Shown: in pieces, positions 1 through 64,000 of the stretch
Numbering within the stretch: the first letter of the stretch is position 1
Layout: every line of letters starts with the position of its first letter
DNA from: Microbacterium sp. ProA8
Lineage (GTDB): Bacteria; Actinomycetota; Actinomycetes; Actinomycetales; Microbacteriaceae
Direction of reading: 5' to 3'
Assembly: GCF_039905635.1 (NCBI RefSeq)
Contig: NZ_CP157000.1
Location: 2,604,001-2,668,000 of the forward strand
Length of the DNA: 64,000 bases
Made by a program: the position numbers and the translations under genes
Notes under the pieces: model-generated
The model's database searches: none
Seen by the model: only the letters and a program-made list of their open reading frames with translations
What the model was told of the DNA's origin: nothing

Positions 1-133
1 CGGGCGGCGCCGGCGCGGTGGACGGCGCGGCCGCCTCCGGCTCGGCGGGCGTCTGCGCGGCGGCCTCCGCGGCCGGCTGAGTCGGGACGGCGGGGGTCTG
101 GTCTTCCGGGCGATCGCCCTGGATGTCGCTCAT
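1..133 (-). CDS. N-terminus of an unidentified Pro/Ala/Glu-rich protein (cut by left edge)
   Basis: Reading leftward from an ATG at 133, the frame stays open to the edge, and AAGGAG lies about 6 bases upstream. The visible 44 residues begin MSDIQGDRPEDQ and continue as a low-complexity Pro/Ala/Glu run with no membrane segment. Such linkers often precede a folded domain that lies outside the window, so no function can be given. The gene is divergent from the aminotransferase at 249. The start and frame are fairly secure because of the ribosome binding site; the identity is unknown. Confidence 0.6.
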   Translation of the reverse strand, partial: MSDIQGDRPEDQTPAVPTQPAAEAAAQTPAEPEAAAPSTAPAPP

Positions 134-213
134 GATTGCTCCTTCTGCCAAGCACTCACCACTGTGCCCACCGATGCTGTGCGTTTCTTATGTCGCGAAT
201 GGGACTCGCCTAT

Positions 214-242
214 GCAACAGGGATGAGCCCGCCCGGTACGGT
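214..242 (+). promoter_or_regulatory. Leaderless-type promoter of the aminotransferase
   Basis: TACGGT (237-242) is followed by exactly six bases and then the ATG at 249, as at many genes in this window. GCAACA at 214-219 lies 17 bases upstream and could serve as a weak -35. There is no Shine-Dalgarno sequence before this ATG. Inferred by pattern only. Confidence 0.45.
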
Positions 243-248
243 GAAGCG

Positions 249-1448
249 ATGCGACAGATCCCCGGAGCCTGGCATCGCACCGCCGCGGGTGCCGGACTCG
301 TCGGTGACGACGGGTCGATCCACCCCACCATCTTCGCGGAGATGTCGGCCCTTGCGGCGCAAACGGGTGCGATCAATCTCGGGCAGGGCTTCCCCGACGA
401 GGACGGCCCCGCAGCGGTGCTCGAGGCGGCACGCGCGGCCATCGCCAACGGTGTCAACCAGTATCCGCCGGGCCGCGGCATCCCGGATCTGCTCTCCGCC
501 ATCGCGGAGCACCAGGAGCGGTTCTACGGCCTCCTGCTGGATCCCGCCCGGGACGTGCTGGTGACCGCCGGTGCCACCGAGGCGCTCGCCGCCGCGCTGC
601 TGGCATTGCTCGACGGCCCCGACGACGAGGTGGTCGTCTTCGAGCCGCACTACGACTCGTACGCCGCGATCGTGGCGCTGGCGGGTGCGCGGCTGGTGAC
701 GGTGCCGCTGCGGTGGCCGGACTTCCAGCCCGACCTCGAGGAGCTGCGCGCCGCGGTCGGCGATCGCACCCGCGTCATCCTGGTGAACGACCCCCACAAT
801 CCCACCGGCGCCGTGTTCAGCGCCGATGTCCGCGACGAGATCGTGCGTCTCGCGGAGCGCCATGACGCCGTCATCGTCACCGACGAGGTGTACGAGCATC
901 TCGTCTTCGACGAGCCCCACGTGCCCCTCGCGACGCTGCCGGGGGCATGGGGGCGCACGCTGACGATCTCGTCCGGCGGCAAGACCTTCTCGACCACCGG
1001 CTGGAAGATCGGCTGGATCTCCGGCCCCGCCGCCCTCGTCGACGCGGTGCTCGCCGTCAAGCAGTTCCTCACCTACGTGAACGGCAGCCCGTTCCAGCCC
1101 GCCATCGCCACCGGGCTCCGCCTCGGCGACGACTTCTTCCGCGGCATCGCCGAGACCCTGCGCGCCAAGCGCGACCTCCTCGGCGCCGGTCTCCGCGCCG
1201 CGGGCTTCGACGTATCGACGCCGGCCGGTTCCTACTTCACCGTGGCCGACGCGGGCCCGCTGGGGGCAGCGGATGCCGGGGCCTTCTGCCGTGAGCTCCC
1301 CGAGCGCGGCGGAGTCGTCGCCATTCCGCTGACCGCCTTCGCCACGCCGGAGCGGCGCGCCGAGTACGCGACGCTGGTGCGGTTCGCGGCGTGCAAGCGC
1401 GTCGACGTGCTCGAGGAGGCGGCATCCCGCCTCGCCCGCCTCGTCTGA
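249..1448 (+). CDS. PLP-dependent class I/II aminotransferase (kynurenine/methionine aminotransferase type)
   Basis: A 399-residue fold-type I aminotransferase, normal length for the family. The N-terminal motif INLGQGFPDEDGP is typical of the kynurenine/glutamine transaminase K and methionine aminotransferase (YbdL-like) branch. NDPHNPTGAVF and DEVYEHLVFDEPH are the cofactor-binding motifs. The Schiff-base lysine lies in SSGGKTFSTTGWKIGW. It probably transfers the amino group of an aromatic, sulphur or glutamine-type amino acid to a 2-oxo acid in the cytoplasm. The gene next door encodes a nitrilase-family amidase; a transaminase plus omega-amidase is a known salvage pair, so a role in methionine or glutamine transamination is plausible. 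The start was set at 249 by the leaderless -10; the frame stays open upstream to 123, but that stretch is unlike the family. The exact substrate is uncertain. Confidence 0.85.
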   Translation: MRQIPGAWHRTAAGAGLVGDDGSIHPTIFAEMSALAAQTGAINLGQGFPDEDGPAAVLEAARAAIANGVNQYPPGRGIPDLLSAIAEHQERFYGLLLDPARDVLVTAGATEALAAALLALLDGPDDEVVVFEPHYDSYAAIVALAGARLVTVPLRWPDFQPDLEELRAAVGDRTRVILVNDPHNPTGAVFSADVRDEIVRLAERHDAVIVTDEVYEHLVFDEPHVPLATLPGAWGRTLTISSGGKTFSTTGWKIGWISGPAALVDAVLAVKQFLTYVNGSPFQPAIATGLRLGDDFFRGIAETLRAKRDLLGAGLRAAGFDVSTPAGSYFTVADAGPLGAADAGAFCRELPERGGVVAIPLTAFATPERRAEYATLVRFAACKRVDVLEEAASRLARLV

Positions 1449-1466
1449 CCGCCGAGCATCCCGCGC

Positions 1467-2270
1467 TCAGCGCGGCTGCACGCCGAATCGTCGGAGCGCC
1501 AGCGCGGGGTTGACCCGCCGCACCCGCCCGATCGCCCCGACGTCGAGGTGCGCCACCGCGACATCGGTCGACGTGCCGACCGCGGCGAGCTCGACCCCCA
1601 GCGGATCGACGATGAGCGAGTTGCCCACACCCAAGGGGGGTGGGTGGTCCGCCGCGGCGACGAACACCGTGTTCTCGATCGCCCGGGCGTGCAGCAGTGT
1701 GCGCCAGTGGTGCTCCTTGAGCGGCCCGCGCACCCACTCGGCCGGCACGAGGAACACGTCAGCCCCCGCATCGACGAGGAGCCTTCCGACCTCGGGGAAC
1801 CGCAGGTCGTAACAGGTCATGAGCCCGAACCGGAGTCCGGCGAGCTCGAAGGTCTGCGGCGGGGCGGGCTCCCCGGGCTCGACCCAGTCCGACTCGCGCT
1901 GCCCGAAAGCGTCGTACAGGTGCAGCTTGCGGTAGTGCGCGATCAGCCCGGTGCCGTCGACCGCCACGGCGGTGTTGCGCACGCGCTGCTCGTCGCTTCC
2001 CCGTTCCAGCAGGCCCGCCACGATCACCATGTGGTGGGTGCCGGCCATCTCGGTGAGGGCCTGCACGAACGGGCCGTCCAGCGGCTGCGCGTGGGCGGTG
2101 AGCGACTCGTCGAACGGGTCGACGAAGTAGCTGGAGTACTCCGGGAAGACGATCACGCGGGCGCCTCGAGCGGATGCCGTCGCCACGAGATGTGCGACGG
2201 CTTCGATGTTCGCCGCCGCGTCGGCCGTCGGGGCGAATTGCGCGACCGCGATCGGCAGAGTGTCGGTCAT
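1467..2270 (-). CDS. Carbon-nitrogen hydrolase (nitrilase superfamily, Nit/omega-amidase-like)
   Basis: A 267-residue single-domain C-N hydrolase. All three catalytic residues are visible: Glu44 in VIVFPEYS, Lys115 in HYRKLHLYD and Cys153 in LMTCYDLRFPE. The TCYDLRFPE context matches the Nit1/Nit2 and omega-amidase branch, which hydrolyses 2-oxoglutaramate, 2-oxosuccinamate or deaminated glutathione. Convergence with the aminotransferase at 249-1448 fits a transaminase/omega-amidase pairing, although the genes are not co-transcribed. It overlaps the upstream DUF6328 gene by ATGA (2267-2270), so translation is probably coupled. The substrate is inferred from family only. Confidence 0.85.
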   Translation of the reverse strand: MTDTLPIAVAQFAPTADAAANIEAVAHLVATASARGARVIVFPEYSSYFVDPFDESLTAHAQPLDGPFVQALTEMAGTHHMVIVAGLLERGSDEQRVRNTAVAVDGTGLIAHYRKLHLYDAFGQRESDWVEPGEPAPPQTFELAGLRFGLMTCYDLRFPEVGRLLVDAGADVFLVPAEWVRGPLKEHHWRTLLHARAIENTVFVAAADHPPPLGVGNSLIVDPLGVELAAVGTSTDVAVAHLDVGAIGRVRRVNPALALRRFGVQPR

Positions 2271-2785
2271 CGTGGGTCTCCGTTCGCCCGGATGCGGATT
2301 CGCATGATGGCGGGCACCACCAGCCAGAGCACGAGGATCAGCAGCCCCAGCGGGATCAGCGCCCACCAGGCGGCCGCACCGTCGAGGACGACGTCGAACA
2401 CGAACGCCACGACGCCCACGACCAGCACCGACACCGTCAGCAGCGCGGTGATCAGCGCACCGTGGCCGTAGCGGACGACAGCCGGCTTCGCGCGCTGCTG
2501 GAAGAGCACACGGTGCAGCGCCACCGGCGCGAGAGCCACGATCGAGCTGATCGCCGAGAGGACCACGAGGCCGAGGTAGACCGCGCGCTGAGGATCGGAG
2601 AGGTCCGCGAACGCCGGCTGGAAAGCGAGGGCGAGCAGGAAGCCCGTGAGGATCTGGGTGCCGGTCTGCAGCACGCGCAGCTCCTGCAGCACCTCGTTCC
2701 AGTTGCGGTCGGCCCGCTCCTCGGGCGTCTCGTCTCGGCCGTCGGCGCGGTCATCCTTCGGGTGGGCATCGCGGTCGCCGGGCAT
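2267..2785 (-). CDS. DUF6328-like membrane protein
   Basis: A 172-residue protein with a charged N-terminus (about residues 1-30, many Asp/Arg) followed by four hydrophobic segments, so probably a small four-helix membrane protein. The core NEVLQELRVLQTGTQILTGF is the hallmark I associate with DUF6328. Function is unknown. It is the first gene of a two-gene minus-strand unit with the C-N hydrolase, joined by an ATGA overlap. GGAT lies a little upstream of the ATG at 2785. It is convergent with nothing and runs away from the tRNA gene. Confidence 0.75.
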   Translation of the reverse strand: MPGDRDAHPKDDRADGRDETPEERADRNWNEVLQELRVLQTGTQILTGFLLALAFQPAFADLSDPQRAVYLGLVVLSAISSIVALAPVALHRVLFQQRAKPAVVRYGHGALITALLTVSVLVVGVVAFVFDVVLDGAAAWWALIPLGLLILVLWLVVPAIMRIRIRANGDPR

Positions 2786-2877
2786 GCGCTCATCCTGTCG
2801 TGAGCGACGCGAGCACAGCAACCCGCACGCCCCGTGTGCAAGAGCACTCCAAACCCGTGTTAGGCTATTCCTTGTGC

Positions 2878-2951
2878 CGCGGGGTGGAGCAGCTCGGTAG
2901 CTCGCTGGGCTCATAACCCAGAGGTCGCAGGTTCAAATCCTGTCCCCGCAA
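2878..2951 (+). tRNA. Initiator tRNA-fMet (anticodon CAU)
   Basis: A 74-base cloverleaf. The acceptor arms CGCGGGG (2878-2884) and CCCCGCA (2944-2950) pair except at the end, giving the C1:A72 mismatch that marks a bacterial initiator tRNA. The anticodon stem has the three consecutive G:C pairs (GGG-CTCATAA-CCC) also required for initiation. The T-loop GTTCAAATC is canonical. The discriminator is A2951, and the full CCA tail is not encoded. A strong hairpin terminator follows. Confidence 0.97.
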
Positions 2952-2960
2952 CAGAAAACA

Positions 2961-2994
2961 AGAAGAGGGCGTCCCGCAAGGGACGCCCTCTTCT
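2961..2994. terminator. Bidirectional hairpin between tRNA-fMet and the marR gene
   Basis: A 15-base perfect stem (2961-2975 with 2980-2994) closes on a GCAA loop and is followed by TCGTTG. It sits between the tRNA and the 3' end of the minus-strand MarR gene, so it can serve both. Confidence 0.85.
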
Positions 2995-3032
2995 TCGTTG
3001 TGCTCCGTCCCCACGCCGCCCTAGACGGACTG

Positions 3033-3509
3033 TCAGTCCGGCGGGTCCATCGCGCCGCTGAGGTCGTCGAGGAACCGCTCGATGACCGCGAGTTCGGACT
3101 CGTCGTACCGCATGGCGATCGTGCGCATGGCGCGCAGGCGCTCCCCGAAGACGCGGAAGAAGGCCTGGCGTGCCGTCTCCGTCAGCACGACCACGCGACC
3201 ACGGCGATCGGTCGGGTGCGGGCGGCGCTCGACGTGTCCCGAATCGACCAGCCGGTCCAGCAGTTTCGTGGTCGAAGCGGTGGAGATCCGCAGGTGCCGT
3301 GCGATGTCGCGGGGACTCACCGACTGCTCCTGCCGCTCCCGGATGACGAGGAGCCGCAGCGCCGCCACATCGGTGGCGTTCATGTCCATGTCGTCCTTCA
3401 TGCCGCTGTGCATGCGCTCCATGGCGTCGCTGACGGCGCGAATCGACGTGAGCACACGCATCACGGCGTGCTCATGATTCGTCTGCGGTTGCCAGCGCTC
3501 GGACTTCAT
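3033..3509 (-). CDS. MarR-family transcriptional regulator of the carotenoid operon
   Basis: A 158-residue MarR/winged-helix protein. The recognition-helix region reads SPRDIARHLRISTASTTKLLDRLV, followed by the wing with HPTDRRGRVVVLTE. N- and C-terminal helices for dimerisation are present. It is divergent from idi-crt and faces a perfect inverted repeat (3549-3571). In Corynebacterium glutamicum, a MarR protein (CrtR) divergent from the crt operon represses it and is released by geranylgeranyl diphosphate; the same arrangement here suggests the same job, which is inference. The start at 3509 has GGAGGGA seven bases upstream; an extended frame to 3569 would read through the operator and is unlikely. 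Confidence 0.88.
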   Translation of the reverse strand: MKSERWQPQTNHEHAVMRVLTSIRAVSDAMERMHSGMKDDMDMNATDVAALRLLVIRERQEQSVSPRDIARHLRISTASTTKLLDRLVDSGHVERRPHPTDRRGRVVVLTETARQAFFRVFGERLRAMRTIAMRYDESELAVIERFLDDLSGAMDPPD

Positions 3510-3548
3510 GGACGTTCCCTCCGACCCGTTGTAGCATCGCATAGGAAA

Positions 3549-3571
3549 AATTGCTAGTTTGGCTAGCAATT
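3549..3571. promoter_or_regulatory. Perfect inverted repeat, probable MarR operator of idi-crt
   Basis: Arms AATTGCTAG (3549-3557) and CTAGCAATT (3563-3571) are separated by five bases. The 23-base palindrome lies in the 79-base gap between marR and idi, ends 17 bases before the idi ATG and abuts its ribosome binding site. The size and symmetry are typical of MarR dimers. Binding is inferred. Confidence 0.75.
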
Positions 3572-3588
3572 AGGAGAGGAGTGATCGG

Positions 3589-4140
3589 ATGCCCGACACC
3601 GACCACGTGGTGCTGCTGGACGACGACGGAAACCCCATCGGCACCGCGCCCAAGTCGAGCGTGCACGGTCCTGACACAGCGCTTCACCTCGCGTTCTCCT
3701 GTCACGTCCTCAACAGCGAAGGACAGGTGCTCCTCACCCGCCGGGCGCTGAGCAAGCGCACGTGGCCGGGCGTGTGGACCAACTCCTTCTGCGGTCACCC
3801 TCGTCCCGCGGAACCGGTGCTCTCGGCCGTGCGCCGGCACGCCGACTTCGAGCTGGGGCTCACGCTGAGCGACATCCGCGTCGCACTCCCCCTGTTCCGT
3901 TACCGCGCCACCGATGCGAACGGGATCGTCGAGCACGAGGTGTGCCCCGTGTACATCGCCTACACCGACGACGAGCCGGTGATGAACCCGCTCGAGGTGG
4001 TGGACTCACGCTGGGTGGAGCCCGAAGCCATCGCGGCCTCGCTCGAGGCGACGCCCTGGGCGTTCAGCCCGTGGCTCGTGCTGCAGGCCGAGCAGCTTCA
4101 CCTGTTCGACACCCCCGCCCGTCAGCGTCGCGCGTCATGA
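3589..4140 (+). CDS. idi: Isopentenyl-diphosphate delta-isomerase, type I
   Basis: A 183-residue Nudix-fold IPP isomerase that interconverts IPP and DMAPP. Catalytic Cys68 lies in TNSFCGHPRP. Metal ligands His26, His33 and His70 and the glutamates Glu115/Glu117 in VEHEVCP line up with the E. coli enzyme. As first gene of the carotenoid operon it supplies the DMAPP primer for GGPP synthesis and for the later C5 additions by CrtEb. AGGAGAGGA lies eight bases before the ATG. It overlaps crtE by ATGA. The operator at 3549-3571 sits immediately upstream, so MarR control is likely. Confidence 0.95.
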   Translation: MPDTDHVVLLDDDGNPIGTAPKSSVHGPDTALHLAFSCHVLNSEGQVLLTRRALSKRTWPGVWTNSFCGHPRPAEPVLSAVRRHADFELGLTLSDIRVALPLFRYRATDANGIVEHEVCPVYIAYTDDEPVMNPLEVVDSRWVEPEAIAASLEATPWAFSPWLVLQAEQLHLFDTPARQRRAS

Positions 4141-5192
4141 TCCCCGCAGCGACCGACCCGCGGCTGCAGATCGCGATCGACGGGGCGCTGGCGCGCATCC
4201 GCGACCGGGCCGTGGAACTCGGTCCCGCGTTCGGAGCCCTGGCAGATGCGATCACGCGGGCCGCGCACGGCGGCAAGCGCCTGCGGCCGGCGCTGGTGAC
4301 GGCATCCTTCGACGCGTTCCGCACCGACGATGCGAACGCCTCGGCCGCTCTGTCGGTCGCGGCCGCGTTCGAACTGCTGCACACCGCCTTCGTCGTGCAC
4401 GACGACGTGATCGACCACGACACGATGCGTCGGGGCGTGCCGAACATCGGCGGCGAGTTCCGGCTGCGCGCCCAGGACGGCGGCGCAGACGCCGAGGGCG
4501 CTGCCCTGCTCGGCGACGCCGCCGCCATCCTCGCGGGCGACATCCTCCTCCACGAGGCGTTCCGGCTGGTGGCCATGGCCCACACCGACGATGCGACCCG
4601 CGACCGCCTCCTCACGCTCCTCGACGATGCCATCGTGGTCTCGGCGGCGGGCGAGCTCGCCGATGTCGAGAACAGCGTCGCGATGCGCCACCCCTCGCGC
4701 GGCGCGACCCTCGACACCGCGTTCAACAAGACCGCGGTGTACTCGTTCCGCGCCCCCCTCCAGGCAGGGGCCGTTCTCGGAGGCGCGGACGCCGAGGCGC
4801 TGCGCGTGCTCGGAGACGCCGCAGGACGCCTCGGACTCGCCTTCCAGCTCGTCGACGACCTCATCGGAGCGTTCGGCACGACGCAGCAGACCGGACGGGA
4901 CACGGGTCCCGATCTCCGCGAGAACAAGCGGACGCCGCTGGTCGCTCTCGCGCGTGAATCCGCCTCCGCCGGCCGGGTCGACGAAGCGCTGGCGCTGGCC
5001 CGCACCGGCCCGGTGGCGGTTCGCGAAGCGCAGTCCGTGCTCGAATCGAGCGGCGCGCGAGAGCGTATGGTCGCACTTGTGACCGAGACTCTCGCGTCCG
5101 TGCGGACGGCGGCCGACGATCCTGCCCTGCCGGCTCGCGCGGGCGTCCTGCTGCGCACCCTCGCCGACGGCATCGAAGCGAGGATCCCGTGA
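4137..5192 (+). CDS. crtE: Geranylgeranyl diphosphate synthase
   Basis: A 351-residue trans-prenyltransferase making C20 GGPP from IPP and allylic diphosphates. The first Asp-rich motif is DDVID (residues 89-93) within VVHDDVIDHD, and the second region is QLVDDLIGAFG (about 238-247). GGKRLRPALV (about 45-54) binds diphosphate. It starts in the ATGA overlap with idi and ends in a GTGA overlap with crtB, so the three are translationally coupled. The second motif reads DDLIG rather than DDxxD, as in other actinobacterial CrtE proteins I recall. Confidence 0.93.
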   Translation: MIPAATDPRLQIAIDGALARIRDRAVELGPAFGALADAITRAAHGGKRLRPALVTASFDAFRTDDANASAALSVAAAFELLHTAFVVHDDVIDHDTMRRGVPNIGGEFRLRAQDGGADAEGAALLGDAAAILAGDILLHEAFRLVAMAHTDDATRDRLLTLLDDAIVVSAAGELADVENSVAMRHPSRGATLDTAFNKTAVYSFRAPLQAGAVLGGADAEALRVLGDAAGRLGLAFQLVDDLIGAFGTTQQTGRDTGPDLRENKRTPLVALARESASAGRVDEALALARTGPVAVREAQSVLESSGARERMVALVTETLASVRTAADDPALPARAGVLLRTLADGIEARIP

Positions 5193-6070
5193 GGCAGGCA
5201 CAGCGCCGCACCTCGACCGGACTCGCGCTGTACGACCGGGCGGCCGCGGATGCCGCCGCCACGGTGATCGCGCGCTACTCGACCTCGTTCGGGCTCGCGT
5301 GCCGCCTGCTCGGGCCGCGTCCCCGTCCCCACGTGCGCAACATCTACGCCCTCGCGCGCATCGCCGACGAGATCGTCGACGGTCCGGCTGCCGAGGCCGG
5401 GATGACGCCGCAGGCCATGAGCGAGGTGCTGGATCAGCTCGAGCAGGAGGTCCTCGACGCCACGGACCGCGGGTTCAGCTCGAACCTCGTCGTGCACGCG
5501 TTCGCCGGCACGGCGCGCGAGTGCGGGATCGGACCTGAGCTCGTCGCGCCGTTCTTCGCCTCGATGCGGACCGATCTGCACACCCAGCAGCACGACGCCA
5601 TGTCGCACGACACCTACGTCTACGGCTCGGCCGAGGTCATCGGCCTCATGTGCCTGCAGGTGTTCGTAAACGCCGGGGCGCCGCATCCGATCACTCCGTC
5701 ACCCGAGCTGACCGAGGGAGCCCGCCGTCTCGGCGCCGCGTTCCAGGACGTCAACTTCCTGCGGGACCGCAATCACGACGATGCGGTGCTGGGCCGGGAC
5801 TACCTCGGGCTGACCGGCGACGAGGTGGGGCGCACGGCGATCCTCGATCGCATCGACGCCGACCTCGCCGCGGCCGCGCGCACCATTCCGGCGCTCCCGG
5901 CCGACTGCCGTCGCGCCGTGACCGCGGCGCACGATCTGTTCGCCGAGCTGGCGGCCCGGCTGCGCACCTGCGGCGACGACGACGCCCGGGTGCGTGTGCC
6001 CGACGCCGTCAAAGCGCGTCTCGCGGCACGGGCCCTGCTGGGATTCGCACCACGGGAGGCGCGCGCATGA
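5189..6070 (+). CDS. crtB: Phytoene synthase
   Basis: A 293-residue squalene/phytoene synthase that joins two GGPP molecules head-to-head into 15-cis-phytoene. Asp-rich motifs are DEIVD (60-64) and D187-VNFLR-D193, with YxxxxAxIAD context just upstream. Start is GTG at 5189, overlapping the crtE stop (GTGA). It overlaps crtI by ATGA at 6067-6070. Its length is normal and no residue anomaly was seen. Confidence 0.94.
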   Translation: MRQAQRRTSTGLALYDRAAADAAATVIARYSTSFGLACRLLGPRPRPHVRNIYALARIADEIVDGPAAEAGMTPQAMSEVLDQLEQEVLDATDRGFSSNLVVHAFAGTARECGIGPELVAPFFASMRTDLHTQQHDAMSHDTYVYGSAEVIGLMCLQVFVNAGAPHPITPSPELTEGARRLGAAFQDVNFLRDRNHDDAVLGRDYLGLTGDEVGRTAILDRIDADLAAAARTIPALPADCRRAVTAAHDLFAELAARLRTCGDDDARVRVPDAVKARLAARALLGFAPREARA

Positions 6071-7632
6071 CCACCACCGAAGGAAGCCGGCGCGCCGTCG
6101 TCGTCGGCGGCGGCATCGGCGGGCTGGCCGCGTCGGCGCTGCTGGCCACCGAGGGCTGGGACGTCACGCTGTTCGAGGCACGCGACGAGCTGGGCGGCCG
6201 TGCGGGTTCGTGGGAGCACGACGGGTTCCGCTTCGACACCGGCCCCAGCTGGTACCTCATGCCCGAGGTGTTCGACCACTACTTCCGGCTGCTCGGCACG
6301 ACGGCCGACCGCGAGCTCGACCTGGTGCCGCTGGATCCGGCGTACCGCGTGTACTCCGATCCGTCCACCGGCCTCGAGCCGCTCGACATCCGGTCCGGAC
6401 GCGCCGAGGCCACCGCGCTGTTCGAGAGCGTCGAGCCGGGCGCGGGCGCGAAGCTCGACGCGTACCTCGACTCCGCCGCCGACGCGTACGAGCTGGCCGT
6501 CAATCGCTTCCTCTACGACACCTACGAGACGACGGCAGGCCTGAGGGACCCCGCCCTGCTGCGACGGATGCCGCGCCTCGCGCCGCTGCTCACGCGCAGC
6601 CTCGCGCGCCACGTCGAGAGCCGCTTCCAGGATCCGCGGCTGCGCCAGATCCTCGAGTATCCGGCGGTGTTCCTGGGCGGCTCACCGTACGGCGTGCCGA
6701 GCCTGTACCACCTGATGAGCCACCTCGACCTCGATGACCGCGTGCTGTATCCGCGTGGCGGCTTCACCGAGCTCATCGGGGCGATCGCCCGCCTGGCGGA
6801 GGCATCCGGAGTCGTCATCGAGACGGGCGCGCGCGTCACGGCGATCACCACGGAGGCCGGGGCCGCGACCGGCGTCGAGCTCGCCGACGGACGCCGCGTG
6901 AGCGCCGATCTCGTCGTGTCCGGCGCCGACCTGCACCACACCGAGACGCAGCTCGTCCCCCGCGCGGAGCAGAGCTACCCCGAGGAATGGTGGCGTTCGC
7001 GCACCCCGAGCCCCGGCGCGCTGCTGGTGATGCTCGGCGTCGAGGGGGCGCTGCCGCAGCTCGCCCATCACACGCTGCTGTTCGCGCACGACTGGCGCGC
7101 GGGCTTCGACGACATCTTCGGCCCGCATCCGCGCATCCCCGACCCCGCCTCGCTCTACGTCTGCCGCCCCAGCGCCACGGACCCCACCGTGGCGCCTCCC
7201 GAGCACGAGAATCTGTTCGTGCTCGTCCCCGTGCCCGCGGACCCCAGCCTCGGGCACGGGGGCATCGGCGGCGCAGGAGACCCGCAGATCGAGGCCGCCG
7301 CCGACCGCGTCATCGCGCAGATCGCCGAATGGTGCGGCATCCCGGATCTGGCGAGCCGCGTCGTCGTGCGCCGCACGGTCACCCCGGGCGACTTCGCCGA
7401 CGATCTCGGCGCCTGGCGCGGCAACGCGCTCGGCCTCGCGCATACGCTCGGGCAGAGTGCGGTCTTCCGGCCGCGCAATGCGTCGCGGCGCGTCGACGGC
7501 CTGTCGTACGTCGGCGCCTCCACGCTGCCGGGGATCGGCCTGCCGATGTGCCTCATCTCCGCCGAGCTGGTCGTCAAACGGCTCCGCGGCGACCGGTCGC
7601 CCGGTCCTCTCGCCGAACCTGCGAGAGTGTAG
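6067..7632 (+). CDS. crtI: Phytoene desaturase (CrtI type, lycopene-forming)
   Basis: A 521-residue FAD-dependent desaturase. The N-terminal Rossmann motif VVVGGGIGGLAASALL (about 11-26) and the following ELGGRAGSWEHDGFRFDTGP are typical of CrtI. The C-terminal signature reads VGASTLPGIGLPMCLISAEL. It converts phytoene to lycopene in several steps at the membrane. The start is in the ATGA overlap with crtB; it ends TAG two bases before the crtYe ATG. The number of desaturation steps is inferred from the downstream lycopene-using genes. Confidence 0.93.
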   Translation: MTTTEGSRRAVVVGGGIGGLAASALLATEGWDVTLFEARDELGGRAGSWEHDGFRFDTGPSWYLMPEVFDHYFRLLGTTADRELDLVPLDPAYRVYSDPSTGLEPLDIRSGRAEATALFESVEPGAGAKLDAYLDSAADAYELAVNRFLYDTYETTAGLRDPALLRRMPRLAPLLTRSLARHVESRFQDPRLRQILEYPAVFLGGSPYGVPSLYHLMSHLDLDDRVLYPRGGFTELIGAIARLAEASGVVIETGARVTAITTEAGAATGVELADGRRVSADLVVSGADLHHTETQLVPRAEQSYPEEWWRSRTPSPGALLVMLGVEGALPQLAHHTLLFAHDWRAGFDDIFGPHPRIPDPASLYVCRPSATDPTVAPPEHENLFVLVPVPADPSLGHGGIGGAGDPQIEAAADRVIAQIAEWCGIPDLASRVVVRRTVTPGDFADDLGAWRGNALGLAHTLGQSAVFRPRNASRRVDGLSYVGASTLPGIGLPMCLISAELVVKRLRGDRSPGPLAEPARV

Positions 7633-7634
7633 GC

Positions 7635-7988
7635 ATGCCGGGTGTGTATCTCGCCGCGATCCTCGCCTCCGCCGCCGGCATCCTGCTGATCGATCGGCGG
7701 TGGCGGCTCGCCGCCTGGGCAGCGCCCGGTCGGACGCTCGCCGCCGTGGGCATCGGCACGGCGTTCTTCCTCGCCTGGGACGCGGTCGGGATCGCCACGG
7801 GCGTGTTCGTCAAGGGCGGCAGCCCGCTGCTGCTGGGCATCGATCTCGCGCCGCATCTCCCGCTCGAAGAGCCGGTCTTCCTGGCCTTCCTGAGCTATCT
7901 GGCGCTGGTCGCCTGGGCGGGCGTTCAGCGCCTGCTCGATCGCCGGTGGACGGATGCCGCGGCGTCGACGTCGGAGGCAGCCCGATGA
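7635..7988 (+). CDS. crtYe: C50 carotenoid cyclase subunit (CrtYe/LbtA type)
   Basis: A 117-residue membrane protein with about three hydrophobic segments and the motif HLPLEEPVFLAF (PLEEP at 76-80), typical of the heterodimeric lycopene cyclases of actinobacteria. With its partner CrtYf it closes the end rings of a C50 precursor. The gene starts two bases after crtI and overlaps crtYf by ATGA (7985-7988). The Ye/Yf naming follows the Corynebacterium order; the ring type (epsilon, beta or gamma) cannot be read from sequence. Confidence 0.85.
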   Translation: MPGVYLAAILASAAGILLIDRRWRLAAWAAPGRTLAAVGIGTAFFLAWDAVGIATGVFVKGGSPLLLGIDLAPHLPLEEPVFLAFLSYLALVAWAGVQRLLDRRWTDAAASTSEAAR

Positions 7989-8305
7989 CATACCCGCTCA
8001 TCGTCGTGCCCTTCCTCGCGATCACCGTGGTCCTCGTGCTGCTCACGGCGCGACGCCCGCGCTTCGCGCAGCGGATGACGGCGTCCGCCCTGGCCGCCGG
8101 CATCCTGGTGATCCTCACCGCCGTGTTCGACAACCTGATGATCGCCGCCGGCCTCTTCACCTATCCCGAGTCGCTCATCTCCGGGGTGCGGATCGGCCTG
8201 GCCCCGATCGAGGACTTCGCCTATCCGCTCTGCGCGGCGTTCCTCGTTCCCGCGGTGTTCACGCTGCTCCCGTCTCGCCCAAGGCGAGCGGAGGTGCGCT
8301 CATGA
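7985..8305 (+). CDS. crtYf: C50 carotenoid cyclase subunit (CrtYf/LbtB type)
   Basis: A 106-residue membrane protein with three predicted helices and the motif GLAPIEDFAYPL (PIEDF at 74-78), equivalent to the acidic motif of its partner. Both small subunits are required for cyclase activity in characterised systems. It overlaps crtYe and crtEb by four bases each, ensuring balanced synthesis. Expected to act in the membrane on the product of CrtEb. Confidence 0.85.
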   Translation: MTYPLIVVPFLAITVVLVLLTARRPRFAQRMTASALAAGILVILTAVFDNLMIAAGLFTYPESLISGVRIGLAPIEDFAYPLCAAFLVPAVFTLLPSRPRRAEVRS

Positions 8306-9195
8306 CCGCCGCACCACCCCTCGGCACAGGGGCCGTCGTGCGACAGCTGTTCATCTCGTCGCGGCCGGTGAGCTGGATCAACACCGCCTACCCCTTCGCC
8401 GCCGCGTACCTGCTGACCGCACGTCAGATCGACGCGACCCTCATCATCGGCACGCTGTTCTTCCTCGTGCCGTACAACCTCGCCATGTACGGCATCAATG
8501 ACGTCTTCGACTACGAGTCCGACCTGCGCAACCCGCGCAAGGGCGGGGCGCACGGGGCGGTGCTCGACCGGCGCCTGCACCGGGTGACGCTGTGGACGGC
8601 GGGGCTGCTGTGCCTGCCGTTCGTCGCCTACCTCGTCGTCGTCGGCTCCCCCGCGTCGTGGCTCGTGCTCGCGGCGAGCCTGTTCTTCGTGGTCTTCTAC
8701 AGCGCGCCGCCGCTGCGCCTCAAGGAGCGGCCGTTCGCGGACTCGGTGACCAGCAGCATCCACTTCTTCTCCCCGGCCGTCTACGCGCTCGTGCTCGCCG
8801 GGGCGACGTGGACGCTGCCGCTCGTCGGGCTCATCGTCGCGTTCGCTCTCTGGGGGGTCGCCTCCCACGCGTTCGGTGCGGTGCAGGATGTCGTAGCCGA
8901 CCGCGAAGCCGGCATCGCGTCGATCGCGACCGCGCGGGGCGCACGATGGACGGTCCGCTTCGCGCTCGGCTGCTACGCCGCGGCCGGCGTCGCCATGCTC
9001 GCGACGAGCTGGCCGGGCCCGCTGGCCGCGGTCCTCGTCGTGCCCTATCTCGCGACGGTCTGGCCCTACCGCTCGGTCCTCGATGCCGACGCGGCGACGG
9101 CAACGACGGGATGGCGGCGCTTCCTGTGGCTGAACCAGCTGTCGGGCTTCGCGGTGACGCTGCTGCTCATCTGGTACGCGATCCTCACCGCGTAG
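8302..9195 (+). CDS. crtEb: Lycopene elongase (UbiA-family prenyltransferase)
   Basis: A 297-residue polytopic membrane prenyltransferase. The UbiA Asp-rich motif is N66-D67-VF-D70-YES-D74, and the second is VQDVVADREAGI. In C50 carotenoid clusters this enzyme adds a C5 unit to each end of lycopene, giving flavuxanthin or a related C50 intermediate that CrtYe/CrtYf cyclise to decaprenoxanthin or a relative. It is the last gene of the operon; GGAGG lies ten bases upstream of the ATG within crtYf. A hairpin follows at 9203. Confidence 0.9.
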   Translation: MTAAPPLGTGAVVRQLFISSRPVSWINTAYPFAAAYLLTARQIDATLIIGTLFFLVPYNLAMYGINDVFDYESDLRNPRKGGAHGAVLDRRLHRVTLWTAGLLCLPFVAYLVVVGSPASWLVLAASLFFVVFYSAPPLRLKERPFADSVTSSIHFFSPAVYALVLAGATWTLPLVGLIVAFALWGVASHAFGAVQDVVADREAGIASIATARGARWTVRFALGCYAAAGVAMLATSWPGPLAAVLVVPYLATVWPYRSVLDADAATATTGWRRFLWLNQLSGFAVTLLLIWYAILTA

Positions 9196-9202
9196 GACGA
9201 CG

Positions 9203-9240
9203 GCGAAGGGCCGCCCATCTTCCGATGGGCGGCCCTTCGC
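9203..9240. terminator. Hairpin terminator between crtEb and the UPF0182 gene
   Basis: A 17-base perfect stem (9203-9219 with 9224-9240) with a TTCC loop lies between two convergent genes. There is no U-tract in either direction, so factor-assisted or GC-hairpin termination is assumed. Confidence 0.75.
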
Positions 9241-9250
9241 TGATTCCGGT

Positions 9251-12184
9251 CTACTGTTCGCCGAGCTCGATGAGCCTCTCGATGGCGGTGGTGAGCCGGG
9301 CGTCGGCCTCGCCGTACGCGGCCCAGTCGCCCTGCTCGAGCGCGGTCTGCCGGTCGACCAGCGCCTGCTGCGCCTCCTGGAGCGCGGCCTGGTACTCGTC
9401 GGTGGGCTCAGCCGGCTCGGTCGGCTCGGTCGGCTCCGCGGACTCGGTCGGCCCGGGCGTCGGCTGCGGCGGCGGGGTCCCGCCCGGCGTGGGCTCGACG
9501 TCGGTGTCACCGGCGTCAGCACCCGAGTCGCCGCCGAACAGCGTGTCGAGCGCTTCGTTCAGCGTGTCCTCGAAGGCGATGTCCGTGCCGAACGACACCA
9601 GCACCTTCTGCAGCTTGGGCAGCTTCGTGGCGCCCGAGGACTGCACGAACACCGGCTGCACGTAGAGCAGGCCGCCGCCGACGGGGAGCGTGAGCAGGTT
9701 GCCCTTCAGCACGTCCGAGTCGCCCTGCTTCAGGATGTTCACGAACGACGACACCTCTGGTTGCGAGTCGAAGTCGTTCTGCACCTGGCCGGGTCCCGAG
9801 ACCGGGGTGTCGGCGTCGATCACCAGCATGCGGAGCTTGCCGTAGTCCTCGCTCTTCACACCGGCCTCGGCCCCGGCGTTCGAGTTGACGGCGAGGTAGC
9901 CCATCAGCACGTTCCGCGCGTTGCCGCCCGTCGAGGACGGGATGAACGACGTGAACATCGAGTAGGTCGGCGCCTCTTCACCGGGCATCTGCATCGTGAG
10001 GTAGTACGGCGGCTGCAGTGCGGTGTCGTCCTGCGGGTCGTTCGGCGTCTGCCAGCGGTTGTCGCTCTGGTAGAACGACCGCGCGTCGTCGACGTGGTAG
10101 ACGCCCAGGATCGTGCGCTGCACCTTGAACAGATCCGTCGGGTAGCGCACGTGGCTCATCAGGTCGGCCGACATCTCGCTGATCGGCTCGATCGTCGAGG
10201 GGTACACCTTCTGCCACGCCTGCAGGAGCGGGTCCTCCTCGTCCCACGCGTACAGCGTCACCGAGCCGTCATACGCGTCGACGGTCGCCTTGACCGAGTT
10301 GCGGATGTAGTTGATGTCGTCGAGCGCGAAGCGCGGCGCGGGGTTGCTGGAGTCCGAGATGGCGGAGGTGAGGCTGACCGTCGACGAGTAGGGGTAGTTC
10401 GCGCTCAGGGTGTAGCCGTCGATGATCCACACGATACGGCCGTCGACGACGCTCGGGTACGCGTCGTTGTCGAGCGTCAGATACGGCGCGACCTTCTGCA
10501 CACGCTCACGCGGGTTGCGGTCGTAGAGGATCTGCGATTCTGAGTTGACGTAGTCCGAGAAGAGGATCTGCTCGGCCTGGAACTTCAGCGCGTACACCAG
10601 CCGGTTGAAGACGCTTCCGAGGCTGGGCCCGCCGTCGCCCTCGAAGGTGGTCTTCTGCTCGCCGGAGGCGGCGTCGCCGCCCTCGGGATAGTCCAGCTCC
10701 GCCGGCGGGGTGCCCTCGGGCGCGCCCACGATCGAGTACGGCGGCGAGGACTCGCCGAAGTAGACGCGCGGCTGGAAGTCGTCCTGGTCCGTGAGGAAGC
10801 CGCTGGCGGGGATGCCGCGCTCCAGGAAGACCGGATCGCCGTCGCCCGTGCGGTCGTTGCCCTTGGCCACCACGATCCCGTAGCCGTGGGTGTACACGAC
10901 AGCCGAGTTCTGCCAGTCCGCCGCGTTGCCGAGCTGGTCGAGGTTGAGCTCGCGGACTGACACCACGGTGTCCTGCGACACGCCGTCCCGCTCGTAGCGG
11001 TCGACGTCGAGCGGGTCGGCGAACTGGTAGTACGACCGGTACTGCTCGAGCTGGCGCACGTTGGGCGAGATGATCGCCGGGTCCATGATGCGCACCTGCG
11101 CGGTCGTGGCGGCGTCGTCGCGCAGCTGGCCGGGCTCGGCATCCGTCACCGCGGCGAAGTCCTCCTGCGTGAGGCCGGAGACGCCGTATGCCTGGTGCGT
11201 CATATCGACGTTGCGCTGGTAGAACTCCTCTTCGAGCGAGAAGCGGTTCGGCTGCACCTGGAAGGTGTTGACGACCCACGGATAGCCGACGCCGACGACG
11301 ATCGCCGACACCACCAGCAGCGCGGTCGCGATGAGCGGGTAGCGCCAGCGGCCGATGATGGCGGTGACGAAGAAGAGGATGGCGACGATGACCGCCACGA
11401 TGGCGAGGATCGTCTGGCCGGGGATGATCGCGTTGACGCCGGTGTACCCGGGGCCGGTGATGCGGTCGTCCGCGCCGGACTCCACGAGCGTCTTGTAGCG
11501 GTCGAGCCAGAGGCTCGCCGCCTGCACCAGCAGGTAGAGGCCGGCGATCACCGCGAGCTGGATGCGCGCGGACTTCGAGATGCGCAGTTCGCGCTGGCCC
11601 ACGCGCACCGAGCCGTACAGGTACGACACGAGTGCGGTGACGAGCAGGCAGATCAGCAGCACCGCCGAGGCGAACCCGATCAGCGAGCTCCAGAACGGCA
11701 TCGCGAACATGTAGAAGCCGGTGTCGAGGTGGAACTCGGGATCGGTGGTGTCGGTGGCGACGCCGTTGAACCACAGCCACGTGGTCTCCCACTGCGCCGA
11801 GGCGGCGAAGCCGGCGAAGAAGCCGAAGAAGACCGGGATGCCCCACATCGCGAGCCGTCGCAGCGGCTCGACGACCTCCTGGTAGCGGTCGAGCTGCGAG
11901 CTCAGCCGTGCGTACACGGGTCGCAGGCGGTAGGCGAGCTGGATCGACAGCCACACCGGCACGGCCATCCCGAGGAAGCCGACCACGAACATGACCACAC
12001 GGGCGATCCACTGCGTCAGCAGCACCTCGGTGAACCCGAGCTGGTCGAACCAGAGCCAGTCGGCGTACAGGCTCGCGAAGACGAAGAAGGCCACCACGAG
12101 CGCGGCGATGATCGCGAGGGTGATGGCGATGACGCGTCGGGTGCGGGAGGGTGTGGCCGGGGGCGGCGACGAGGTCGTGGTCAC
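9251..12184 (-). CDS. UPF0182 family membrane protein
   Basis: A 977-residue protein of the actinobacterial/cyanobacterial UPF0182 (COG1615) family. About seven hydrophobic segments fill the first 320 residues (first helix at about 18-40, then LYADWLWFDQLGF, a family signature). A large extracytoplasmic domain follows, and the C-terminus after about residue 890 is an acidic Pro/Glu/Thr linker plus a short helix. The molecular function is unknown. GTG start at 12184 is leaderless by pattern (TAGGAT plus six bases). In mycobacteria the homologue also neighbours a PDZ-Lon protease and a Zincin_2 gene, so the order is conserved. Confidence 0.92.
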   Translation of the reverse strand: MTTTSSPPPATPSRTRRVIAITLAIIAALVVAFFVFASLYADWLWFDQLGFTEVLLTQWIARVVMFVVGFLGMAVPVWLSIQLAYRLRPVYARLSSQLDRYQEVVEPLRRLAMWGIPVFFGFFAGFAASAQWETTWLWFNGVATDTTDPEFHLDTGFYMFAMPFWSSLIGFASAVLLICLLVTALVSYLYGSVRVGQRELRISKSARIQLAVIAGLYLLVQAASLWLDRYKTLVESGADDRITGPGYTGVNAIIPGQTILAIVAVIVAILFFVTAIIGRWRYPLIATALLVVSAIVVGVGYPWVVNTFQVQPNRFSLEEEFYQRNVDMTHQAYGVSGLTQEDFAAVTDAEPGQLRDDAATTAQVRIMDPAIISPNVRQLEQYRSYYQFADPLDVDRYERDGVSQDTVVSVRELNLDQLGNAADWQNSAVVYTHGYGIVVAKGNDRTGDGDPVFLERGIPASGFLTDQDDFQPRVYFGESSPPYSIVGAPEGTPPAELDYPEGGDAASGEQKTTFEGDGGPSLGSVFNRLVYALKFQAEQILFSDYVNSESQILYDRNPRERVQKVAPYLTLDNDAYPSVVDGRIVWIIDGYTLSANYPYSSTVSLTSAISDSSNPAPRFALDDINYIRNSVKATVDAYDGSVTLYAWDEEDPLLQAWQKVYPSTIEPISEMSADLMSHVRYPTDLFKVQRTILGVYHVDDARSFYQSDNRWQTPNDPQDDTALQPPYYLTMQMPGEEAPTYSMFTSFIPSSTGGNARNVLMGYLAVNSNAGAEAGVKSEDYGKLRMLVIDADTPVSGPGQVQNDFDSQPEVSSFVNILKQGDSDVLKGNLLTLPVGGGLLYVQPVFVQSSGATKLPKLQKVLVSFGTDIAFEDTLNEALDTLFGGDSGADAGDTDVEPTPGGTPPPQPTPGPTESAEPTEPTEPAEPTDEYQAALQEAQQALVDRQTALEQGDWAAYGEADARLTTAIERLIELGEQ

Positions 12185-12190
12185 CGTCCC

Positions 12191-12196
12191 ATCCTA
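12191..12196 (-). promoter_or_regulatory. -10 box of the UPF0182 gene (leaderless)
   Basis: TAGGAT on the minus strand, six bases before the GTG start at 12184. Confidence 0.5.
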
Positions 12197-12278
12197 GGCG
12201 GCGGATTCAGGGCGGCCGCCTTGTCCTCCCTGGGCGAACTCTCGGAATCGCGCAACGTTTGGGGCACGATCCCCCGCG

Positions 12279-13406
12279 TCACCCCGCGGTGCAGGTGGGC
12301 AGCGCGTCGAGGTCTCCGCCCTCTCGCACGCCGTCCAGCACGGCGAGCGCGTCGTCGAGGTCCTCGACCGAGAAGACCCGCAGGTCGCCGGGGATGTGGC
12401 CGACGACTTCGTCGCAGTTCGCTTCCGGCGCGAGGAACCATTCGGCTCCGGCATCCACCGCGCCCCACATCTTCTGTCGGATGCCGCCGATCGGGCCGAC
12501 CTCGCCGTCCGCAGTGATGGTGCCGGTGCCGGCGACCTGCTCGCCGCCGTTCAGCTCGTCCGGAGTGAGAGTGTCGATGATCCCGAGAGCGAACATCATC
12601 CCCGCGCTCGGACCGCCCACGTTGTTGAGCTGGATCGTGACGTCGATCGGGAACTCGTAGTCGGTGGTGAGGTTGACACCCATGAGCCAGACGGTCTCGC
12701 CGTCCTCGCCTGTCTCCTCCTTCGGCGTCACCTCGACCGTCTGCTGCTCGCCGTCGCGCACGATCAGCAGCTCGACCGGGTCGCCCTCGCCCTCGTTGAT
12801 GACCGAGCGCAGCGCCGACACGTCCGCGACCGCCTCGCCGTTCGCCTCGAGGATGAGGTCGCCCTCCTGCAGCACGCCCGCGGCCGCGGCGTCGTCGAGG
12901 ACGGAGTGGACTGCCAGCGTCGCACCCACGTCATAGTCGAGCTCGGTGAGCGCGGCGGCGGTGGCCTCGTTCTGTGAGTTCACCATCATCTGGGCGCTCT
13001 CCGCGTTGCGGTCGTCCGTCGTCTGCCCCGCGGGGAAGATCGCTTCGATCGGGAGCACCGCCTTGCTCGGATCGAACCAGGCCATCGCGAGCTCGAACCA
13101 CGAGGGCGTGCGCTCGCGGTTGCCCTGCACCTGCACCGTGAGGAGATCCAGCGAACCCTCGGTGGGATACGTCTGCGCTCCCTCGACCGAGATGAGCGGC
13201 ACCTCCTCGCCATCCGCGTTCTCGGCGCTGCCGAGGGTGTTGTACACCGGCCCGGGCTGCTGGATGACGTACGACGTCGGCAGGAACGTGATGATCAGCA
13301 GCACGATCATCGCGACGGCGAGCGCCCACACGCCGGCGAGCGTGCGCCGCGACATCCGGGGTCGGGGAGCGGGCTCGATCGTCGTGTTCTCGTCGAACAG
13401 GGCCAC
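12279..13406 (-). CDS. YlbL-type membrane-anchored PDZ/Lon-domain protease
   Basis: A 375-residue protein with a single N-terminal membrane anchor (about 24-42), a PDZ domain (about 165-225) and a C-terminal Lon-type (S16) domain. The Ser-Lys dyad is intact: Ser267 in NVGGPSAGMMFALG and Lys312 in GGIRQKMWGAVDAG. These proteases act at the extracytoplasmic face. The start is GTG at 13406, preceded by AGAGAGGT; a longer frame to 13835 would run through the neighbouring gene and is rejected. It is divergent from the Zincin_2 gene, with a 145-base promoter gap between them. Confidence 0.9.
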   Translation of the reverse strand: MALFDENTTIEPAPRPRMSRRTLAGVWALAVAMIVLLIITFLPTSYVIQQPGPVYNTLGSAENADGEEVPLISVEGAQTYPTEGSLDLLTVQVQGNRERTPSWFELAMAWFDPSKAVLPIEAIFPAGQTTDDRNAESAQMMVNSQNEATAAALTELDYDVGATLAVHSVLDDAAAAGVLQEGDLILEANGEAVADVSALRSVINEGEGDPVELLIVRDGEQQTVEVTPKEETGEDGETVWLMGVNLTTDYEFPIDVTIQLNNVGGPSAGMMFALGIIDTLTPDELNGGEQVAGTGTITADGEVGPIGGIRQKMWGAVDAGAEWFLAPEANCDEVVGHIPGDLRVFSVEDLDDALAVLDGVREGGDLDALPTCTAG

Positions 13407-13551
13407 GCGGGACCTCTCTTCCGTGCCTTCTCGATGGGTGCCGGGTCGTTCGCGACCGGCGTAAGGCGTTCGGGGTCCCTGCCGGGGAGTGCGTCGGATG
13501 CTGCGACTAGCGTAGAGCGCAACGTCATCGACCGGCTGAAAGGCGGCTGAA

Positions 13552-14991
13552 GTGGCAGACGACGACACTCCTGGCGACGGGCCCAGCCCCGAGGACGACT
13601 TCCAGGAGCTCATCCGGCGGCTGTTCGGGGGTTCCGCGGGCGACTTCGACCCCGAACAGCTCTCGCGCCTGTCCGGCATGAACATCGACCCGGCCATGAT
13701 GCAGGCGGTCATGCGGCAGCTCCAAGGGGCGTTCGAGAACGCCGACGAGAGCGGCATCTCGTGGGAGATGGCGCAGCGCCAGGCGCTCCACATCGCCAAC
13801 CAGGAGGGGCTCGGCGTCACGGCCGGCCAGCGCACCGACCTGGATCAGGCGTTCGCGCTGGCGACGCTGTGGCTCAGCGAGGCGACCACGATCTCGGACC
13901 TGCCCTCTCCCCCGGTGACCCTCACGCGCGGCGCCTGGGTCGAGGCCACCCTCCCGGTGTGGGAGGAGCTCGCCGCCCCGGTCGCGACCAGCATCGCCGA
14001 CGCTCTGACGACGGCGCTGAGCGAGCAGGCCCCCGAGGACATGCAGGGTCTCGTCCAGGGAGCCGGTCGCCTCATGCGCACGGTCGGCGGGTCGCTCTTC
14101 GCGTCGCAGCTCGGCCAGGTGGTCGGCAACCTCTCCAAAGAGGTCGTGAGCGGCGGCGACGTCGGCATCCCGCTGATGCCCGACGGCGAGGCCGCGATCC
14201 TTCCTCAGAACTTCGCCGACTTCGGGCGCGACCTCGAGGTCCCCGACGACCAGCTCGCCCTGTACGCGGCCACCCGCGAGCTCGCGCACGCCCGGCTGTT
14301 CCGCCACGCGCGATGGCTGCGTCTGCACGTCATCTCGCAGGTCACCGACTTCGCGCGCGGCGTGCACGTCGACACCGATGCGCTCGAAGACCTCGCCACG
14401 CGCTTCGATCCGTCCGAACCCGAAGAGCTCCGCAAGGCGATCGAGAGCGGCGCGCTGCTTCCGGCGCGCTCGGAGGCGCAGGACGCCGCGCTCGCGAGAC
14501 TCGAGAATCTGCTCGCCACGGTGGAGGGCTGGGTCGAAGTCGTCACCGAGGACGCGACTTCGCGCCTTCCCTCGGCGCAGCGGATCGCCGAGGCGGTGCG
14601 ACGCCGTCGGGCGGTCGGCGGTCCGGCGGAGCGCGCGCTGGGCTCGCTGGTGGGCCTCGAGATCCGGCCCCGCCGCATGCGCGAAGCCGCGGCGATGTGG
14701 CGTGCCGTGACGGATGCCGTGGGCCCGGCCGCACGCGATTCGCTGTGGGACTATCCCGACCTCATGCCCGCCCCCTCCGACATCGACGACCCTGCGGCGC
14801 TCGTCGCTCGGCTCGAGGCCCGGGCACGGGGCGAGGAGCCGGTCCGCGACGAGATGGACGATGCGCTCGCGCGGTTGCTCGCAGGTGAGGACTCGTCGGC
14901 ACCGAAGGACGAGAGCGGACCCGAGGACCAGACGCCGGAGGAGGACGACGACGACGGGAGCGGCGCTCCCGGCGATCATCGACCGGTCTGA
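13552..14991 (+). CDS. Zincin_2/DUF2342 family protein (annotated elsewhere as zinc-dependent metalloprotease)
   Basis: A 479-residue soluble protein of the actinobacterial DUF2342/Zincin_2 family, sometimes called F420-associated. The region ATRELAHARLFRHARWLR (about residues 240-257) is where the family's proposed active site lies, but no HExxH is present anywhere, so metalloprotease activity is uncertain. The C-terminus (last 40 residues) is acidic and probably disordered. Start is GTG at 13552 with a weak AAAGG upstream. It sits between the divergent PDZ-Lon protease and the cyclodehydratase-like gene. Confidence 0.85.
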   Translation: MADDDTPGDGPSPEDDFQELIRRLFGGSAGDFDPEQLSRLSGMNIDPAMMQAVMRQLQGAFENADESGISWEMAQRQALHIANQEGLGVTAGQRTDLDQAFALATLWLSEATTISDLPSPPVTLTRGAWVEATLPVWEELAAPVATSIADALTTALSEQAPEDMQGLVQGAGRLMRTVGGSLFASQLGQVVGNLSKEVVSGGDVGIPLMPDGEAAILPQNFADFGRDLEVPDDQLALYAATRELAHARLFRHARWLRLHVISQVTDFARGVHVDTDALEDLATRFDPSEPEELRKAIESGALLPARSEAQDAALARLENLLATVEGWVEVVTEDATSRLPSAQRIAEAVRRRRAVGGPAERALGSLVGLEIRPRRMREAAAMWRAVTDAVGPAARDSLWDYPDLMPAPSDIDDPAALVARLEARARGEEPVRDEMDDALARLLAGEDSSAPKDESGPEDQTPEEDDDDGSGAPGDHRPV

Positions 14992-15101
14992 CGCGACCGG
15001 GCACGGTGCCGCCTCCTCCCCAGGTTGCCGATCCCGCCCGAACGGCCTCGCGTCTGTGGATACCGCCGGTGGACGACCGCCCGTGCGGAAGGATCGGGCG
15101 C

Positions 15102-15968
15102 ATGCTGCGACTCGACCCCGCGTTTCCTCCGGTGTGGCGGACCGACACCGCGCTCCAGTTCGGCTCGGAGCCGGTCGCGATCCTCGAGGATCCGCAGCCG
15201 TGGCAGCAGCGCGTCCTCCGCGAGCTCGAACGCGGCGTCCCGGACGGCGCGTTCGTCCCCTTCGCGCAGGCTCTCGGCGCTCCTGACGCCGCCGCCGCCA
15301 CCCGGTTCCTCGCGCGCATCCGCCGTGCGCTGACGACGGATGCCGCGGCCACCCGCCGCGTCGTGCTGCACTGCGCGTCGGACGTGCCCGAGCACCATCG
15401 CGATGCGGTCGGCACGGGACTCGCCGCGGCGGGCTTCGACGTCGACACGGCGCACCGCTTCGATCCGGTCGGCGGCGCGGACCCGGATGCCGCCGCCGTG
15501 GTGTTCGTCGTGCACCGGCTGGTCGCACCCGGCGCCGTCGCGGGGCTCATGGGGGCGGACATCCCTCACGTGCCGGTGACGCTGACCGGCTCGGGAGCCG
15601 AGATCGGGCCGTTCGTGGAGCCGGGACGCACCGCGTGCCTGGCATGCATCGCCGCTCGACGTCGCGACGACGACCCGTCGTGGCCGGCCGTCGCCGCGCA
15701 GCTGCTCGGGCGAGCGGTCGACAGCGAGCCCGCGGTGCTGTGGGAGGCCGGCATCGTCGCCGGACGACTCATCGCTGAGCGCGCGCGGAACCCCTCGGCG
15801 CCCCGGACGCGGTCGGTGGCGCTGCGCGCCGGCTCCCTGCACCGGAACGTGCGATCGCACCGCCCGCACGCAGAGTGCCGCTGCCGATCTCTCGCAGGAA
15901 CCGCGACGGCTGCCGCTCCCGTACGCCTCGAGACCACGTCAGCGACAGCGTTCGCCCGGCCCGCGTGA
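15102..15968 (+). CDS. Cyclodehydratase/E1-like (ThiF-fold) protein, orphan
   Basis: A 288-residue protein resembling the E1-like domain annotated as bacteriocin biosynthesis cyclodehydratase. It has a possible zinc pair CLACIAARR (about 183-191) and a C-terminal HAECRC (about 257-262), spaced like the two Cys pairs of ThiF/MoeB-type proteins. No YcaO partner, precursor peptide or transporter lies nearby, so a RiPP role is unsupported. The start at 15102 has GGAAGGA about ten bases upstream. Its 3' end overlaps the 3' end of the convergent uvrD2 gene by 200 bases; the HAECRC motif falls within the overlap. Confidence 0.6.
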   Translation: MLRLDPAFPPVWRTDTALQFGSEPVAILEDPQPWQQRVLRELERGVPDGAFVPFAQALGAPDAAAATRFLARIRRALTTDAAATRRVVLHCASDVPEHHRDAVGTGLAAAGFDVDTAHRFDPVGGADPDAAAVVFVVHRLVAPGAVAGLMGADIPHVPVTLTGSGAEIGPFVEPGRTACLACIAARRRDDDPSWPAVAAQLLGRAVDSEPAVLWEAGIVAGRLIAERARNPSAPRTRSVALRAGSLHRNVRSHRPHAECRCRSLAGTATAAAPVRLETTSATAFARPA

Positions 15969-17595
15969 TGCCGACGTACGCGAGGCGCCGCTCCTCGTCC
16001 ACCTGCTCGAAGGTCGTCGCGTACGAGATCGGCAGAAGGCCCTCCGCCACGCCGATGAGGTGGACGTGCTCCCACTCCAGCCCCTTCGCCGCGTGCAGCG
16101 TCGCCAGGGTCACCGTGCGCATCGCCGGCTCGTCGTGCACCTTCGCCCTCGCCGTGAGTTCGTCGGTGAACGCCCGCAGCGTGGTGCCCGCCGGCGCCTC
16201 CTGGGCGAGCCGCAGGATGGCGGCGCGGGCCTCCCACGCATCGCGCAGCGCGCCGCCGGCTTCGGGAGGCTCGTCCGTGAGGCCGCGTGAGCGCAGGATG
16301 TCACGCACCGTGTCGACGAATCCGCTCTCGATCGGAGCGACCGATGCCGCGCGCAGCTCCATGACCGCCTGGCGCACCTCGGGCATGTCGAAGAAGCGCC
16401 GACCGCCGAGCACCGTCGTCGCGATGCCCGCGTCGGCGAGCGCAGCGACCAGCTCGGCGGACTGGGCGTGCGCCCGGTAGAGCACCGCGATGTGGCGCGG
16501 ATCGGCGCCGGCGGCGATCTGCGCCCCGATGCGGGCCGCTACGGCGCGTGCCTCCGCGCGATCGTCCTCGAACGCCGTCACGGTCGGGATGGATGCCGTG
16601 GGGGCCGTCACTCCGGACGCCGTCGCTGCGGGGTTCGGCTCGTCGCCGGCTGTCTCGGCGGCGCGTGACGCGGCCGCCGTGAGGTGCAGTGCGCCCGGGC
16701 GCCCGCGCATCAGCTCGTTCGCGACCGCCAGGACCGGGGCATCCGATCGGTAGTTCGTCTCGAGCCGCACCACGCGCGCTCCTTCGAAGCGCGTCGGGAA
16801 GTCGAGAAGGAAGGATGCGTCCGCGCCCGCGAACGAATAGATCGTCTGGCTGGCATCGCCCACGACGCAGATGTCGCGCCGGTCGCCCAGCCAGAGCTCG
16901 AGCAGGCGGTTCTGCAAGGGTGAGACGTCCTGGAACTCGTCCACGGTGAAATGCCGGTACTGCTCGCGCACCGCCTTGGCCACCTGGGGCTCCGCCTCGA
17001 GCATGCCGGCGCAGGCCAGCAGCACGTCCTCGAAGTCGAGCTGACGCCGCTCATCCTTGAGCTTCTCGTAGGCGTGCTGGAGTGCGACCACCCGGTCGAC
17101 GCCGAGTCGCCCGACGCCGTTGGGCCGTGCCGCGACGTAGCCGTCGACGCTCAGCATCGACACCTTCCGCCACTCGATCTCGGACGCCACGTCGCGCAGC
17201 GTGGCCGTATCGGGCGAGAGGCCGATGGAGTCGGCTGCGTGAGCGAGCAGGCGCACCTTGTTGTCGATGATGCCCGGCGCGCTGTCGCCCGCGAGCGTCG
17301 GCCAGAAGAAGTTGAGCTGCGCCAGGGCGGCGGCGTGGAAGGTGCGCGCCGCGACGCCGCCGACGCCCATCGCCCGCAGCCGGCCGCGCATCTCGCCGGC
17401 CGCCTTCGTCGTGAAGGTCACCGCCATCACGCGCCCCGGGGAGTACGCACCGGTGTCGACACCATGGGCGATGCGGTGCGTGATGACGCGCGTCTTGCCG
17501 GTGCCGGCGCCCGCCAGCACCACCACCGGGCCGCGCAGCGCCGTCGCCGCTTCTCGCTGGTTCTCGTCGAGCCCGTCGAGGACGTCGGAGCTCAT
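15769..17595 (-). CDS. uvrD2: UvrD2-type superfamily 1 DNA helicase
   Basis: A 608-residue SF1A helicase. Walker A is VVLAGAGTGKTRVITH (about 25-40), motif II is VDEFQDVSPLQN, motif III is VGDASQTIYSFAGAD, motif V is TLHAAKGLEWEHV and motif VI is RLAYVGITRAG. Translocation on single-stranded DNA with 3'-5' unwinding is expected. The protein ends soon after motif VI and lacks the HRDC and Cys-rich tail of mycobacterial UvrD2. The last 37 residues (SGTLRAGG onward) are low complexity and overlap the convergent gene. It overlaps nudC by ATGA at 17592-17595, so the two are coupled. Confidence 0.9.
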   Translation of the reverse strand: MSSDVLDGLDENQREAATALRGPVVVLAGAGTGKTRVITHRIAHGVDTGAYSPGRVMAVTFTTKAAGEMRGRLRAMGVGGVAARTFHAAALAQLNFFWPTLAGDSAPGIIDNKVRLLAHAADSIGLSPDTATLRDVASEIEWRKVSMLSVDGYVAARPNGVGRLGVDRVVALQHAYEKLKDERRQLDFEDVLLACAGMLEAEPQVAKAVREQYRHFTVDEFQDVSPLQNRLLELWLGDRRDICVVGDASQTIYSFAGADASFLLDFPTRFEGARVVRLETNYRSDAPVLAVANELMRGRPGALHLTAAASRAAETAGDEPNPAATASGVTAPTASIPTVTAFEDDRAEARAVAARIGAQIAAGADPRHIAVLYRAHAQSAELVAALADAGIATTVLGGRRFFDMPEVRQAVMELRAASVAPIESGFVDTVRDILRSRGLTDEPPEAGGALRDAWEARAAILRLAQEAPAGTTLRAFTDELTARAKVHDEPAMRTVTLATLHAAKGLEWEHVHLIGVAEGLLPISYATTFEQVDEERRLAYVGITRAGRTLSLTWSRGVRERQPSRFLREIGSGTLRAGGAIARSGAGSRRAAPPTASGAPRGSARAQR

Positions 17596-18506
17596 GCCCG
17601 CTCCGCGTGCCAGTCGGCGATGAGGCGGTGCGCGATGGAGGCGGGACCCGGCAGGGTGACGTCACCGCGGCCCGCCAGCGCTCGGCCGATCTCGTCCCGT
17701 GTGAACCAGCGCACCGCCGCGATCTCGTCGCCGTCGGCCTCCGCCGCCGCGTCGTCGATCGCCGCGGCGAGGAAGCCGACCATGAGCGAACGGGGGTAGG
17801 GCCATGCCTGCGAGCCGCGGTAGGAGACGACGCCGACGGCCACGCCCGACTCCTCGGTGACCTCCCGGCGTACGGCGGCCTCGAGCGACTCCCCCGCCTC
17901 GACGAACCCCGCGAAGCACGAGAAGCGGTCGGCGCCCCACAGCGCGTTGGACCCCAGAAGCAGGAGGTCGGGGTCCTCGGCGCTCGTGATGGCCACGATC
18001 ACCGCGGGATCCGTGCGGGGGAAGTGCTGGCGTCCGCAGTGCGGGCACCGGCGCGACCACCCGCTGTCGCCGAGGATCGTCCGCGTGCCGCAGGCGGGAC
18101 AGAACGGGGCGTCCAGCAGCCACCGTCCGAGGCTCAGTGCCGCGACGAAGGCACCCGCCTCCGCCGCCGACAATGCCGCCCCCGCCGAGCGCAGACCCGC
18201 CCATCCTGCCGGCGCCGAGAACAGCTCGTCCTCCGAGGACGGGAACACCGCCGCAAGCAGCGCACCGCCGTCATCGTGCCGCCCGAGGAAGGCCCATTCG
18301 GCGCCGGCGGGCACGTCGTCGGGAGAACGCCACAGCAGCGCGTCCGGCGCGGCCAGCGGGGCGGCGTCGCCTGCGATCACGAGCACGCGCGTCTCGGCAT
18401 CCGATTTCAGCGCATCGACGAGACCCGGAACGAGACGCTCCCCGGCGGCGCGGTCGAAGCCGGGACGTGCCAGCGGAGGAGGGCTCATGCTGTCGGGCGC
18501 CGTCAT
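17592..18506 (-). CDS. nudC: NAD(+) diphosphatase / deNADding enzyme NudC
   Basis: A 304-residue Nudix hydrolase. The zinc-binding cysteines are 136/139 (CPACG) and 154/157 (CPHCG). The Nudix box is GFVEAGESLEAAVRREVTEE (about 201-220), and the NADH-pyrophosphatase signature reads SQAWPYP (232-238), close to the canonical SQPWPFP. It hydrolyses NAD(H) to NMN(H) and AMP, and in other bacteria removes NAD caps from RNA. The start at 18506 has GGAG about ten bases upstream; a second ATG at 18488 is possible. It is first in a two-gene unit with uvrD2. Confidence 0.93.
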   Translation of the reverse strand: MTAPDSMSPPPLARPGFDRAAGERLVPGLVDALKSDAETRVLVIAGDAAPLAAPDALLWRSPDDVPAGAEWAFLGRHDDGGALLAAVFPSSEDELFSAPAGWAGLRSAGAALSAAEAGAFVAALSLGRWLLDAPFCPACGTRTILGDSGWSRRCPHCGRQHFPRTDPAVIVAITSAEDPDLLLLGSNALWGADRFSCFAGFVEAGESLEAAVRREVTEESGVAVGVVSYRGSQAWPYPRSLMVGFLAAAIDDAAAEADGDEIAAVRWFTRDEIGRALAGRGDVTLPGPASIAHRLIADWHAERA

Positions 18507-18571
18507 CGAACATGCTCCGCTTCGTCGTTCAGGGCCGGGCGTGGCGCGGGGACGGACGAGCGCGACCGACC

Positions 18572-18577
18572 TACCCT
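18572..18577 (+). promoter_or_regulatory. -10 box of the kinase-fold gene (leaderless)
   Basis: TACCCT, six bases before the ATG at 18584; no Shine-Dalgarno sequence precedes that ATG. Confidence 0.5.
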
Positions 18578-18583
18578 GGGCAC

Positions 18584-19858
18584 ATGGCACGCTCACCCCT
18601 CACTCTAGCCGCGTCGGTCACGTCGGCTCTGCCTCGGGTCGGGGTCGTCGGCGTCGGGGCCCTCACGGAGGGGTCGACCGGTCGCTACGACGCCGCGGTC
18701 GCCGACCTCGACGACGGGCGACGCGTCGTCGTGCGCGTTCCCGCCGATGCCTCGGCCGCGCCGGAGCTCGCCGCCGAAGCGCGCGCCCTCCGCGCCCTCA
18801 CGCCGGGCGTTCGCGGCCTGCTCCCCTTCCGCGCGCCGGAGCTGCTCGGAGAGGCCGGCCTCGGCGACTCGCGGGTCGTGGTCGTCGATTTCCTTCCCGG
18901 CTACCGGGTCGATGCCGCGCACCTGCCGGCCGGACGTGGCGCGGCGACCTCGCTGGGTGCGGCGCTCGCCGCGCTGCACGCCCTCCCCCACTCGATCGTG
19001 AAGGGCGAAGGGCTTCCGGCCCGCACCCCGCCCCAGGTGCGCGCCGACGTCACGCGGCTGATCGATCGCGCCGTCGCGACGCGCCGGCTCCCGGTGAGCC
19101 TCGCCCGCCGCTGGCATCGCGCAGCGGATTCCGACGACCTCTGGCGCTTCGAGTCGGCCGTCGTGCTCGGCGGGGCGGGCGCGGCCTCCTTCCTGTTCGA
19201 GGATCTCGACGGCGTGCCGACCGTCACGGGCCTGCTCGAATGGCATGGACTGTCGATCGGCGACCCGGCCACGGACCTGCAGTGGCTCGCGTCGGCGCCC
19301 GACGCGGCCGACGACGTCTACGCCGCCTACGTGGCGGGCAGCGGCCGTGCGCCCGACGCCCGCACCCGCGAGCGCGCACGCCTGTACGCGGAGCTCGAGT
19401 TCGCGAAGTGGCTGGTGCACGGGCACGACGCCGACCGCGACGACATCGTCGCCGACGCCGTCGAGCTGCTCGAGTCACTGGCGACGGGCGTCGCCGGTGA
19501 CGACATCGTGTCGGACGACGCCCTCGACGTCGACGACGCCATCGCGCTGCTGGAGCGGACGCCGGGCCCCGTCGCGCCGACCGTCGACACGTCGATGCAC
19601 ACCGACGCGTACGACCCCGAAGAGCTCGCGCAGTGGGTCGCCGAAGAGCAGTCCGATACCCACGACACCCCCGATCCGGTTCCCGATGTCGCACCGCACC
19701 CGTCGGATGACGTCTCCACGGCGCCGATCGCGTTGCCGGTCCGGTCTGCCGCGCCGTTCGGCTCGCCGGCGACGACCGACGGCGATGCCGGCACGGATGC
19801 CGCAGCCGAGGCGGAACGTGCGTCCGAAGCGGCACTGCGCCGCTGGCGGGCCGAGTGA
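18584..19858 (+). CDS. Aminoglycoside/macrolide phosphotransferase-fold protein, catalytic loop degenerate
   Basis: A 424-residue protein with an APH/choline-kinase-like domain (about 1-300) and a long acidic, Pro/Asp-rich tail. The fold is recognisable from the ATP-lobe start and from TGLLEWHGLSIGDPATDLQW, equivalent to the Asp-containing DFG-like region. However, the catalytic loop normally reading HGDxxxxN is LGGAGAASFLF here, so the catalytic Asp and the Asn are absent, and the Asp of the usual IDW motif is LEW. It is probably a pseudokinase or ligand-binding protein rather than a resistance enzyme. It lies between the divergent nudC-uvrD2 and the convergent adnAB genes. Confidence 0.8.
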   Translation: MARSPLTLAASVTSALPRVGVVGVGALTEGSTGRYDAAVADLDDGRRVVVRVPADASAAPELAAEARALRALTPGVRGLLPFRAPELLGEAGLGDSRVVVVDFLPGYRVDAAHLPAGRGAATSLGAALAALHALPHSIVKGEGLPARTPPQVRADVTRLIDRAVATRRLPVSLARRWHRAADSDDLWRFESAVVLGGAGAASFLFEDLDGVPTVTGLLEWHGLSIGDPATDLQWLASAPDAADDVYAAYVAGSGRAPDARTRERARLYAELEFAKWLVHGHDADRDDIVADAVELLESLATGVAGDDIVSDDALDVDDAIALLERTPGPVAPTVDTSMHTDAYDPEELAQWVAEEQSDTHDTPDPVPDVAPHPSDDVSTAPIALPVRSAAPFGSPATTDGDAGTDAAAEAERASEAALRRWRAE

Positions 19859-19916
19859 AGTCGACGTCTCCGGGCTGACGCCGCGCACACTCCTTTCTCA
19901 ACGGCGTCGGTGCGCC

Positions 19917-22900
19917 TCAACCGCGGAGGATGACGTCCTCCGCGACGTAATAGAGCGTGACGTCGATCTCCTCCAGCGGCACGCCGTGCTTCGCGTGGTA
20001 GGCCTGGCGGTAGAGCTCGAGCTGCAGCATCCGCTCGTCCTTCTCGGCGGGTGTCCGCGGTGCGACGCCCGTCTTCCAGTCGACGATCTCGATCCGCCCG
20101 CCGCGGTCCTCGCGCCGATACACGGCGTCGAGCTTGCAGATGACGATGTGCGGCAACCCGTCGGGACCGATCGTCGTGAAATCGATCTCGGTCTCGACCT
20201 CGATCGGCCGGCGCGACGCCCACTCGGACGCGAGGAACCGCTCGCGCAGCGCTGCGAGGGCCGTCGCGTCCTCGACGGACGCCTCGCTTCCCGATGCCAC
20301 GCCACCGGACACGTCATCGTCGGTCTCCCACAGCGCATCGTCGAGAGAGCCGCCGAGACCTGACTGCCCCGAGCGCTGTTCGACCCACGCATGGAAGAGG
20401 GTGCCGAGGCGCGTCTGTCGGAAGGGCCGCTCGGGCATCGGTCGGGCGATGCCCGCCAGCGTGCCCTCGAGGTCGGCGACGTACTCCTTGTACCGCGAGG
20501 CCGCGATGCGCGTGGGTGCGGTGTGCACCGGACGCGCGCGGCGCGCCTCGCGCTCGGCGAGCAGCAGAGCCGCCTGCGGATCCAGCTCGCCCAGGGGCGA
20601 CGCAGCAGCCTCGTGCACCGCGCGCGCCGCGCACTCGACCGCCTCGCGGCGGCCGCCGAGGGGGTCGATCGGCCACTGCAGCACACGGCGGGCTCCCTGG
20701 TAGGGGTCGTCGCCGGCCTCGTCGTCGGCCAGCGCCACGCCGAGCGCCTCGGCGATCTCAGTGAAGAACACGCTGCGCGTGCGGGGCCGCTTGGTGCCCG
20801 ACCACGTCGCGCCGGTGAGGAGCAGATGGTCGCGCGCGCGCGTCACCGCCACGTAGGCGAGCCGGCGATCCTCCTCGAGCTGCCGGTTGCGGTTGGCCTC
20901 GACGAAGGCGTCGATCGCCTCCTTCAGCTCCTGCTGCGTCTGCGCGGACTGCCAGCGGAGTGCGGGGAGCCAGGCCGAATCGCCGCGGAATGCGTAGGGC
21001 AGCACGCCGAAGCCGAGCCATGCCTTGGTGTCGCGCGGGGCGCTCGGCAGCTCGTCCTTGACGAGGCGCACGACCGCGACCGCATCCCATTCGAGGCCCT
21101 TCGACCCGTGGATCGTGAGCAGCTGTACGACGTCGTCCTCGGGCGGCTCGGTGCGCGGGGCGAACTCGTCGAGCTGCTCGGCGTGGTCGAGCCACGCGAG
21201 CAGGCTCGAGAGCGAGCCGGTCTCGTCCGCGGCGAGGAAGGCGTGCACCTCGTCGACGAACGCGCGCAGCTGCGCCGACGCGATCCGCGCCGGCCCCCGT
21301 GACTCGTTCGCCGCCAGCTCGATGTCGAGCCGCAGTTCCAGCTCGATCAGCCGCACCAGCTCCGGGATCGGCATCCCGCTCGCCTGGCGGAGTCCCGCGA
21401 AGACGGATGCCGCGTCGCGCAGCCGCTCACGCGCCTCGGGTGTGAAGCCCGCCAGCCAGCCGTGGTCGGGCTTCTGTCGCAGCACGAAGTCGAGCGCGTC
21501 GACAAGCGAGCCGTCGTCGTCGCCGGCGCTCCCCCGGATGCGCTCGACCACTTCCGGCGCCAGCGGCTGGAGCGCGGCGTCGTGCCGCGCGAGCCGGCGG
21601 GACAGCGCCGCGAGCTCGCGCAGATCCGGCAGGCCGATGGACCACCGCGGGCCCGACAGGAGGCGGATGAGCGCCGAGCCCGCCGACGGATCGCTGATCA
21701 CCCGCAGCGCACAGACCACGTCGACCACCTCGGGGGTGGAGAGCAGGCCGCCGAGGCCGAGGATGCGGTGCGGGATGCCGCGGCGCCCGAGCGCGTCGCC
21801 GAAGCGGACCATGTGCTTCTTGCTGCGGAAGAGGATGGCCCCGGTCGTCGAGCGGCCCTCCTGCGCGCGCTCCGCCCGCACGCGCGCGAACCACTCGGCG
21901 ACACGATCGGCCTCGGTGTCGAGGTCGGAATCGAAACCGAGCTCGACGACACCCGCCGGTGCGCCGGGACGCGCGCGGAGCTCCTGCACGGCCACTGCGC
22001 CCGCGGATGCCGCCAGCGGCGCGAGCACGGCGTTCGCCGCCGTCAGCACCGACGCGCTGTTGCGCCAGCTCGTGAGGAGCGCGTACTGCGCGCAGTGCGT
22101 GCCGGGCGCGAAGGCGTCGGCGAAACCGCCGAGGTTGCCGGCGCTCGCACCGCGCCAGCCGTAGATCGCCTGATGCGGATCGCCCACGGCCATCACGCCG
22201 GTGCCCGCGAAGAGCGCGGCGAGCAGGTCGGTCTGGGCCACCGAGGTGTCCTGATACTCGTCGAGGAGCACCACCCGGTAGCGATCGCGCAGCTCGTCGG
22301 CCACCGCGGGGTGACTCGCGACCACCTCCAGCGCGCCGGCGACCTGGTCGGAGAAGTCGATGACCCCGAGCCGCAGCTTCTCGGCGGCGTACTCGCGGGC
22401 GAGGTCCGCCAGGAGGGCGAGCGCCTCGACGCGGTCGACGGCGTCCGCGACATCCGCGTAGACCGTCGTCCTCCGGTTGGTCGACGGCAGCTCACGGACG
22501 CCGCGGAAGCGCTCGGGGAACGCCGCGAGCGCGTCGAAGTCCACGAGGTTGTCGACGCCGTCGCGGGCGATGCGCAGCGCCGCGTCGACGATGGAGCGCA
22601 CGGCTTCGCCGCGCTCTTCGAGGCGCGGATCGTCGGAGGCGAAGACGACGCGGCGCATGAGGAGCCACGCCGCGGATTCCGAGAGCACGGCGGCCTCGGC
22701 ATCCCGTCCGATGCGGAGCGCGTGCTCGCGCACGATCTGGTCGGCGAAGCTGTTGTAGGTCGACACCGTGGGCCGGTGCAGCAGGGCGTCTTCCGACGAG
22801 TCCTGAGGGGTCGCGTCGACCGCTCGCGCGAGCGTCTCGAGCAGTCGCCGGCGCTCGGCGGTCGCGCGCGCGCCGTCGATGCCGGAGCGCTCGAGGTCGC

Positions 22901-23297
22901 CGAAGGCGTCGAGGGCACCGGCCTCCGCGAGCCCGGGCAGCGCGGGCAGCAGACCGTGCCGTTCGAACTCGGCCAGGCGCGCCAGACGCTTCTGGATGCG
23001 CTCCGCCAGCTCGCCGGCGGCCTTACGGGTGAACGTCAGCCCCAGCACCTCGTCGCGACGGACGATGCCGTTCGCCACCAGCCAGACGACGCGCGCGGCC
23101 ATCGTCTCCGTCTTGCCGCTGCCCGCGCCGGCGACGACGAGCGCCGGGGCCAGCGGCGCCTCGATGACCGCGGTCTGCTCGTCCGTCGGCGGGAACTGGC
23201 CCAGCGCCGCCGCGATGACGCGCGCCGACAGGCGCGGGCCGGGCGTGACGACGTCGCGTGCCGGCTGCTCGACCGAGAGGCCCTGCACGACGGTCAC
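19917..23297 (-). CDS. adnB: AdnB-like helicase-nuclease subunit
   Basis: A 1126-residue UvrD/RecB-like protein. Walker A is VVAGAGSGKTETMAARV (about 54-70); motif II is VVLLDEYQDTS; motif III is AVGDPHQAIYGWRGA; motif V is LTIHGSKGLEWDAV; motif VI is RLAYVAVTRARDHL. The C-terminal RecB-type nuclease shows the Asp of CKLDAVYR and IVDWKTG near residue 1085. With AdnA it should form the heterodimeric ATP-dependent helicase-nuclease that resects double-strand breaks. GTG start at 23297 overlaps the adnA stop (GTGA), so the subunits are coupled. All helicase motifs look canonical, consistent with this being the main motor. Confidence 0.9.
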   Translation of the reverse strand: MTVVQGLSVEQPARDVVTPGPRLSARVIAAALGQFPPTDEQTAVIEAPLAPALVVAGAGSGKTETMAARVVWLVANGIVRRDEVLGLTFTRKAAGELAERIQKRLARLAEFERHGLLPALPGLAEAGALDAFGDLERSGIDGARATAERRRLLETLARAVDATPQDSSEDALLHRPTVSTYNSFADQIVREHALRIGRDAEAAVLSESAAWLLMRRVVFASDDPRLEERGEAVRSIVDAALRIARDGVDNLVDFDALAAFPERFRGVRELPSTNRRTTVYADVADAVDRVEALALLADLAREYAAEKLRLGVIDFSDQVAGALEVVASHPAVADELRDRYRVVLLDEYQDTSVAQTDLLAALFAGTGVMAVGDPHQAIYGWRGASAGNLGGFADAFAPGTHCAQYALLTSWRNSASVLTAANAVLAPLAASAGAVAVQELRARPGAPAGVVELGFDSDLDTEADRVAEWFARVRAERAQEGRSTTGAILFRSKKHMVRFGDALGRRGIPHRILGLGGLLSTPEVVDVVCALRVISDPSAGSALIRLLSGPRWSIGLPDLRELAALSRRLARHDAALQPLAPEVVERIRGSAGDDDGSLVDALDFVLRQKPDHGWLAGFTPEARERLRDAASVFAGLRQASGMPIPELVRLIELELRLDIELAANESRGPARIASAQLRAFVDEVHAFLAADETGSLSSLLAWLDHAEQLDEFAPRTEPPEDDVVQLLTIHGSKGLEWDAVAVVRLVKDELPSAPRDTKAWLGFGVLPYAFRGDSAWLPALRWQSAQTQQELKEAIDAFVEANRNRQLEEDRRLAYVAVTRARDHLLLTGATWSGTKRPRTRSVFFTEIAEALGVALADDEAGDDPYQGARRVLQWPIDPLGGRREAVECAARAVHEAAASPLGELDPQAALLLAEREARRARPVHTAPTRIAASRYKEYVADLEGTLAGIARPMPERPFRQTRLGTLFHAWVEQRSGQSGLGGSLDDALWETDDDVSGGVASGSEASVEDATALAALRERFLASEWASRRPIEVETEIDFTTIGPDGLPHIVICKLDAVYRREDRGGRIEIVDWKTGVAPRTPAEKDERMLQLELYRQAYHAKHGVPLEEIDVTLYYVAEDVILRG

Positions 23298-26200
23298 GAG
23301 GCGCTCACCGCACCGACCGTGTGGATGCGGCACAGCCCGTAGGCGTGCTCGTCGCGGCAGTGCTCCTCGTAGGGGGCGGTGAACGTCTCGCCCCGCATGA
23401 TCGTCACGGCGGTGCGGATGCGGCCGAGGAATGCATCCCGACGTTCGTCGTCGAAGGGAGGCTGCCACGGCGTCACGTAGTCGGACTTCGTCGCTGTCGG
23501 GCGCAGGACGAGGAGCTTCGCGCCGCCCGAGGCGTGTCCGTCGACTTCGGGGATCGCGCCCGACTCGAACGCCAGCTGGTACGCGCCCAGCTGAGGGTTG
23601 TCGAGCACCTTGGCGTCGGTCTGCGGTTCGCGCTTGCCGGTCTTGAGATCCAGGATGACGACGGTTCCCTCCGGAGTGAGCTCGACGCGGTCGATGTATC
23701 CCGACAGGATCACACGGTGCTCCTCGGCGGTGGCAGGGTGTTCTTCTGTGCGCGGGAGGTCGTCGAGTGGGATCTCCACCTCGAAGTGCGGCTCCGCGCC
23801 GATCAGCGTGCCGCCGGCGTCGTCGAAGCGGCGCAGATAGAGGTGCAGGCGCCGCACGAGGTCCCGCGCCCGGGTCTGCTCGGCGCGATCGCGCCACGCG
23901 GCCTCGAACGTCAGCTCGCCCCACCGCGACTGGACCTCGGCCCAGAGCGCGGCTTCGTCGTGCCCGGCCGCGTGCTCCAGAGCGGCATGGATGATCGTGC
24001 CCAGGCCCGCCGTCGTGCCGCCGGGGTCGCCGCCGAGATCCGCGATGACCCAGTTGAGCTCGCACTCCTCGAGGGCGTGCAGGCGCGACGGCGAGACGCG
24101 GATGTCCTCTCGTGCCAGATCGCGCAGCGGGCCCGTCGAGGTGGGAGCCGAGACGCCGTACCACTCGCGGGGCGCCGCGCCGGGGACCCCGGCATCCGCC
24201 AGGAGTGCCAGCTGCCCGGCCGCGCGTTCCGCCGAGCCCGCGGCCGGACCCGCCGTCACCGTTCCCGGGCGGCCGGCGGCCGAGGCCGCGCGCCCGACCT
24301 GATGCGTGAGCGTGCGCCGGTGTCGTGCGACGAGCCCGCGCAGCGACACCGGGTGGTCGAGCTCGAACGGCTCGGGGTCGGGCAGCAGCTCGAAGAAGAC
24401 GCTGGGGCCTGTGTCGTCGTCGTCCACGGCCGTCACGATCAGCCGGGCGGTGGCGCGGGACAGCGCCCGCGCGAGCAGCCGCAGCTCGTCGTGCATCGCC
24501 GCGCGACGGCGGTCGAAGGCGCCCATCGTCTCGCCGTCGGCGCGGGTGGCGGCATCCGCCAGTCGCCACGTGTCGAGGAGGCTCCCCCGCAGCCGGGTGT
24601 TCGGCCATACGCCGTCCTGCACACCCGCGACGACGACCGTGTCGAACTCCATGCCGAGGGCGCCCGCAGGCGTCATGATGCGCACGCTGTCGTCCCGCGT
24701 CGGCGCCTCCAGCCGGTCCTCGGCGACGCCGCTGTCGAGGATCGATCGCACGAAGACCCGCGGATCGGCGTCGAGCGATCGCTCCACGAAGCGCTTGGCC
24801 GCCTGGAACAGCGCCACCAGGGCGTCCAGGTCGCGATGAGCCTGCTCCGCGAGAGGACCGTTGCCCCGTGCGAGCTCCGCCCACGTGCGTGCGAGGCCGC
24901 TGCGATCCCACGCCGTCCACAGCAGCTCATGCGCGGTGGCACCGCGGTCGAGATCCTCGCGGAGCGCCTGGAGGGTGCGCGCGAGCGACCCCGCCCGTCG
25001 CGCCTCCCGGGTGTCGAGCAGGTCGAACTCCAGCGGCTGCCGCATGGCCGACAGCACCAGGTCGCGGCCGGAGCGCTCGACCGTCTCCGCGGCCGGCGCG
25101 TTCTCCGCGTGGTCGGCATTCTCGGCGCCCGCCTCGAGCAGCCGGCGCAGTTCGCCGTGGCGCAGCGCCGAACGCAGCCGACGGAGCTCGATGACGTCGA
25201 GCCGCCCGTACGTGCCCACGAGTGCCGCCGACACGTCCTCGAAGCTCCAGTCGTCGCGGGAGGCGAGTTCGACGAGCCGCAGCAGGTCTGCCACCGGCCG
25301 CACGGCGCCGAGCGCCCGGCCGGGCCCGGCCGAGCGCGCCGGCACCTCTCTGGCCGACAGCTCCGCCTCGAGCGCGGCCACCTGGCGGGTGTCGTGCGCG
25401 ATCACGGCGCAGTCCCGCCACGGCACGCCGTCGCGGACGTGTCGCTCGCGCAGCACCCGCGCGACGGCGTCGTACTCCTCCGCGGTCGAGCGCAGGCTGA
25501 GCACGCGCACCGATTCGTCTGGTTCGGCATCGAGGGCGGCACCGCGGTGCGCGACGACGCCGACGGCGCCGATCCGCTGGGTCACCCGCCCCACGAGGTC
25601 GCGCTGCCACGGCGTGCCGCGGTGCCCGCCCGCGAGGACCTGCACCGCCCCGAGGGACGACGCCAGCCGCGCGAAGTTCTCGGGCGTCGCCCCGCGGAAC
25701 GAGCCGGAGCCGACATCCGGGTCGCCGAATGCGAGCACGGCCCCGCCACGGGCGCGAACAGCCTCGAGCAGCTCCACGCCGCCGAGGGTCAGCTCCTGCG
25801 CGTCATCGACGAGCACCACCCGCACCCGGTCGACGGCCGGGCTCCCGGCAGGTGCGGTGCGCAGCAGCCCGACCGCCTCGCGGACCAGCCCGGCGGCATC
25901 CCGGTGCGCGCCGCGCATGCCGTCTCGCACCTGCAGGTACTCGGCGAAGAAGGACGACAGCGCGACCCACGCGGGCAGCTCGTGCCGCTCGCCCAGCTCA
26001 CGCAGCCGTGCGGGCCCAATGCCGAGCGTCGTGCACTCGGCGAGGAACGTGCGCACCTCGGTGCGAAAGCCGGCGGTGCCGCGGATCGCGGCGCCGAGCC
26101 AGTCCGGCCAGCGCGGGGCGCCGGCGGCCTCGTCCTCTTCGTCGCCCTCGAGGAGGTCGCGGATGATCTGGTCCTCGTCGCCGCCGGTGAGCAGCTGGGG

Positions 26201-26536
26201 CGGGTCGGCATCCACGGCGACCGCGTGCGCCCGCACGATCTGGAACGCGTACGAGGCGACCGACCGCGCCAGCGGACCGGTCGTCGCCACCTGCACGGCG
26301 AGCCCGAGGCGATCGCGCAACGCCGTCGCCGTCTGTCGCGACGGCGTGAGGACGAGCACGGTGTCGGGGTCGACGCCGGCCTCGACCAGCGCCGCCACGC
26401 GCGCGACGAGCGTCTCGGTCTTGCCGGTTCCGGGGGCCCCCACGACGACGCCCGACGCGTCCGCCGGCAGTGCCAGCACGGCCTGCTGCGACGCGTCCGG
26501 CGCATATGTCGCGTGGTCATGGCTGCCCGAGGTCAC
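23294..26536 (-). CDS. adnA: AdnA-like helicase-nuclease subunit
   Basis: A 1080-residue partner of AdnB. Walker A is VVVGAPGTGKTETLVARV (about 30-47), but the Walker B reads VVLVDDAQELT instead of the usual DExQ, and motif III FGDPDVGSGSFRGA is divergent. The C-terminal nuclease shows SGYIDRVEL and VVILDLKTGKRE. Cysteines in ALEECELNWV and EEHCRDEHAYGLCRIH flank the nuclease as in AddB-type iron-sulphur nucleases; only three are evident. It probably contributes one strand-specific nuclease and a weaker motor. GTG start at 26536 follows TAGCGT by six bases (leaderless). Confidence 0.88.
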   Translation of the reverse strand: MTSGSHDHATYAPDASQQAVLALPADASGVVVGAPGTGKTETLVARVAALVEAGVDPDTVLVLTPSRQTATALRDRLGLAVQVATTGPLARSVASYAFQIVRAHAVAVDADPPQLLTGGDEDQIIRDLLEGDEEDEAAGAPRWPDWLGAAIRGTAGFRTEVRTFLAECTTLGIGPARLRELGERHELPAWVALSSFFAEYLQVRDGMRGAHRDAAGLVREAVGLLRTAPAGSPAVDRVRVVLVDDAQELTLGGVELLEAVRARGGAVLAFGDPDVGSGSFRGATPENFARLASSLGAVQVLAGGHRGTPWQRDLVGRVTQRIGAVGVVAHRGAALDAEPDESVRVLSLRSTAEEYDAVARVLRERHVRDGVPWRDCAVIAHDTRQVAALEAELSAREVPARSAGPGRALGAVRPVADLLRLVELASRDDWSFEDVSAALVGTYGRLDVIELRRLRSALRHGELRRLLEAGAENADHAENAPAAETVERSGRDLVLSAMRQPLEFDLLDTREARRAGSLARTLQALREDLDRGATAHELLWTAWDRSGLARTWAELARGNGPLAEQAHRDLDALVALFQAAKRFVERSLDADPRVFVRSILDSGVAEDRLEAPTRDDSVRIMTPAGALGMEFDTVVVAGVQDGVWPNTRLRGSLLDTWRLADAATRADGETMGAFDRRRAAMHDELRLLARALSRATARLIVTAVDDDDTGPSVFFELLPDPEPFELDHPVSLRGLVARHRRTLTHQVGRAASAAGRPGTVTAGPAAGSAERAAGQLALLADAGVPGAAPREWYGVSAPTSTGPLRDLAREDIRVSPSRLHALEECELNWVIADLGGDPGGTTAGLGTIIHAALEHAAGHDEAALWAEVQSRWGELTFEAAWRDRAEQTRARDLVRRLHLYLRRFDDAGGTLIGAEPHFEVEIPLDDLPRTEEHPATAEEHRVILSGYIDRVELTPEGTVVILDLKTGKREPQTDAKVLDNPQLGAYQLAFESGAIPEVDGHASGGAKLLVLRPTATKSDYVTPWQPPFDDERRDAFLGRIRTAVTIMRGETFTAPYEEHCRDEHAYGLCRIHTVGAVSAS

Positions 26537-26542
26537 CCTTCG

Positions 26543-26548
26543 ACGCTA
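26543..26548 (-). promoter_or_regulatory. -10 box of adnAB (leaderless)
   Basis: TAGCGT on the minus strand, six bases before the adnA GTG at 26536. It shares the 157-base gap with the plus-strand TAGAGT (26620-26625), a candidate -10 for the DUF3107 gene. Confidence 0.5.
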
Positions 26549-26693
26549 GCGCGGCCGGCCGACATCGGCCGTTCGCCCAGAGCGTTCCGGCCGCGGGCGG
26601 ATGCCCCTCCGCCGTGTCGTAGAGTTGCCATGCGTCCGGGGACCCTCAGCCTTTCGGCAAGAACATCGTCGCCCCGCGCAGGAGGTCAGTCAC

Positions 26694-26918
26694 GTGGAGA
26701 TCCGCATCGGCATCGCGAACACCGGCCGCGAGCTCAACTTCGACACGAACGAGCCGGCGGCCGACGTGAAGAAGTCCGTCGCCGCAGCGCTCGACGCCGG
26801 CGCCACGCACGTGACGTTCGCCGACGCCAAGGGCAACTCGTACATCGTCCCCACCGCGGCACTGGCCTACATCGAGCTCGGCTCCGAGGAATCCCGCCGC
26901 GTCGGCTTCGTGGCCTGA
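26694..26918 (+). CDS. DUF3107 family protein
   Basis: A 74-residue conserved actinobacterial protein (mycobacterial TB9.4 family) beginning MEIRIGIANTGRELNF. It is small, soluble and of unknown role. GTG start at 26694 has a strong GGAGGT eight bases upstream; a -10 TAGAGT at 26620-26625 would give a leader of roughly 60 bases. It is followed by a small membrane protein gene 13 bases downstream, so the two may be co-transcribed. Confidence 0.88.
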   Translation: MEIRIGIANTGRELNFDTNEPAADVKKSVAAALDAGATHVTFADAKGNSYIVPTAALAYIELGSEESRRVGFVA

Positions 26919-26931
26919 CCGGATTCGTGAC

Positions 26932-27222
26932 GTGCAGATCCTCATCGCCTTCATCGTCGGCGCGGTCATCGGCGTCGGCATCCACTTCCAGCTGCACCAG
27001 CGCCTCACGCGCGGTGTCGTGCTCGCTCCCATGATCGGCGCCGTCTCGGCGGGCCTCGCGTGGGCGATCCTCACGTGGCTGGGCGTCGGCATCGACACCC
27101 CGTGGCCCTGGCTGGCGGCGCTGGTGGTGCCGATCGTCGTCACCTACCCGGCGGTTCTGGCGATCTCGCGCAGCCGCGTCGCACACGACGCCCGCGAGAA
27201 GACCCGTCTCGGCATCGGCTGA
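26932..27222 (+). CDS. Small membrane protein of unknown function
   Basis: A 96-residue protein with three hydrophobic segments (about 2-18, 30-52 and 58-78) and a short charged cytoplasmic tail. GTG start at 26932. No family recognised. It lies just downstream of DUF3107 and is convergent with the ferritin-fold gene, whose stop is 18 bases away. Confidence 0.65.
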   Translation: MQILIAFIVGAVIGVGIHFQLHQRLTRGVVLAPMIGAVSAGLAWAILTWLGVGIDTPWPWLAALVVPIVVTYPAVLAISRSRVAHDAREKTRLGIG

Positions 27223-27240
27223 CGCCGCCGACACTGCCGT

Positions 27241-27954
27241 TCAGGCGGCGAGGCCCATCGCGTCCATGCGACGTGAGTGGGCGGCCATGAGCTCGGTGAA
27301 GACCGGCTCGACCTTCTGCTCCTCGGCGCGTCCCAGTGACACGGGTCGCAGCGCCGCGCGCGCGATCAGCAGCGTGTCCCCCACCAGTCGGCGGCCCCAG
27401 AGCGCGAGCAGCGACTTCCACTCGGGGTCGCTGGCGATGGTCTCGGCGATCAGCTCGACGATGGCCTGGCGGTCGTCGTCGGCCTGGAGGATCCGGGCGA
27501 CACGGTCACCGGTGTCGCCGTAGCTCGCCGACAGGGCGAGGTAGAAGTCGTCGAGCATCCCCGCGGTGATGTGCACCGACAGCATGGTCTCCTGCGAGCG
27601 GACGCCGTGCGTGGCCGCGCGGAAGCCGTCGAGCGGCTCCCGGAACGGGCGCATGATCTCGGTCGGGTCGTCGCCCCGCTCGCGGATCAGCGCGACCAGC
27701 GCCTCGTGCTTGGTGAGCGCGGCGCCGGCAGCACGCGACACCGCCTCCTTCTCGCCGAGCTCGGGAGTGGTCTGGATCAGCTCGGTCAGCGTCTCGAAGA
27801 ATCCGAGCTGCAGATAGGCGGCCTGGCCGAGGAACGTATCGATGTCGGGAGCCAGCTCTTCGAAGTCGACACGATCGCCGCCGCTCAGCTCGTCACGCGA
27901 GCGCAGCTGGAGCTTGCGGCCCGTGTCGCGCCGCTCCCAGAACCACTTCACCAT
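27241..27954 (-). CDS. Ferritin-like fold protein (MiaE_2/DUF3145-neighbour type)
   Basis: A 237-residue mostly helical protein of the actinobacterial ferritin-like family annotated as MiaE-like. Acidic/His residues are spread over helices as in TKHEALVALIRERG and SVHITAGMLDDFYLALS, but I cannot confirm a complete diiron site. Start at 27954 (MVKWFWERRDT) follows TAGGCT by seven bases and has no ribosome binding site; an upstream extension would run into the helicase promoter. In mycobacteria the homologue also lies beside the DEAD-box helicase and TB9.4. Function unknown. Confidence 0.78.
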   Translation of the reverse strand: MVKWFWERRDTGRKLQLRSRDELSGGDRVDFEELAPDIDTFLGQAAYLQLGFFETLTELIQTTPELGEKEAVSRAAGAALTKHEALVALIRERGDDPTEIMRPFREPLDGFRAATHGVRSQETMLSVHITAGMLDDFYLALSASYGDTGDRVARILQADDDRQAIVELIAETIASDPEWKSLLALWGRRLVGDTLLIARAALRPVSLGRAEEQKVEPVFTELMAAHSRRMDAMGLAA

Positions 27955-27961
27955 GCACGAA

Positions 27962-27967
27962 AGCCTA
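27962..27967 (-). promoter_or_regulatory. -10 box of the ferritin-fold gene (leaderless)
   Basis: TAGGCT on the minus strand, seven bases before the ATG at 27954. Confidence 0.45.
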
Positions 27968-28008
27968 CGAGGCGCCGACCTCCACGTGTTCGCACCGGAT
28001 CCCTCGGG

Positions 28009-28166
28009 TATCGTGGGTGACGTCCCCGGCGTCGGATCGGGGCGCCCGCGCCTGTGGGAGAGAAGGGCGTGGACCGCACTTCCGCCCGCGCGGTGGCCTC
28101 GACGAGGCTGCAACCGCGCCCGGGCAAGAACCCAGGCAGCATCTCACTGTCGGACAGGCACACATC
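28009..28166 (+). promoter_or_regulatory. Candidate promoter and long 5' leader of the DEAD-box helicase
   Basis: A -10-like TATCGT (28009-28014) would give a leader of about 145 bases before the GTG at 28167. The stretch is GC-rich with potential for structure and has only a weak ribosome binding site near its end. Alternatively translation could start at an upstream GTG (28017) and run in frame. Helicases of this type are often regulated through long leaders, but that is inference. Confidence 0.35.
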
Positions 28167-29699
28167 GTGACGACCTTCGCCGAACTCGGCGTTGATCAGG
28201 ACATCGTCGAGGCTCTTGCCGTAAAAGGCATCGTCGACGCGTTCCCCATCCAGGAGCAGACCATCCCCCTCGGCCTTCCCGGCCAGGACATCATCGGCCA
28301 GGCCAAGACCGGCACCGGCAAGACGTTCGGCTTCGGCATCCCCGTCGTCCAGCGTCTCGGACCCACCCCGGCGCCCGGCGTCAAGGCGCTCATCGTGGTG
28401 CCGACCCGCGAGCTGTGCGTCCAGGTCTACGAAGACATGGACATGCTGACGTCGGGCCGGCCGACGAGCGTCGTCGCCATCTACGGCGGCAAGGCCTACG
28501 AGGGCCAGATCGACCAGCTGAAGGCCGGCGCGCAGATCGTCGTGGGCACCCCGGGGCGCCTCATCGACCTGAACAACCAGCGCCTCCTCGACCTCTCGCA
28601 CGCGACCGAGGTCGTGCTCGACGAGGCCGACAAGATGCTCGACCTCGGCTTCCTGCCCGACATCGAGAAGATCTTCTCGAAGGTGCCGGCCATCCGTCAC
28701 ACGCAGCTCTTCTCGGCCACGATGCCCGGCCCGATCGTCGCCCTCGCGCGCCGGTTCATGTCGAACCCCATCCACATCCGCGCGACCGATCCCGACGAGG
28801 GCCTCACGCAGGCGAACATCAAGCACCTCGTCTACCGGGCGCACTCGCTGGACAAGGACGAGGTCATCGCGCGCATCCTGCAGGCCGAGGGTCGCGGCAA
28901 GTCCGTCATCTTCACCCGCACCAAGCGCGCCGCCCAGAAGCTCGTCGACGAGCTGAACGATCGCGGCTTCAACGCCGGCGCCGTGCACGGCGACATGAGC
29001 CAGGAGGCGCGCGAGCGCTCGATGGCGGGCTTCAAGGCGGGCAAGAAGGACGTGCTCATCGCCACCGACGTGGCCGCGCGCGGCATCGACGTCGACGACG
29101 TCACGCACGTCATCAACCACACCATCCCCGACGACGAGAAGGCGTACCTGCACCGCGCCGGTCGCACCGGCCGTGCCGGCAAGACCGGCATCGCGGTCAC
29201 CTTCGTGGACTGGGACGACCTGCACAAGTGGGCCCTCATCAACCGTGCGCTCGAGTTCGGTCAGCCGGAGCCCGTCGAGACGTACTCCTCGAGCCCGCAC
29301 CTGTTCACCGATCTCGACATCCCGGCCGGCACGAAGGGGCGCATCGTGACCGCCCCGAAGACCCAGGCCGTCCGCGTGCAGCCCGAGCGGGCGACGGATG
29401 CCGCAGCCGAGGTCGAGACGAACGGACAGGCCCCCGCGCGCCGGCGTCGTCGGCGCCGCGGCGGTGACGCCGAGCGCGTCGGCTCGACGTTCGAGCCGCT
29501 CGAAGGCGCAGGTTCCGCCCCGTCGGAGAACGGCACGACGTCCCCGGACGGCGACCGCTCGACCGAGGGCGGCGGCACGCACGACGGCGGCGGCAAGGAG
29601 CACCACGACGGAAAGCCCGCGCCCCGCCGGCGCCGGCGTCGCCGTGGCGGCAGCGGCGGAGGGTCCGCCCCCGCGGGCGGCGCCACGGTCGGCGCCTGA
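28167..29699 (+). CDS. DEAD-box ATP-dependent RNA helicase (RhlE-like)
   Basis: A 510-residue RNA helicase. The Q motif IQEQTIPLGLPGQDIIGQ precedes Walker A AKTGTGKT; motif II is VLDEADKMLDLGF; motif III is FSATMP; motif VI is HRAGRTGRAGKTG. The C-terminal 130 residues are Arg/Gly-rich with two RRRRRRRGG blocks, an RNA-binding tail common in actinobacterial members. Role: unwinding of structured RNA, probably in ribosome assembly, decay or cold adaptation. The chosen GTG start (VTTFAELG) is the conserved protein start; the region upstream may be leader or extension. Confidence 0.88.
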   Translation: MTTFAELGVDQDIVEALAVKGIVDAFPIQEQTIPLGLPGQDIIGQAKTGTGKTFGFGIPVVQRLGPTPAPGVKALIVVPTRELCVQVYEDMDMLTSGRPTSVVAIYGGKAYEGQIDQLKAGAQIVVGTPGRLIDLNNQRLLDLSHATEVVLDEADKMLDLGFLPDIEKIFSKVPAIRHTQLFSATMPGPIVALARRFMSNPIHIRATDPDEGLTQANIKHLVYRAHSLDKDEVIARILQAEGRGKSVIFTRTKRAAQKLVDELNDRGFNAGAVHGDMSQEARERSMAGFKAGKKDVLIATDVAARGIDVDDVTHVINHTIPDDEKAYLHRAGRTGRAGKTGIAVTFVDWDDLHKWALINRALEFGQPEPVETYSSSPHLFTDLDIPAGTKGRIVTAPKTQAVRVQPERATDAAAEVETNGQAPARRRRRRRGGDAERVGSTFEPLEGAGSAPSENGTTSPDGDRSTEGGGTHDGGGKEHHDGKPAPRRRRRRRGGSGGGSAPAGGATVGA

Positions 29700-29710
29700 T
29701 TCGTCTTCAC

Positions 29711-29743
29711 CGGTCGCGGTGCCGTCACACGGCACCGCGACCG
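29711..29743. terminator. Hairpin terminator after the DEAD-box gene
   Basis: A perfect 15-base stem (29711-29725 with 29729-29743) with a three-base loop begins 11 bases after the stop codon. No U-tract. Confidence 0.75.
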
Positions 29744-29805
29744 CGCTATGGTGAGCGCAAGCGGCGCACGTGGCGCCGCAACCTCGCAGTCAAGAAAGGC
29801 GAATC

Positions 29806-30240
29806 GTGCACATCCTCGATGCCGTCACCACCGCATATGAGTACCAGGGCTTCTGGGGCTCCTTCTGGGACATCATCTGGTGGTTCCTCTGGATCTTCTT
29901 CTTCATGGCGTACCTGTTCGCGCTGTTCGCCGTCATCGGCGACCTGTTCCGCGACCACACGCTGAACGGGTGGTGGAAGGCGGTCTGGATCATCTTCCTG
30001 ATCTTCGTCCCGTTCCTGACGCTGCTCGTCTACCTGATCGCCCGCGGCAACGGCATGGCCCAGCGCAGCGCGAAGCAGGCGGCCGAGCTGCAGAGCGCGC
30101 AGGACGCCTACATCAAGTCCGTGGCGGGCTCCGGCGGCGCCAGCGCTGCCGACGAGATCGCCAAGGCCAAGGGTCTGCTGGACGCCGGCACGATCACGCA
30201 GGCCGAGTACGACGCGCTGAAGGCCCGGGCGCTGAGCTGA
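29806..30240 (+). CDS. PLDc_N/SHOCT-domain membrane protein
   Basis: A 144-residue protein with two membrane helices (about 22-45 and 55-78; GWWKAVWIIFLIFVPFLTLLVYLIARG is split by the second) typical of the PLDc_N phospholipase D-nuclease N-terminal domain, and a C-terminal SHOCT motif (IAKAKGLLDAGTITQAEYDA). SHOCT domains mediate oligomerisation or membrane association. GTG start at 29806 with GAAAGG upstream. Function unknown. Confidence 0.82.
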   Translation: MHILDAVTTAYEYQGFWGSFWDIIWWFLWIFFFMAYLFALFAVIGDLFRDHTLNGWWKAVWIIFLIFVPFLTLLVYLIARGNGMAQRSAKQAAELQSAQDAYIKSVAGSGGASAADEIAKAKGLLDAGTITQAEYDALKARALS

Positions 30241-30266
30241 TCAGCACTCGGGGCTGATCAGCTCAG
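30232..30266. terminator. Hairpin overlapping the stop codon of the SHOCT gene
   Basis: A 14-base perfect stem (30232-30245 with 30253-30266) encloses a seven-base loop. The left arm includes the last codons and the TGA (30238-30240) of the SHOCT gene. Confidence 0.6.
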
Positions 30267-30282
30267 AGCTGATCGCGACCGC

Positions 30283-30324
30283 GAAACGCCCCTGTCCGCC
30301 CTCACGGGTAGACGGGGGCGTTTC
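30283..30324. terminator. Hairpin at the 3' end of the PHP gene
   Basis: GAAACGCCCCTGTC (30283-30296) pairs with GACGGGGGCGTTTC (30311-30324), with one G:U pair. The right arm lies within the last codons of the minus-strand PHP gene. Likely terminates both convergent genes. Confidence 0.6.
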
Positions 30325-31165
30325 CGGTCGCCCGCGCGATGATGCGCGCGACCATCTCGTCGGTGGTGGTGTTCTCGCCCGGCTGATTGGGCTTTCCCAG
30401 GCCGTGGTAGTCGCTCGAGCCGGTGACGATGAGATCGCGTTCCCGGCAGAGCTCCCGCAGGGTGGTGAGCGCGGGGTCCCGGTTCTCGCGGTGTCCCAGT
30501 TCGAAGCCCGCGAGGCCGGCATCCAGCATCCGCTCCATCAGCCGCTGGGGCAGCAGCCCGGCCCGGCCCGCGGGGTGGGCGATGACGGGCACTCCCCCGG
30601 CGCCGGCGACGAGCCCCACGGCGGTCACCGGATCGGGGGCGTACAGCGCGACGTAGTAGTCGCCGCCGGGGTTCAGTATTCCGGCGAAGGCCTCCGCCCG
30701 ATCGCGCACGAGGCCCCGCGCCACGAGGGCGTCGGCGATGTGCGGGCGGCCGACGGTCGCGCCGTCGGTCGTCTGCTCGAGGATGTCGTCCCACACCACG
30801 TCGTAGTCGCGGGAGATCCGGTCGGCCATGAGCCGTGCGCGATCGAGCCGCGACGAGCGGATGCGGGTGGTCTCAGCCCGCAGTGCCGGCTCGTCGGGAT
30901 CGGGCAGGTACGCCAGCACGTGAACGCTCCGCCATTCGTGGCGCGCCGACAGCTCCATGCCGGGCACGAACGTCATGCCGAGCGAGGTCGCCGCATCCGC
31001 CGCCTCGGCCCACCCCGACGTCGTGTCGTGGTCGGTCAGCGCCGCGGTCCGCACCCCGTGCCGGTGGGCGGACGCCATCACCTCGGCCGGGGGCTGCGTG
31101 CCGTCGGAGTTCGCCGAGTGCAGATGCAGATCGCTCGGTCCTTCGAAGCGCTGGGAGCCGGGCAT
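30302..31165 (-). CDS. PHP-domain phosphoesterase (nucleoside bisphosphatase/RNase AM-like)
   Basis: A 287-residue PHP metallo-phosphoesterase. Metal ligands are His14/His16/Asp21 in DLHLHSANSDG, Asp45/His46/Asp47 in LTDHDT, Glu71 in GMELSA, and later GRPHIA, VIAHPAG and GSSDYHG. The fold and spacing match the YciV branch, whose members hydrolyse 3',5'-nucleoside bisphosphates and trim 5' ends of RNA. Start at 31165; GGAGG abuts the ATG too closely to work as a ribosome binding site, while TACCCT six bases upstream indicates a leaderless mRNA. Confidence 0.85.
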   Translation of the reverse strand: MPGSQRFEGPSDLHLHSANSDGTQPPAEVMASAHRHGVRTAALTDHDTTSGWAEAADAATSLGMTFVPGMELSARHEWRSVHVLAYLPDPDEPALRAETTRIRSSRLDRARLMADRISRDYDVVWDDILEQTTDGATVGRPHIADALVARGLVRDRAEAFAGILNPGGDYYVALYAPDPVTAVGLVAGAGGVPVIAHPAGRAGLLPQRLMERMLDAGLAGFELGHRENRDPALTTLRELCRERDLIVTGSSDYHGLGKPNQPGENTTTDEMVARIIARATGNAPVYP

Positions 31166-31171
31166 CCTCCG

Positions 31172-31177
31172 AGGGTA
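31172..31177 (-). promoter_or_regulatory. -10 box of the PHP gene (leaderless)
   Basis: TACCCT on the minus strand, six bases before the ATG at 31165. Confidence 0.5.
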
Positions 31178-31235
31178 GCGCGGCGCCGACTCGCGCCACG
31201 CCCGCGGCGCTGACGGATCTCACAGCCTGCTCGCA

Positions 31236-31241
31236 TAGAGT
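31236..31241 (+). promoter_or_regulatory. -10 box of the EEP-family gene (leaderless)
   Basis: TAGAGT, seven bases before the GTG at 31249, divergent from the PHP promoter 59 bases away. Confidence 0.5.
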
Positions 31242-31248
31242 CGCCGTC

Positions 31249-32271
31249 GTGCTTCGCCTGCTCGGGATCCTGGTGATCGCGCTGAGCGCGATCGCCTCAG
31301 CGGTGCTCACGTTCCCCGGCTTCTTCCGCGTCGAGCGCATCTACCCGATCGCCCAGATCGTGTCGTTCCGCGGCATCCTCGCGCTCGCCTTCGCCGCTGC
31401 CGCGCTGCTGGCGCTCCTCTTCGCGATCGTGCGGCCGCTGCGCGCGTTCGCCCTGTCGATCGCGCTCCTCGCCGGCATCGCGACGGTGGCGAACGTCGCG
31501 GTGCTGTCGGGGCGCGGCGGCCTCGGCACCGACCCGCTCCCGGCCAAGACCGACGCGAGCATCCGCGTGATGACCTGGAACACGGCGGGTCCGGCGACGC
31601 CGCCCGAGACGATCGCGAAGATCGCCGTGGCGATGGATGCCGACATCGTGGCCCTCCCCGAGACCACCATCGAGACGGGCGAGAGCGTCGCCCTCGCGAT
31701 GCGCGACCTCGGACACCGGATGTGGGCGCACCACGCCTCCGATCCCTCCACGGAATGGGATGCCGGATCGACGACGCTGCTGATCTCGCCCGACTTGGGC
31801 GACTACGCGGTCATCGAGTCCTCCCTCGACGGGACGAGCAACACCTCCACCGTGCCCAGCGCCGTCGCGATGCCGGTGTCGGGCGAGGGCCCCATCGTGG
31901 TGGCCGTGCACGCGGTCGCCCCTCGGCCGAGCTACATGCAGAGCTGGCGCGACGACCTGCAGTGGCTGGCGGATCAGTGCGGCGACGGCAACGTGATCAT
32001 GGCCGGCGACTTCAACGCGACCGTCGACCACATGGCCGGTCTCGGGCTCGACGGCGGCACCCTCGGCCACTGCACCGACGCCGCCGTCCAAACCGGCAAC
32101 GGCGCGCTCGGCACCTGGTCGGCGCAGATGCCGGCCATCCTCGGCACCCCCATCGACCACGTGATGGCCACGCCTCAGTGGCGCGCATCCGGGTCATTGG
32201 TGCTGCGGTCGCTCGACGACTCGGGCTCGGACCATCGCCCGCTGATCGTGCAGTACGAGCCGGCCGGCTGA
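31249..32271 (+). CDS. Membrane-anchored endonuclease/exonuclease/phosphatase-family protein
   Basis: A 340-residue protein. Three hydrophobic helices (about 1-20, 38-58 and 65-88) precede an extracytoplasmic EEP (DNase I-like) domain with VMTWNTAG, the acidic IVALPETT, VIMAGDFNAT and a C-terminal GSDHRPLIV, the catalytic His region. Such proteins hydrolyse phosphodiesters in lipids or nucleic acids outside the cell; the substrate is unknown. GTG start follows a leaderless -10. The gene is followed 40 bases later by aminopeptidase P. Confidence 0.85.
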   Translation: MLRLLGILVIALSAIASAVLTFPGFFRVERIYPIAQIVSFRGILALAFAAAALLALLFAIVRPLRAFALSIALLAGIATVANVAVLSGRGGLGTDPLPAKTDASIRVMTWNTAGPATPPETIAKIAVAMDADIVALPETTIETGESVALAMRDLGHRMWAHHASDPSTEWDAGSTTLLISPDLGDYAVIESSLDGTSNTSTVPSAVAMPVSGEGPIVVAVHAVAPRPSYMQSWRDDLQWLADQCGDGNVIMAGDFNATVDHMAGLGLDGGTLGHCTDAAVQTGNGALGTWSAQMPAILGTPIDHVMATPQWRASGSLVLRSLDDSGSDHRPLIVQYEPAG

Positions 32272-32311
32272 GCCTGTCTCGCGCCCGCGGTCGCGTGCGA
32301 GACTGGAGGGC

Positions 32312-33742
32312 ATGAGCAGCGCAGCCAGCGAGCAGTCCACCGGCGCCACGAGCACCACCGAGACCGCGACCCCGCCCTCCACCAGCACCAACCGCCGCCA
32401 GCCATTCGGTCAGGGCTTCCTCGACACCATCTCCACCGGGTGGGCCGAGCGTCCCGACACGATGCCGCCCGCGCGCGCGCAGGCGCCGTTCGCCGCGGCG
32501 CGCCGCGACGCCGTCTCTGCCGCCTTCCCCGGCAAGCGCCTGGTGATCCCCGCGGGCGAGCTGAAGCAGCGCAGCAACGACACCGACTACCCCTTCCGCG
32601 CGCATTCCGCGTTCTCGCACCTGACGGGCTGGGCGTCGGACTCGGAGCCCGGTGGCGTTCTGGTGTTCGAGCCCCGCACCTCCGGCGGTCACGAGGTCAC
32701 GCTGTACTTCCGCGAGCGCGCCGACCGCACGACGAGCGAGTTCTACTCGGATGCCTCGATCGGCGAGTTCTGGATCGGTCCGCGCCCCGCGCTGGCCGGC
32801 GTCGGCGCCGAGCTCGGTCTCGCCACCGCGCACATCGACGACTTCGAGGCGGCCGACGGCGACGTCGTGCTCGACGAGGACGACGAGCTGACGCGGTTCG
32901 TCTCGGAGCTGCGGCTGGTGAAGGACGCCTACGAGATCGGCCAGATGGAGCTCGCCGTCCAGGTCACAGCCTCCGGCTTCGACGACATCGTCGCGCATCT
33001 CCCGGCCATCGTCGAGCATCCCCGCGGCGAGCGCATCGTCGAGGGCGTGTTCCATCAGCGGGCGCGCAGCGACGGCAACGCGGTCGGCTACGACACGATC
33101 GCGGCATCCGGTCCCCACGCCTGCTACCTGCACTGGACGCGCAACGACGGCGCCGTCGTGCCGGGCGATCTCATCCTGATCGACGCCGGCGTCGAGGTCG
33201 ACAGCCTCTACACCGCCGACATCACTCGCACGCTGCCGGTGAGCGGCCGCTTCACCGACGTGCAGCGCAAGGTCTACGAGACGGTGCGCGAGGCTGCCGA
33301 CGCGGCCTTCGCGGCCGCGAAGCCGGGGGTGAAGTTCCGCTCGGTGCACGAGGCGGCGATGCAGGTGATCGCGGCGCGGGTCGCCGAATGGGGCCTGCTG
33401 CCGGTGTCGGCGGAGGAGGCTCTCGATGCCGACAGCGGCGGCCACCACCGCCGCTACATGGTGCACGGCACGAGCCACCACCTCGGCATCGACGTGCACG
33501 ACTGCGCGCAGGCGCGTCGTGACATGTACTACGACGGCATCCTGGAGCCGGGCATGGTCTTCACGATCGAGCCGGGCCTGTACTTCCAGATCGACGACCT
33601 CACCGTCCCGGAGGAGTACCGCGGGATCGGCGTGCGCATCGAGGACGACATCCTGATGACGGCGGACGGCCCGGTCAACCTGTCGGCCGCCATCCCGCGT
33701 ACCGCCGACGAGGTCGAGGCCTGGATCGCCGGAGCCCGCTGA
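32312..33742 (+). CDS. Xaa-Pro aminopeptidase (M24B, aminopeptidase P)
   Basis: A 476-residue M24 metallopeptidase with an N-terminal creatinase-like domain (about 55-190) and a C-terminal pita-bread domain. Metal ligands are Asp291 (LILIDAGVEVD), Asp303 (TADITRT), His389 (GTSHHLG), Glu420 (FTIEPGLY) and Glu444 (RIEDDIL). It removes N-terminal residues preceding proline. The first 30 residues are a Ser/Thr-rich disordered stretch. It ends five bases before the gamma-glutamyltransferase GTG, suggesting a peptide-degradation operon. Confidence 0.93.
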   Translation: MSSAASEQSTGATSTTETATPPSTSTNRRQPFGQGFLDTISTGWAERPDTMPPARAQAPFAAARRDAVSAAFPGKRLVIPAGELKQRSNDTDYPFRAHSAFSHLTGWASDSEPGGVLVFEPRTSGGHEVTLYFRERADRTTSEFYSDASIGEFWIGPRPALAGVGAELGLATAHIDDFEAADGDVVLDEDDELTRFVSELRLVKDAYEIGQMELAVQVTASGFDDIVAHLPAIVEHPRGERIVEGVFHQRARSDGNAVGYDTIAASGPHACYLHWTRNDGAVVPGDLILIDAGVEVDSLYTADITRTLPVSGRFTDVQRKVYETVREAADAAFAAAKPGVKFRSVHEAAMQVIAARVAEWGLLPVSAEEALDADSGGHHRRYMVHGTSHHLGIDVHDCAQARRDMYYDGILEPGMVFTIEPGLYFQIDDLTVPEEYRGIGVRIEDDILMTADGPVNLSAAIPRTADEVEAWIAGAR

Positions 33743-33747
33743 GCGCT

Positions 33748-35568
33748 GTGACGTACACCGCTGCACCGTCGTTCACGACGCGCCCGACGCTGACGGGCAC
33801 CTTCGGCATGTCGGCATCGACGCACTGGCTCGCGACGGCCACCGCGCAGGCGGTGCTGGAACGCGGCGGCAACGCGTTCGACGCGTCGGTCGCCGCAGCG
33901 TTCGTGCTCCACGTCGTCGAACCGCATCTGAACGGTCCGGGCGGCGACCTGGTGGCGATCTTCCAGCAGAAGGATGCTGCCGCCCCGACGGTGCTCATGG
34001 GCCAGGGGCCGGCGCCCGCCCGGGCGACGATCGAGCACTATCGCGGCGAGGGTCTCGATCTGGTGCCCGGCGCCGGCGGACTCGCCGCGGCGGTGCCGGG
34101 CGCCGTCGACGCCTGGCTCCTGCTGCTGCGAGACCACGGCACGTGGGAGCTCACCGACGTCTTGGCGTACGCGATCGGCTACGCCCGCGACGGGCACCCG
34201 CTGGTGGCGGGCGCGGCCGCGACGATCGCGCGCGTGGCCGAGTTGTTCCGCGGCGACTGGCCGACGTCCGCGGAACTGTGGATGCCGGAGAACGAACCGC
34301 CGGCGGCGGGTCGGATCATGCGCAATCCGGCGTATGCCGCCGTTCTCGACGGGCTCGTGCACGCTTCGTGCACGGTGCGCGACGACGGCCCGGTGGGCCG
34401 TGCCGCCCGCATCGACGCCGCACGCCGGGAGTGGCGGACCGGGATCGTCGCACACGAGGCGTCGGCGTTCCTGGCGCAGCCGCATCGGCACTCCGACGGC
34501 GGCGCGCACGCGGGCGTCATCACGCCGGACGACTTCGCCGCCTTCGAGGCCGGCTACGAGACGGCGGTGACGCGGGAGTTCCGCGGCCGCACCATCGCCA
34601 AGGCCGGGGCATGGACGCAGGGTCCGGCGCTGCTGCAGACACTCGGCGTGCTCGAACCGCTCGCCGACGATCTCCTGGATCCCTCGCAGGAAGCCGGCGC
34701 GCACACGATCCTCGAGGCGCAGAAGCTCGCGTACGCCGACCGCGACGGCTGGTTCGGCGATGACGAGGTCGACCTCGACGCGTTGCTGTCGGCCGACTAT
34801 CTGGACGCTCGACGCTCCCTCATCAGCGAGACCGCTTCTGCGGAGTTCCGGCCCGGCTCGCTGCCGGGGCGAACCGCGTTCCGCCCGCCGCTGCGCACGG
34901 CATACGACGCGCCCCGGCTCGGCACCGGCGAGCCGACGGTCGCACCCGCCGAGCCGCGCGTGTCGTCGTCGGGCGAGACGCGGGGCGACACCTGCCATCT
35001 GGACGTGATCGACCGCTGGGGCAACATCGTCTCTGCGACGCCGTCGGGCGGGTGGCTCCAGTCCTCGCCGACGATCCCCGCCCTCGGGTTCTGCCTGGGC
35101 ACGCGCCTGCAGATGACGTGGCTCGAGCCGGGGCATCCGTCATCCCTCATGCCGGGAAGGCGTCCGCGCACGACCCTCACTCCGACGCTCGTGCTGCGTG
35201 ACGGGCGTCCGGAGTTCGCGATCGGCTCCCCCGGTGGCGACCAGCAGGACCAGTGGCAGCTGCTGGCCCTCCTGCGCATCATCGTGGGCGGCTACTCGCC
35301 GCAGCAGGCGATCGATGCGCCCGCGCTGCACACGACCTCGCTCCCGGAGTCGTTCTGGCCGCGCACCTGGACGCCCGCCGGCGCGGTCGTCGAGAACCGC
35401 CTCGGCGATGCGCTGATCGCCGGCCTCGAACGCCGCGGCCACGTGGTGACGCGCGCCGGCGACTGGGCGCTCGGCCGGGTGTCGGCCGTCGGACGGGATG
35501 CCGACACCGGCGTCCTCTGGGGCGCCGCCAACCCGCGCGGCATGCAGGGGTACGCCGCAGGTCGGTGA
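33748..35568 (+). CDS. Gamma-glutamyltransferase family protein (Ntn hydrolase)
   Basis: A 606-residue GGT-family protein, YwrD-like in layout. The autocatalytic nucleophile is Thr415 in RGDTCHLDVIDRWGN; the family motif PGGDLVAIF lies near residue 66, and IGSPGGDQQDQWQ is the substrate-binding region. There is no signal peptide, so cytoplasmic use of gamma-glutamyl compounds is more likely than extracellular glutathione breakdown. GTG start five bases after the aminopeptidase stop. The stop codon lies inside a 25-base tandem repeat. Confidence 0.88.
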   Translation: MTYTAAPSFTTRPTLTGTFGMSASTHWLATATAQAVLERGGNAFDASVAAAFVLHVVEPHLNGPGGDLVAIFQQKDAAAPTVLMGQGPAPARATIEHYRGEGLDLVPGAGGLAAAVPGAVDAWLLLLRDHGTWELTDVLAYAIGYARDGHPLVAGAAATIARVAELFRGDWPTSAELWMPENEPPAAGRIMRNPAYAAVLDGLVHASCTVRDDGPVGRAARIDAARREWRTGIVAHEASAFLAQPHRHSDGGAHAGVITPDDFAAFEAGYETAVTREFRGRTIAKAGAWTQGPALLQTLGVLEPLADDLLDPSQEAGAHTILEAQKLAYADRDGWFGDDEVDLDALLSADYLDARRSLISETASAEFRPGSLPGRTAFRPPLRTAYDAPRLGTGEPTVAPAEPRVSSSGETRGDTCHLDVIDRWGNIVSATPSGGWLQSSPTIPALGFCLGTRLQMTWLEPGHPSSLMPGRRPRTTLTPTLVLRDGRPEFAIGSPGGDQQDQWQLLALLRIIVGGYSPQQAIDAPALHTTSLPESFWPRTWTPAGAVVENRLGDALIAGLERRGHVVTRAGDWALGRVSAVGRDADTGVLWGAANPRGMQGYAAGR

Positions 35569-35600
35569 GCAAGGCTACGCCGCAGGTCGGTGAGCAAGGC
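35551..35600. repeat. Perfect 25-base tandem duplication spanning the stop of the GGT gene
   Basis: Bases 35551-35575 are repeated exactly at 35576-35600. Each unit begins TACGCCGCAGG and ends GAGCAAGGC. The first copy encodes the last residues (YAAGR) and the TGA of the gamma-glutamyltransferase; the second lies in the 3' untranslated region. Confidence 0.95.
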
Positions 35601-35621
35601 GCGCCGGCAGTCCACCCCGGT

Positions 35622-36767
35622 TCAGGCAGCAGCCCGAACCTGCGGGCCCACGTAGCGCGCTGAGGGCCGGATGATCTTCGGGTCGCGTGCCTGCTCGAGG
35701 ATGTGTGCGGTCCACCCGATGGTGCGGCCGACGGCGAACGTCGGGGTGAACATCGATCGGGGCAGGCCGCACCGCTCCATCACGAGCGCCGCCCAGAACT
35801 CGACGTTGGCGTGAAGTTCGCGCCCGGGCTTCGCCTCCGCGAGCAGCCGTTCCGCCGTCTCCTGAAATCGCACGGCCAGCTCCACCCGCGCACCGCCGGT
35901 GCGCAGTGCGACCTCCTTCATCAGCTCGGCGCGCGGGTCCGCGGTGCGGTACACGGCGTGCCCGAATCCCATCAACCGACGGCCCGCGGCGAGTTCGCCG
36001 CGGATCCACGGCTCGATGCGGTCGGCCGTTCCGACGGCATCGAGCCCGTCGAGCGCGCGGGACGGCGCCCCGCCGTGCAGCGGGCCGGTGAGAGCGCCGA
36101 GGGCCCCGACGAGGCAGGCCGCGGCATCCGCTCCCGTCGAGGCGATGACCCGGGCGGTGAAGGTCGAGGCGTTGAAGCCGTGGTCCATGACGGCGATGAG
36201 GTAGGCGGTGAGCGCACGCTCCGTCGCTTCGTCGGGGACGGCGCCCGTCACCTGGTGCAGGTAGTTCGCGACGACGCCGCGGCCCTCGTGAGCCGGCAGC
36301 ACCGCCTCCCCGTGGGCACGTCGCCACAGCGCGACGACGATGACGGGCGTCCACGCAGCCAGCGAGATCGCATCATCGAGGCGCTGGTCCTCGTCGAGGT
36401 CGTACAGCGGACGGATGCCGCGCCGAGCGCCGAGCAGCGGCCAGGCCGCCGCGAGCCCGGCGAGCACGTCCGGCGTCGCCGAGGCCGCGGCCGCTACGGC
36501 GGCTTCGACGTCATCGCGTCGTTCCAGAGCGGCGGCGACGCGGCCGGCGAACGCCCCGCGCGAGGCATCCGTCGCCGCGTCGCCGGTCACCAGCAGCTGC
36601 CACGCGTCCTCGAACGTCGCCGACGCGGCGAGCTCGATCGCGGAGCGATCGCGGTACTGGTAGAAGCCCTCGTCGCCCCGGACGTCGCTGACCGCCGTCT
36701 CTGCGACGACGACGCCGGCGAGCCCCCGCGGCACGTCGATCGGGGTGGGTGCTGTCATGGCGCTCAT
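35622..36767 (-). CDS. Citrate/2-methylcitrate synthase (CitA type)
   Basis: A 381-residue citrate-synthase-family enzyme. Catalytic histidines are His231 (TGPLHGGAP) and His270 (MGFGHAVYR). The third catalytic position, normally Asp in NVDF, is Glu323 (NVEFWAAL). The activity could be condensation of acetyl-CoA or propionyl-CoA with oxaloacetate; the actinobacterial CitA/citrate synthase 2 group is the best match. AAGGAG lies seven bases before the ATG at 36767. It is divergent from the HTH-citrate-synthase gene, with which it shares a 140-base intergenic region. Confidence 0.85.
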   Translation of the reverse strand: MSAMTAPTPIDVPRGLAGVVVAETAVSDVRGDEGFYQYRDRSAIELAASATFEDAWQLLVTGDAATDASRGAFAGRVAAALERRDDVEAAVAAAASATPDVLAGLAAAWPLLGARRGIRPLYDLDEDQRLDDAISLAAWTPVIVVALWRRAHGEAVLPAHEGRGVVANYLHQVTGAVPDEATERALTAYLIAVMDHGFNASTFTARVIASTGADAAACLVGALGALTGPLHGGAPSRALDGLDAVGTADRIEPWIRGELAAGRRLMGFGHAVYRTADPRAELMKEVALRTGGARVELAVRFQETAERLLAEAKPGRELHANVEFWAALVMERCGLPRSMFTPTFAVGRTIGWTAHILEQARDPKIIRPSARYVGPQVRAAA

Positions 36768-36868
36768 TTCGGCTCCTTGTGGTCAGGCGAATCGTGGTCG
36801 AGCGAATGGGGTCGGGGGAACCGCGAAACGGTCCCGGCGGGGCGATGCCGCTACAGTCAGTGTCGGAA

Positions 36869-36903
36869 CTTGATCGTGCGTTCGTCAATCTTGATCGGAT
36901 CAA
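36869..36903. promoter_or_regulatory. Operator-like repeats upstream of the HTH-citrate-synthase gene
   Basis: CTTGATCG occurs at 36869-36876 and 36890-36897, 21 bases (two helical turns) apart. The second is part of a perfect palindrome TTGATC-G-GATCAA (36891-36903) that ends four bases before the ATG. A -10-like TACAGT lies at 36852-36857. Probably the binding site of the adjacent HTH protein or another regulator; inferred. Confidence 0.5.
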
Positions 36904-36907
36904 CATC

Positions 36908-38125
36908 ATGAGCGATCTGCCACGCCTCACCGCCGCCGAGACGGCGGCGCGACTCGGCGTCAAGCCGGAGTCTCTGTACGCGTACGTGTCACGAGGGCTG
37001 CTCTCGCGCGAACGCGACGCCGCCGGGTCGTCCTTCGATCCGCTCGAGGTCGAGGCGTTCGCGCGCCGTCGCCGGCGGGCGACGAGCCCCGCGCCGGGAA
37101 CGACCGTGCGCGACTCTCGGGCAGCGGGCACGCCGCTCATGGTGCTCGACACGAGCCTGGCCCACATCGACGAAGACGACGAACTGCGCTTCCGGGGACG
37201 CTCCGCAGCGCGACTGGCGCGCGAGCACTCGTTCGAGGAGGTCGTGGCATGGCTCTGGAACGTGCCGTCGCTCCGAGGACCCTCGAGCGAAGATCTGACG
37301 GTGGCCCGGCGCACGATCGCGGCGCTCGGTGAGACCGCCTCGGCACTGGATCGCGTGCAGATCGCCGTCACCGCGCTCGGCGCCACCGACCCGCTCCGTG
37401 ACGACCCCGACCCGTCGCAGCTGATCCGTGTTGGCGCCCGGCTGCTCACCGGTCTTCCCGCGGCGCTCGCTCCGGACGGCGAAGCGAGGACGATCGCGCA
37501 CACGCTGTGGCGCGCGTTGGGCGGCTCGGCGCGTCCCGAGGGGATTCGCATCCTGGACGCCGCGCTCGTGCTGGTGATCGACCACGACCTCGCCGTCTCG
37601 ACGCTCGCCGCGCGGGTGGCCGCGTCGGCACGCGCCTCGGGCTACGCGGTGGTCACGGCAGCGCTGGGGGCGTTCGACGCACCGCTGCACGGCACGGCGA
37701 GCCGTGCCGCCGTCCGCATGCTGCGTGGCGTACTCGACGGCGATCCGCCATCCACGGCGATCGCCCGGGCGGTGCGCGACGGCGGGCGCGGCATCCCGGG
37801 CTTCGGGCAGGCGCTGTATGCCGGCGGCGACATGCGCGCGACCGTCCTGCTCGAGATGCTGCGTGAGATGCCCGAGAGCACCGACGTGCTGGCGGCGGTG
37901 GATGCGGTCGCCGATGAGGTCGCGCGCCGTGCCGAGACCCGACCCAACCTCGACCTCGCACTGGCGGCGCTCACGCTGTGGTCGGACATGCCCGAGGATG
38001 CGGGCGCGGTCATCTTCGCGATCGGCCGCATCGCCGGGTGGATCACCCATGCGCTCGACGAGTACGACGAGCGCCCGATGCGGTTGCGACCCCGCGGCCG
38101 CTACGTCGGCCCCGCCCCCGAGTGA
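36908..38125 (+). CDS. Citrate-synthase-like protein with N-terminal helix-turn-helix; catalytic His replaced
   Basis: A 405-residue fusion. Residues about 7-50 form a helix-turn-helix (LTAAETAARLGVKPESLYAY) of the excisionase/MerR-like type, followed by a basic linker and a citrate-synthase fold. His226 and His261 (APLHGTAS) are kept and Asp349 (RPNLDLAL) is present, but the second catalytic His is Gln301 (PGFGQALY). It may therefore bind the substrate or product and act as a regulator of the divergent citrate synthase, or be a slow enzyme. Start at 36908; no Shine-Dalgarno. The last 25 bases overlap the convergent hydrolase gene. The regulatory role is inference. Confidence 0.82.
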   Translation: MSDLPRLTAAETAARLGVKPESLYAYVSRGLLSRERDAAGSSFDPLEVEAFARRRRRATSPAPGTTVRDSRAAGTPLMVLDTSLAHIDEDDELRFRGRSAARLAREHSFEEVVAWLWNVPSLRGPSSEDLTVARRTIAALGETASALDRVQIAVTALGATDPLRDDPDPSQLIRVGARLLTGLPAALAPDGEARTIAHTLWRALGGSARPEGIRILDAALVLVIDHDLAVSTLAARVAASARASGYAVVTAALGAFDAPLHGTASRAAVRMLRGVLDGDPPSTAIARAVRDGGRGIPGFGQALYAGGDMRATVLLEMLREMPESTDVLAAVDAVADEVARRAETRPNLDLALAALTLWSDMPEDAGAVIFAIGRIAGWITHALDEYDERPMRLRPRGRYVGPAPE

Positions 38126-38796
38126 CGCCGCATCCAGGCGGCGACCTGCGGGGCGAGGTCGGCGGCGATCTCGGCCGGCGGACGCTTGCGGCCCTTCACC
38201 TCGAACGAGTGCCCGCCGCCGTCGATCCACCCGATCTCGGCCGTCTGACACGAGGCGACCGCCGCCTCGAGCTGGTCGTGTGGATCGATGAAGGGGTCGT
38301 TGGTGCCTTCGACGAACAGCTGCGGCTGCGGCACATCCGGCAGGTGGGCGGTGCGGGCCTTGTCGGGGCTTCCGGGCGGGTGCAGCGGATAGCCGAGGTA
38401 GACCAGCCCCGCCGGGTCGATCACGCCCTCCGCCGCCGCCATCGACGCCATGCGTCCGCCGTACGACTTCCCCATCGCGAAAACCGGCGCGTCACCTGCT
38501 CGGGCGGCCAGTTCGGCGTGGACGGCCGCCCACGTGGCGACCGCGTGCGCCGCGGGTCCCGGCATCCGTCTGCCGGCTTCGACGTACGGGAAGTTGAACC
38601 GCAGGGTTGCGACCCCCTCCCGCGCGAGGGCGTCGGCGAAGCCGGTGAGGAACGGATGCCGGTACCCGGCGCCGGCGCCGTGCGCCAGCGCGGCGAAGGC
38701 CCAGAGCGACGCGGGTGCCACCAGGTCGACTGACACGTCGGCACTCCCGTTGGGCAGCGCCACGGCGATCCGCCAGGAATCGCCGGCCGCGGTCAT
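38101..38796 (-). CDS. Alpha/beta-hydrolase (KANL3/Tex30-like)
   Basis: A 231-residue hydrolase of the dienelactone/KANL3-Tex30 branch. The oxyanion region is LAHGAGAGYRHPF and the nucleophile elbow GKSYGGRMASM. The acid and His are in VEGTNDPFID and IDGGGHSFEV. The substrate is unknown. It overlaps the stress-domain gene upstream by ATGA (38793-38796) and the convergent HTH-citrate-synthase gene by 25 bases. Ends TAG at 38101. Confidence 0.85.
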   Translation of the reverse strand: MTAAGDSWRIAVALPNGSADVSVDLVAPASLWAFAALAHGAGAGYRHPFLTGFADALAREGVATLRFNFPYVEAGRRMPGPAAHAVATWAAVHAELAARAGDAPVFAMGKSYGGRMASMAAAEGVIDPAGLVYLGYPLHPPGSPDKARTAHLPDVPQPQLFVEGTNDPFIDPHDQLEAAVASCQTAEIGWIDGGGHSFEVKGRKRPPAEIAADLAPQVAAWMRRHSGAGPT

Positions 38797-39584
38797 GCGC
38801 GGTCGCCGTCCTCGCCGCGCGGCTGCTCCGACACGTCGGCTCGATCGGTCTCGGCATCCGCCGGGGCGGGATCCGTGGCGTCCGCCGGGAGAGGATCGGC
38901 GGTGTCCGCCGGGCCGGGGTCGCCGGCGCCGGCCGGGCGCGGGTCAGCCGGCGCGGATTCGGCCGCGGCATCCGGGGTCGGCACGACCCGCTCGCCGTAC
39001 TTCGGCGGCTCCGGCGGGGACGCCGGCTCGGGTGCAGCGGGCGTCGCGGGTACGGCGGGCGCCGGCGATGCGGCGCGCGAGGCCGCGGCGGCGGACGCGG
39101 CGGGGGCCGTGGGCACCTGGGGGCCGAGCACCTGACGCGCGCGATGCACGCTGTTGTCGGTCACGGTGATCTCGTAGTGGTCGGCGACGACCTGCATGAC
39201 CGACGCGTAGTCGCGCCGACGACGGACGAACGAGTACGTGACGATGCTGAGCAGCATGCCGATGGCGATGCCCACGAACAACACGCCCACGAACGCCTGG
39301 ATCGGCACCGACGGGGAGCCGATCACGAGGATCGCGGAGAAGAGCAGTCCGAGGAGGAGTCCGTTGACCGCGCCCGAGCGCGCGGCTGATGCGTAGCCGA
39401 GGCGTCCGGTGATCCGCTCGATCGAGCGGAGCCCCTGACCGACGATCGCGATGTCCCGCGCCGGTATGTCGGCGGCGATGAGCGATGACACCGCCTTCTG
39501 CGCCGCCTCGTACGTCGGGAAGCTCGCCACGGCCTGACCCACCGCGTCGGATCCCTGCGCGGAGCGCCCTCCCATCATGGTCAT
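38793..39584 (-). CDS. General-stress-protein-17M-like domain membrane protein
   Basis: A 263-residue protein. The N-terminal domain (about 12-60, VGQAVASFPTYEAAQKAVSSLI) resembles the YflT/general stress 17M domain, followed by two membrane helices (about 72-90 and 95-117), then a long Pro/Ala/Asp-rich disordered tail. Function unknown. Either ATG at 39584 or the one at 39578 could start; GGGGAG is best spaced for 39578. It is coupled to the alpha/beta-hydrolase by ATGA overlap. Confidence 0.78.
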   Translation of the reverse strand: MTMMGGRSAQGSDAVGQAVASFPTYEAAQKAVSSLIAADIPARDIAIVGQGLRSIERITGRLGYASAARSGAVNGLLLGLLFSAILVIGSPSVPIQAFVGVLFVGIAIGMLLSIVTYSFVRRRRDYASVMQVVADHYEITVTDNSVHRARQVLGPQVPTAPAASAAAASRAASPAPAVPATPAAPEPASPPEPPKYGERVVPTPDAAAESAPADPRPAGAGDPGPADTADPLPADATDPAPADAETDRADVSEQPRGEDGDRA

Positions 39585-39611
39585 CTCCCCATCCTCCCAT
39601 GGCACGCGGAC

Positions 39612-39617
39612 TACGCT
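39612..39617 (+). promoter_or_regulatory. -10 box of the MgtE_N/CBS gene (leaderless)
   Basis: TACGCT, seven bases before the GTG at 39625. Confidence 0.5.
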
Positions 39618-39624
39618 GGGACGT

Positions 39625-40956
39625 GTGAGCACGCAGAGGGTTTTCGTCGCGCGCCTGTCAGGGTGCTCGGTCTTCGACCCCGCCGGCGACCGTCTCGGCA
39701 AGGTCCGCGACGTCGTCGTCATCTACCGAAAAGACGATCCGCCCCGCGTGATCGGGCTCGTGGTGGAGATCCCGGGCCGCCGCCATGTCTTCGTCTCCAT
39801 CGGCCGCGTCACCTCCATCGCCACGGGCCAGGTCATCACCACCGGCCTCATCAATGTGCGGCGCTTCCAGCAGCGCGGCGGTGAGGTGCGCGTCATGGCC
39901 GAGATGCTCGGCCGCAAGGTGTTCTTCGCCGACGGCTCCGGCACCGCCGTGATCGAAGACGTCGCGATCGAGCGCAACCGGCTCGGCGAATGGGATGTCG
40001 GCCAGCTCTTCCTGCGCAAGCCCAAGACGAGCGCTTCCCCCTTCGCCAAGGGTCCGACGACGTTCGCGACCTGGGATGCCGTGCGCGAGAGCCAGGTGCC
40101 TGGTGAGGCCCAATCGGCCGAGCAGCTCGTGGCCACCTACTCCGAGCTGCGCCCCGCCGATCTCGCCAACACGCTGCTCGATCTTCCGGAGGACCGACTT
40201 CTCGAGGTGGTCGACGAGCTCCCCGACGACCGGCTCGCCGACGCGCTCGAAGAGATGCCCGAGGGCGACCAGGTGCACATCCTCGAGGCCCTCGACGACG
40301 AGCGCGCCGCCGACATCCTCGACGCGATGGAGCCCGACGACGCGGCCGACCTTCTGGGTCAGCTCCCGGAGGACCAGCGCGAGGAGTTCCTCGACCTCAT
40401 GGAGCCCGAGGAGGCCGAGGATGTCCGCGCCCTCCTGAAGTACGGCCCCGACACGGCGGGCGGTCTCATGACCAGCGAGCCCATCGTGCTGTCCGCCGAC
40501 GCGACGATCGCGGAGGCGCTCGCGCTCATCCGCCGTCACGAGCTGCACCCGGCGCTCGCTGCGGCGGTGTTCGTCACCCTGCCCCCGTACGAGACGCCGA
40601 CCGGCCGACTGCTCGGCACGGTGCACTTCCAGCGGATGCTGCGCTACCCGCCGCACGAGCGGCTCGGTGCCATCATCGACGACACGCTCGACCCCATGCC
40701 CGCCACCGCATCCGCCGCCGAAGTGGCGCGTCTGCTCGCGTCCTACAACTTGGTGTCGTTGCCCGTCGTGGATCCCGCCCACCGACTGGTCGGGGCGGTC
40801 AGCGTCGATGACGTGCTCGATTACCTGCTGCCCGAGGACTGGCGATCGCATGACGCCGAAGACGACGAACGGCGCCCGGCGTCCGAAGCCGTGCCGACGA
40901 CGACCGGGAGCACGCTGACGTTCGGCACCGGCAAGGGCGGCGGGAGGAAGCGGTGA
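39625..40956 (+). CDS. PRC-barrel/MgtE_N/CBS domain protein (no transporter domain)
   Basis: A 443-residue soluble protein. An N-terminal PRC-barrel-like part (about 1-80, VFVARLSGCSVFDPAGDRLG) is followed by an MgtE intracellular N domain of superhelical repeats (about 170-270, with DLLGQLPEDQREEFLDLMEP) and two CBS motifs (about 275-400). The MgtE membrane domain is absent, so it is not itself a magnesium channel. CBS pairs bind nucleotides or metal. The gene is followed by DUF1003 and mrp with overlapping starts, an order also found in mycobacteria. Confidence 0.87.
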   Translation: MSTQRVFVARLSGCSVFDPAGDRLGKVRDVVVIYRKDDPPRVIGLVVEIPGRRHVFVSIGRVTSIATGQVITTGLINVRRFQQRGGEVRVMAEMLGRKVFFADGSGTAVIEDVAIERNRLGEWDVGQLFLRKPKTSASPFAKGPTTFATWDAVRESQVPGEAQSAEQLVATYSELRPADLANTLLDLPEDRLLEVVDELPDDRLADALEEMPEGDQVHILEALDDERAADILDAMEPDDAADLLGQLPEDQREEFLDLMEPEEAEDVRALLKYGPDTAGGLMTSEPIVLSADATIAEALALIRRHELHPALAAAVFVTLPPYETPTGRLLGTVHFQRMLRYPPHERLGAIIDDTLDPMPATASAAEVARLLASYNLVSLPVVDPAHRLVGAVSVDDVLDYLLPEDWRSHDAEDDERRPASEAVPTTTGSTLTFGTGKGGGRKR

Positions 40957-41483
40957 TGGCACGCAGCAACCGCCACCCTTCGCTCGACGCGCCCCGCGGA
41001 CGCTCGGGCATGCTGCAGCGCAGCCCTCAGCCGTCCCGCGACAGGTTCGGGCGCTTCTCCGAGGCGTTCGCCCGCGCGATGGGCACCTCGGGCTTCCTCA
41101 TCGGCATGACGATCTTCGTCGCGGTGTGGCTGGCATGGAACATCTTCATGCCGCCTCAGCTCCAGTTCGACCCGTCTGCGACCAACTTCACCCTGCTGAC
41201 GCTGATCCTGTCGCTGCAGGCCTCGTACGCGGCGCCCCTCATCCTGTTGGCGCAGAACCGGCAGGACGACCGCGACCGGGTGCAGATCGAGCAGGATCGC
41301 CAGCGCGCCGAGCGCAATCTCGCCGACACCGAGTACCTCGCCCGCGAGGTCGTCGCACTGCGCATGGCGGTCAACGACTTCGCCGACCAGGTCGTGACGC
41401 GCGAGGTGCTGCGCACCGAGCTGCGCGCCCTGCTCGAGAAGCTCGACAACAGCCCCGAGGTCGATGAGGGCGCCACGCGATGA
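40956..41483 (+). CDS. DUF1003 membrane protein
   Basis: A 175-residue DUF1003 protein with two membrane helices (about 46-66 and 77-97, with TLILSLQASYAAPLILLAQN as family signature) and a C-terminal amphipathic coiled-coil region (about 100-170). The start was placed at ATG 40956 because GGAGG lies eight bases upstream; a GTG at 40953 is also possible. It overlaps the upstream gene by one base and mrp by ATGA. Function unknown. Confidence 0.88.
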   Translation: MARSNRHPSLDAPRGRSGMLQRSPQPSRDRFGRFSEAFARAMGTSGFLIGMTIFVAVWLAWNIFMPPQLQFDPSATNFTLLTLILSLQASYAAPLILLAQNRQDDRDRVQIEQDRQRAERNLADTEYLAREVVALRMAVNDFADQVVTREVLRTELRALLEKLDNSPEVDEGATR

Positions 41484-42631
41484 CGGCGGCACACGCGGAC
41501 GCCGTCCGCACCGCCGTCGGCGCTGTGCCCGACCCCGAGCTGCGCCGACCGATCGGCGAGCTCGACATGGTCCGTGAGATCTCGGTCCGAGACGGTGTCG
41601 CGCACGTCGCGATCGCCCTGACCATCGTCGGCTGCCCGGCGGCGGACCGCATCGCGTCCGATGTGCGCGGGGCTGCGGCATCCGTTCCGGGGATCACGGA
41701 TGTCGCCCTCGAGGTCGGCGTCATGACTCCGGCCGAGCGGCACGCCCTCACGGAACGCCTGCGCGGTGGCCGCGCGCGAGAGATGCCGTTCGGCCCCGGC
41801 ACGCTCACGCGCGTGATCGCCGTCACGAGCGGAAAGGGCGGCGTCGGAAAGTCCACCGTCACGGCGAATCTCGCTGCCGCGCTCGCCGCCCGCGGGCTCG
41901 CGGTCGGACTCGTCGACGCCGACGTGCACGGCTTCTCCATCCCCGGGCAACTGGGCCTCGTCGGGCCCGACGGCGCCGTGCCGCAGCCGACGCGCGTCGA
42001 CGACCTCATGCTGCCGCCGGTCGCCCACGGGGTGAAGGTCATCTCGATCGGGATGTTCCTGCGCCGCCGCGACGGCGAAGAGGCCGTGGGTGCCGTCGCC
42101 TGGCGCGGGCCGATGCTCCACCGCACCGTGCTGCAGTTCCTGACCGACGTCTACTTCGGCGACCTCGACGTCCTGCTGCTGGACATGCCGCCGGGAACCG
42201 GCGACGTCGCGATCTCGGTCGGACAGCTCCTGCCCAATGCCGACGTGCTCGTCGTCACGACGCCGCAGGCCGCGGCGTCCGACGTCGCGGTGCGCAGCGG
42301 CCTGGTGGCGCGTCAGACCGGGCAGCGGGTGATCGGCGTGATCGAGAACATGTCGGCCATGACCCTGCCGGACGGCACGACCATCGACCTCTTCGGCACC
42401 GGTGGCGGCTCCGCTGTCGCTGCGGCACTGTCCCAGCCCGATGCCCAGGTGCCGTTGCTGGCGTCGGTGCCGCTCAGCCCGACGCTGCGGACGGACGCGG
42501 ATGCCGGCATCCCGGCCGTCATCGCCCATCCCGACGACCCCGCGGCACAGGCGATCGCCGGCGTGGCCGCAGAGCTCGCGCGCACGCCGCGCGGCCTGTC
42601 GGGACGCGCGCTCCCGTTCCGCCCGCAGTGA
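41480..42631 (+). CDS. mrp: Mrp/ApbC family iron-sulphur cluster carrier ATPase
   Basis: A 383-residue protein with an N-terminal MIP18/DUF59 domain (about 5-85) and a ParA-like P-loop domain: deviant Walker A TSGKGGVGKSTVTANLA (about 115-131), Walker B LLLDMPPGTGDVAIS. The CxxC pair found near residue 283 of many Mrp proteins is missing here (MTLPDGTTIDLFGTGGG instead). Proposed to bind and transfer Fe-S clusters. Starts in an ATGA overlap with the DUF1003 gene. Confidence 0.9.
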   Translation: MTAAHADAVRTAVGAVPDPELRRPIGELDMVREISVRDGVAHVAIALTIVGCPAADRIASDVRGAAASVPGITDVALEVGVMTPAERHALTERLRGGRAREMPFGPGTLTRVIAVTSGKGGVGKSTVTANLAAALAARGLAVGLVDADVHGFSIPGQLGLVGPDGAVPQPTRVDDLMLPPVAHGVKVISIGMFLRRRDGEEAVGAVAWRGPMLHRTVLQFLTDVYFGDLDVLLLDMPPGTGDVAISVGQLLPNADVLVVTTPQAAASDVAVRSGLVARQTGQRVIGVIENMSAMTLPDGTTIDLFGTGGGSAVAAALSQPDAQVPLLASVPLSPTLRTDADAGIPAVIAHPDDPAAQAIAGVAAELARTPRGLSGRALPFRPQ

Positions 42632-42644
42632 CGCGCGGGCGGCG

Positions 42645-43034
42645 TCAGGTCGCCTCGCTGTCGTAGGGGGTCGGGCCGTCCGCCGGGCCACGGAAGGGCG
42701 AGCGCACCGGTGTCGTGGGCGGCGTCTGCGCATCGGTCTCGGCGGTGGTCTGCGCTGCGGCGACGCTCGCCACGGGTGCGTCGTCGAGCAGCGCCTCGCG
42801 GATGATTCGCCGCGGGTCGTACTGCCGCGGATCGAGAGTGCGCCAGTCGACGTCGTCGAAGTCCTCACCCATCTCGTCACGCACCCGGGTGCGCGCCGTC
42901 GACACCCACTCCCGAGCCCGCTTCGTCAGTCCCGCGAGGGACTCCGCATACCGCGGCAGACGCTCGGGCCCGAGGATGAGTGCCGCGACGAGTCCGATCA
43001 GCAGGAGCTTCTCGATCGTGAGCCCGAAGATCAT
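42645..43034 (-). CDS. tatB: Sec-independent protein translocase subunit TatB
   Basis: A 129-residue TatB protein: a single N-terminal membrane helix (about 5-22) followed by the hinge GPERLPRYAESLAGLTKRAR and an amphipathic helix, then a disordered acidic tail. With TatA and TatC (not in the window) it exports folded proteins. Start at 43034 is leaderless by pattern (TAATCT plus six bases). In mycobacteria tatB lies near sigE-rseA-htrA; those three are not present here. Confidence 0.93.
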   Translation of the reverse strand: MIFGLTIEKLLLIGLVAALILGPERLPRYAESLAGLTKRAREWVSTARTRVRDEMGEDFDDVDWRTLDPRQYDPRRIIREALLDDAPVASVAAAQTTAETDAQTPPTTPVRSPFRGPADGPTPYDSEAT

Positions 43035-43040
43035 GCCTTC

Positions 43041-43046
43041 AGATTA
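43041..43046 (-). promoter_or_regulatory. -10 box of tatB (leaderless)
   Basis: TAATCT on the minus strand, six bases before the ATG at 43034. Confidence 0.5.
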
Positions 43047-43106
43047 CCGCCGTGCCTGAGCGATCAGCGCCGCATGGCCACGTAGGCTGGCACGCGGAGG
43101 ATGCCG

Positions 43107-43742
43107 ATGGGAGAGCAGAGCGCGAACCAGCGGTTCGTCGACGAGGCGACGAGCGAGCCGGAGCACATCGCGCGTGCGCGTGCGCACGCGCTCGAACTCG
43201 GCGCCGCACCGATCAGCCCGGCCGTGGGTGCTCAGTGCGCGGTGATCGCGGCGGCATCCCAGGCACTCAACATCGTGGAGATCGGCACGGGCGCCGGCGT
43301 CTCCGGCCTCTGGCTGCTTCACGGCTCACCCCGCGCGACCCTCACGACGATCGACAAGGAGCCGGAGCACCTCGGTGCCGCACGGCAGGCATTCGCCGAA
43401 GCCCGCATCCCTCCGGCCCGTGCGCGTTTCATCACCGGGCGTGCCGCAGAAGTGCTGCCGCGCATGAACGAGGCCTCCTACGACATCGTGCTGGTGGATG
43501 CCGACCCCGACGGTGTCATCGAATACGTCGAGCACGGCCTTCGCCTGGTGCGCGCCGGCGGCACGGTGCTCGTCCCGCGGGTGCTCGCGGGTGGCGGCGT
43601 GGCCGACCCCGTGCGTCGCGACCCGGTGACCACCGCCTACCGCTCGCTCATCCAGGAGACCCAGGCGTCACCGGCCGTCATCGGAGCGCTGTCGATCACG
43701 GGTGAGGGGCTGCTGCAGCTCACCACCGTGCCCCAGTCCTGA
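43107..43742 (+). CDS. SAM-dependent O-methyltransferase (class I, COMT-like)
   Basis: A 211-residue methyltransferase. The SAM-binding motif I is NIVEIGTGAGVSGLWLL (about 57-73), motif II carries TTIDKEPEHL, and the metal-binding acid region reads VLVDADPDGVIEYVEH. It resembles the bacterial catechol-type O-methyltransferases beside tatB in actinobacteria (mycobacterial Rv1220c). The substrate is unknown. ATG at 43107 was preferred over 43101 because GGAGG (43096-43100) is correctly spaced for it. A strong terminator follows. Confidence 0.88.
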   Translation: MGEQSANQRFVDEATSEPEHIARARAHALELGAAPISPAVGAQCAVIAAASQALNIVEIGTGAGVSGLWLLHGSPRATLTTIDKEPEHLGAARQAFAEARIPPARARFITGRAAEVLPRMNEASYDIVLVDADPDGVIEYVEHGLRLVRAGGTVLVPRVLAGGGVADPVRRDPVTTAYRSLIQETQASPAVIGALSITGEGLLQLTTVPQS

Positions 43743-43756
43743 CACGTCCGCGAAAA

Positions 43757-43794
43757 GCGCGAATGGCCGGTCCCGTCGGACCGGCCATTCGCGC
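43757..43794. terminator. Hairpin terminator between the methyltransferase and DUF3117
   Basis: A 17-base perfect stem (43757-43773 with 43778-43794) with a CGTC loop, between convergent genes. Confidence 0.85.
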
Positions 43795-43803
43795 AACGTG
43801 CGT

Positions 43804-43977
43804 CTACGCGGCGTTGACGACGCCGCTCAGGACGTCGTAGAGCTCCTTGGCCTCAGCATCGTTCACCGAGACGACCAGACGACCGCCTCCCTCGAGCGGC
43901 ACGCGCACGATGATGAGTCGACCCTCCTTCACGGCCTCCATCGGCCCGTCTCCGGTTCTCGGCTTCATGGCTGCCAT
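43804..43977 (-). CDS. DUF3117 family small protein
   Basis: A 57-residue protein. It begins MAAMKPRTGDGPMEAVKEG, the hallmark of DUF3117, and includes VPLEGGGRLVVSVND. AAGGAG lies five bases upstream of the ATG at 43977, and the TAG stop is at 43804-43806. Conserved across actinobacteria with unknown function. Its short length means automated callers may miss it. Confidence 0.9.
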   Translation of the reverse strand: MAAMKPRTGDGPMEAVKEGRLIIVRVPLEGGGRLVVSVNDAEAKELYDVLSGVVNAA

Positions 43978-44091
43978 TGCGGCTCCTTTTCATCGATGGT
44001 CTGCACGTCAAGTTTATCGTGAGGGCAACCGCCCCGGGCACGCCTGGGGAAAGCGGCATCCGCGGAACGCATCATTTCCGTTCATGCGGGG

Positions 44092-45318
44092 TCACGGCAC
44101 CTGCCACGTGCTGTTGCCCAGGGCGTACATGTTGTAGATCCACCACCATTGACCGGCCAGGCACGCGATGAGCACGCCGACCCGCCACGCGGGCGAGCGC
44201 GGCACGGCGAACGCCCCCCACAGCGGGGACAGCGGTACGAGCAGACGGAAGATGCTCGACTGCGGGAAGAACACCAGCAGCAGATAGAGGAGGTAGCTCG
44301 CGCTCCACAAGCGGATCTCGATGCCCAGCTTCCGCACCGCCGGGAGGAACGCCAGCGCCGCGCCGATCAGCAGGGCGCCTACCCCGACCAGTGCGTAGCC
44401 GAGGGGGAGCGGGAGATGCCACATCGTCTCGAACCAGAAGGAAACCCCGGCGAGGAACGGCTCGAACGGCACGAAGGTCGGATCGCCGGGCACCCAGTTG
44501 CGTCGCCAGGCGAGCTCGGTCGCGAGATACGCCCCCGGTTCGCCCGTCACCCAGCCGGCGATGATCTGCCAGGCGAACCCGGCGACGGCGGCCAGCAGGC
44601 CGAGCGCGATGATGTGGGCGATCTCCGGCGCGCGGAGCGGTTCTCGCACCCGGTGGAACCACCTCCAGATGCCGAAGAGGCCCAGGCACAGTGCGAAGGC
44701 CAGGACACCGGGACGCGTGAACGCCATCAGCGGGATGAGCAGGTACAGCCAGCCGTAGCGTCGCCGCGCCACGCACCACAGCGCGCAGAACAGCCAGAAG
44801 AGGTTCAGCGCCTCGGCGTAGCCCACCTGGAACAGGGCGGCGAGCGGGCCGCTGGCGAAGAAGGCCACCGCCCACAGGGTCGCCGACTCATCCAGGCGCA
44901 GGCGCAGCAGATGATAGAGAGCGACGGATGCCCCGTACCCGGCGACGAGCGACACGATCAGGGCACCGGTCCCCCATTGACCGCCGAACGGCACCGAGAC
45001 GGCCTGGGCGAGATACGGATACAGCGGCAGGAAGGCCCAGGCGTTCTCGGCGACCTGCCCGGCATCCGTGAGCGGCAGCGAGGTGGGGTACCCCGAGAAG
45101 GCCACCAGCCAGTACCACGCGCCGTCCCAGGCGACGACGGCGTCCGCCAGGCCGGCATCCGCGCCCATGCGGCTCTGGAAGCCGGACAGCTGCGCAGCCA
45201 GGAAGAGGAACAGCGTCGTGACCAACCGCGCAGCGAGGTAGATGGCGGCGATGCGCAGGGCGACGCGACCGCGCGAGGACTGCACCACGGGGGCGGTCGT
45301 CAGCTGGTCGCCAGCCAC
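44092..45318 (-). CDS. PIG-V-like membrane glycosyltransferase
   Basis: A 408-residue polytopic membrane protein with about ten hydrophobic segments. The N-terminal loop WDGAWYWLVAFSGYP matches the WDxxWYxxIAxxGY pattern of the PIG-V mannosyltransferase family, in which the Asp is catalytic. Predicted to use a polyprenyl-phosphate sugar donor at the extracytoplasmic face, perhaps in glycolipid or protein mannosylation. GTG start at 45318 overlaps dapE by 19 bases, so the two are probably co-transcribed. Function is inferred. Confidence 0.7.
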   Translation of the reverse strand: MAGDQLTTAPVVQSSRGRVALRIAAIYLAARLVTTLFLFLAAQLSGFQSRMGADAGLADAVVAWDGAWYWLVAFSGYPTSLPLTDAGQVAENAWAFLPLYPYLAQAVSVPFGGQWGTGALIVSLVAGYGASVALYHLLRLRLDESATLWAVAFFASGPLAALFQVGYAEALNLFWLFCALWCVARRRYGWLYLLIPLMAFTRPGVLAFALCLGLFGIWRWFHRVREPLRAPEIAHIIALGLLAAVAGFAWQIIAGWVTGEPGAYLATELAWRRNWVPGDPTFVPFEPFLAGVSFWFETMWHLPLPLGYALVGVGALLIGAALAFLPAVRKLGIEIRLWSASYLLYLLLVFFPQSSIFRLLVPLSPLWGAFAVPRSPAWRVGVLIACLAGQWWWIYNMYALGNSTWQVP

Positions 45319-46376
45319 GCGCGCAGTCCCTGCTCGACCGCCACGATCTGAGACAGCGGCACGCGCTCCTCGTCATGGTGCGCGAGGTGTGGGTCTCCGG
45401 GCCCGTAGTTGACCGCCGGCACGCCCAGGGCGCTGAAGCGGGCGACATCCGTCCACCCGTACTTGGGACGCGGCGACGCGCCCACCGCCGCCAGGAACTC
45501 CTGAGCCAGTGGAGCGTCGAGGCCCGGGCGGGCGCCCGCCGCCGCGTCGACGATGTCCACCTCGAAGCCCGAGAACACGTCCCGCACATGATCCGCCGCC
45601 TCGGCGACGTCCCGGCTGGGCGCGAAGCGATAGTTCACCTCGACCTCGCAGAGGTCGGGGATCACGTTGCCTGCCACGCCCCCGCGGATGCGGACGGCGT
45701 TGAGGCCCTCCCGGTACACCAGTCCCTCGACCTCGACCTCGCGTGGCTCGTATTCCGCGAGCCGGCCGAGGATCGGCGCCGCCCGGTGGATCGCGTTGTC
45801 GCCGATCCAGGCCCGCGCACTGTGCGCGCGCACGCCGTGCGTGCGCACGATCGCGCGCAGGTTGCCGTTGCAGCCGCCTTCGACCTCTCCGTTGGACGGC
45901 TCCCCCAGGATCGCGAAGTCGCCGGCGAACAGATCGGGGCGCGTGCGAGCCAGGCGGGTGAGCCCGTTGAGGTCGGCATCGACCTCTTCGTGGTCGTACC
46001 ACATCCAGGTGATGTCGACGCGAGGAGCGATCAGCTCGGCCGCCAGCTTCAGCTGCACGGCCACGCCGGCCTTCATGTCCACAGTGCCCCGGCCCCAGAT
46101 GAAGGGGTCACCGTCGACGTCGATGTCCTTCGTCGGGATGTTGGCATTGATCGGGACGGTGTCGATGTGGCCGGCGATCACCACGCGCTGAGCTCTGCCC
46201 AGGGATGTGCGGGCGACGATCGTGTCGCCGTCGCGATAGGTCTCGAGGTGAGGCAGCGGGGAGATCTGCTCGAAGATGGCGTCGGCCAGGATCTTCTCGT
46301 CGCCCGACTCGCTCGGGATGTCGCAGACGATGCGAGTCAGTTCGGCGGAGGACAGCGACAGATCGAGCGCGGGCAT
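45300..46376 (-). CDS. dapE: Succinyl-diaminopimelate desuccinylase
   Basis: A 358-residue M20 metallohydrolase in the DAP/lysine pathway, converting N-succinyl-LL-DAP to LL-DAP. Metal and catalytic residues appear in VIAGHIDTVP, GTVDMKAGVA, WYDHEEVDAD and GEPSNGEVEGGCNG. Start at 46376; there is no good ribosome binding site, but TAGACT six bases upstream indicates a leaderless transcript. dapD lies on the other side of the adjacent rRNA operon and dapC about 9 kb away. Confidence 0.93.
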   Translation of the reverse strand: MPALDLSLSSAELTRIVCDIPSESGDEKILADAIFEQISPLPHLETYRDGDTIVARTSLGRAQRVVIAGHIDTVPINANIPTKDIDVDGDPFIWGRGTVDMKAGVAVQLKLAAELIAPRVDITWMWYDHEEVDADLNGLTRLARTRPDLFAGDFAILGEPSNGEVEGGCNGNLRAIVRTHGVRAHSARAWIGDNAIHRAAPILGRLAEYEPREVEVEGLVYREGLNAVRIRGGVAGNVIPDLCEVEVNYRFAPSRDVAEAADHVRDVFSGFEVDIVDAAAGARPGLDAPLAQEFLAAVGASPRPKYGWTDVARFSALGVPAVNYGPGDPHLAHHDEERVPLSQIVAVEQGLRAWLATS

Positions 46377-46382
46377 CCCCCG

Positions 46383-46388
46383 AGTCTA
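46383..46388 (-). promoter_or_regulatory. -10 box of dapE (leaderless)
   Basis: TAGACT on the minus strand, six bases before the ATG at 46376. Confidence 0.55.
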
Positions 46389-46413
46389 CCGAGGCGAAAA
46401 GTCGCCGTTAACG

Positions 46414-46446
46414 CGTAATGGCCACCCTTGGGGGGTGGCCATTACG
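46414..46446 (-). terminator. Terminator hairpin of the rRNA operon
   Basis: CGTAATGGCCACCC (46414-46427) pairs with GGGTGGCCATTACG (46433-46446). It lies just past the 5S rRNA in the direction of rRNA transcription and before the dapE promoter. Confidence 0.8.
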
Positions 46447-46456
46447 TGAATGGGTG

Positions 46457-46574
46457 TCCGGCGGTGTCCTACTCTCCCACAGGGTCCCCCCTGCAGTACC
46501 ATCGGCGCTGAGAGGCTTAGCTTCCGGGTTCGGAATGGGACCGGGCGTTTCCCTCTCGCTATGGCCGCCGAAAC
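46457..46574 (-). rRNA. rrf: 5S ribosomal RNA
   Basis: About 118 bases with paired ends (the 5' GTTTCGGCGG side and a 3' CCGCCGGACA side) and the conserved internal CCATTCCGAACCCGGAAG. Located about 110 bases after the 23S gene. Ends are approximate by a few bases. Confidence 0.93.
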
Positions 46575-46684
46575 TCTCTTGATGTTTCAGTCTTCACAAC
46601 GTGAAAAAATCTATGTTCTGTTGTGTTCCCGACCGTACATCGGGAACCACTCAGTGGACGCAAGCACCAGAAACGGTGTGTTAT
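46575..46684 (-). other. 23S-5S spacer
   Basis: About 110 bases with lower GC than the surroundings. No tRNA seen; it presumably carries RNase processing sites. Confidence 0.6.
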
Positions 46685-51755
<5,071 letters not shown>

Positions 51756-51991
51756 AAAAATGAAAACCACCAACAACCCGGGAAAACGAGTCGAAAGCAG
51801 CGAGTTCAACCATGACCAAAAACGAATATCAAACTGACATCCATGAATTGATCCAAAAAGGACCCCCACCAACCAAAAAGGTCAGCGAGGATACAAAAAT
51901 TGGCATTTGACAAGTGCACGCTGTTGAGTTCTCAAAGATCGGACGCACCAGCGTTCCGGTCTCTCAACCTTCGCCGCTGGGCAACTTCTCT
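51756..51991 (-). other. rRNA operon leader
   Basis: About 235 bases between the promoter and 16S. It includes TTTGAGAACT (minus strand, 51927-51936), repeated in the 16S-23S spacer; the motif sits in a spot where actinobacterial rrn leaders carry antitermination/processing boxes. AT-rich compared with coding DNA. No gene. Confidence 0.6.
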
Positions 51992-52019
51992 ATCTTACAC
52001 ATCCCGTCCCGCCTGTCAA
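51992..52019 (-). promoter_or_regulatory. rRNA operon promoter
   Basis: TTGACA (minus strand, 52014-52019) and TAAGAT (51992-51997) with a 16-base spacer: a near-consensus housekeeping promoter aimed at the 16S gene. Further promoters may lie upstream, in 52020-52200, but I could not identify one reliably. Confidence 0.75.
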
Positions 52020-52307
52020 ATCGAAGCGGCGAGGCACAAGACCCCACCGCAGTCGCAGACCGACGCACACGAAAGTGGAAGATACCCATCCTAAGCCGAA
52101 ACCGGCCGACTCACCAGGAGCACATCGGATGGGGTTGTTCACTGCTTGAGGGGAGCCAGGCCTTCCGGCCTTCCGCTCTACCCTTTGGGGCGAACAAGTA
52201 ATACTTTACGTGCGACCCCGCCACCCGTCGAATCCAGCCCGCACCCCGGGCGTGTCGCACCCCCACACCCCCGGAATCACGCGGAAGACGGGGGCAGGCG
52301 ACCGCGC

Positions 52308-52313
52308 TAGCGT
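52308..52313 (+). promoter_or_regulatory. -10 box of dapD (leaderless)
   Basis: TAGCGT, seven bases before the ATG at 52321. Confidence 0.5.
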
Positions 52314-52320
52314 TGATCCC

Positions 52321-53277
52321 ATGACCGAAGAACGATGGGTTTGGGGCGTCGGCCTCGCCACAACCGCCGAAGACGGAACCGTGCTCGACACGTGGTTCCC
52401 CTCCCCCGCTGCCGGGCGGATCCCGCTCGGGTTCGATCCCCAGCTGGCACCGGACACGCTCGACCATCTCGCGGTGGCCGACCCCCGTCGGGCCGTCACC
52501 GTGGATGTGGTGGCGGTCGAGGTCCACCTCGACAGCGCGCCGGCGTCGACGCCCGACGCGTACCTCCGCCTGCACGCGCTGTCGCATCTGCTCGTGCGCC
52601 CGAACGAGGTCAACCTGGACGGAGTCTTCGCCCATCTGCCGAACGTCGCCTGGACCACCGCCGGCCCGATCCACCCCGACGCGCTGACCCGACTGCGTCC
52701 TTTCCTCGCGCGCGACGGCATCCAGGTGCAGGGACTCGACAAGTTCCCGCGCCTCCTGGACTACGTCACTCCCGTGGGCGTCCGCATCGCCGACGCCTCG
52801 CGCGTGCGCCTGGGCGCGTACCTCTCCCCCGGCACGACCGTCATGCACGAGGGCTTCGTCAACTTCAACGCCGGCACGCTCGGGCAGAGCATGGTCGAAG
52901 GCCGCATCTCGCAGGGCGTCGTCATCGGCGACGGCAGCGACATCGGCGGGGGCGCCTCCATCATGGGAACGCTGTCGGGCGGCGGGACGCACAAGGTGTC
53001 GGTCGGCGCTCGCACGCTGTTGGGCGCCAACGCCGGCATCGGCATCTCCTTGGGCGACGACTGCGTGGTCGAGGCGGGACTTTACGTGACTGCCGGCACG
53101 AAGATCGTGCTGCCCGACGAGCCGCCGCGCGCGGACGGCTCGCCCGCGACCGCCAAGGGCGCCGACCTCTCTGGGCGAGCGGGGCTGCTGTTCCGGCGCA
53201 ACTCGCTGACGGGCGCGGTCGAGGCGGTCCGCCGAGCGGGCATCGGCGTCACGCTCAACGAAGCGCTGCACGCCTGA
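52321..53277 (+). CDS. dapD: Tetrahydrodipicolinate N-succinyltransferase
   Basis: A 318-residue left-handed beta-helix acyltransferase of the actinobacterial DapD type. Hexapeptide repeats fill about residues 165-270 (e.g. MVEGRISQGVVIGDGSDIGG). The N-terminal domain begins MTEERWVWGVGLAT. It succinylates tetrahydrodipicolinate, the first committed step of the succinylase DAP branch, followed by DapC and DapE, both encoded nearby. ATG at 52321 is leaderless by pattern. A terminator follows at 53293. Confidence 0.93.
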   Translation: MTEERWVWGVGLATTAEDGTVLDTWFPSPAAGRIPLGFDPQLAPDTLDHLAVADPRRAVTVDVVAVEVHLDSAPASTPDAYLRLHALSHLLVRPNEVNLDGVFAHLPNVAWTTAGPIHPDALTRLRPFLARDGIQVQGLDKFPRLLDYVTPVGVRIADASRVRLGAYLSPGTTVMHEGFVNFNAGTLGQSMVEGRISQGVVIGDGSDIGGGASIMGTLSGGGTHKVSVGARTLLGANAGIGISLGDDCVVEAGLYVTAGTKIVLPDEPPRADGSPATAKGADLSGRAGLLFRRNSLTGAVEAVRRAGIGVTLNEALHA

Positions 53278-53292
53278 CGCCCCTGCCGCGAT

Positions 53293-53342
53293 GAGAAGCG
53301 CCCGGCACCAGCGATGGATCACGCTGATGCCGGGCGCTTCTC
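53293..53342. terminator. Bidirectional terminator between dapD and gltA
   Basis: GAGAAGCGCCCGGCA (53293-53307) pairs with TGCCGGGCGCTTCTC (53328-53342), with extra AGCG/CGCT pairing inside, between convergent genes. Confidence 0.8.
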
Positions 53343-53383
53343 GCCGATGACCGAGGGCAAGGACGCCCGGTCATCGGGAAGGG

Positions 53384-54682
53384 TCACGAGAGACCGGGGT
53401 AGTTGCGCTCCTCGGCGCCGATGTACAGCTGCTGCGGACGGCCGATCTTGGTCTGCGGGTCGCCGGCAGCCTCGCGCCATTGCGCCAGCCAGCCGGGCAG
53501 GCGGCCGATCGCGAAGAGCACGGTGAACATCCGCGTCGGGAAGCCCATCGCCTTGTAGATGACGCCGGTGTAGAAGTCGACGTTCGGGTACAGGCGCCGA
53601 TCCTGGAAGTACGCGTCGTTGAGCGCGATCTCTTCGAGCTCCTTCGCGAGATCGAGCAGGGGGTCGCTGACGCCGAGTGCGGTCAGCACCTCGTCGGCCG
53701 ACTCCTTCACCAGCTTGGCGCGCGGGTCGTAGTTCTTGTAGACCCGATGCCCGAAGCCCATGAGCTTCACGCCGTCTTCCTTGTTCTTCACGCGCTCGAC
53801 GAAGCGCTGCACGCTCTCACCCGAGTCGCGGATGCGCGCCAGCATGTCGAGCACGGCCTCGTTCGCACCGCCGTGAAGCGGGCCGTACAGCGCGTTGATG
53901 CCGGCCGAGATCGACGAGAACTGGTTCGCCCCGGTGGAGCCGACCAGGCGCACGGTCGAGGTGGACGCGTTCTGCTCGTGGTCCTCGTGCAGGATCAGCA
54001 GGCGCTCCAGCGCGCGCGACATCACCGGGTCGACCTGGTACACCTCGGACAGCACGCCGAAGTTCAGCTTCAGGAAGTTGTCGACGAAGCCGAGCGAGTT
54101 GTCGGGGTACAGGAACGCCTGCCCGATGCTCTTCTTGTGCGCGTACGCCGCGATGACGGGCAGCTTCGCCAGCATGCGGATCGTGTTGAGCTCGACGTGC
54201 TCGGGATTGTTCGGGTCGGACTGGTGCTCGTAGTACGTCGACAGCGCGGAGACGGCCGAGGACAGCACCGACATCGGGTGCGCGGTATGCGGCAGCGCCG
54301 AGAAGAACCGCTTGAGGTCCTCGTGCAGCAGGGTGTGACGACGGATCTTCTCGTCGAACTCCCCCAGCTGGTCGGCCGTGGGCAGCTCGCCGTAGATGAG
54401 CAGCCACGCGACCTCGAGGTACGTGCTGTTCTTCGCCAGCTGCTCGATCGGATAGCCGCGGTAGCGCAGCACACCCTGGTCGCCGTCGATATAGGTGATC
54501 GCGGACTTGGTCGCCGCGGTGTTCACGAAGCCGTAGTCGAGAGCCGTGTAGCCGGTCTGGCGGGTGAGGGTGGAGAGGTCCACGCTCGGCGAGCCGTCGG
54601 TGCCCCGCAGCAGCGGGAACTCGGCGGACGTATCACCGATCGTGAGGGTGGCCTTCTCCTGGTGGGTGCCCGCGTCGCTCAC
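53384..54682 (-). CDS. gltA: Citrate synthase (type II, TCA cycle)
   Basis: A 432-residue citrate synthase. The catalytic triad is complete: His270 (GPLHGGANEAV), His312 (MGFGHRVYKNYD) and Asp369 (YPNVDFYTG). An N-terminal domain of about 60 residues, typical of hexameric Gram-negative/actinobacterial GltA, is present. GTG start at 54682 has GAGGAGG four bases upstream. A promoter candidate (TAGGCT, minus strand 54803-54808) would give a leader of roughly 115 bases. Third citrate-synthase-family gene in the window, and the only canonical one. Confidence 0.95.
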   Translation of the reverse strand: MSDAGTHQEKATLTIGDTSAEFPLLRGTDGSPSVDLSTLTRQTGYTALDYGFVNTAATKSAITYIDGDQGVLRYRGYPIEQLAKNSTYLEVAWLLIYGELPTADQLGEFDEKIRRHTLLHEDLKRFFSALPHTAHPMSVLSSAVSALSTYYEHQSDPNNPEHVELNTIRMLAKLPVIAAYAHKKSIGQAFLYPDNSLGFVDNFLKLNFGVLSEVYQVDPVMSRALERLLILHEDHEQNASTSTVRLVGSTGANQFSSISAGINALYGPLHGGANEAVLDMLARIRDSGESVQRFVERVKNKEDGVKLMGFGHRVYKNYDPRAKLVKESADEVLTALGVSDPLLDLAKELEEIALNDAYFQDRRLYPNVDFYTGVIYKAMGFPTRMFTVLFAIGRLPGWLAQWREAAGDPQTKIGRPQQLYIGAEERNYPGLS

Positions 54683-54869
54683 GGCGCCTCCTCGCGATTT
54701 CTGGTCGTACCGGGGGTGTCGTCCGGTCCTGAGCGTCACCGTGGGGCGGTCTGCATCAGAACGGAGGGGCGGGACGGGCATGCCGCGTCGCCGCGTTCCT
54801 ACAGCCTAGTGCGCCGCTGCGCCTACTGTTGACACGGCCAAAGGGACCCGGCATCCGATGGAGGAATCC

Positions 54870-55991
54870 TCAGCGCGAGAGAACGGATGCCGCCAGCAGG
54901 CGTTCTGCGGCCGCCGCGATGCGGTCGTCGGTCGCGGTGAGCGACAGCCGGATGTGCTGCGGGAAGTGCACGCCGTAGAAGTGTCCGGGACCGGCGAGGA
55001 TGCCGATGTCGGCCAGCCGGCCGAGGCTCTCCCATGCGTCGCGGCCCTCCGTGGCCCACAGGTACAGCCCGGCCTCGCTCGCGTCGATGCGGAAGCCCGC
55101 CGCCTCCACCGCGGGCCGCAGCACCTCGCGCCGGCGACGGTACAGCTCCTTCTGCGCGGCGACGTGCGCGTCGTCCTCGAGGGCCGCCACCATCGCCGTC
55201 TGCACCGGGAGGGGCAGCATCAGGCCGAGATGCTTGCGCGCCGTGAGCAGGCGGGCCACCACCGTCCGATCGCCGGCGAGGAATGCGGCGCGGTAGCCGG
55301 CGAGGTTCGACTGCTTGCTCAGCGAGTACACCGAGAGGATGCCGCGCAGGTCGCCGTCGGTGACCCGGGGATCCAGCGCCGACGGCACCGGCTCCCGGTC
55401 CCAGGGGGCGTCCCACCCGAGTTCGGCGTAGCACTCGTCGGAGGCGATCACCGCGCCGAGCTCCCGGGCCCGGTGCACCGCGGCACGCAGGGCGTCCAGG
55501 TCCAGCACGCTTCCGTCGGGGTTGCCGGGCGAGTTCACCCACACCAGGCGTGTGCCCTCGGGCCATTCCGCCGGGTCGTCGGCGGCGACCGGCGTGGCGC
55601 CGACGAGCCGCGCGCCGACCTCGTACGTGGGGTAGGCGGCGCGAGGATGGACGACGGTGTCGCCCGGCCCGAGCCCCAGCAGCAGCGGCAGCAGGGCGAC
55701 GAGCTCCTTCGAGCCGACGGTGGGCAGCACGTCGTCCGACGTCAGGCCGGGCACGCCGCGGCGCCGGTCGTACCACGCGGCGATCGCGCTGCGCAGCGAC
55801 GGCGTCCCGACGGTCTGCGGATAGGCGTGGGCGTCGGTCGCCGCGCGCAGCGCGTCGGCGACGACCTCAGGCGTCGGGTCGACCGGTGAGCCGATGGACA
55901 GGTCGACGATGCCGTCGGGGTGCGAACGGGCGCGCGCCGCGTACGGTGCGACGGCGTCCCAGGGGTAGTCCGCGAGGTCGGCGACCCCCAC
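54870..55991 (-). CDS. dapC: Succinyldiaminopimelate aminotransferase
   Basis: A 373-residue class I aminotransferase of the actinobacterial DapC type, transaminating N-succinyl-2-amino-6-ketopimelate. VDLSIGSPVDPTPE is the N-terminal signature, SPGNPDGS and SDECYAELGW bind PLP, and the lysine is in YSLSKQSNLAGYRAAF. GTG start at 55991 is one base after the ferredoxin stop, so it is co-transcribed with fdxA, an arrangement conserved in actinobacteria (mycobacterial fdxC-dapC). Confidence 0.92.
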   Translation of the reverse strand: MGVADLADYPWDAVAPYAARARSHPDGIVDLSIGSPVDPTPEVVADALRAATDAHAYPQTVGTPSLRSAIAAWYDRRRGVPGLTSDDVLPTVGSKELVALLPLLLGLGPGDTVVHPRAAYPTYEVGARLVGATPVAADDPAEWPEGTRLVWVNSPGNPDGSVLDLDALRAAVHRARELGAVIASDECYAELGWDAPWDREPVPSALDPRVTDGDLRGILSVYSLSKQSNLAGYRAAFLAGDRTVVARLLTARKHLGLMLPLPVQTAMVAALEDDAHVAAQKELYRRRREVLRPAVEAAGFRIDASEAGLYLWATEGRDAWESLGRLADIGILAGPGHFYGVHFPQHIRLSLTATDDRIAAAAERLLAASVLSR

Positions 55992-55992
55992 G

Positions 55993-56313
55993 TCAGTGTT
56001 CCTGGGGCGGGAGCGCCTCGATGATCGGGTGGTCCTTGTGGATGACGCCGACCTTGGCGGCGCCGCCCGGGGAGCCGATGTCGTCGAAGAACTCGACGTT
56101 GGCCTTGTAGTAGTCCTGCCACTCGTCGGGCAGGTCGTCTTCGTAGTAGATCGCCTCGACCGGGCAGACCGGCTCGCAGGCGCCGCAGTCGACGCACTCG
56201 TCGGGGTGGATGTACAGCGATCGGTCGCCCTCGTAGATGCAGTCCACGGGACACTCGTCGATGCAGGCGCGGTCCTTGACGTCCACACAGGGAAGGGCGA
56301 TCACGTACGTCAC
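55993..56313 (-). CDS. fdxA: Seven-iron ferredoxin
   Basis: A 106-residue [3Fe-4S][4Fe-4S] ferredoxin. Cysteines in PCVDVKDRACIDECPVDC and the second cluster CVDCGACEPVCPVEAI are intact. Supplies electrons to oxidoreductases in the cytoplasm. GTG start at 56313 follows TAGACT by six bases (leaderless), with the same -10 as dapE. Co-transcribed with dapC. Confidence 0.94.
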   Translation of the reverse strand: MTYVIALPCVDVKDRACIDECPVDCIYEGDRSLYIHPDECVDCGACEPVCPVEAIYYEDDLPDEWQDYYKANVEFFDDIGSPGGAAKVGVIHKDHPIIEALPPQEH

Positions 56314-56319
56314 GCGATC

Positions 56320-56325
56320 AGTCTA
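56320..56325 (-). promoter_or_regulatory. -10 box of fdxA-dapC (leaderless)
   Basis: TAGACT on the minus strand, six bases before the GTG at 56313. Confidence 0.55.
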
Positions 56326-56351
56326 CCGGCGCCCCGTCGTCGCTCGTCCGC

Positions 56352-56717
56352 TCAGTCGGCGGCGCGCGTCCGATCCGGCCAGGCGACGGCGAGTGCCACG
56401 AGAATCGGCACGGCGAAGGTCCAGAAAACGGCCAGACCGGTCTGTGGCACGACCACCGAACCGCCGGGGCCGCTCCCCGAGAACACCAGCGTCGAGATCA
56501 TCATGCCGCCGCCGGTGGCGAGAGTCGCCCACCGGTCGGAGGTGAGGAGGCGGACCGCCAGCAGCAGCGCGCCCGATCCGATCACCGCAAGGACGAGGCC
56601 GAGCGGGAACCAGCCGAGCTCATACGCGTGCGCGACGGTGCCGGCGACGCCGTACACCAGCCCGACGAGCAGCGCGACGATCCAGCTGCCGATGCGGGCG
56701 GGGACGGAGGAACGCAT
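56352..56717 (-). CDS. DUF6113-like membrane protein
   Basis: A 121-residue protein with four hydrophobic helices (about 9-28, 36-56, 66-84 and 93-112). A conserved actinobacterial membrane protein usually beside fdxA; function unknown. ATG at 56717 follows TAGCAT by six bases (leaderless). Ends 38 bases before the fdxA start. Confidence 0.75.
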   Translation of the reverse strand: MRSSVPARIGSWIVALLVGLVYGVAGTVAHAYELGWFPLGLVLAVIGSGALLLAVRLLTSDRWATLATGGGMMISTLVFSGSGPGGSVVVPQTGLAVFWTFAVPILVALAVAWPDRTRAAD

Positions 56718-56723
56718 GACTCG

Positions 56724-56729
56724 ATGCTA
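56724..56729 (-). promoter_or_regulatory. -10 box of the DUF6113 gene (leaderless)
   Basis: TAGCAT on the minus strand, six bases before the ATG at 56717. Confidence 0.5.
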
Positions 56730-56783
56730 CCGACCAGCCCTTCGGGCCGGTCGGCGTGCGCGGCGGCACGGGCACGTGCGGTC

Positions 56784-57098
56784 TTACGCGGCCCAGCCCC
56801 AGAGGCGCAGCAGCGCCGCCACGAGAGCGGCGGCGATCACCACGACGAGGAACGGCGCCCGCAGGAGCAGCAGGCCCGCCGCCACGAGCACCGCCGGAAC
56901 GCGGGCGTCGACCACCACGGCCTGCCCGGCGCCGAGGGTCTGCACCGCGACGAGAGCGGCGAGCAGCGCCACCGTCAGCAGGTCTGCGATCCGCAGCGGC
57001 GTCGGCGCCTCGACCCAGCGGGCGGGGATGAGGTAGCCGACGGTCTTGAGCGCCACGCACACGATCGAGGCCACCAGCACAGCAGTCCACATGGTCAC
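56784..57098 (-). CDS. azlD: Branched-chain amino acid exporter small subunit AzlD
   Basis: A 104-residue AzlD protein with four hydrophobic segments. With AzlC it forms a two-component exporter for branched-chain amino acids or analogues. GTG at 57098 overlaps the azlC stop (GTGA). Short but typical of the family. Confidence 0.87.
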   Translation of the reverse strand: MTMWTAVLVASIVCVALKTVGYLIPARWVEAPTPLRIADLLTVALLAALVAVQTLGAGQAVVVDARVPAVLVAAGLLLLRAPFLVVVIAAALVAALLRLWGWAA

Positions 57099-57856
57099 GG
57101 CAGGCCCTCCCGCTCCGCAACGTCGTCGGGCTCGGCGTCCACCGTGTCGTCCCTGCCGAGCCAGTTCGTCCAGCCGACGACGATGGCGACGGCCGCGGCC
57201 ACGATCACGGGGATGCCTGGCATGAGCACCGGCGTCAGCACCGTCGCGACCACGGCAGCCGCGACGCCCACCACGATGGGCTGGCGGGCGCGCAGCCGCG
57301 GCCACAGCAGAGCGAGGAACGCGGCCGCCGCGGCGGCGTCCAGCCCGTACGCCCGCGGGTCGCCCAGCACGTCGCCGAGCAGCGCACCGGCAAGCGTCGA
57401 CAGGTTCCAGCCGATGTAGATGCCGATGCCGGTGACCCAGAACCCCAGCGTGCGTGCGCGCGACGTGCGCTGTGCGAGCGAGACGGCGGTGGACTCGTCG
57501 ATCGTGAAGTGCGCGGCGGCCGCCCGGCGCCAGAACCCCGCGCCGATCACGGGCGACATGCGGATGCCGTAGGCGACGTTGCGGACCCCGAGCAGCGCCG
57601 CGGAGGCGATCGCCGCGGGCGCGGCGGCCAGTCCTCCGGCGCCGACGATCCCGACGAACGCGAACTGCGACCCCCCGGTGAACATCACGAGGCTCAGCAC
57701 GCAGGTCTGCCAGACGTCGAGGCCCGACGCGACCGCGAGCGCCCCGAACGAGATGCCGTAAGCGCTGGTCGCGATGGCGACCCCGAGGCCCTCGCGCACC
57801 GCCCGTCTGGCTTCGCCGGCGCCGTGCGCGTCGTCGAAACGAGGATCGAGGGTCAC
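57095..57856 (-). CDS. azlC: Branched-chain amino acid exporter large subunit AzlC
   Basis: A 253-residue AzlC membrane protein with about seven hydrophobic segments and the motifs ISFGALAV, MFTGGSQFAFVG and HFTIDESTAVS. Exports branched-chain amino acids such as leucine or valine. GTG at 57856 follows TAACAT by six bases (leaderless). Divergent from the pectate lyase gene. Confidence 0.9.
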   Translation of the reverse strand: MTLDPRFDDAHGAGEARRAVREGLGVAIATSAYGISFGALAVASGLDVWQTCVLSLVMFTGGSQFAFVGIVGAGGLAAAPAAIASAALLGVRNVAYGIRMSPVIGAGFWRRAAAAHFTIDESTAVSLAQRTSRARTLGFWVTGIGIYIGWNLSTLAGALLGDVLGDPRAYGLDAAAAAAFLALLWPRLRARQPIVVGVAAAVVATVLTPVLMPGIPVIVAAAVAIVVGWTNWLGRDDTVDAEPDDVAEREGLP

Positions 57857-57862
57857 GTCGCC

Positions 57863-57868
57863 ATGTTA
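57863..57868 (-). promoter_or_regulatory. -10 box of azlCD (leaderless)
   Basis: TAACAT on the minus strand, six bases before the GTG at 57856. Confidence 0.5.
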
Positions 57869-58094
57869 ACGACGGGCCGGGACAGCGACGCCGGTCCACC
57901 CGGACGCGAGCGGCCTGCCGCTCTCACCCCCAAGGATTCCCGGCGCTTCCGGTCCCGAACGCGGCAGAGTCGCCCCGCGCGCGCCCGGCGCCCTTCGGGC
58001 CGCGCCGGAGAACCGCCACGAAGAACCGGGGCCCGTCTGCACACGACGGGGATTGCGCTTTCCGGCTCGCGCGCGCATGCTGGTGACACACGCA

Positions 58095-58106
58095 GAAAAC
58101 GCTTCC
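58095..58106. promoter_or_regulatory. LacI-type operator-like palindrome upstream of the pectate lyase
   Basis: GAAAACGCTTCC is an imperfect palindrome around a central CG, resembling LacI/GalR-family operators of carbohydrate genes. It is 61 bases before the ATG at 58167, in a 310-base divergent gap (57857-58166) that otherwise shows no gene. Inferred; no LacI regulator lies within the window. Confidence 0.35.
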
Positions 58107-58166
58107 TCGCTTGTGGGTGCCACCACCCGTTCTCATCACGGATTCTGCCCCGGACGAAGGAGTCCC

Positions 58167-60257
58167 ATGAGAACGACGCTGCCCACGCCCACCGCCACGC
58201 CCGCGCGGCGCACCCGAACACCACGGGGGCCGCTGGCCGCCGGCATCGGCGTGGCGACGACAGTGCTGGCCCTCGCGGCGGCGCCCATGGTGGCGATGCC
58301 CGCAGCCGCCGCACCGGCAGCCGAGCCCGCGCCCTCCCCCGCCGTCGATCTCGGGCACGAGGTGATCGCGCCGGGCGACGGGTGGGCTTCGTGGTCGGGC
58401 CCGACGTATCCGGAGCGCGTCCAGCGGCTCGCCGAGCCCGTCACCGGCGGCAGCGCCGCCGACCCGGCGCAGGTGTACGTCGTCGACGACTGGCAGCAGC
58501 TGCGTGACGCCCTCGCCGGAGTTCCCGGCGGCTCGCAGAACGACGCGCGCTACAACCAGGTGCCGAGGATCGTCTACGTGACCGGCACGCTCGACCCTTG
58601 GCTGCGCCCTGATGGCACCCGGGTGACGTGCGACGACATCGCCTCCCAGGTGACGGTCACCGGTTCCGGCGCGCCGTTCGACATGGACGACTACATCGCG
58701 GCATTCGGCCCGGGTGTCGACCCGTCCGGTCCGCTGGAGCAGGCCCGGGTGGAGGCCGCCGCGCTGCAGGCGAAGCTCACGCTGCAGCACATCGGCTCGA
58801 ACGTGACCCTCGTCGGCGTCGGCGACGAGGCCCGCGTCGTCGGGGCATCCCTGCGCATCCGCGATGCGCGCAACGTGATCGTGCGCAACGTGACGCTGTC
58901 GGACGCCTACGACTGCTTCCCGCAATGGGATGCCGGCGACTCCGGCGGCAACTGGAACTCGGCGTACGACAACCTCTCGGTGTGGACCTCCACGAGCGTC
59001 TGGGTCGATCACAACACGTTCGACGACGGCGCCCACCCCGCGTCGAGCCTCGACACGGTCTACGGCCGGCCGTTCGAGGTGCACGACGGTCTGCTCGACG
59101 TGACGCACGGGTCGGACCTCGTCACCATGTCGTGGAACTGGTTCCAGCATCACGACAAGACCGACATCATCGGCTCCTCCGACTCGCGCACGCAGGACCG
59201 CGGTCAGCACCGCGTCACGCAGCACCACAACCGCTGGACCGACATCGGCCAGCGCGCTCCGCGCGTGCGCTTCGGCGATGTGCACGTCTACAACAACCTC
59301 TACGAGCAGACGGATGCCACCACCGCCGCCTCGTCGCCGGGCAACCCGTTCTTCCAGTACTTCTGGGGCGCGGGCAGAGAGAGCAGCATCGTCGCCGAGT
59401 CCAACGCCGTCGAGCTCGTCGATCCGTCGAGCGTCTCGCGCATCATCGCCGGATGGGGCGGAACGGAGCTCCGCGCGAGCGACACGCTCGTGAACGGCGA
59501 GCCGACCGACGTGCTGGCGGCATACAACGCGACGGCCGCGACCCCGCTCTCCCCCGACGTCCGGTGGGACCCCGCCGACGCCTACCCCTACGCACTCGAC
59601 GCCGTCGCCGACGTGGCGGCGATCGTCCGCGCGGGCGCTGGCGCCGGCATCCTGTCGTCCGGAACGCCCGTGGCGACCGCCGCACCCGCAGCCTTCGCCG
59701 TCTCGGACGACAACGGCCGCGACACCGGGCTGCGCGACGGGGACTATCGCATACTCGCCGACCTCTGGTGGGGGCAGAACGCGACTGTCGTGAAGCTGTA
59801 CGAGAACGGCGCACTCGTCGACGCGCAGTGGATCGCCGGTGGCTCGCCCGCCGCGCAGCACGCCGCGTTCGACATCGGGGGGCGCACCGACGGCACCTAC
59901 GAATACACCGTCGTCGCGCTCAATCCGCACGGCGAGACCGCGTCACGCACGCACACCGTGACGGTGACGGATGCCGCACCCGGCCGAGCCGTGCTCACCG
60001 CGTCGGGCGCGCGCACCGGCGTCGTGTCGATCGCGGCCGATCTGTGGTGGGGCACCAACGCGACCGAGTACGTGCTCTTCCAGGACGGCGTGGAGATCGA
60101 CCGGCAGCCGCTCGTCGCGGCCACACCCGGGGCCCAGCACGCGGTCACCACGGTCGGCGAGCTGCCCCCGGGAACCTACGAGTTCACCGCGGTGCTCTCC
60201 AACGCCGCCGGAACCACCGCCGCGAAGCCGGTGACGGTGACCGTCCGCGCGCGCTGA
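58167..60257 (+). CDS. Secreted pectate lyase (polysaccharide lyase family 1) with two C-terminal repeats
   Basis: A 696-residue protein with a Sec signal peptide (Arg-rich n-region, hydrophobic segment about 24-44, AAAAPAAEP cleavage region). The PL1 parallel-beta-helix core has IVRNVTLSD, SVWVDHNTFDDG (the WxDH motif), MSWNWFQHHDK, and the catalytic Arg region QRAPRVRFGDVHVYNN. Two homologous C-terminal modules of about 80 residues contain LWWGQNATVVKLYENG and LWWGTNATEYVLFQDG and probably bind polysaccharide. Cleaves pectate by beta-elimination outside the cell. GAAGGA lies seven bases before the ATG. Suggests a plant- or soil-associated lifestyle. Confidence 0.92.
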   Translation: MRTTLPTPTATPARRTRTPRGPLAAGIGVATTVLALAAAPMVAMPAAAAPAAEPAPSPAVDLGHEVIAPGDGWASWSGPTYPERVQRLAEPVTGGSAADPAQVYVVDDWQQLRDALAGVPGGSQNDARYNQVPRIVYVTGTLDPWLRPDGTRVTCDDIASQVTVTGSGAPFDMDDYIAAFGPGVDPSGPLEQARVEAAALQAKLTLQHIGSNVTLVGVGDEARVVGASLRIRDARNVIVRNVTLSDAYDCFPQWDAGDSGGNWNSAYDNLSVWTSTSVWVDHNTFDDGAHPASSLDTVYGRPFEVHDGLLDVTHGSDLVTMSWNWFQHHDKTDIIGSSDSRTQDRGQHRVTQHHNRWTDIGQRAPRVRFGDVHVYNNLYEQTDATTAASSPGNPFFQYFWGAGRESSIVAESNAVELVDPSSVSRIIAGWGGTELRASDTLVNGEPTDVLAAYNATAATPLSPDVRWDPADAYPYALDAVADVAAIVRAGAGAGILSSGTPVATAAPAAFAVSDDNGRDTGLRDGDYRILADLWWGQNATVVKLYENGALVDAQWIAGGSPAAQHAAFDIGGRTDGTYEYTVVALNPHGETASRTHTVTVTDAAPGRAVLTASGARTGVVSIAADLWWGTNATEYVLFQDGVEIDRQPLVAATPGAQHAVTTVGELPPGTYEFTAVLSNAAGTTAAKPVTVTVRAR

Positions 60258-60267
60258 GAATCGCGAA

Positions 60268-60305
60268 AGGGTACATCTCTCCACCCACGTGGGGAGATGT
60301 ACCCT
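60268..60305. terminator. Hairpin terminator after the pectate lyase
   Basis: AGGGTACATCTC (60268-60279) pairs with GAGATGTACCCT (60294-60305), between convergent genes. Confidence 0.75.
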
Positions 60306-60334
60306 CTCGGCGCGCCCGTCGGCGCGGGGGCGCG

Positions 60335-62245
60335 TCAGACGCTGGCGTCCTGGCGCTTGAGCCGCGCCGTCGCACGGGCGCGCTCGGTCGCGTCGAGGTT
60401 CACCTTGCGGATGCGGACGATCTCGGGCGTCACCTCGACGCATTCGTCGTCGCGGGCGAACTCGAGGCTCTCTTCGAGCGACAGCTGGCGCGGCGGGGTC
60501 ATCGACTCGAAGGAGTCCGACGTCGACGAACGCATGTTCGTCAGCTTCTTCTCCTTGGTGATGTTGACGTCCATGTCGTCGGCGCGCGAGTTCTCGCCGA
60601 TGACCATGCCCTCGTAGACCTCCTGGGTGGGCTGGACGAAGAACGACATGCGCTCCTGGAGCGCGATGATCGCGAACGGGGTGACGACACCCGAACGGTC
60701 GGCGACGATCGAGCCGTTCTGTCGCGTCACGATGTGGCCAGCCCACGGCTCGTAGCCGTGCGAGATCGCGTTGGCGATGCCTGTGCCGCGCGTCGTGGTG
60801 AGGAACTCGGTGCGGAAGCCGATGAGACCGCGTGAGGGCACGATGAACTCCATGCGCACCCAGCCGGTGCCGTGGTTCGTCATGTTGTCCATGCGGCCCT
60901 TGCGCGCGGCGAGCAGCTGCGTGATCGCGCCGAGGTACTCCTCGGGAGCGTCGATCGTCAGGTGCTCGAACGGCTCGTACGTCTTGCCGTCGATCTTCTT
61001 CGTGACCACCTGCGGCTTGCCGACGGTCAGCTCGAAGCCCTCGCGGCGCATGTTCTCGACGAGGATCGCCAGCGCCAGCTCACCGCGGCCCTGCACCTCC
61101 CACGCGTCGGGGCGGCCGATGTCGACCACCTTCAGCGACACGTTGCCGATGAGCTCGCGGTCGAGGCGGTCCTTCACCATGCGGGCCGTCAGCTTGTGGC
61201 CCTTGACCTTGCCGACGAGCGGCGAGGTGTTGGTGCCGATCGTCATCGAGATGGCGGGGTCGTCGACCGTGATGGCCGGCAGCGGACGGACATCCTCGGG
61301 GTCGGCGATCGTCTCGCCGATCGTGATGTCCTCGAATCCGGCGATGGCGACGATGTCACCGGGGCCGGCGCTCTCCGCCGGGTAGCGGTCGAGTGCGCGC
61401 GTCTTGAGCAGCTCGGTGATGCGGGCGTTGCTGGTGCTGCCGTCCGAGCGCACCCAGGCGACGGTCTGGCCCTTCTTGAGCGTGCCGTTGAAGACGCGGA
61501 GCAGGGCGAGGCGACCGAGGAAGGGGCTCGAGTCGAGGTTCGTCACCCAGGCCTGCAGCGGGGCCTCGTCGTCGTAGGACGGAGCCGGGACATGCTCGAG
61601 GATCGCCTCGAACAGCGGCTCGAGGTCGTCGTTGTCGGGCAGGGTGCCGTTCTCGGGGCGGTTGCGCGAGGCGGCGCCGGCACGGCCCGAGGCGTAGACG
61701 ACGGGAACATCCAGAAGCGCGTCGACGTCGAGGTCGGGCACGTCGTCGACGAGGTCCGACGCGAGGCCGAGCAGCAGATCGTGCGCTTCTTCTTCCACTT
61801 CGGGGATGCGCGCGTCGGGGCGGTCGGTCTTGTTGACCAGCAGGATGACGGGCAGCTTCGCCTCGAGCGCCTTGCGCAGCACGAAGCGCGTCTGGGGCAG
61901 CGGGCCCTCGCTCGCGTCGACGAGCAGCACGACGCCGTCGACCATCGACAGGCCGCGCTCGACCTCGCCGCCGAAGTCCGCGTGGCCCGGGGTGTCGATC
62001 ACGTTGATCGTCACGGGCACGTCGGTGTGGATGCCCTGGTAGGTGATCGCGGTGTTCTTCGCGAGGATCGTGATGCCCTTTTCGCGCTCGAGGTCGTTCG
62101 AGTCCATCGCGCGCTCCTCCATGTGCTCGTGAGAGCCGAAGGAGCCGGTCTGGCGCAGCATCGCGTCGACGAGGGTGGTCTTGCCGTGGTCGACGTGAGC
62201 GACGATAGCCACGTTGCGGAGGTCCGGACGGAGGGCGCGCGCCAT
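60335..62245 (-). CDS. typA: Ribosome-associated translational GTPase TypA/BipA
   Basis: A 636-residue translational GTPase. G1 is [15 protein letters not shown] (about 16-30), G3 is [15 protein letters not shown] and G4 is VNKTDRP. EF-G-like domains III/V and the BipA C-terminal domain follow. Acts on the 70S ribosome in stress and in assembly. Start ATG at 62245 with AAGGA about eight bases upstream; a GC-rich hairpin lies just before. Confidence 0.95.
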
Positions 62246-62263
62246 GAGGGAATCCTTGAAAAG

Positions 62264-62299
62264 AGAATGGGGATGCCGGAGTGCCGGCATCCCCATTCT
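62264..62299 (-). terminator. Hairpin between the ABC ATPase gene and typA
   Basis: A 16-base perfect stem (62264-62279 with 62284-62299) with a four-base loop, followed on the minus strand by TCTTTTC. Probably terminates the ABC operon; it also ends only about 5 bases upstream of the typA Shine-Dalgarno. A -10-like TAGAAT overlaps its upstream arm (62295-62300). Confidence 0.7.
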
Positions 62300-62336
62300 A
62301 TTGGGCGCTCCTGTGTGTCGCCTTTCGGCGGTCGCG

Positions 62337-64000
62337 TCAGTCCTCCAGGCCTGCGGCGAGGAGCGCCGCGCGCGCCTCGCGGCGCACCCGCTGCTCTTCG
62401 GGATCCGGCACCGGGATGGCGGCGATCAGGCGGCGGGTGTAGTCCTCGCGCGGTGCGCGCAGGATCTGGCCCGTCGCGCCCTGCTCGACGATCTTCCCGT
62501 GGTGCATCACGATGATGCGGTCGGCGAGCGAGTCGACGACGGCGAGGTCGTGGCTGATGAACAGGCACGCGAAGCCGAGGTCGGCCTGCAGCCGGCGCAG
62601 GAGCTGGAGCACGGTGGCTTGCACCGACACGTCCAGCGCCGACGTGGGCTCGTCGGCGATCAGCAGCTTCGGCTGCAGCGCCAGGGCGCGGGCGATGCCG
62701 ACACGCTGCTTCTGGCCGCCCGAGAGCTCGTGCGGGTACCGGTTGCGGTACGAGCGGGGCAGCTCGACGGAATCGAGCAGGTCCTGCACCTTCATGTCGA
62801 GGTCGCGGCCCTTCGCCACGTTCGCCAGCAACATCGGCTCGCCGATCGACTGGCCGATCGGCAGGCGCGGGTTCAGCGACGATGACGGGTCCTGGAAGAC
62901 GATGCCGACGTCCTTGTGCACCCGGTGCAGCAGACGGCGGTCGGCCTTGGAGATGTCGTGACCGACCACCTCGGCCCGCCCATCCGCGATCGGCAGGAGC
63001 CCGATGGCGGCGCGACCGACGGTCGTCTTGCCCGAGCCGGACTCGCCGACCAGGCCGGTGACCTCGCCCGGGAAGATCGAGAACGTCGCGTGCTCCACCG
63101 CCCGGAACGCGGGGACGCGCCCGCGCTTCGGGTAGTCGATCGCGACGTCGGCGAAGTCGAGCACCGGCGCGCCCAGGCCCTTGCGGCGCTCGGCGTCCTC
63201 GCGGGCCGCGACATCCGCCAGACGGATCACCGACGTGTCGCCCGCGAGCGCCGCCGTCGTGTCGATCGACTCGCCGGCCGCATCGCCGATGCGCGGCACG
63301 GCCGCGAGCAGCTGCTTCGTGTACGGGTGCTGCGGGGCGTTGAACACGCCGCCGACGGTGCCGCGCTCGACGATCTCGCCCTTGCGCATCACCACGATGT
63401 CGTCGGCGAGGTCGGCCACGACGCCCATGTCATGCGTGATGAGCAGGATCGCGGAGTCCAGCCGGTGACGCAGGTCGCGCATGAGATCGAGGATCTCGGC
63501 CTGCACGGTGACATCGAGCGCCGTCGTCGGCTCGTCGGCGATGAGCAGCTGAGGATCGCACGAGATCGACTGCGCGATCATGGCGCGCTGCCGCTGGCCG
63601 CCCGACAGCTGGTGCGGGTAGGAGTTGAACGCCTTGAGGGGGTCGGGCAGCTCGACCATGTCGAGCAGCTCGAGCGCGCGCGTGCGCGCCTCGCTCGGCG
63701 TCATTCCGCGGTGGTTGCGCAGCGTCTCGATGATCTGGAAGCCGACGGTGAACACCGGGTTCAGCGCCGTCATCGGCTCCTGGAAGATCACGGCGATGTC
63801 GCGACCGCGCACGCGGCGCAGGTCGTCCTTGCGCAGGCCCAGGATCTCCCGCCCGCCGAGCTTGACGCTTCCGGTGACGCGGGCGTTGTTCGGGAGCAGT
63901 CCGAGCATCGCCATCGAGCTCGCGCTCTTGCCGGAGCCCGACTCACCCACGATGGCGAGCGCCTTTCCGGAGCTCACGGTGTAGTCGAGCTTCTTGGCCG
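62337..64000 (-). CDS. Dipeptide/oligopeptide ABC transporter ATPase with two fused ATP-binding domains (5' end beyond window)
   Basis: At least 554 residues of a DppD-DppF fusion. The first domain shows Walker A IVGESGSGKS, signature LSGGQRQRAMIAQ and Walker B LLIADEPTTALD; the second shows VGESGSGKTTVGRAA, LSGGQKQRVGIARAL and LLIADEPTSALD. It powers import of peptides or nickel-like ligands with permeases that should lie to the right. The frame stays open to the edge (AKKLDYTV precedes a GTG at 63977), so the true start is outside. The fused form is common in actinobacteria. Confidence 0.92.
   Translation of the reverse strand, partial: AKKLDYTVSSGKALAIVGESGSGKSASSMAMLGLLPNNARVTGSVKLGGREILGLRKDDLRRVRGRDIAVIFQEPMTALNPVFTVGFQIIETLRNHRGMTPSEARTRALELLDMVELPDPLKAFNSYPHQLSGGQRQRAMIAQSISCDPQLLIADEPTTALDVTVQAEILDLMRDLRHRLDSAILLITHDMGVVADLADDIVVMRKGEIVERGTVGGVFNAPQHPYTKQLLAAVPRIGDAAGESIDTTAALAGDTSVIRLADVAAREDAERRKGLGAPVLDFADVAIDYPKRGRVPAFRAVEHATFSIFPGEVTGLVGESGSGKTTVGRAAIGLLPIADGRAEVVGHDISKADRRLLHRVHKDVGIVFQDPSSSLNPRLPIGQSIGEPMLLANVAKGRDLDMKVQDLLDSVELPRSYRNRYPHELSGGQKQRVGIARALALQPKLLIADEPTSALDVSVQATVLQLLRRLQADLGFACLFISHDLAVVDSLADRIIVMHHGKIVEQGATGQILRAPREDYTRRLIAAIPVPDPEEQRVRREARAALLAAGLED

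Follow-up and report, generated by a model that had tools for sequence, protein, structure and literature searches.

A winged helix-turn-helix protein with a citrate synthase fold as a proposed local transcription factor beside a CitA-type citrate synthase gene in Microbacterium

The window analyzed here, a stretch of 64,000 nucleotides within the single-contig, 4.37-Mb genome of Microbacterium sp. ProA8, carries a gene for a protein in which a winged helix-turn-helix (wHTH) is fused to a citrate synthase fold (HTH-CS). Divergent from it is a gene for a CitA-type citrate synthase (CS2), and a predicted operator lies between the two (Table 1). A preliminary description of the sequence had named these parts (a DNA-binding N-terminus on a citrate synthase domain, a divergent citrate synthase gene and an operator-like repeat just before the start), and each was found again: the wHTH and the PF00285 fold are both recognizable, the two genes are divergent in most loci compared, and the repeat is conserved and co-occurs with the gene. 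In the whole genome, PF00285 marks five genes (six matches): a gltA-like gene, also in the window (53384-54781), a prpC-like gene at 3.93 Mb, CS2, HTH-CS, and one further citrate synthase-like open reading frame. The gltA-like and prpC-like genes score above the curated NCBIfam cut-offs; the best score of HTH-CS is 143.9 bits against a citrate synthase cut-off of 421.3, and CS2 just misses as well (325.2 of 332 bits). At the locus of the fifth gene (L006, C1:508812-511961), the open reading frame follows one that resembles, by eye, a CoA-acylating aldehyde dehydrogenase.

Table 1. Features of the locus and its surroundings, in window coordinates.
Feature	Position	Strand	Basis
HTH-CS, wHTH fused to a citrate synthase fold, 405 aa; proposed local transcription factor	36908..38125	+	
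Winged HTH, residues 9-59	36932..37084	+	Structure models; weak MerR/BldC-type fold matches
Second (recognition) helix, residues 20-28; family core [TS]-[LV]-YAYVSRG	36965..36991	+	
Linker, residues 60-75	37085..37132	+	Low confidence, pLDDT <50
Citrate synthase domain, residues 78-396	37139..38095	+	Pfam PF00285
Gln301 codon (E. coli H305 position)	37808..37810	+	
Predicted operator GTCAA-TC-TTGAT-CGG-ATCAA; half-sites 36884-36888, 36891-36895, 36899-36903	36884..36903	+	Conservation; co-occurrence with gene
Additional TTGAT half-site, 9 bp before operator	36870..36874	+	
CS2, CitA-type citrate synthase, 381 aa; proposed target	35622..36767	-	
-35-like hexamer TTGACG of CS2, overlapping operator	36883..36888	-	Conserved spacing; putative promoter
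-10-like hexamer GACACT of CS2, 18 nt from -35-like hexamer	36859..36864	-	Putative promoter
LSU rRNA, to 49784, cut at start of searched stretch	within 46800-51756	-	
SSU rRNA	50234-51756	-	

In the structure model of HTH-CS, the wHTH is followed by residues 60-75 without secondary structure and then by the domain with the citrate synthase fold. Members of the MerR family have a long dimerization helix after their wHTH, and this helix is absent from the model. The N-terminus scores 18.2 bits against the Pfam MerR family, below the cut-off of 28.2, as do all Pfam HTH scores relative to their cut-offs; fold matches to BldC, SoxR and NmlR are weak (E 3e-3 to 2e-2). Conservation is concentrated in the recognition helix and the ligand pocket. 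The helix residues Y24, Y26, V27 and R29 are present in 120 of 121 near proteins (the remaining one is partial) and in all 120 of a second, mainly proteobacterial protein set, and are invariant in two alignments (A1 and A3); one locus, L168, is an exception and reads YANVSRG. Among the genomic loci this conservation is inflated, as some were fetched by a helix pattern and others kept by a loose one, so that the second protein set and alignment A1 give the fairer estimate. The closest named matches of HTH-CS are from Microbacterium. NCBI names for the family include 'citrate synthase family protein' and 'citrate/2-methylcitrate synthase', and one member is called a 'helix-turn-helix domain-containing protein'.

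Among proteins of known structure, the best sequence matches of CS2 are citrate synthase 1 (2c6x), which we take to be B. subtilis CitA, and then M. tuberculosis CitA. All three have Glu at the position of the catalytic Asp (E323 in CS2), as do all 96 aligned CS2 sequences. Of 119 anchored loci, 101 have a CS2 lying divergently within 1.5 kb of HTH-CS, a small number of these being weak or distant; five loci without a recognizable helix (L016, L053, L142, L148 and L151) were dropped before this count. Ordinary citrate synthase loci (L017-L036) are left out, as is L065, and the loci are dominated by Streptomyces, hence not independent; most Streptomyces loci examined carry the divergent pair.

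The predicted operator ends 4 bp before the ATG of HTH-CS, and on the opposite strand its GTCAA arm reads as the TTGAC of the CS2 -35-like element. In 50 of 100 loci a -10-like NACANT follows at a spacing of precisely 18 nt; nine loci have it at 17 nt and three elsewhere between 10 and 25 nt. This element is far from consensus. Because the arm coincides with the -35-like element and the -10-like spacing is conserved, the operator appears to be so placed that a bound protein would hinder or help polymerase at a putative CS2 promoter. Operators of the MerR family lie inside a 19-20 bp spacer between -35 and -10, whereas the operator predicted here overlaps the -35-like element, with a spacer of 18 nt (50 of 100 loci). 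A scan of both strands of 36700-36960 for sigma-70 and terminator consensus sequences returned nothing, and no clear HTH-CS promoter was seen there.

Across the family the operator takes the form of a palindrome plus a third half-site, with the consensus RTCAA-YN-TTGAY-N3-RTCAA and a spacer range of N(3-7) in most upstream regions inspected. In 101 of 117 loci (duplicates L067 and L072 left out) the pattern occurs in the 300 bp ahead of the recognition helix, a count not independent of the pattern, which was formed by eye from these loci. Elsewhere in the same loci it has 4 matches in the other 996,693 bp, and none was found in 2340 resampled upstream regions (a first-order Markov control rather than an exact shuffle). 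The 16 loci without the N2-8 pattern comprise 8 of 18 without a divergent CS2 versus 8 of 99 with one; L150 lies beside a synthase yet lacks the full motif. The spacer is 3 in 75 of 100 measured loci, mostly 6 in a distant actinobacterial family, and 6-7 in Proteobacteria and Deinococcus plasmid loci. In the 75 N3 loci, TTGA[CT] is the commonest sequence at the distance of the additional half-site, with T, T, G and A in 49, 59, 59 and 60. The operator recurs in Proteobacteria and Deinococcus. Among previously unseen loci, the full motif is present in all three from Kitasatospora, Ewingella and Caballeronia, and in six of eight plasmid loci (the core in seven). L163 has the core only; L164 has neither motif and is the sole one of the eight without a divergent neighbor.

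Of 60 plasmid loci listed, we opened 14, and all except L164 have a divergent neighbor: a synthase in four, a CoA-transferase in three, an HMGL-like carboxyltransferase in two, DUF2332 in two, and a 2-hydroxyacid dehydrogenase and an MFS transporter in one each (six of these neighbors were assigned by Pfam). In Proteobacteria and Deinococcus, HTH-CS genes often face a CoA-transferase III, HMGL-like carboxyltransferase, 2-hydroxyacid dehydrogenase, MFS transporter or DUF2332 gene (L147, L148, L149, L151, L161, L163, L165, L166 and L167). Such varied partners suggest different ligands or pathways.

Gene and motif also track each other by genome. In three cohorts, the motif is present in 118 of 126 genomes with HTH-CS versus 4 of 121 without, directly upstream of the gene in 117 of the 118 (in G379 it is 1.5 kb away) and as the sole match in 106 (9, 76 and 21 by cohort). 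Among 58 relatives, scanned with the strict N3 pattern (the other two cohorts with N2-8), it occurs once, directly before HTH-CS, in all nine genomes with a full-length gene and in none of the other 49; the nine loci had been seen while the pattern was formed, and the new information is the absence from the 49. In 150 Streptomyces genomes it is found in 87 of 94 with the gene (86 directly upstream) versus 3 of 56 without, leaving seven with the gene and no exact motif; six of the 94 had been seen earlier (L037-L042), and others may share species with named loci. In the distant actinobacterial family, the figures are 22 of 23 with the gene versus 1 of 16 without, and 9 of 9 for the genomes whose loci were previously unseen (the other 14 of the 23 had been seen). 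Genomes counted as lacking the gene include G009, which has only an HTH-CS fragment with a stop, and G453 and G195, whose operator-like sites lie on contigs where the gene may be missed. In the genome of Microbacterium sp. ProA8 itself, the strict motif occurs once and its 12-bp core at three places; the gltA-like and prpC-like genes are therefore without the strict motif, and a wide regulon in this genome is not supported. The locus thus has the layout of a local divergent one-component regulator, with a divergent neighbor and a conserved predicted operator between the genes.

Within the genus, HTH-CS has a patchy distribution, with a full-length copy in 6 of 35 genomes, including this one. 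The six have four citrate synthase-like matches each versus two in 26 of the remaining 29, a pattern expected were HTH-CS and CS2 gained or lost together. One genome has a second, more distant HTH-CS-like match in addition to its existing one (G047:C2:112723-113859; 38% identity over residues 7-395).

We compared active sites by aligning 237 HTH-CS and 96 CS2 sequences to E. coli GltA. The E. coli residues H229, H264, R314, D362, R387 and R407 are each kept in 235 or 236 of the 237 HTH-CS sequences. Four of them, which we take to be the oxaloacetate-binding residues (H229, R314, R387 and R407; 236, 236, 235 and 236 of 237), are all present in the window protein. E. coli K309, presumably a CoA contact, is matched by Arg or Lys in 95 of 96 CS2 sequences versus 42 of 237 HTH-CS sequences; the window protein has the non-basic Ala305 there. 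In 171 of 237 HTH-CS sequences a block of 45 E. coli residues is reduced to 26-32, versus 40 in 88 of 96 CS2. The acid pocket of HTH-CS is thus conserved, whereas its CoA side, with K309 mostly lost and this block of the fold shortened, looks eroded.

The alignment also confirms the reading that Gln301 stands in for the second catalytic His of the window protein while His261 and Asp349 remain, leaving its His-His-Asp set incomplete. Asp349 is near-invariant (235 of 237); in the enzyme it presumably serves catalysis or acyl-CoA handling rather than oxaloacetate binding. At the H305 position, 135 of the 237 sequences have His, 99 have Gln and two have Met, with a gap in one, versus His in all 96 CS2. 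Gln is found in 96 of 121 close relatives, His in 111 of 116 broad loci and in all 120 of the second, mainly proteobacterial set, and most of the wider family retains the full His-His-Asp set. In a tree built from 180 of the 237 sequences (FastTree, H305 column removed, 56 of 177 forks open), His and Gln interchange about 16 times, at least 12 of them on well-supported branches. Six other pocket residues show no change in 132 close sequences, versus a median of 15 changes over 373 columns. The H305 site is thus neither free nor tied to catalysis, because solely His, Gln and, rarely, Met are tolerated; we infer that either a His or a Gln side chain can hold the carbonyl of the ligand. For the six columns best associated with the His/Gln state there was no significant independent-pair signal, too few pairs differing for significance. 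At L140 (Devosia sediminis) the active site is more degraded, Gln standing in for His261 and Gly for Asp349.

These results revise the preliminary description in several respects. Gln301 is not fixed among homologs, and the His/Gln interchange rules it out as a clade-defining loss. His is restored in close relatives, as in P0008 (80% identical), but not as random variation, given the few residues seen at the site. The proposal of an enzyme turned transcription factor is strengthened by the homologs and the operator; what falls away is the His-to-Gln change as its defining event, the operator and HTH being equally present in members that retain His. A role in '(methyl)citrate' metabolism was too specific, as the partner is of the CitA type and the genome carries its 2-methylcitrate synthase gene at another place.

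Comparison among homologs shows the fusion, the fold and the divergent partner, and conservation of the recognition helix, the operator and the acid pocket. We therein see an argument, with a probability of roughly 0.84, that HTH-CS is a local transcription factor, acting at one operator, in which a former citrate synthase serves as the sensor domain. From the conservation of helix and operator we infer that the wHTH very probably binds the predicted operator between the divergent genes. Binding is likely to control both CS2 and HTH-CS itself, given an operator that overlies the CS2 -35-like element and directly adjoins the start codon of HTH-CS. With moderate confidence, the pocket would bind oxaloacetate or a close di- or tricarboxylate, and closure of the fold on this ligand would alter DNA binding. 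Citrate synthases close on oxaloacetate, so that a ready-made switch between the two domains would be at hand. Catalysis would then not be the job of HTH-CS. More tentatively, and at slightly less than even odds, the unliganded protein would repress and a build-up of oxaloacetate would relieve repression, so that more synthase is produced when its substrate builds up. This switch may, in other lineages, have been placed before other acid-metabolism genes. Counting against the reading are the Pfam HTH scores below cut-off, the complete His-His-Asp set in most of the family at large, the near-invariant Asp349, the negative search for an HTH-CS promoter, and the 16 loci and seven Streptomyces genomes that have the gene but no matching motif.

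The direction of this control could be the opposite one: HTH-CS may bind beside the CS2 -35 element and recruit polymerase, without repression. Class II activator sites overlap the -35 element and extend upstream of it, as the predicted operator does, and the -10-like element far from consensus also speaks for activation; abutment on the HTH-CS start codon is rather what we would expect of an autorepressor, and we consider activation somewhat unlikely. A different ligand is another possibility, the pocket reading product or acyl-CoA and giving end-product feedback instead of substrate induction. Citrate occupies the same citrate synthase residues as oxaloacetate, some divergent partners elsewhere are CoA-transferases, and the near-invariance of Asp349 fits an acyl-CoA or citrate sensor and counts against a non-catalytic oxaloacetate sensor; the CoA-contact position, basic in just 42 of 237 sequences, makes such a sensor unlikely.

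That HTH-CS is a working (methyl)citrate synthase and at the same time a DNA-binding regulator reporting substrate occupancy strikes us as improbable. Since most of the wider family keeps both the His-His-Asp set and the oxaloacetate arginines, some members may be enzymes. Against this stand the Gln that replaces His in the window protein and in 99 of 237 sequences, the CoA-contact residue mostly lost and the shortened stretch of the fold. A Caulobacter study points the same way: when the same His of CitA is replaced by Ala or Trp (H303A or H303W), E. coli gltA is no longer complemented, and citC, numbered directly after citB and perhaps an HTH-CS, fails to complement it where citB succeeds (PMC7083601). 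Finally, a dying synthase paralog with a chance HTH-like N-terminus could account for the patchy presence in the genus and the fragment with a stop in G009; it is already contradicted by a near-invariant recognition helix, by an operator and pocket conserved over phyla and by six pocket residues unchanged while the median column changed 15 times, and we give it hardly any credence.

As a local transcription factor, HTH-CS has parallels. In B. subtilis citR-citA, the LysR regulator CitR is encoded divergently from the CitA synthase, likewise a dedicated local regulator facing a CitA-type enzyme; CitR is of the LysR type, whereas the sensor of HTH-CS would be the citrate synthase fold itself. 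PutA, NadR and BirA are enzyme-derived regulators, and HTH-CS would resemble them as a DNA-binding protein that senses a metabolite through an enzyme fold. It would thus belong to the enzyme-derived, ligand-sensing local regulators, with a citrate synthase fold as its sensor. Its wHTH fold resembles, by weak matches, that of MerR/BldC-type regulators (for BldC, PMC5859096); unlike them, it continues into a linker and a citrate synthase domain, and its predicted operator is a palindrome with a third half-site. In the open-access PMC literature, to which this statement is confined, we found no HTH-citrate synthase described as a regulator.

Two published gene pairs are similar by description. 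S. coelicolor SCO5831 and SCO5832 (citA3 and citA4) are adjacent citrate synthase-like genes with a shared intergenic region; they are described as putative citrate synthases with a gel-shift-bound MtrA site between them, in passages that mention no HTH or self-regulation (PMC12323332). Control of this Streptomyces intergenic region would, on that account, be shared with MtrA, since MtrA also binds it. In Caulobacter, the consecutively numbered citrate synthase-like genes citB and citC (CCNA_03757/03758) differ in whether they can replace gltA in E. coli: citB, coding for a protein with 37% identity to CitA of B. subtilis, can, and citC cannot; the moonlighting regulator of that study is a different protein, CitA, 65% identical to E. 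coli GltA (PMC7083601). That citC encodes an HTH-CS is our guess; no Caulobacter name appears among the 120 profile-search matches listed. In M. tuberculosis, overexpressing citA is reported to have increased acetate flux through the TCA cycle (PMC3101192), and the CitA type that CS2 resembles is therefore functional.

We see about even odds that a multi-phylum transcription factor family goes under the 'citrate synthase' label, using the fold as an oxaloacetate gauge to control an enzyme of the kind it resembles and reading one operator from Actinobacteria through Proteobacteria to Deinococcus; His and Gln would both serve, since the residue is needed solely to hold the carbonyl of the ligand. 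Thousands of genomes may carry HTH-CS proteins labeled as citrate synthases: a profile search matched 7871 of 8000 scored candidates, and in the 120 matches listed the recognition helix is little changed. If these are switches, metabolic models overcount citrate synthases, and a dedicated layer of control, with a predicted operator, would lie at the entry to the TCA cycle or at other acid-metabolism genes. Oxaloacetate is unstable and hard to measure in cells; if the proposal is true, HTH-CS would be a natural sensor, probably for this acid.
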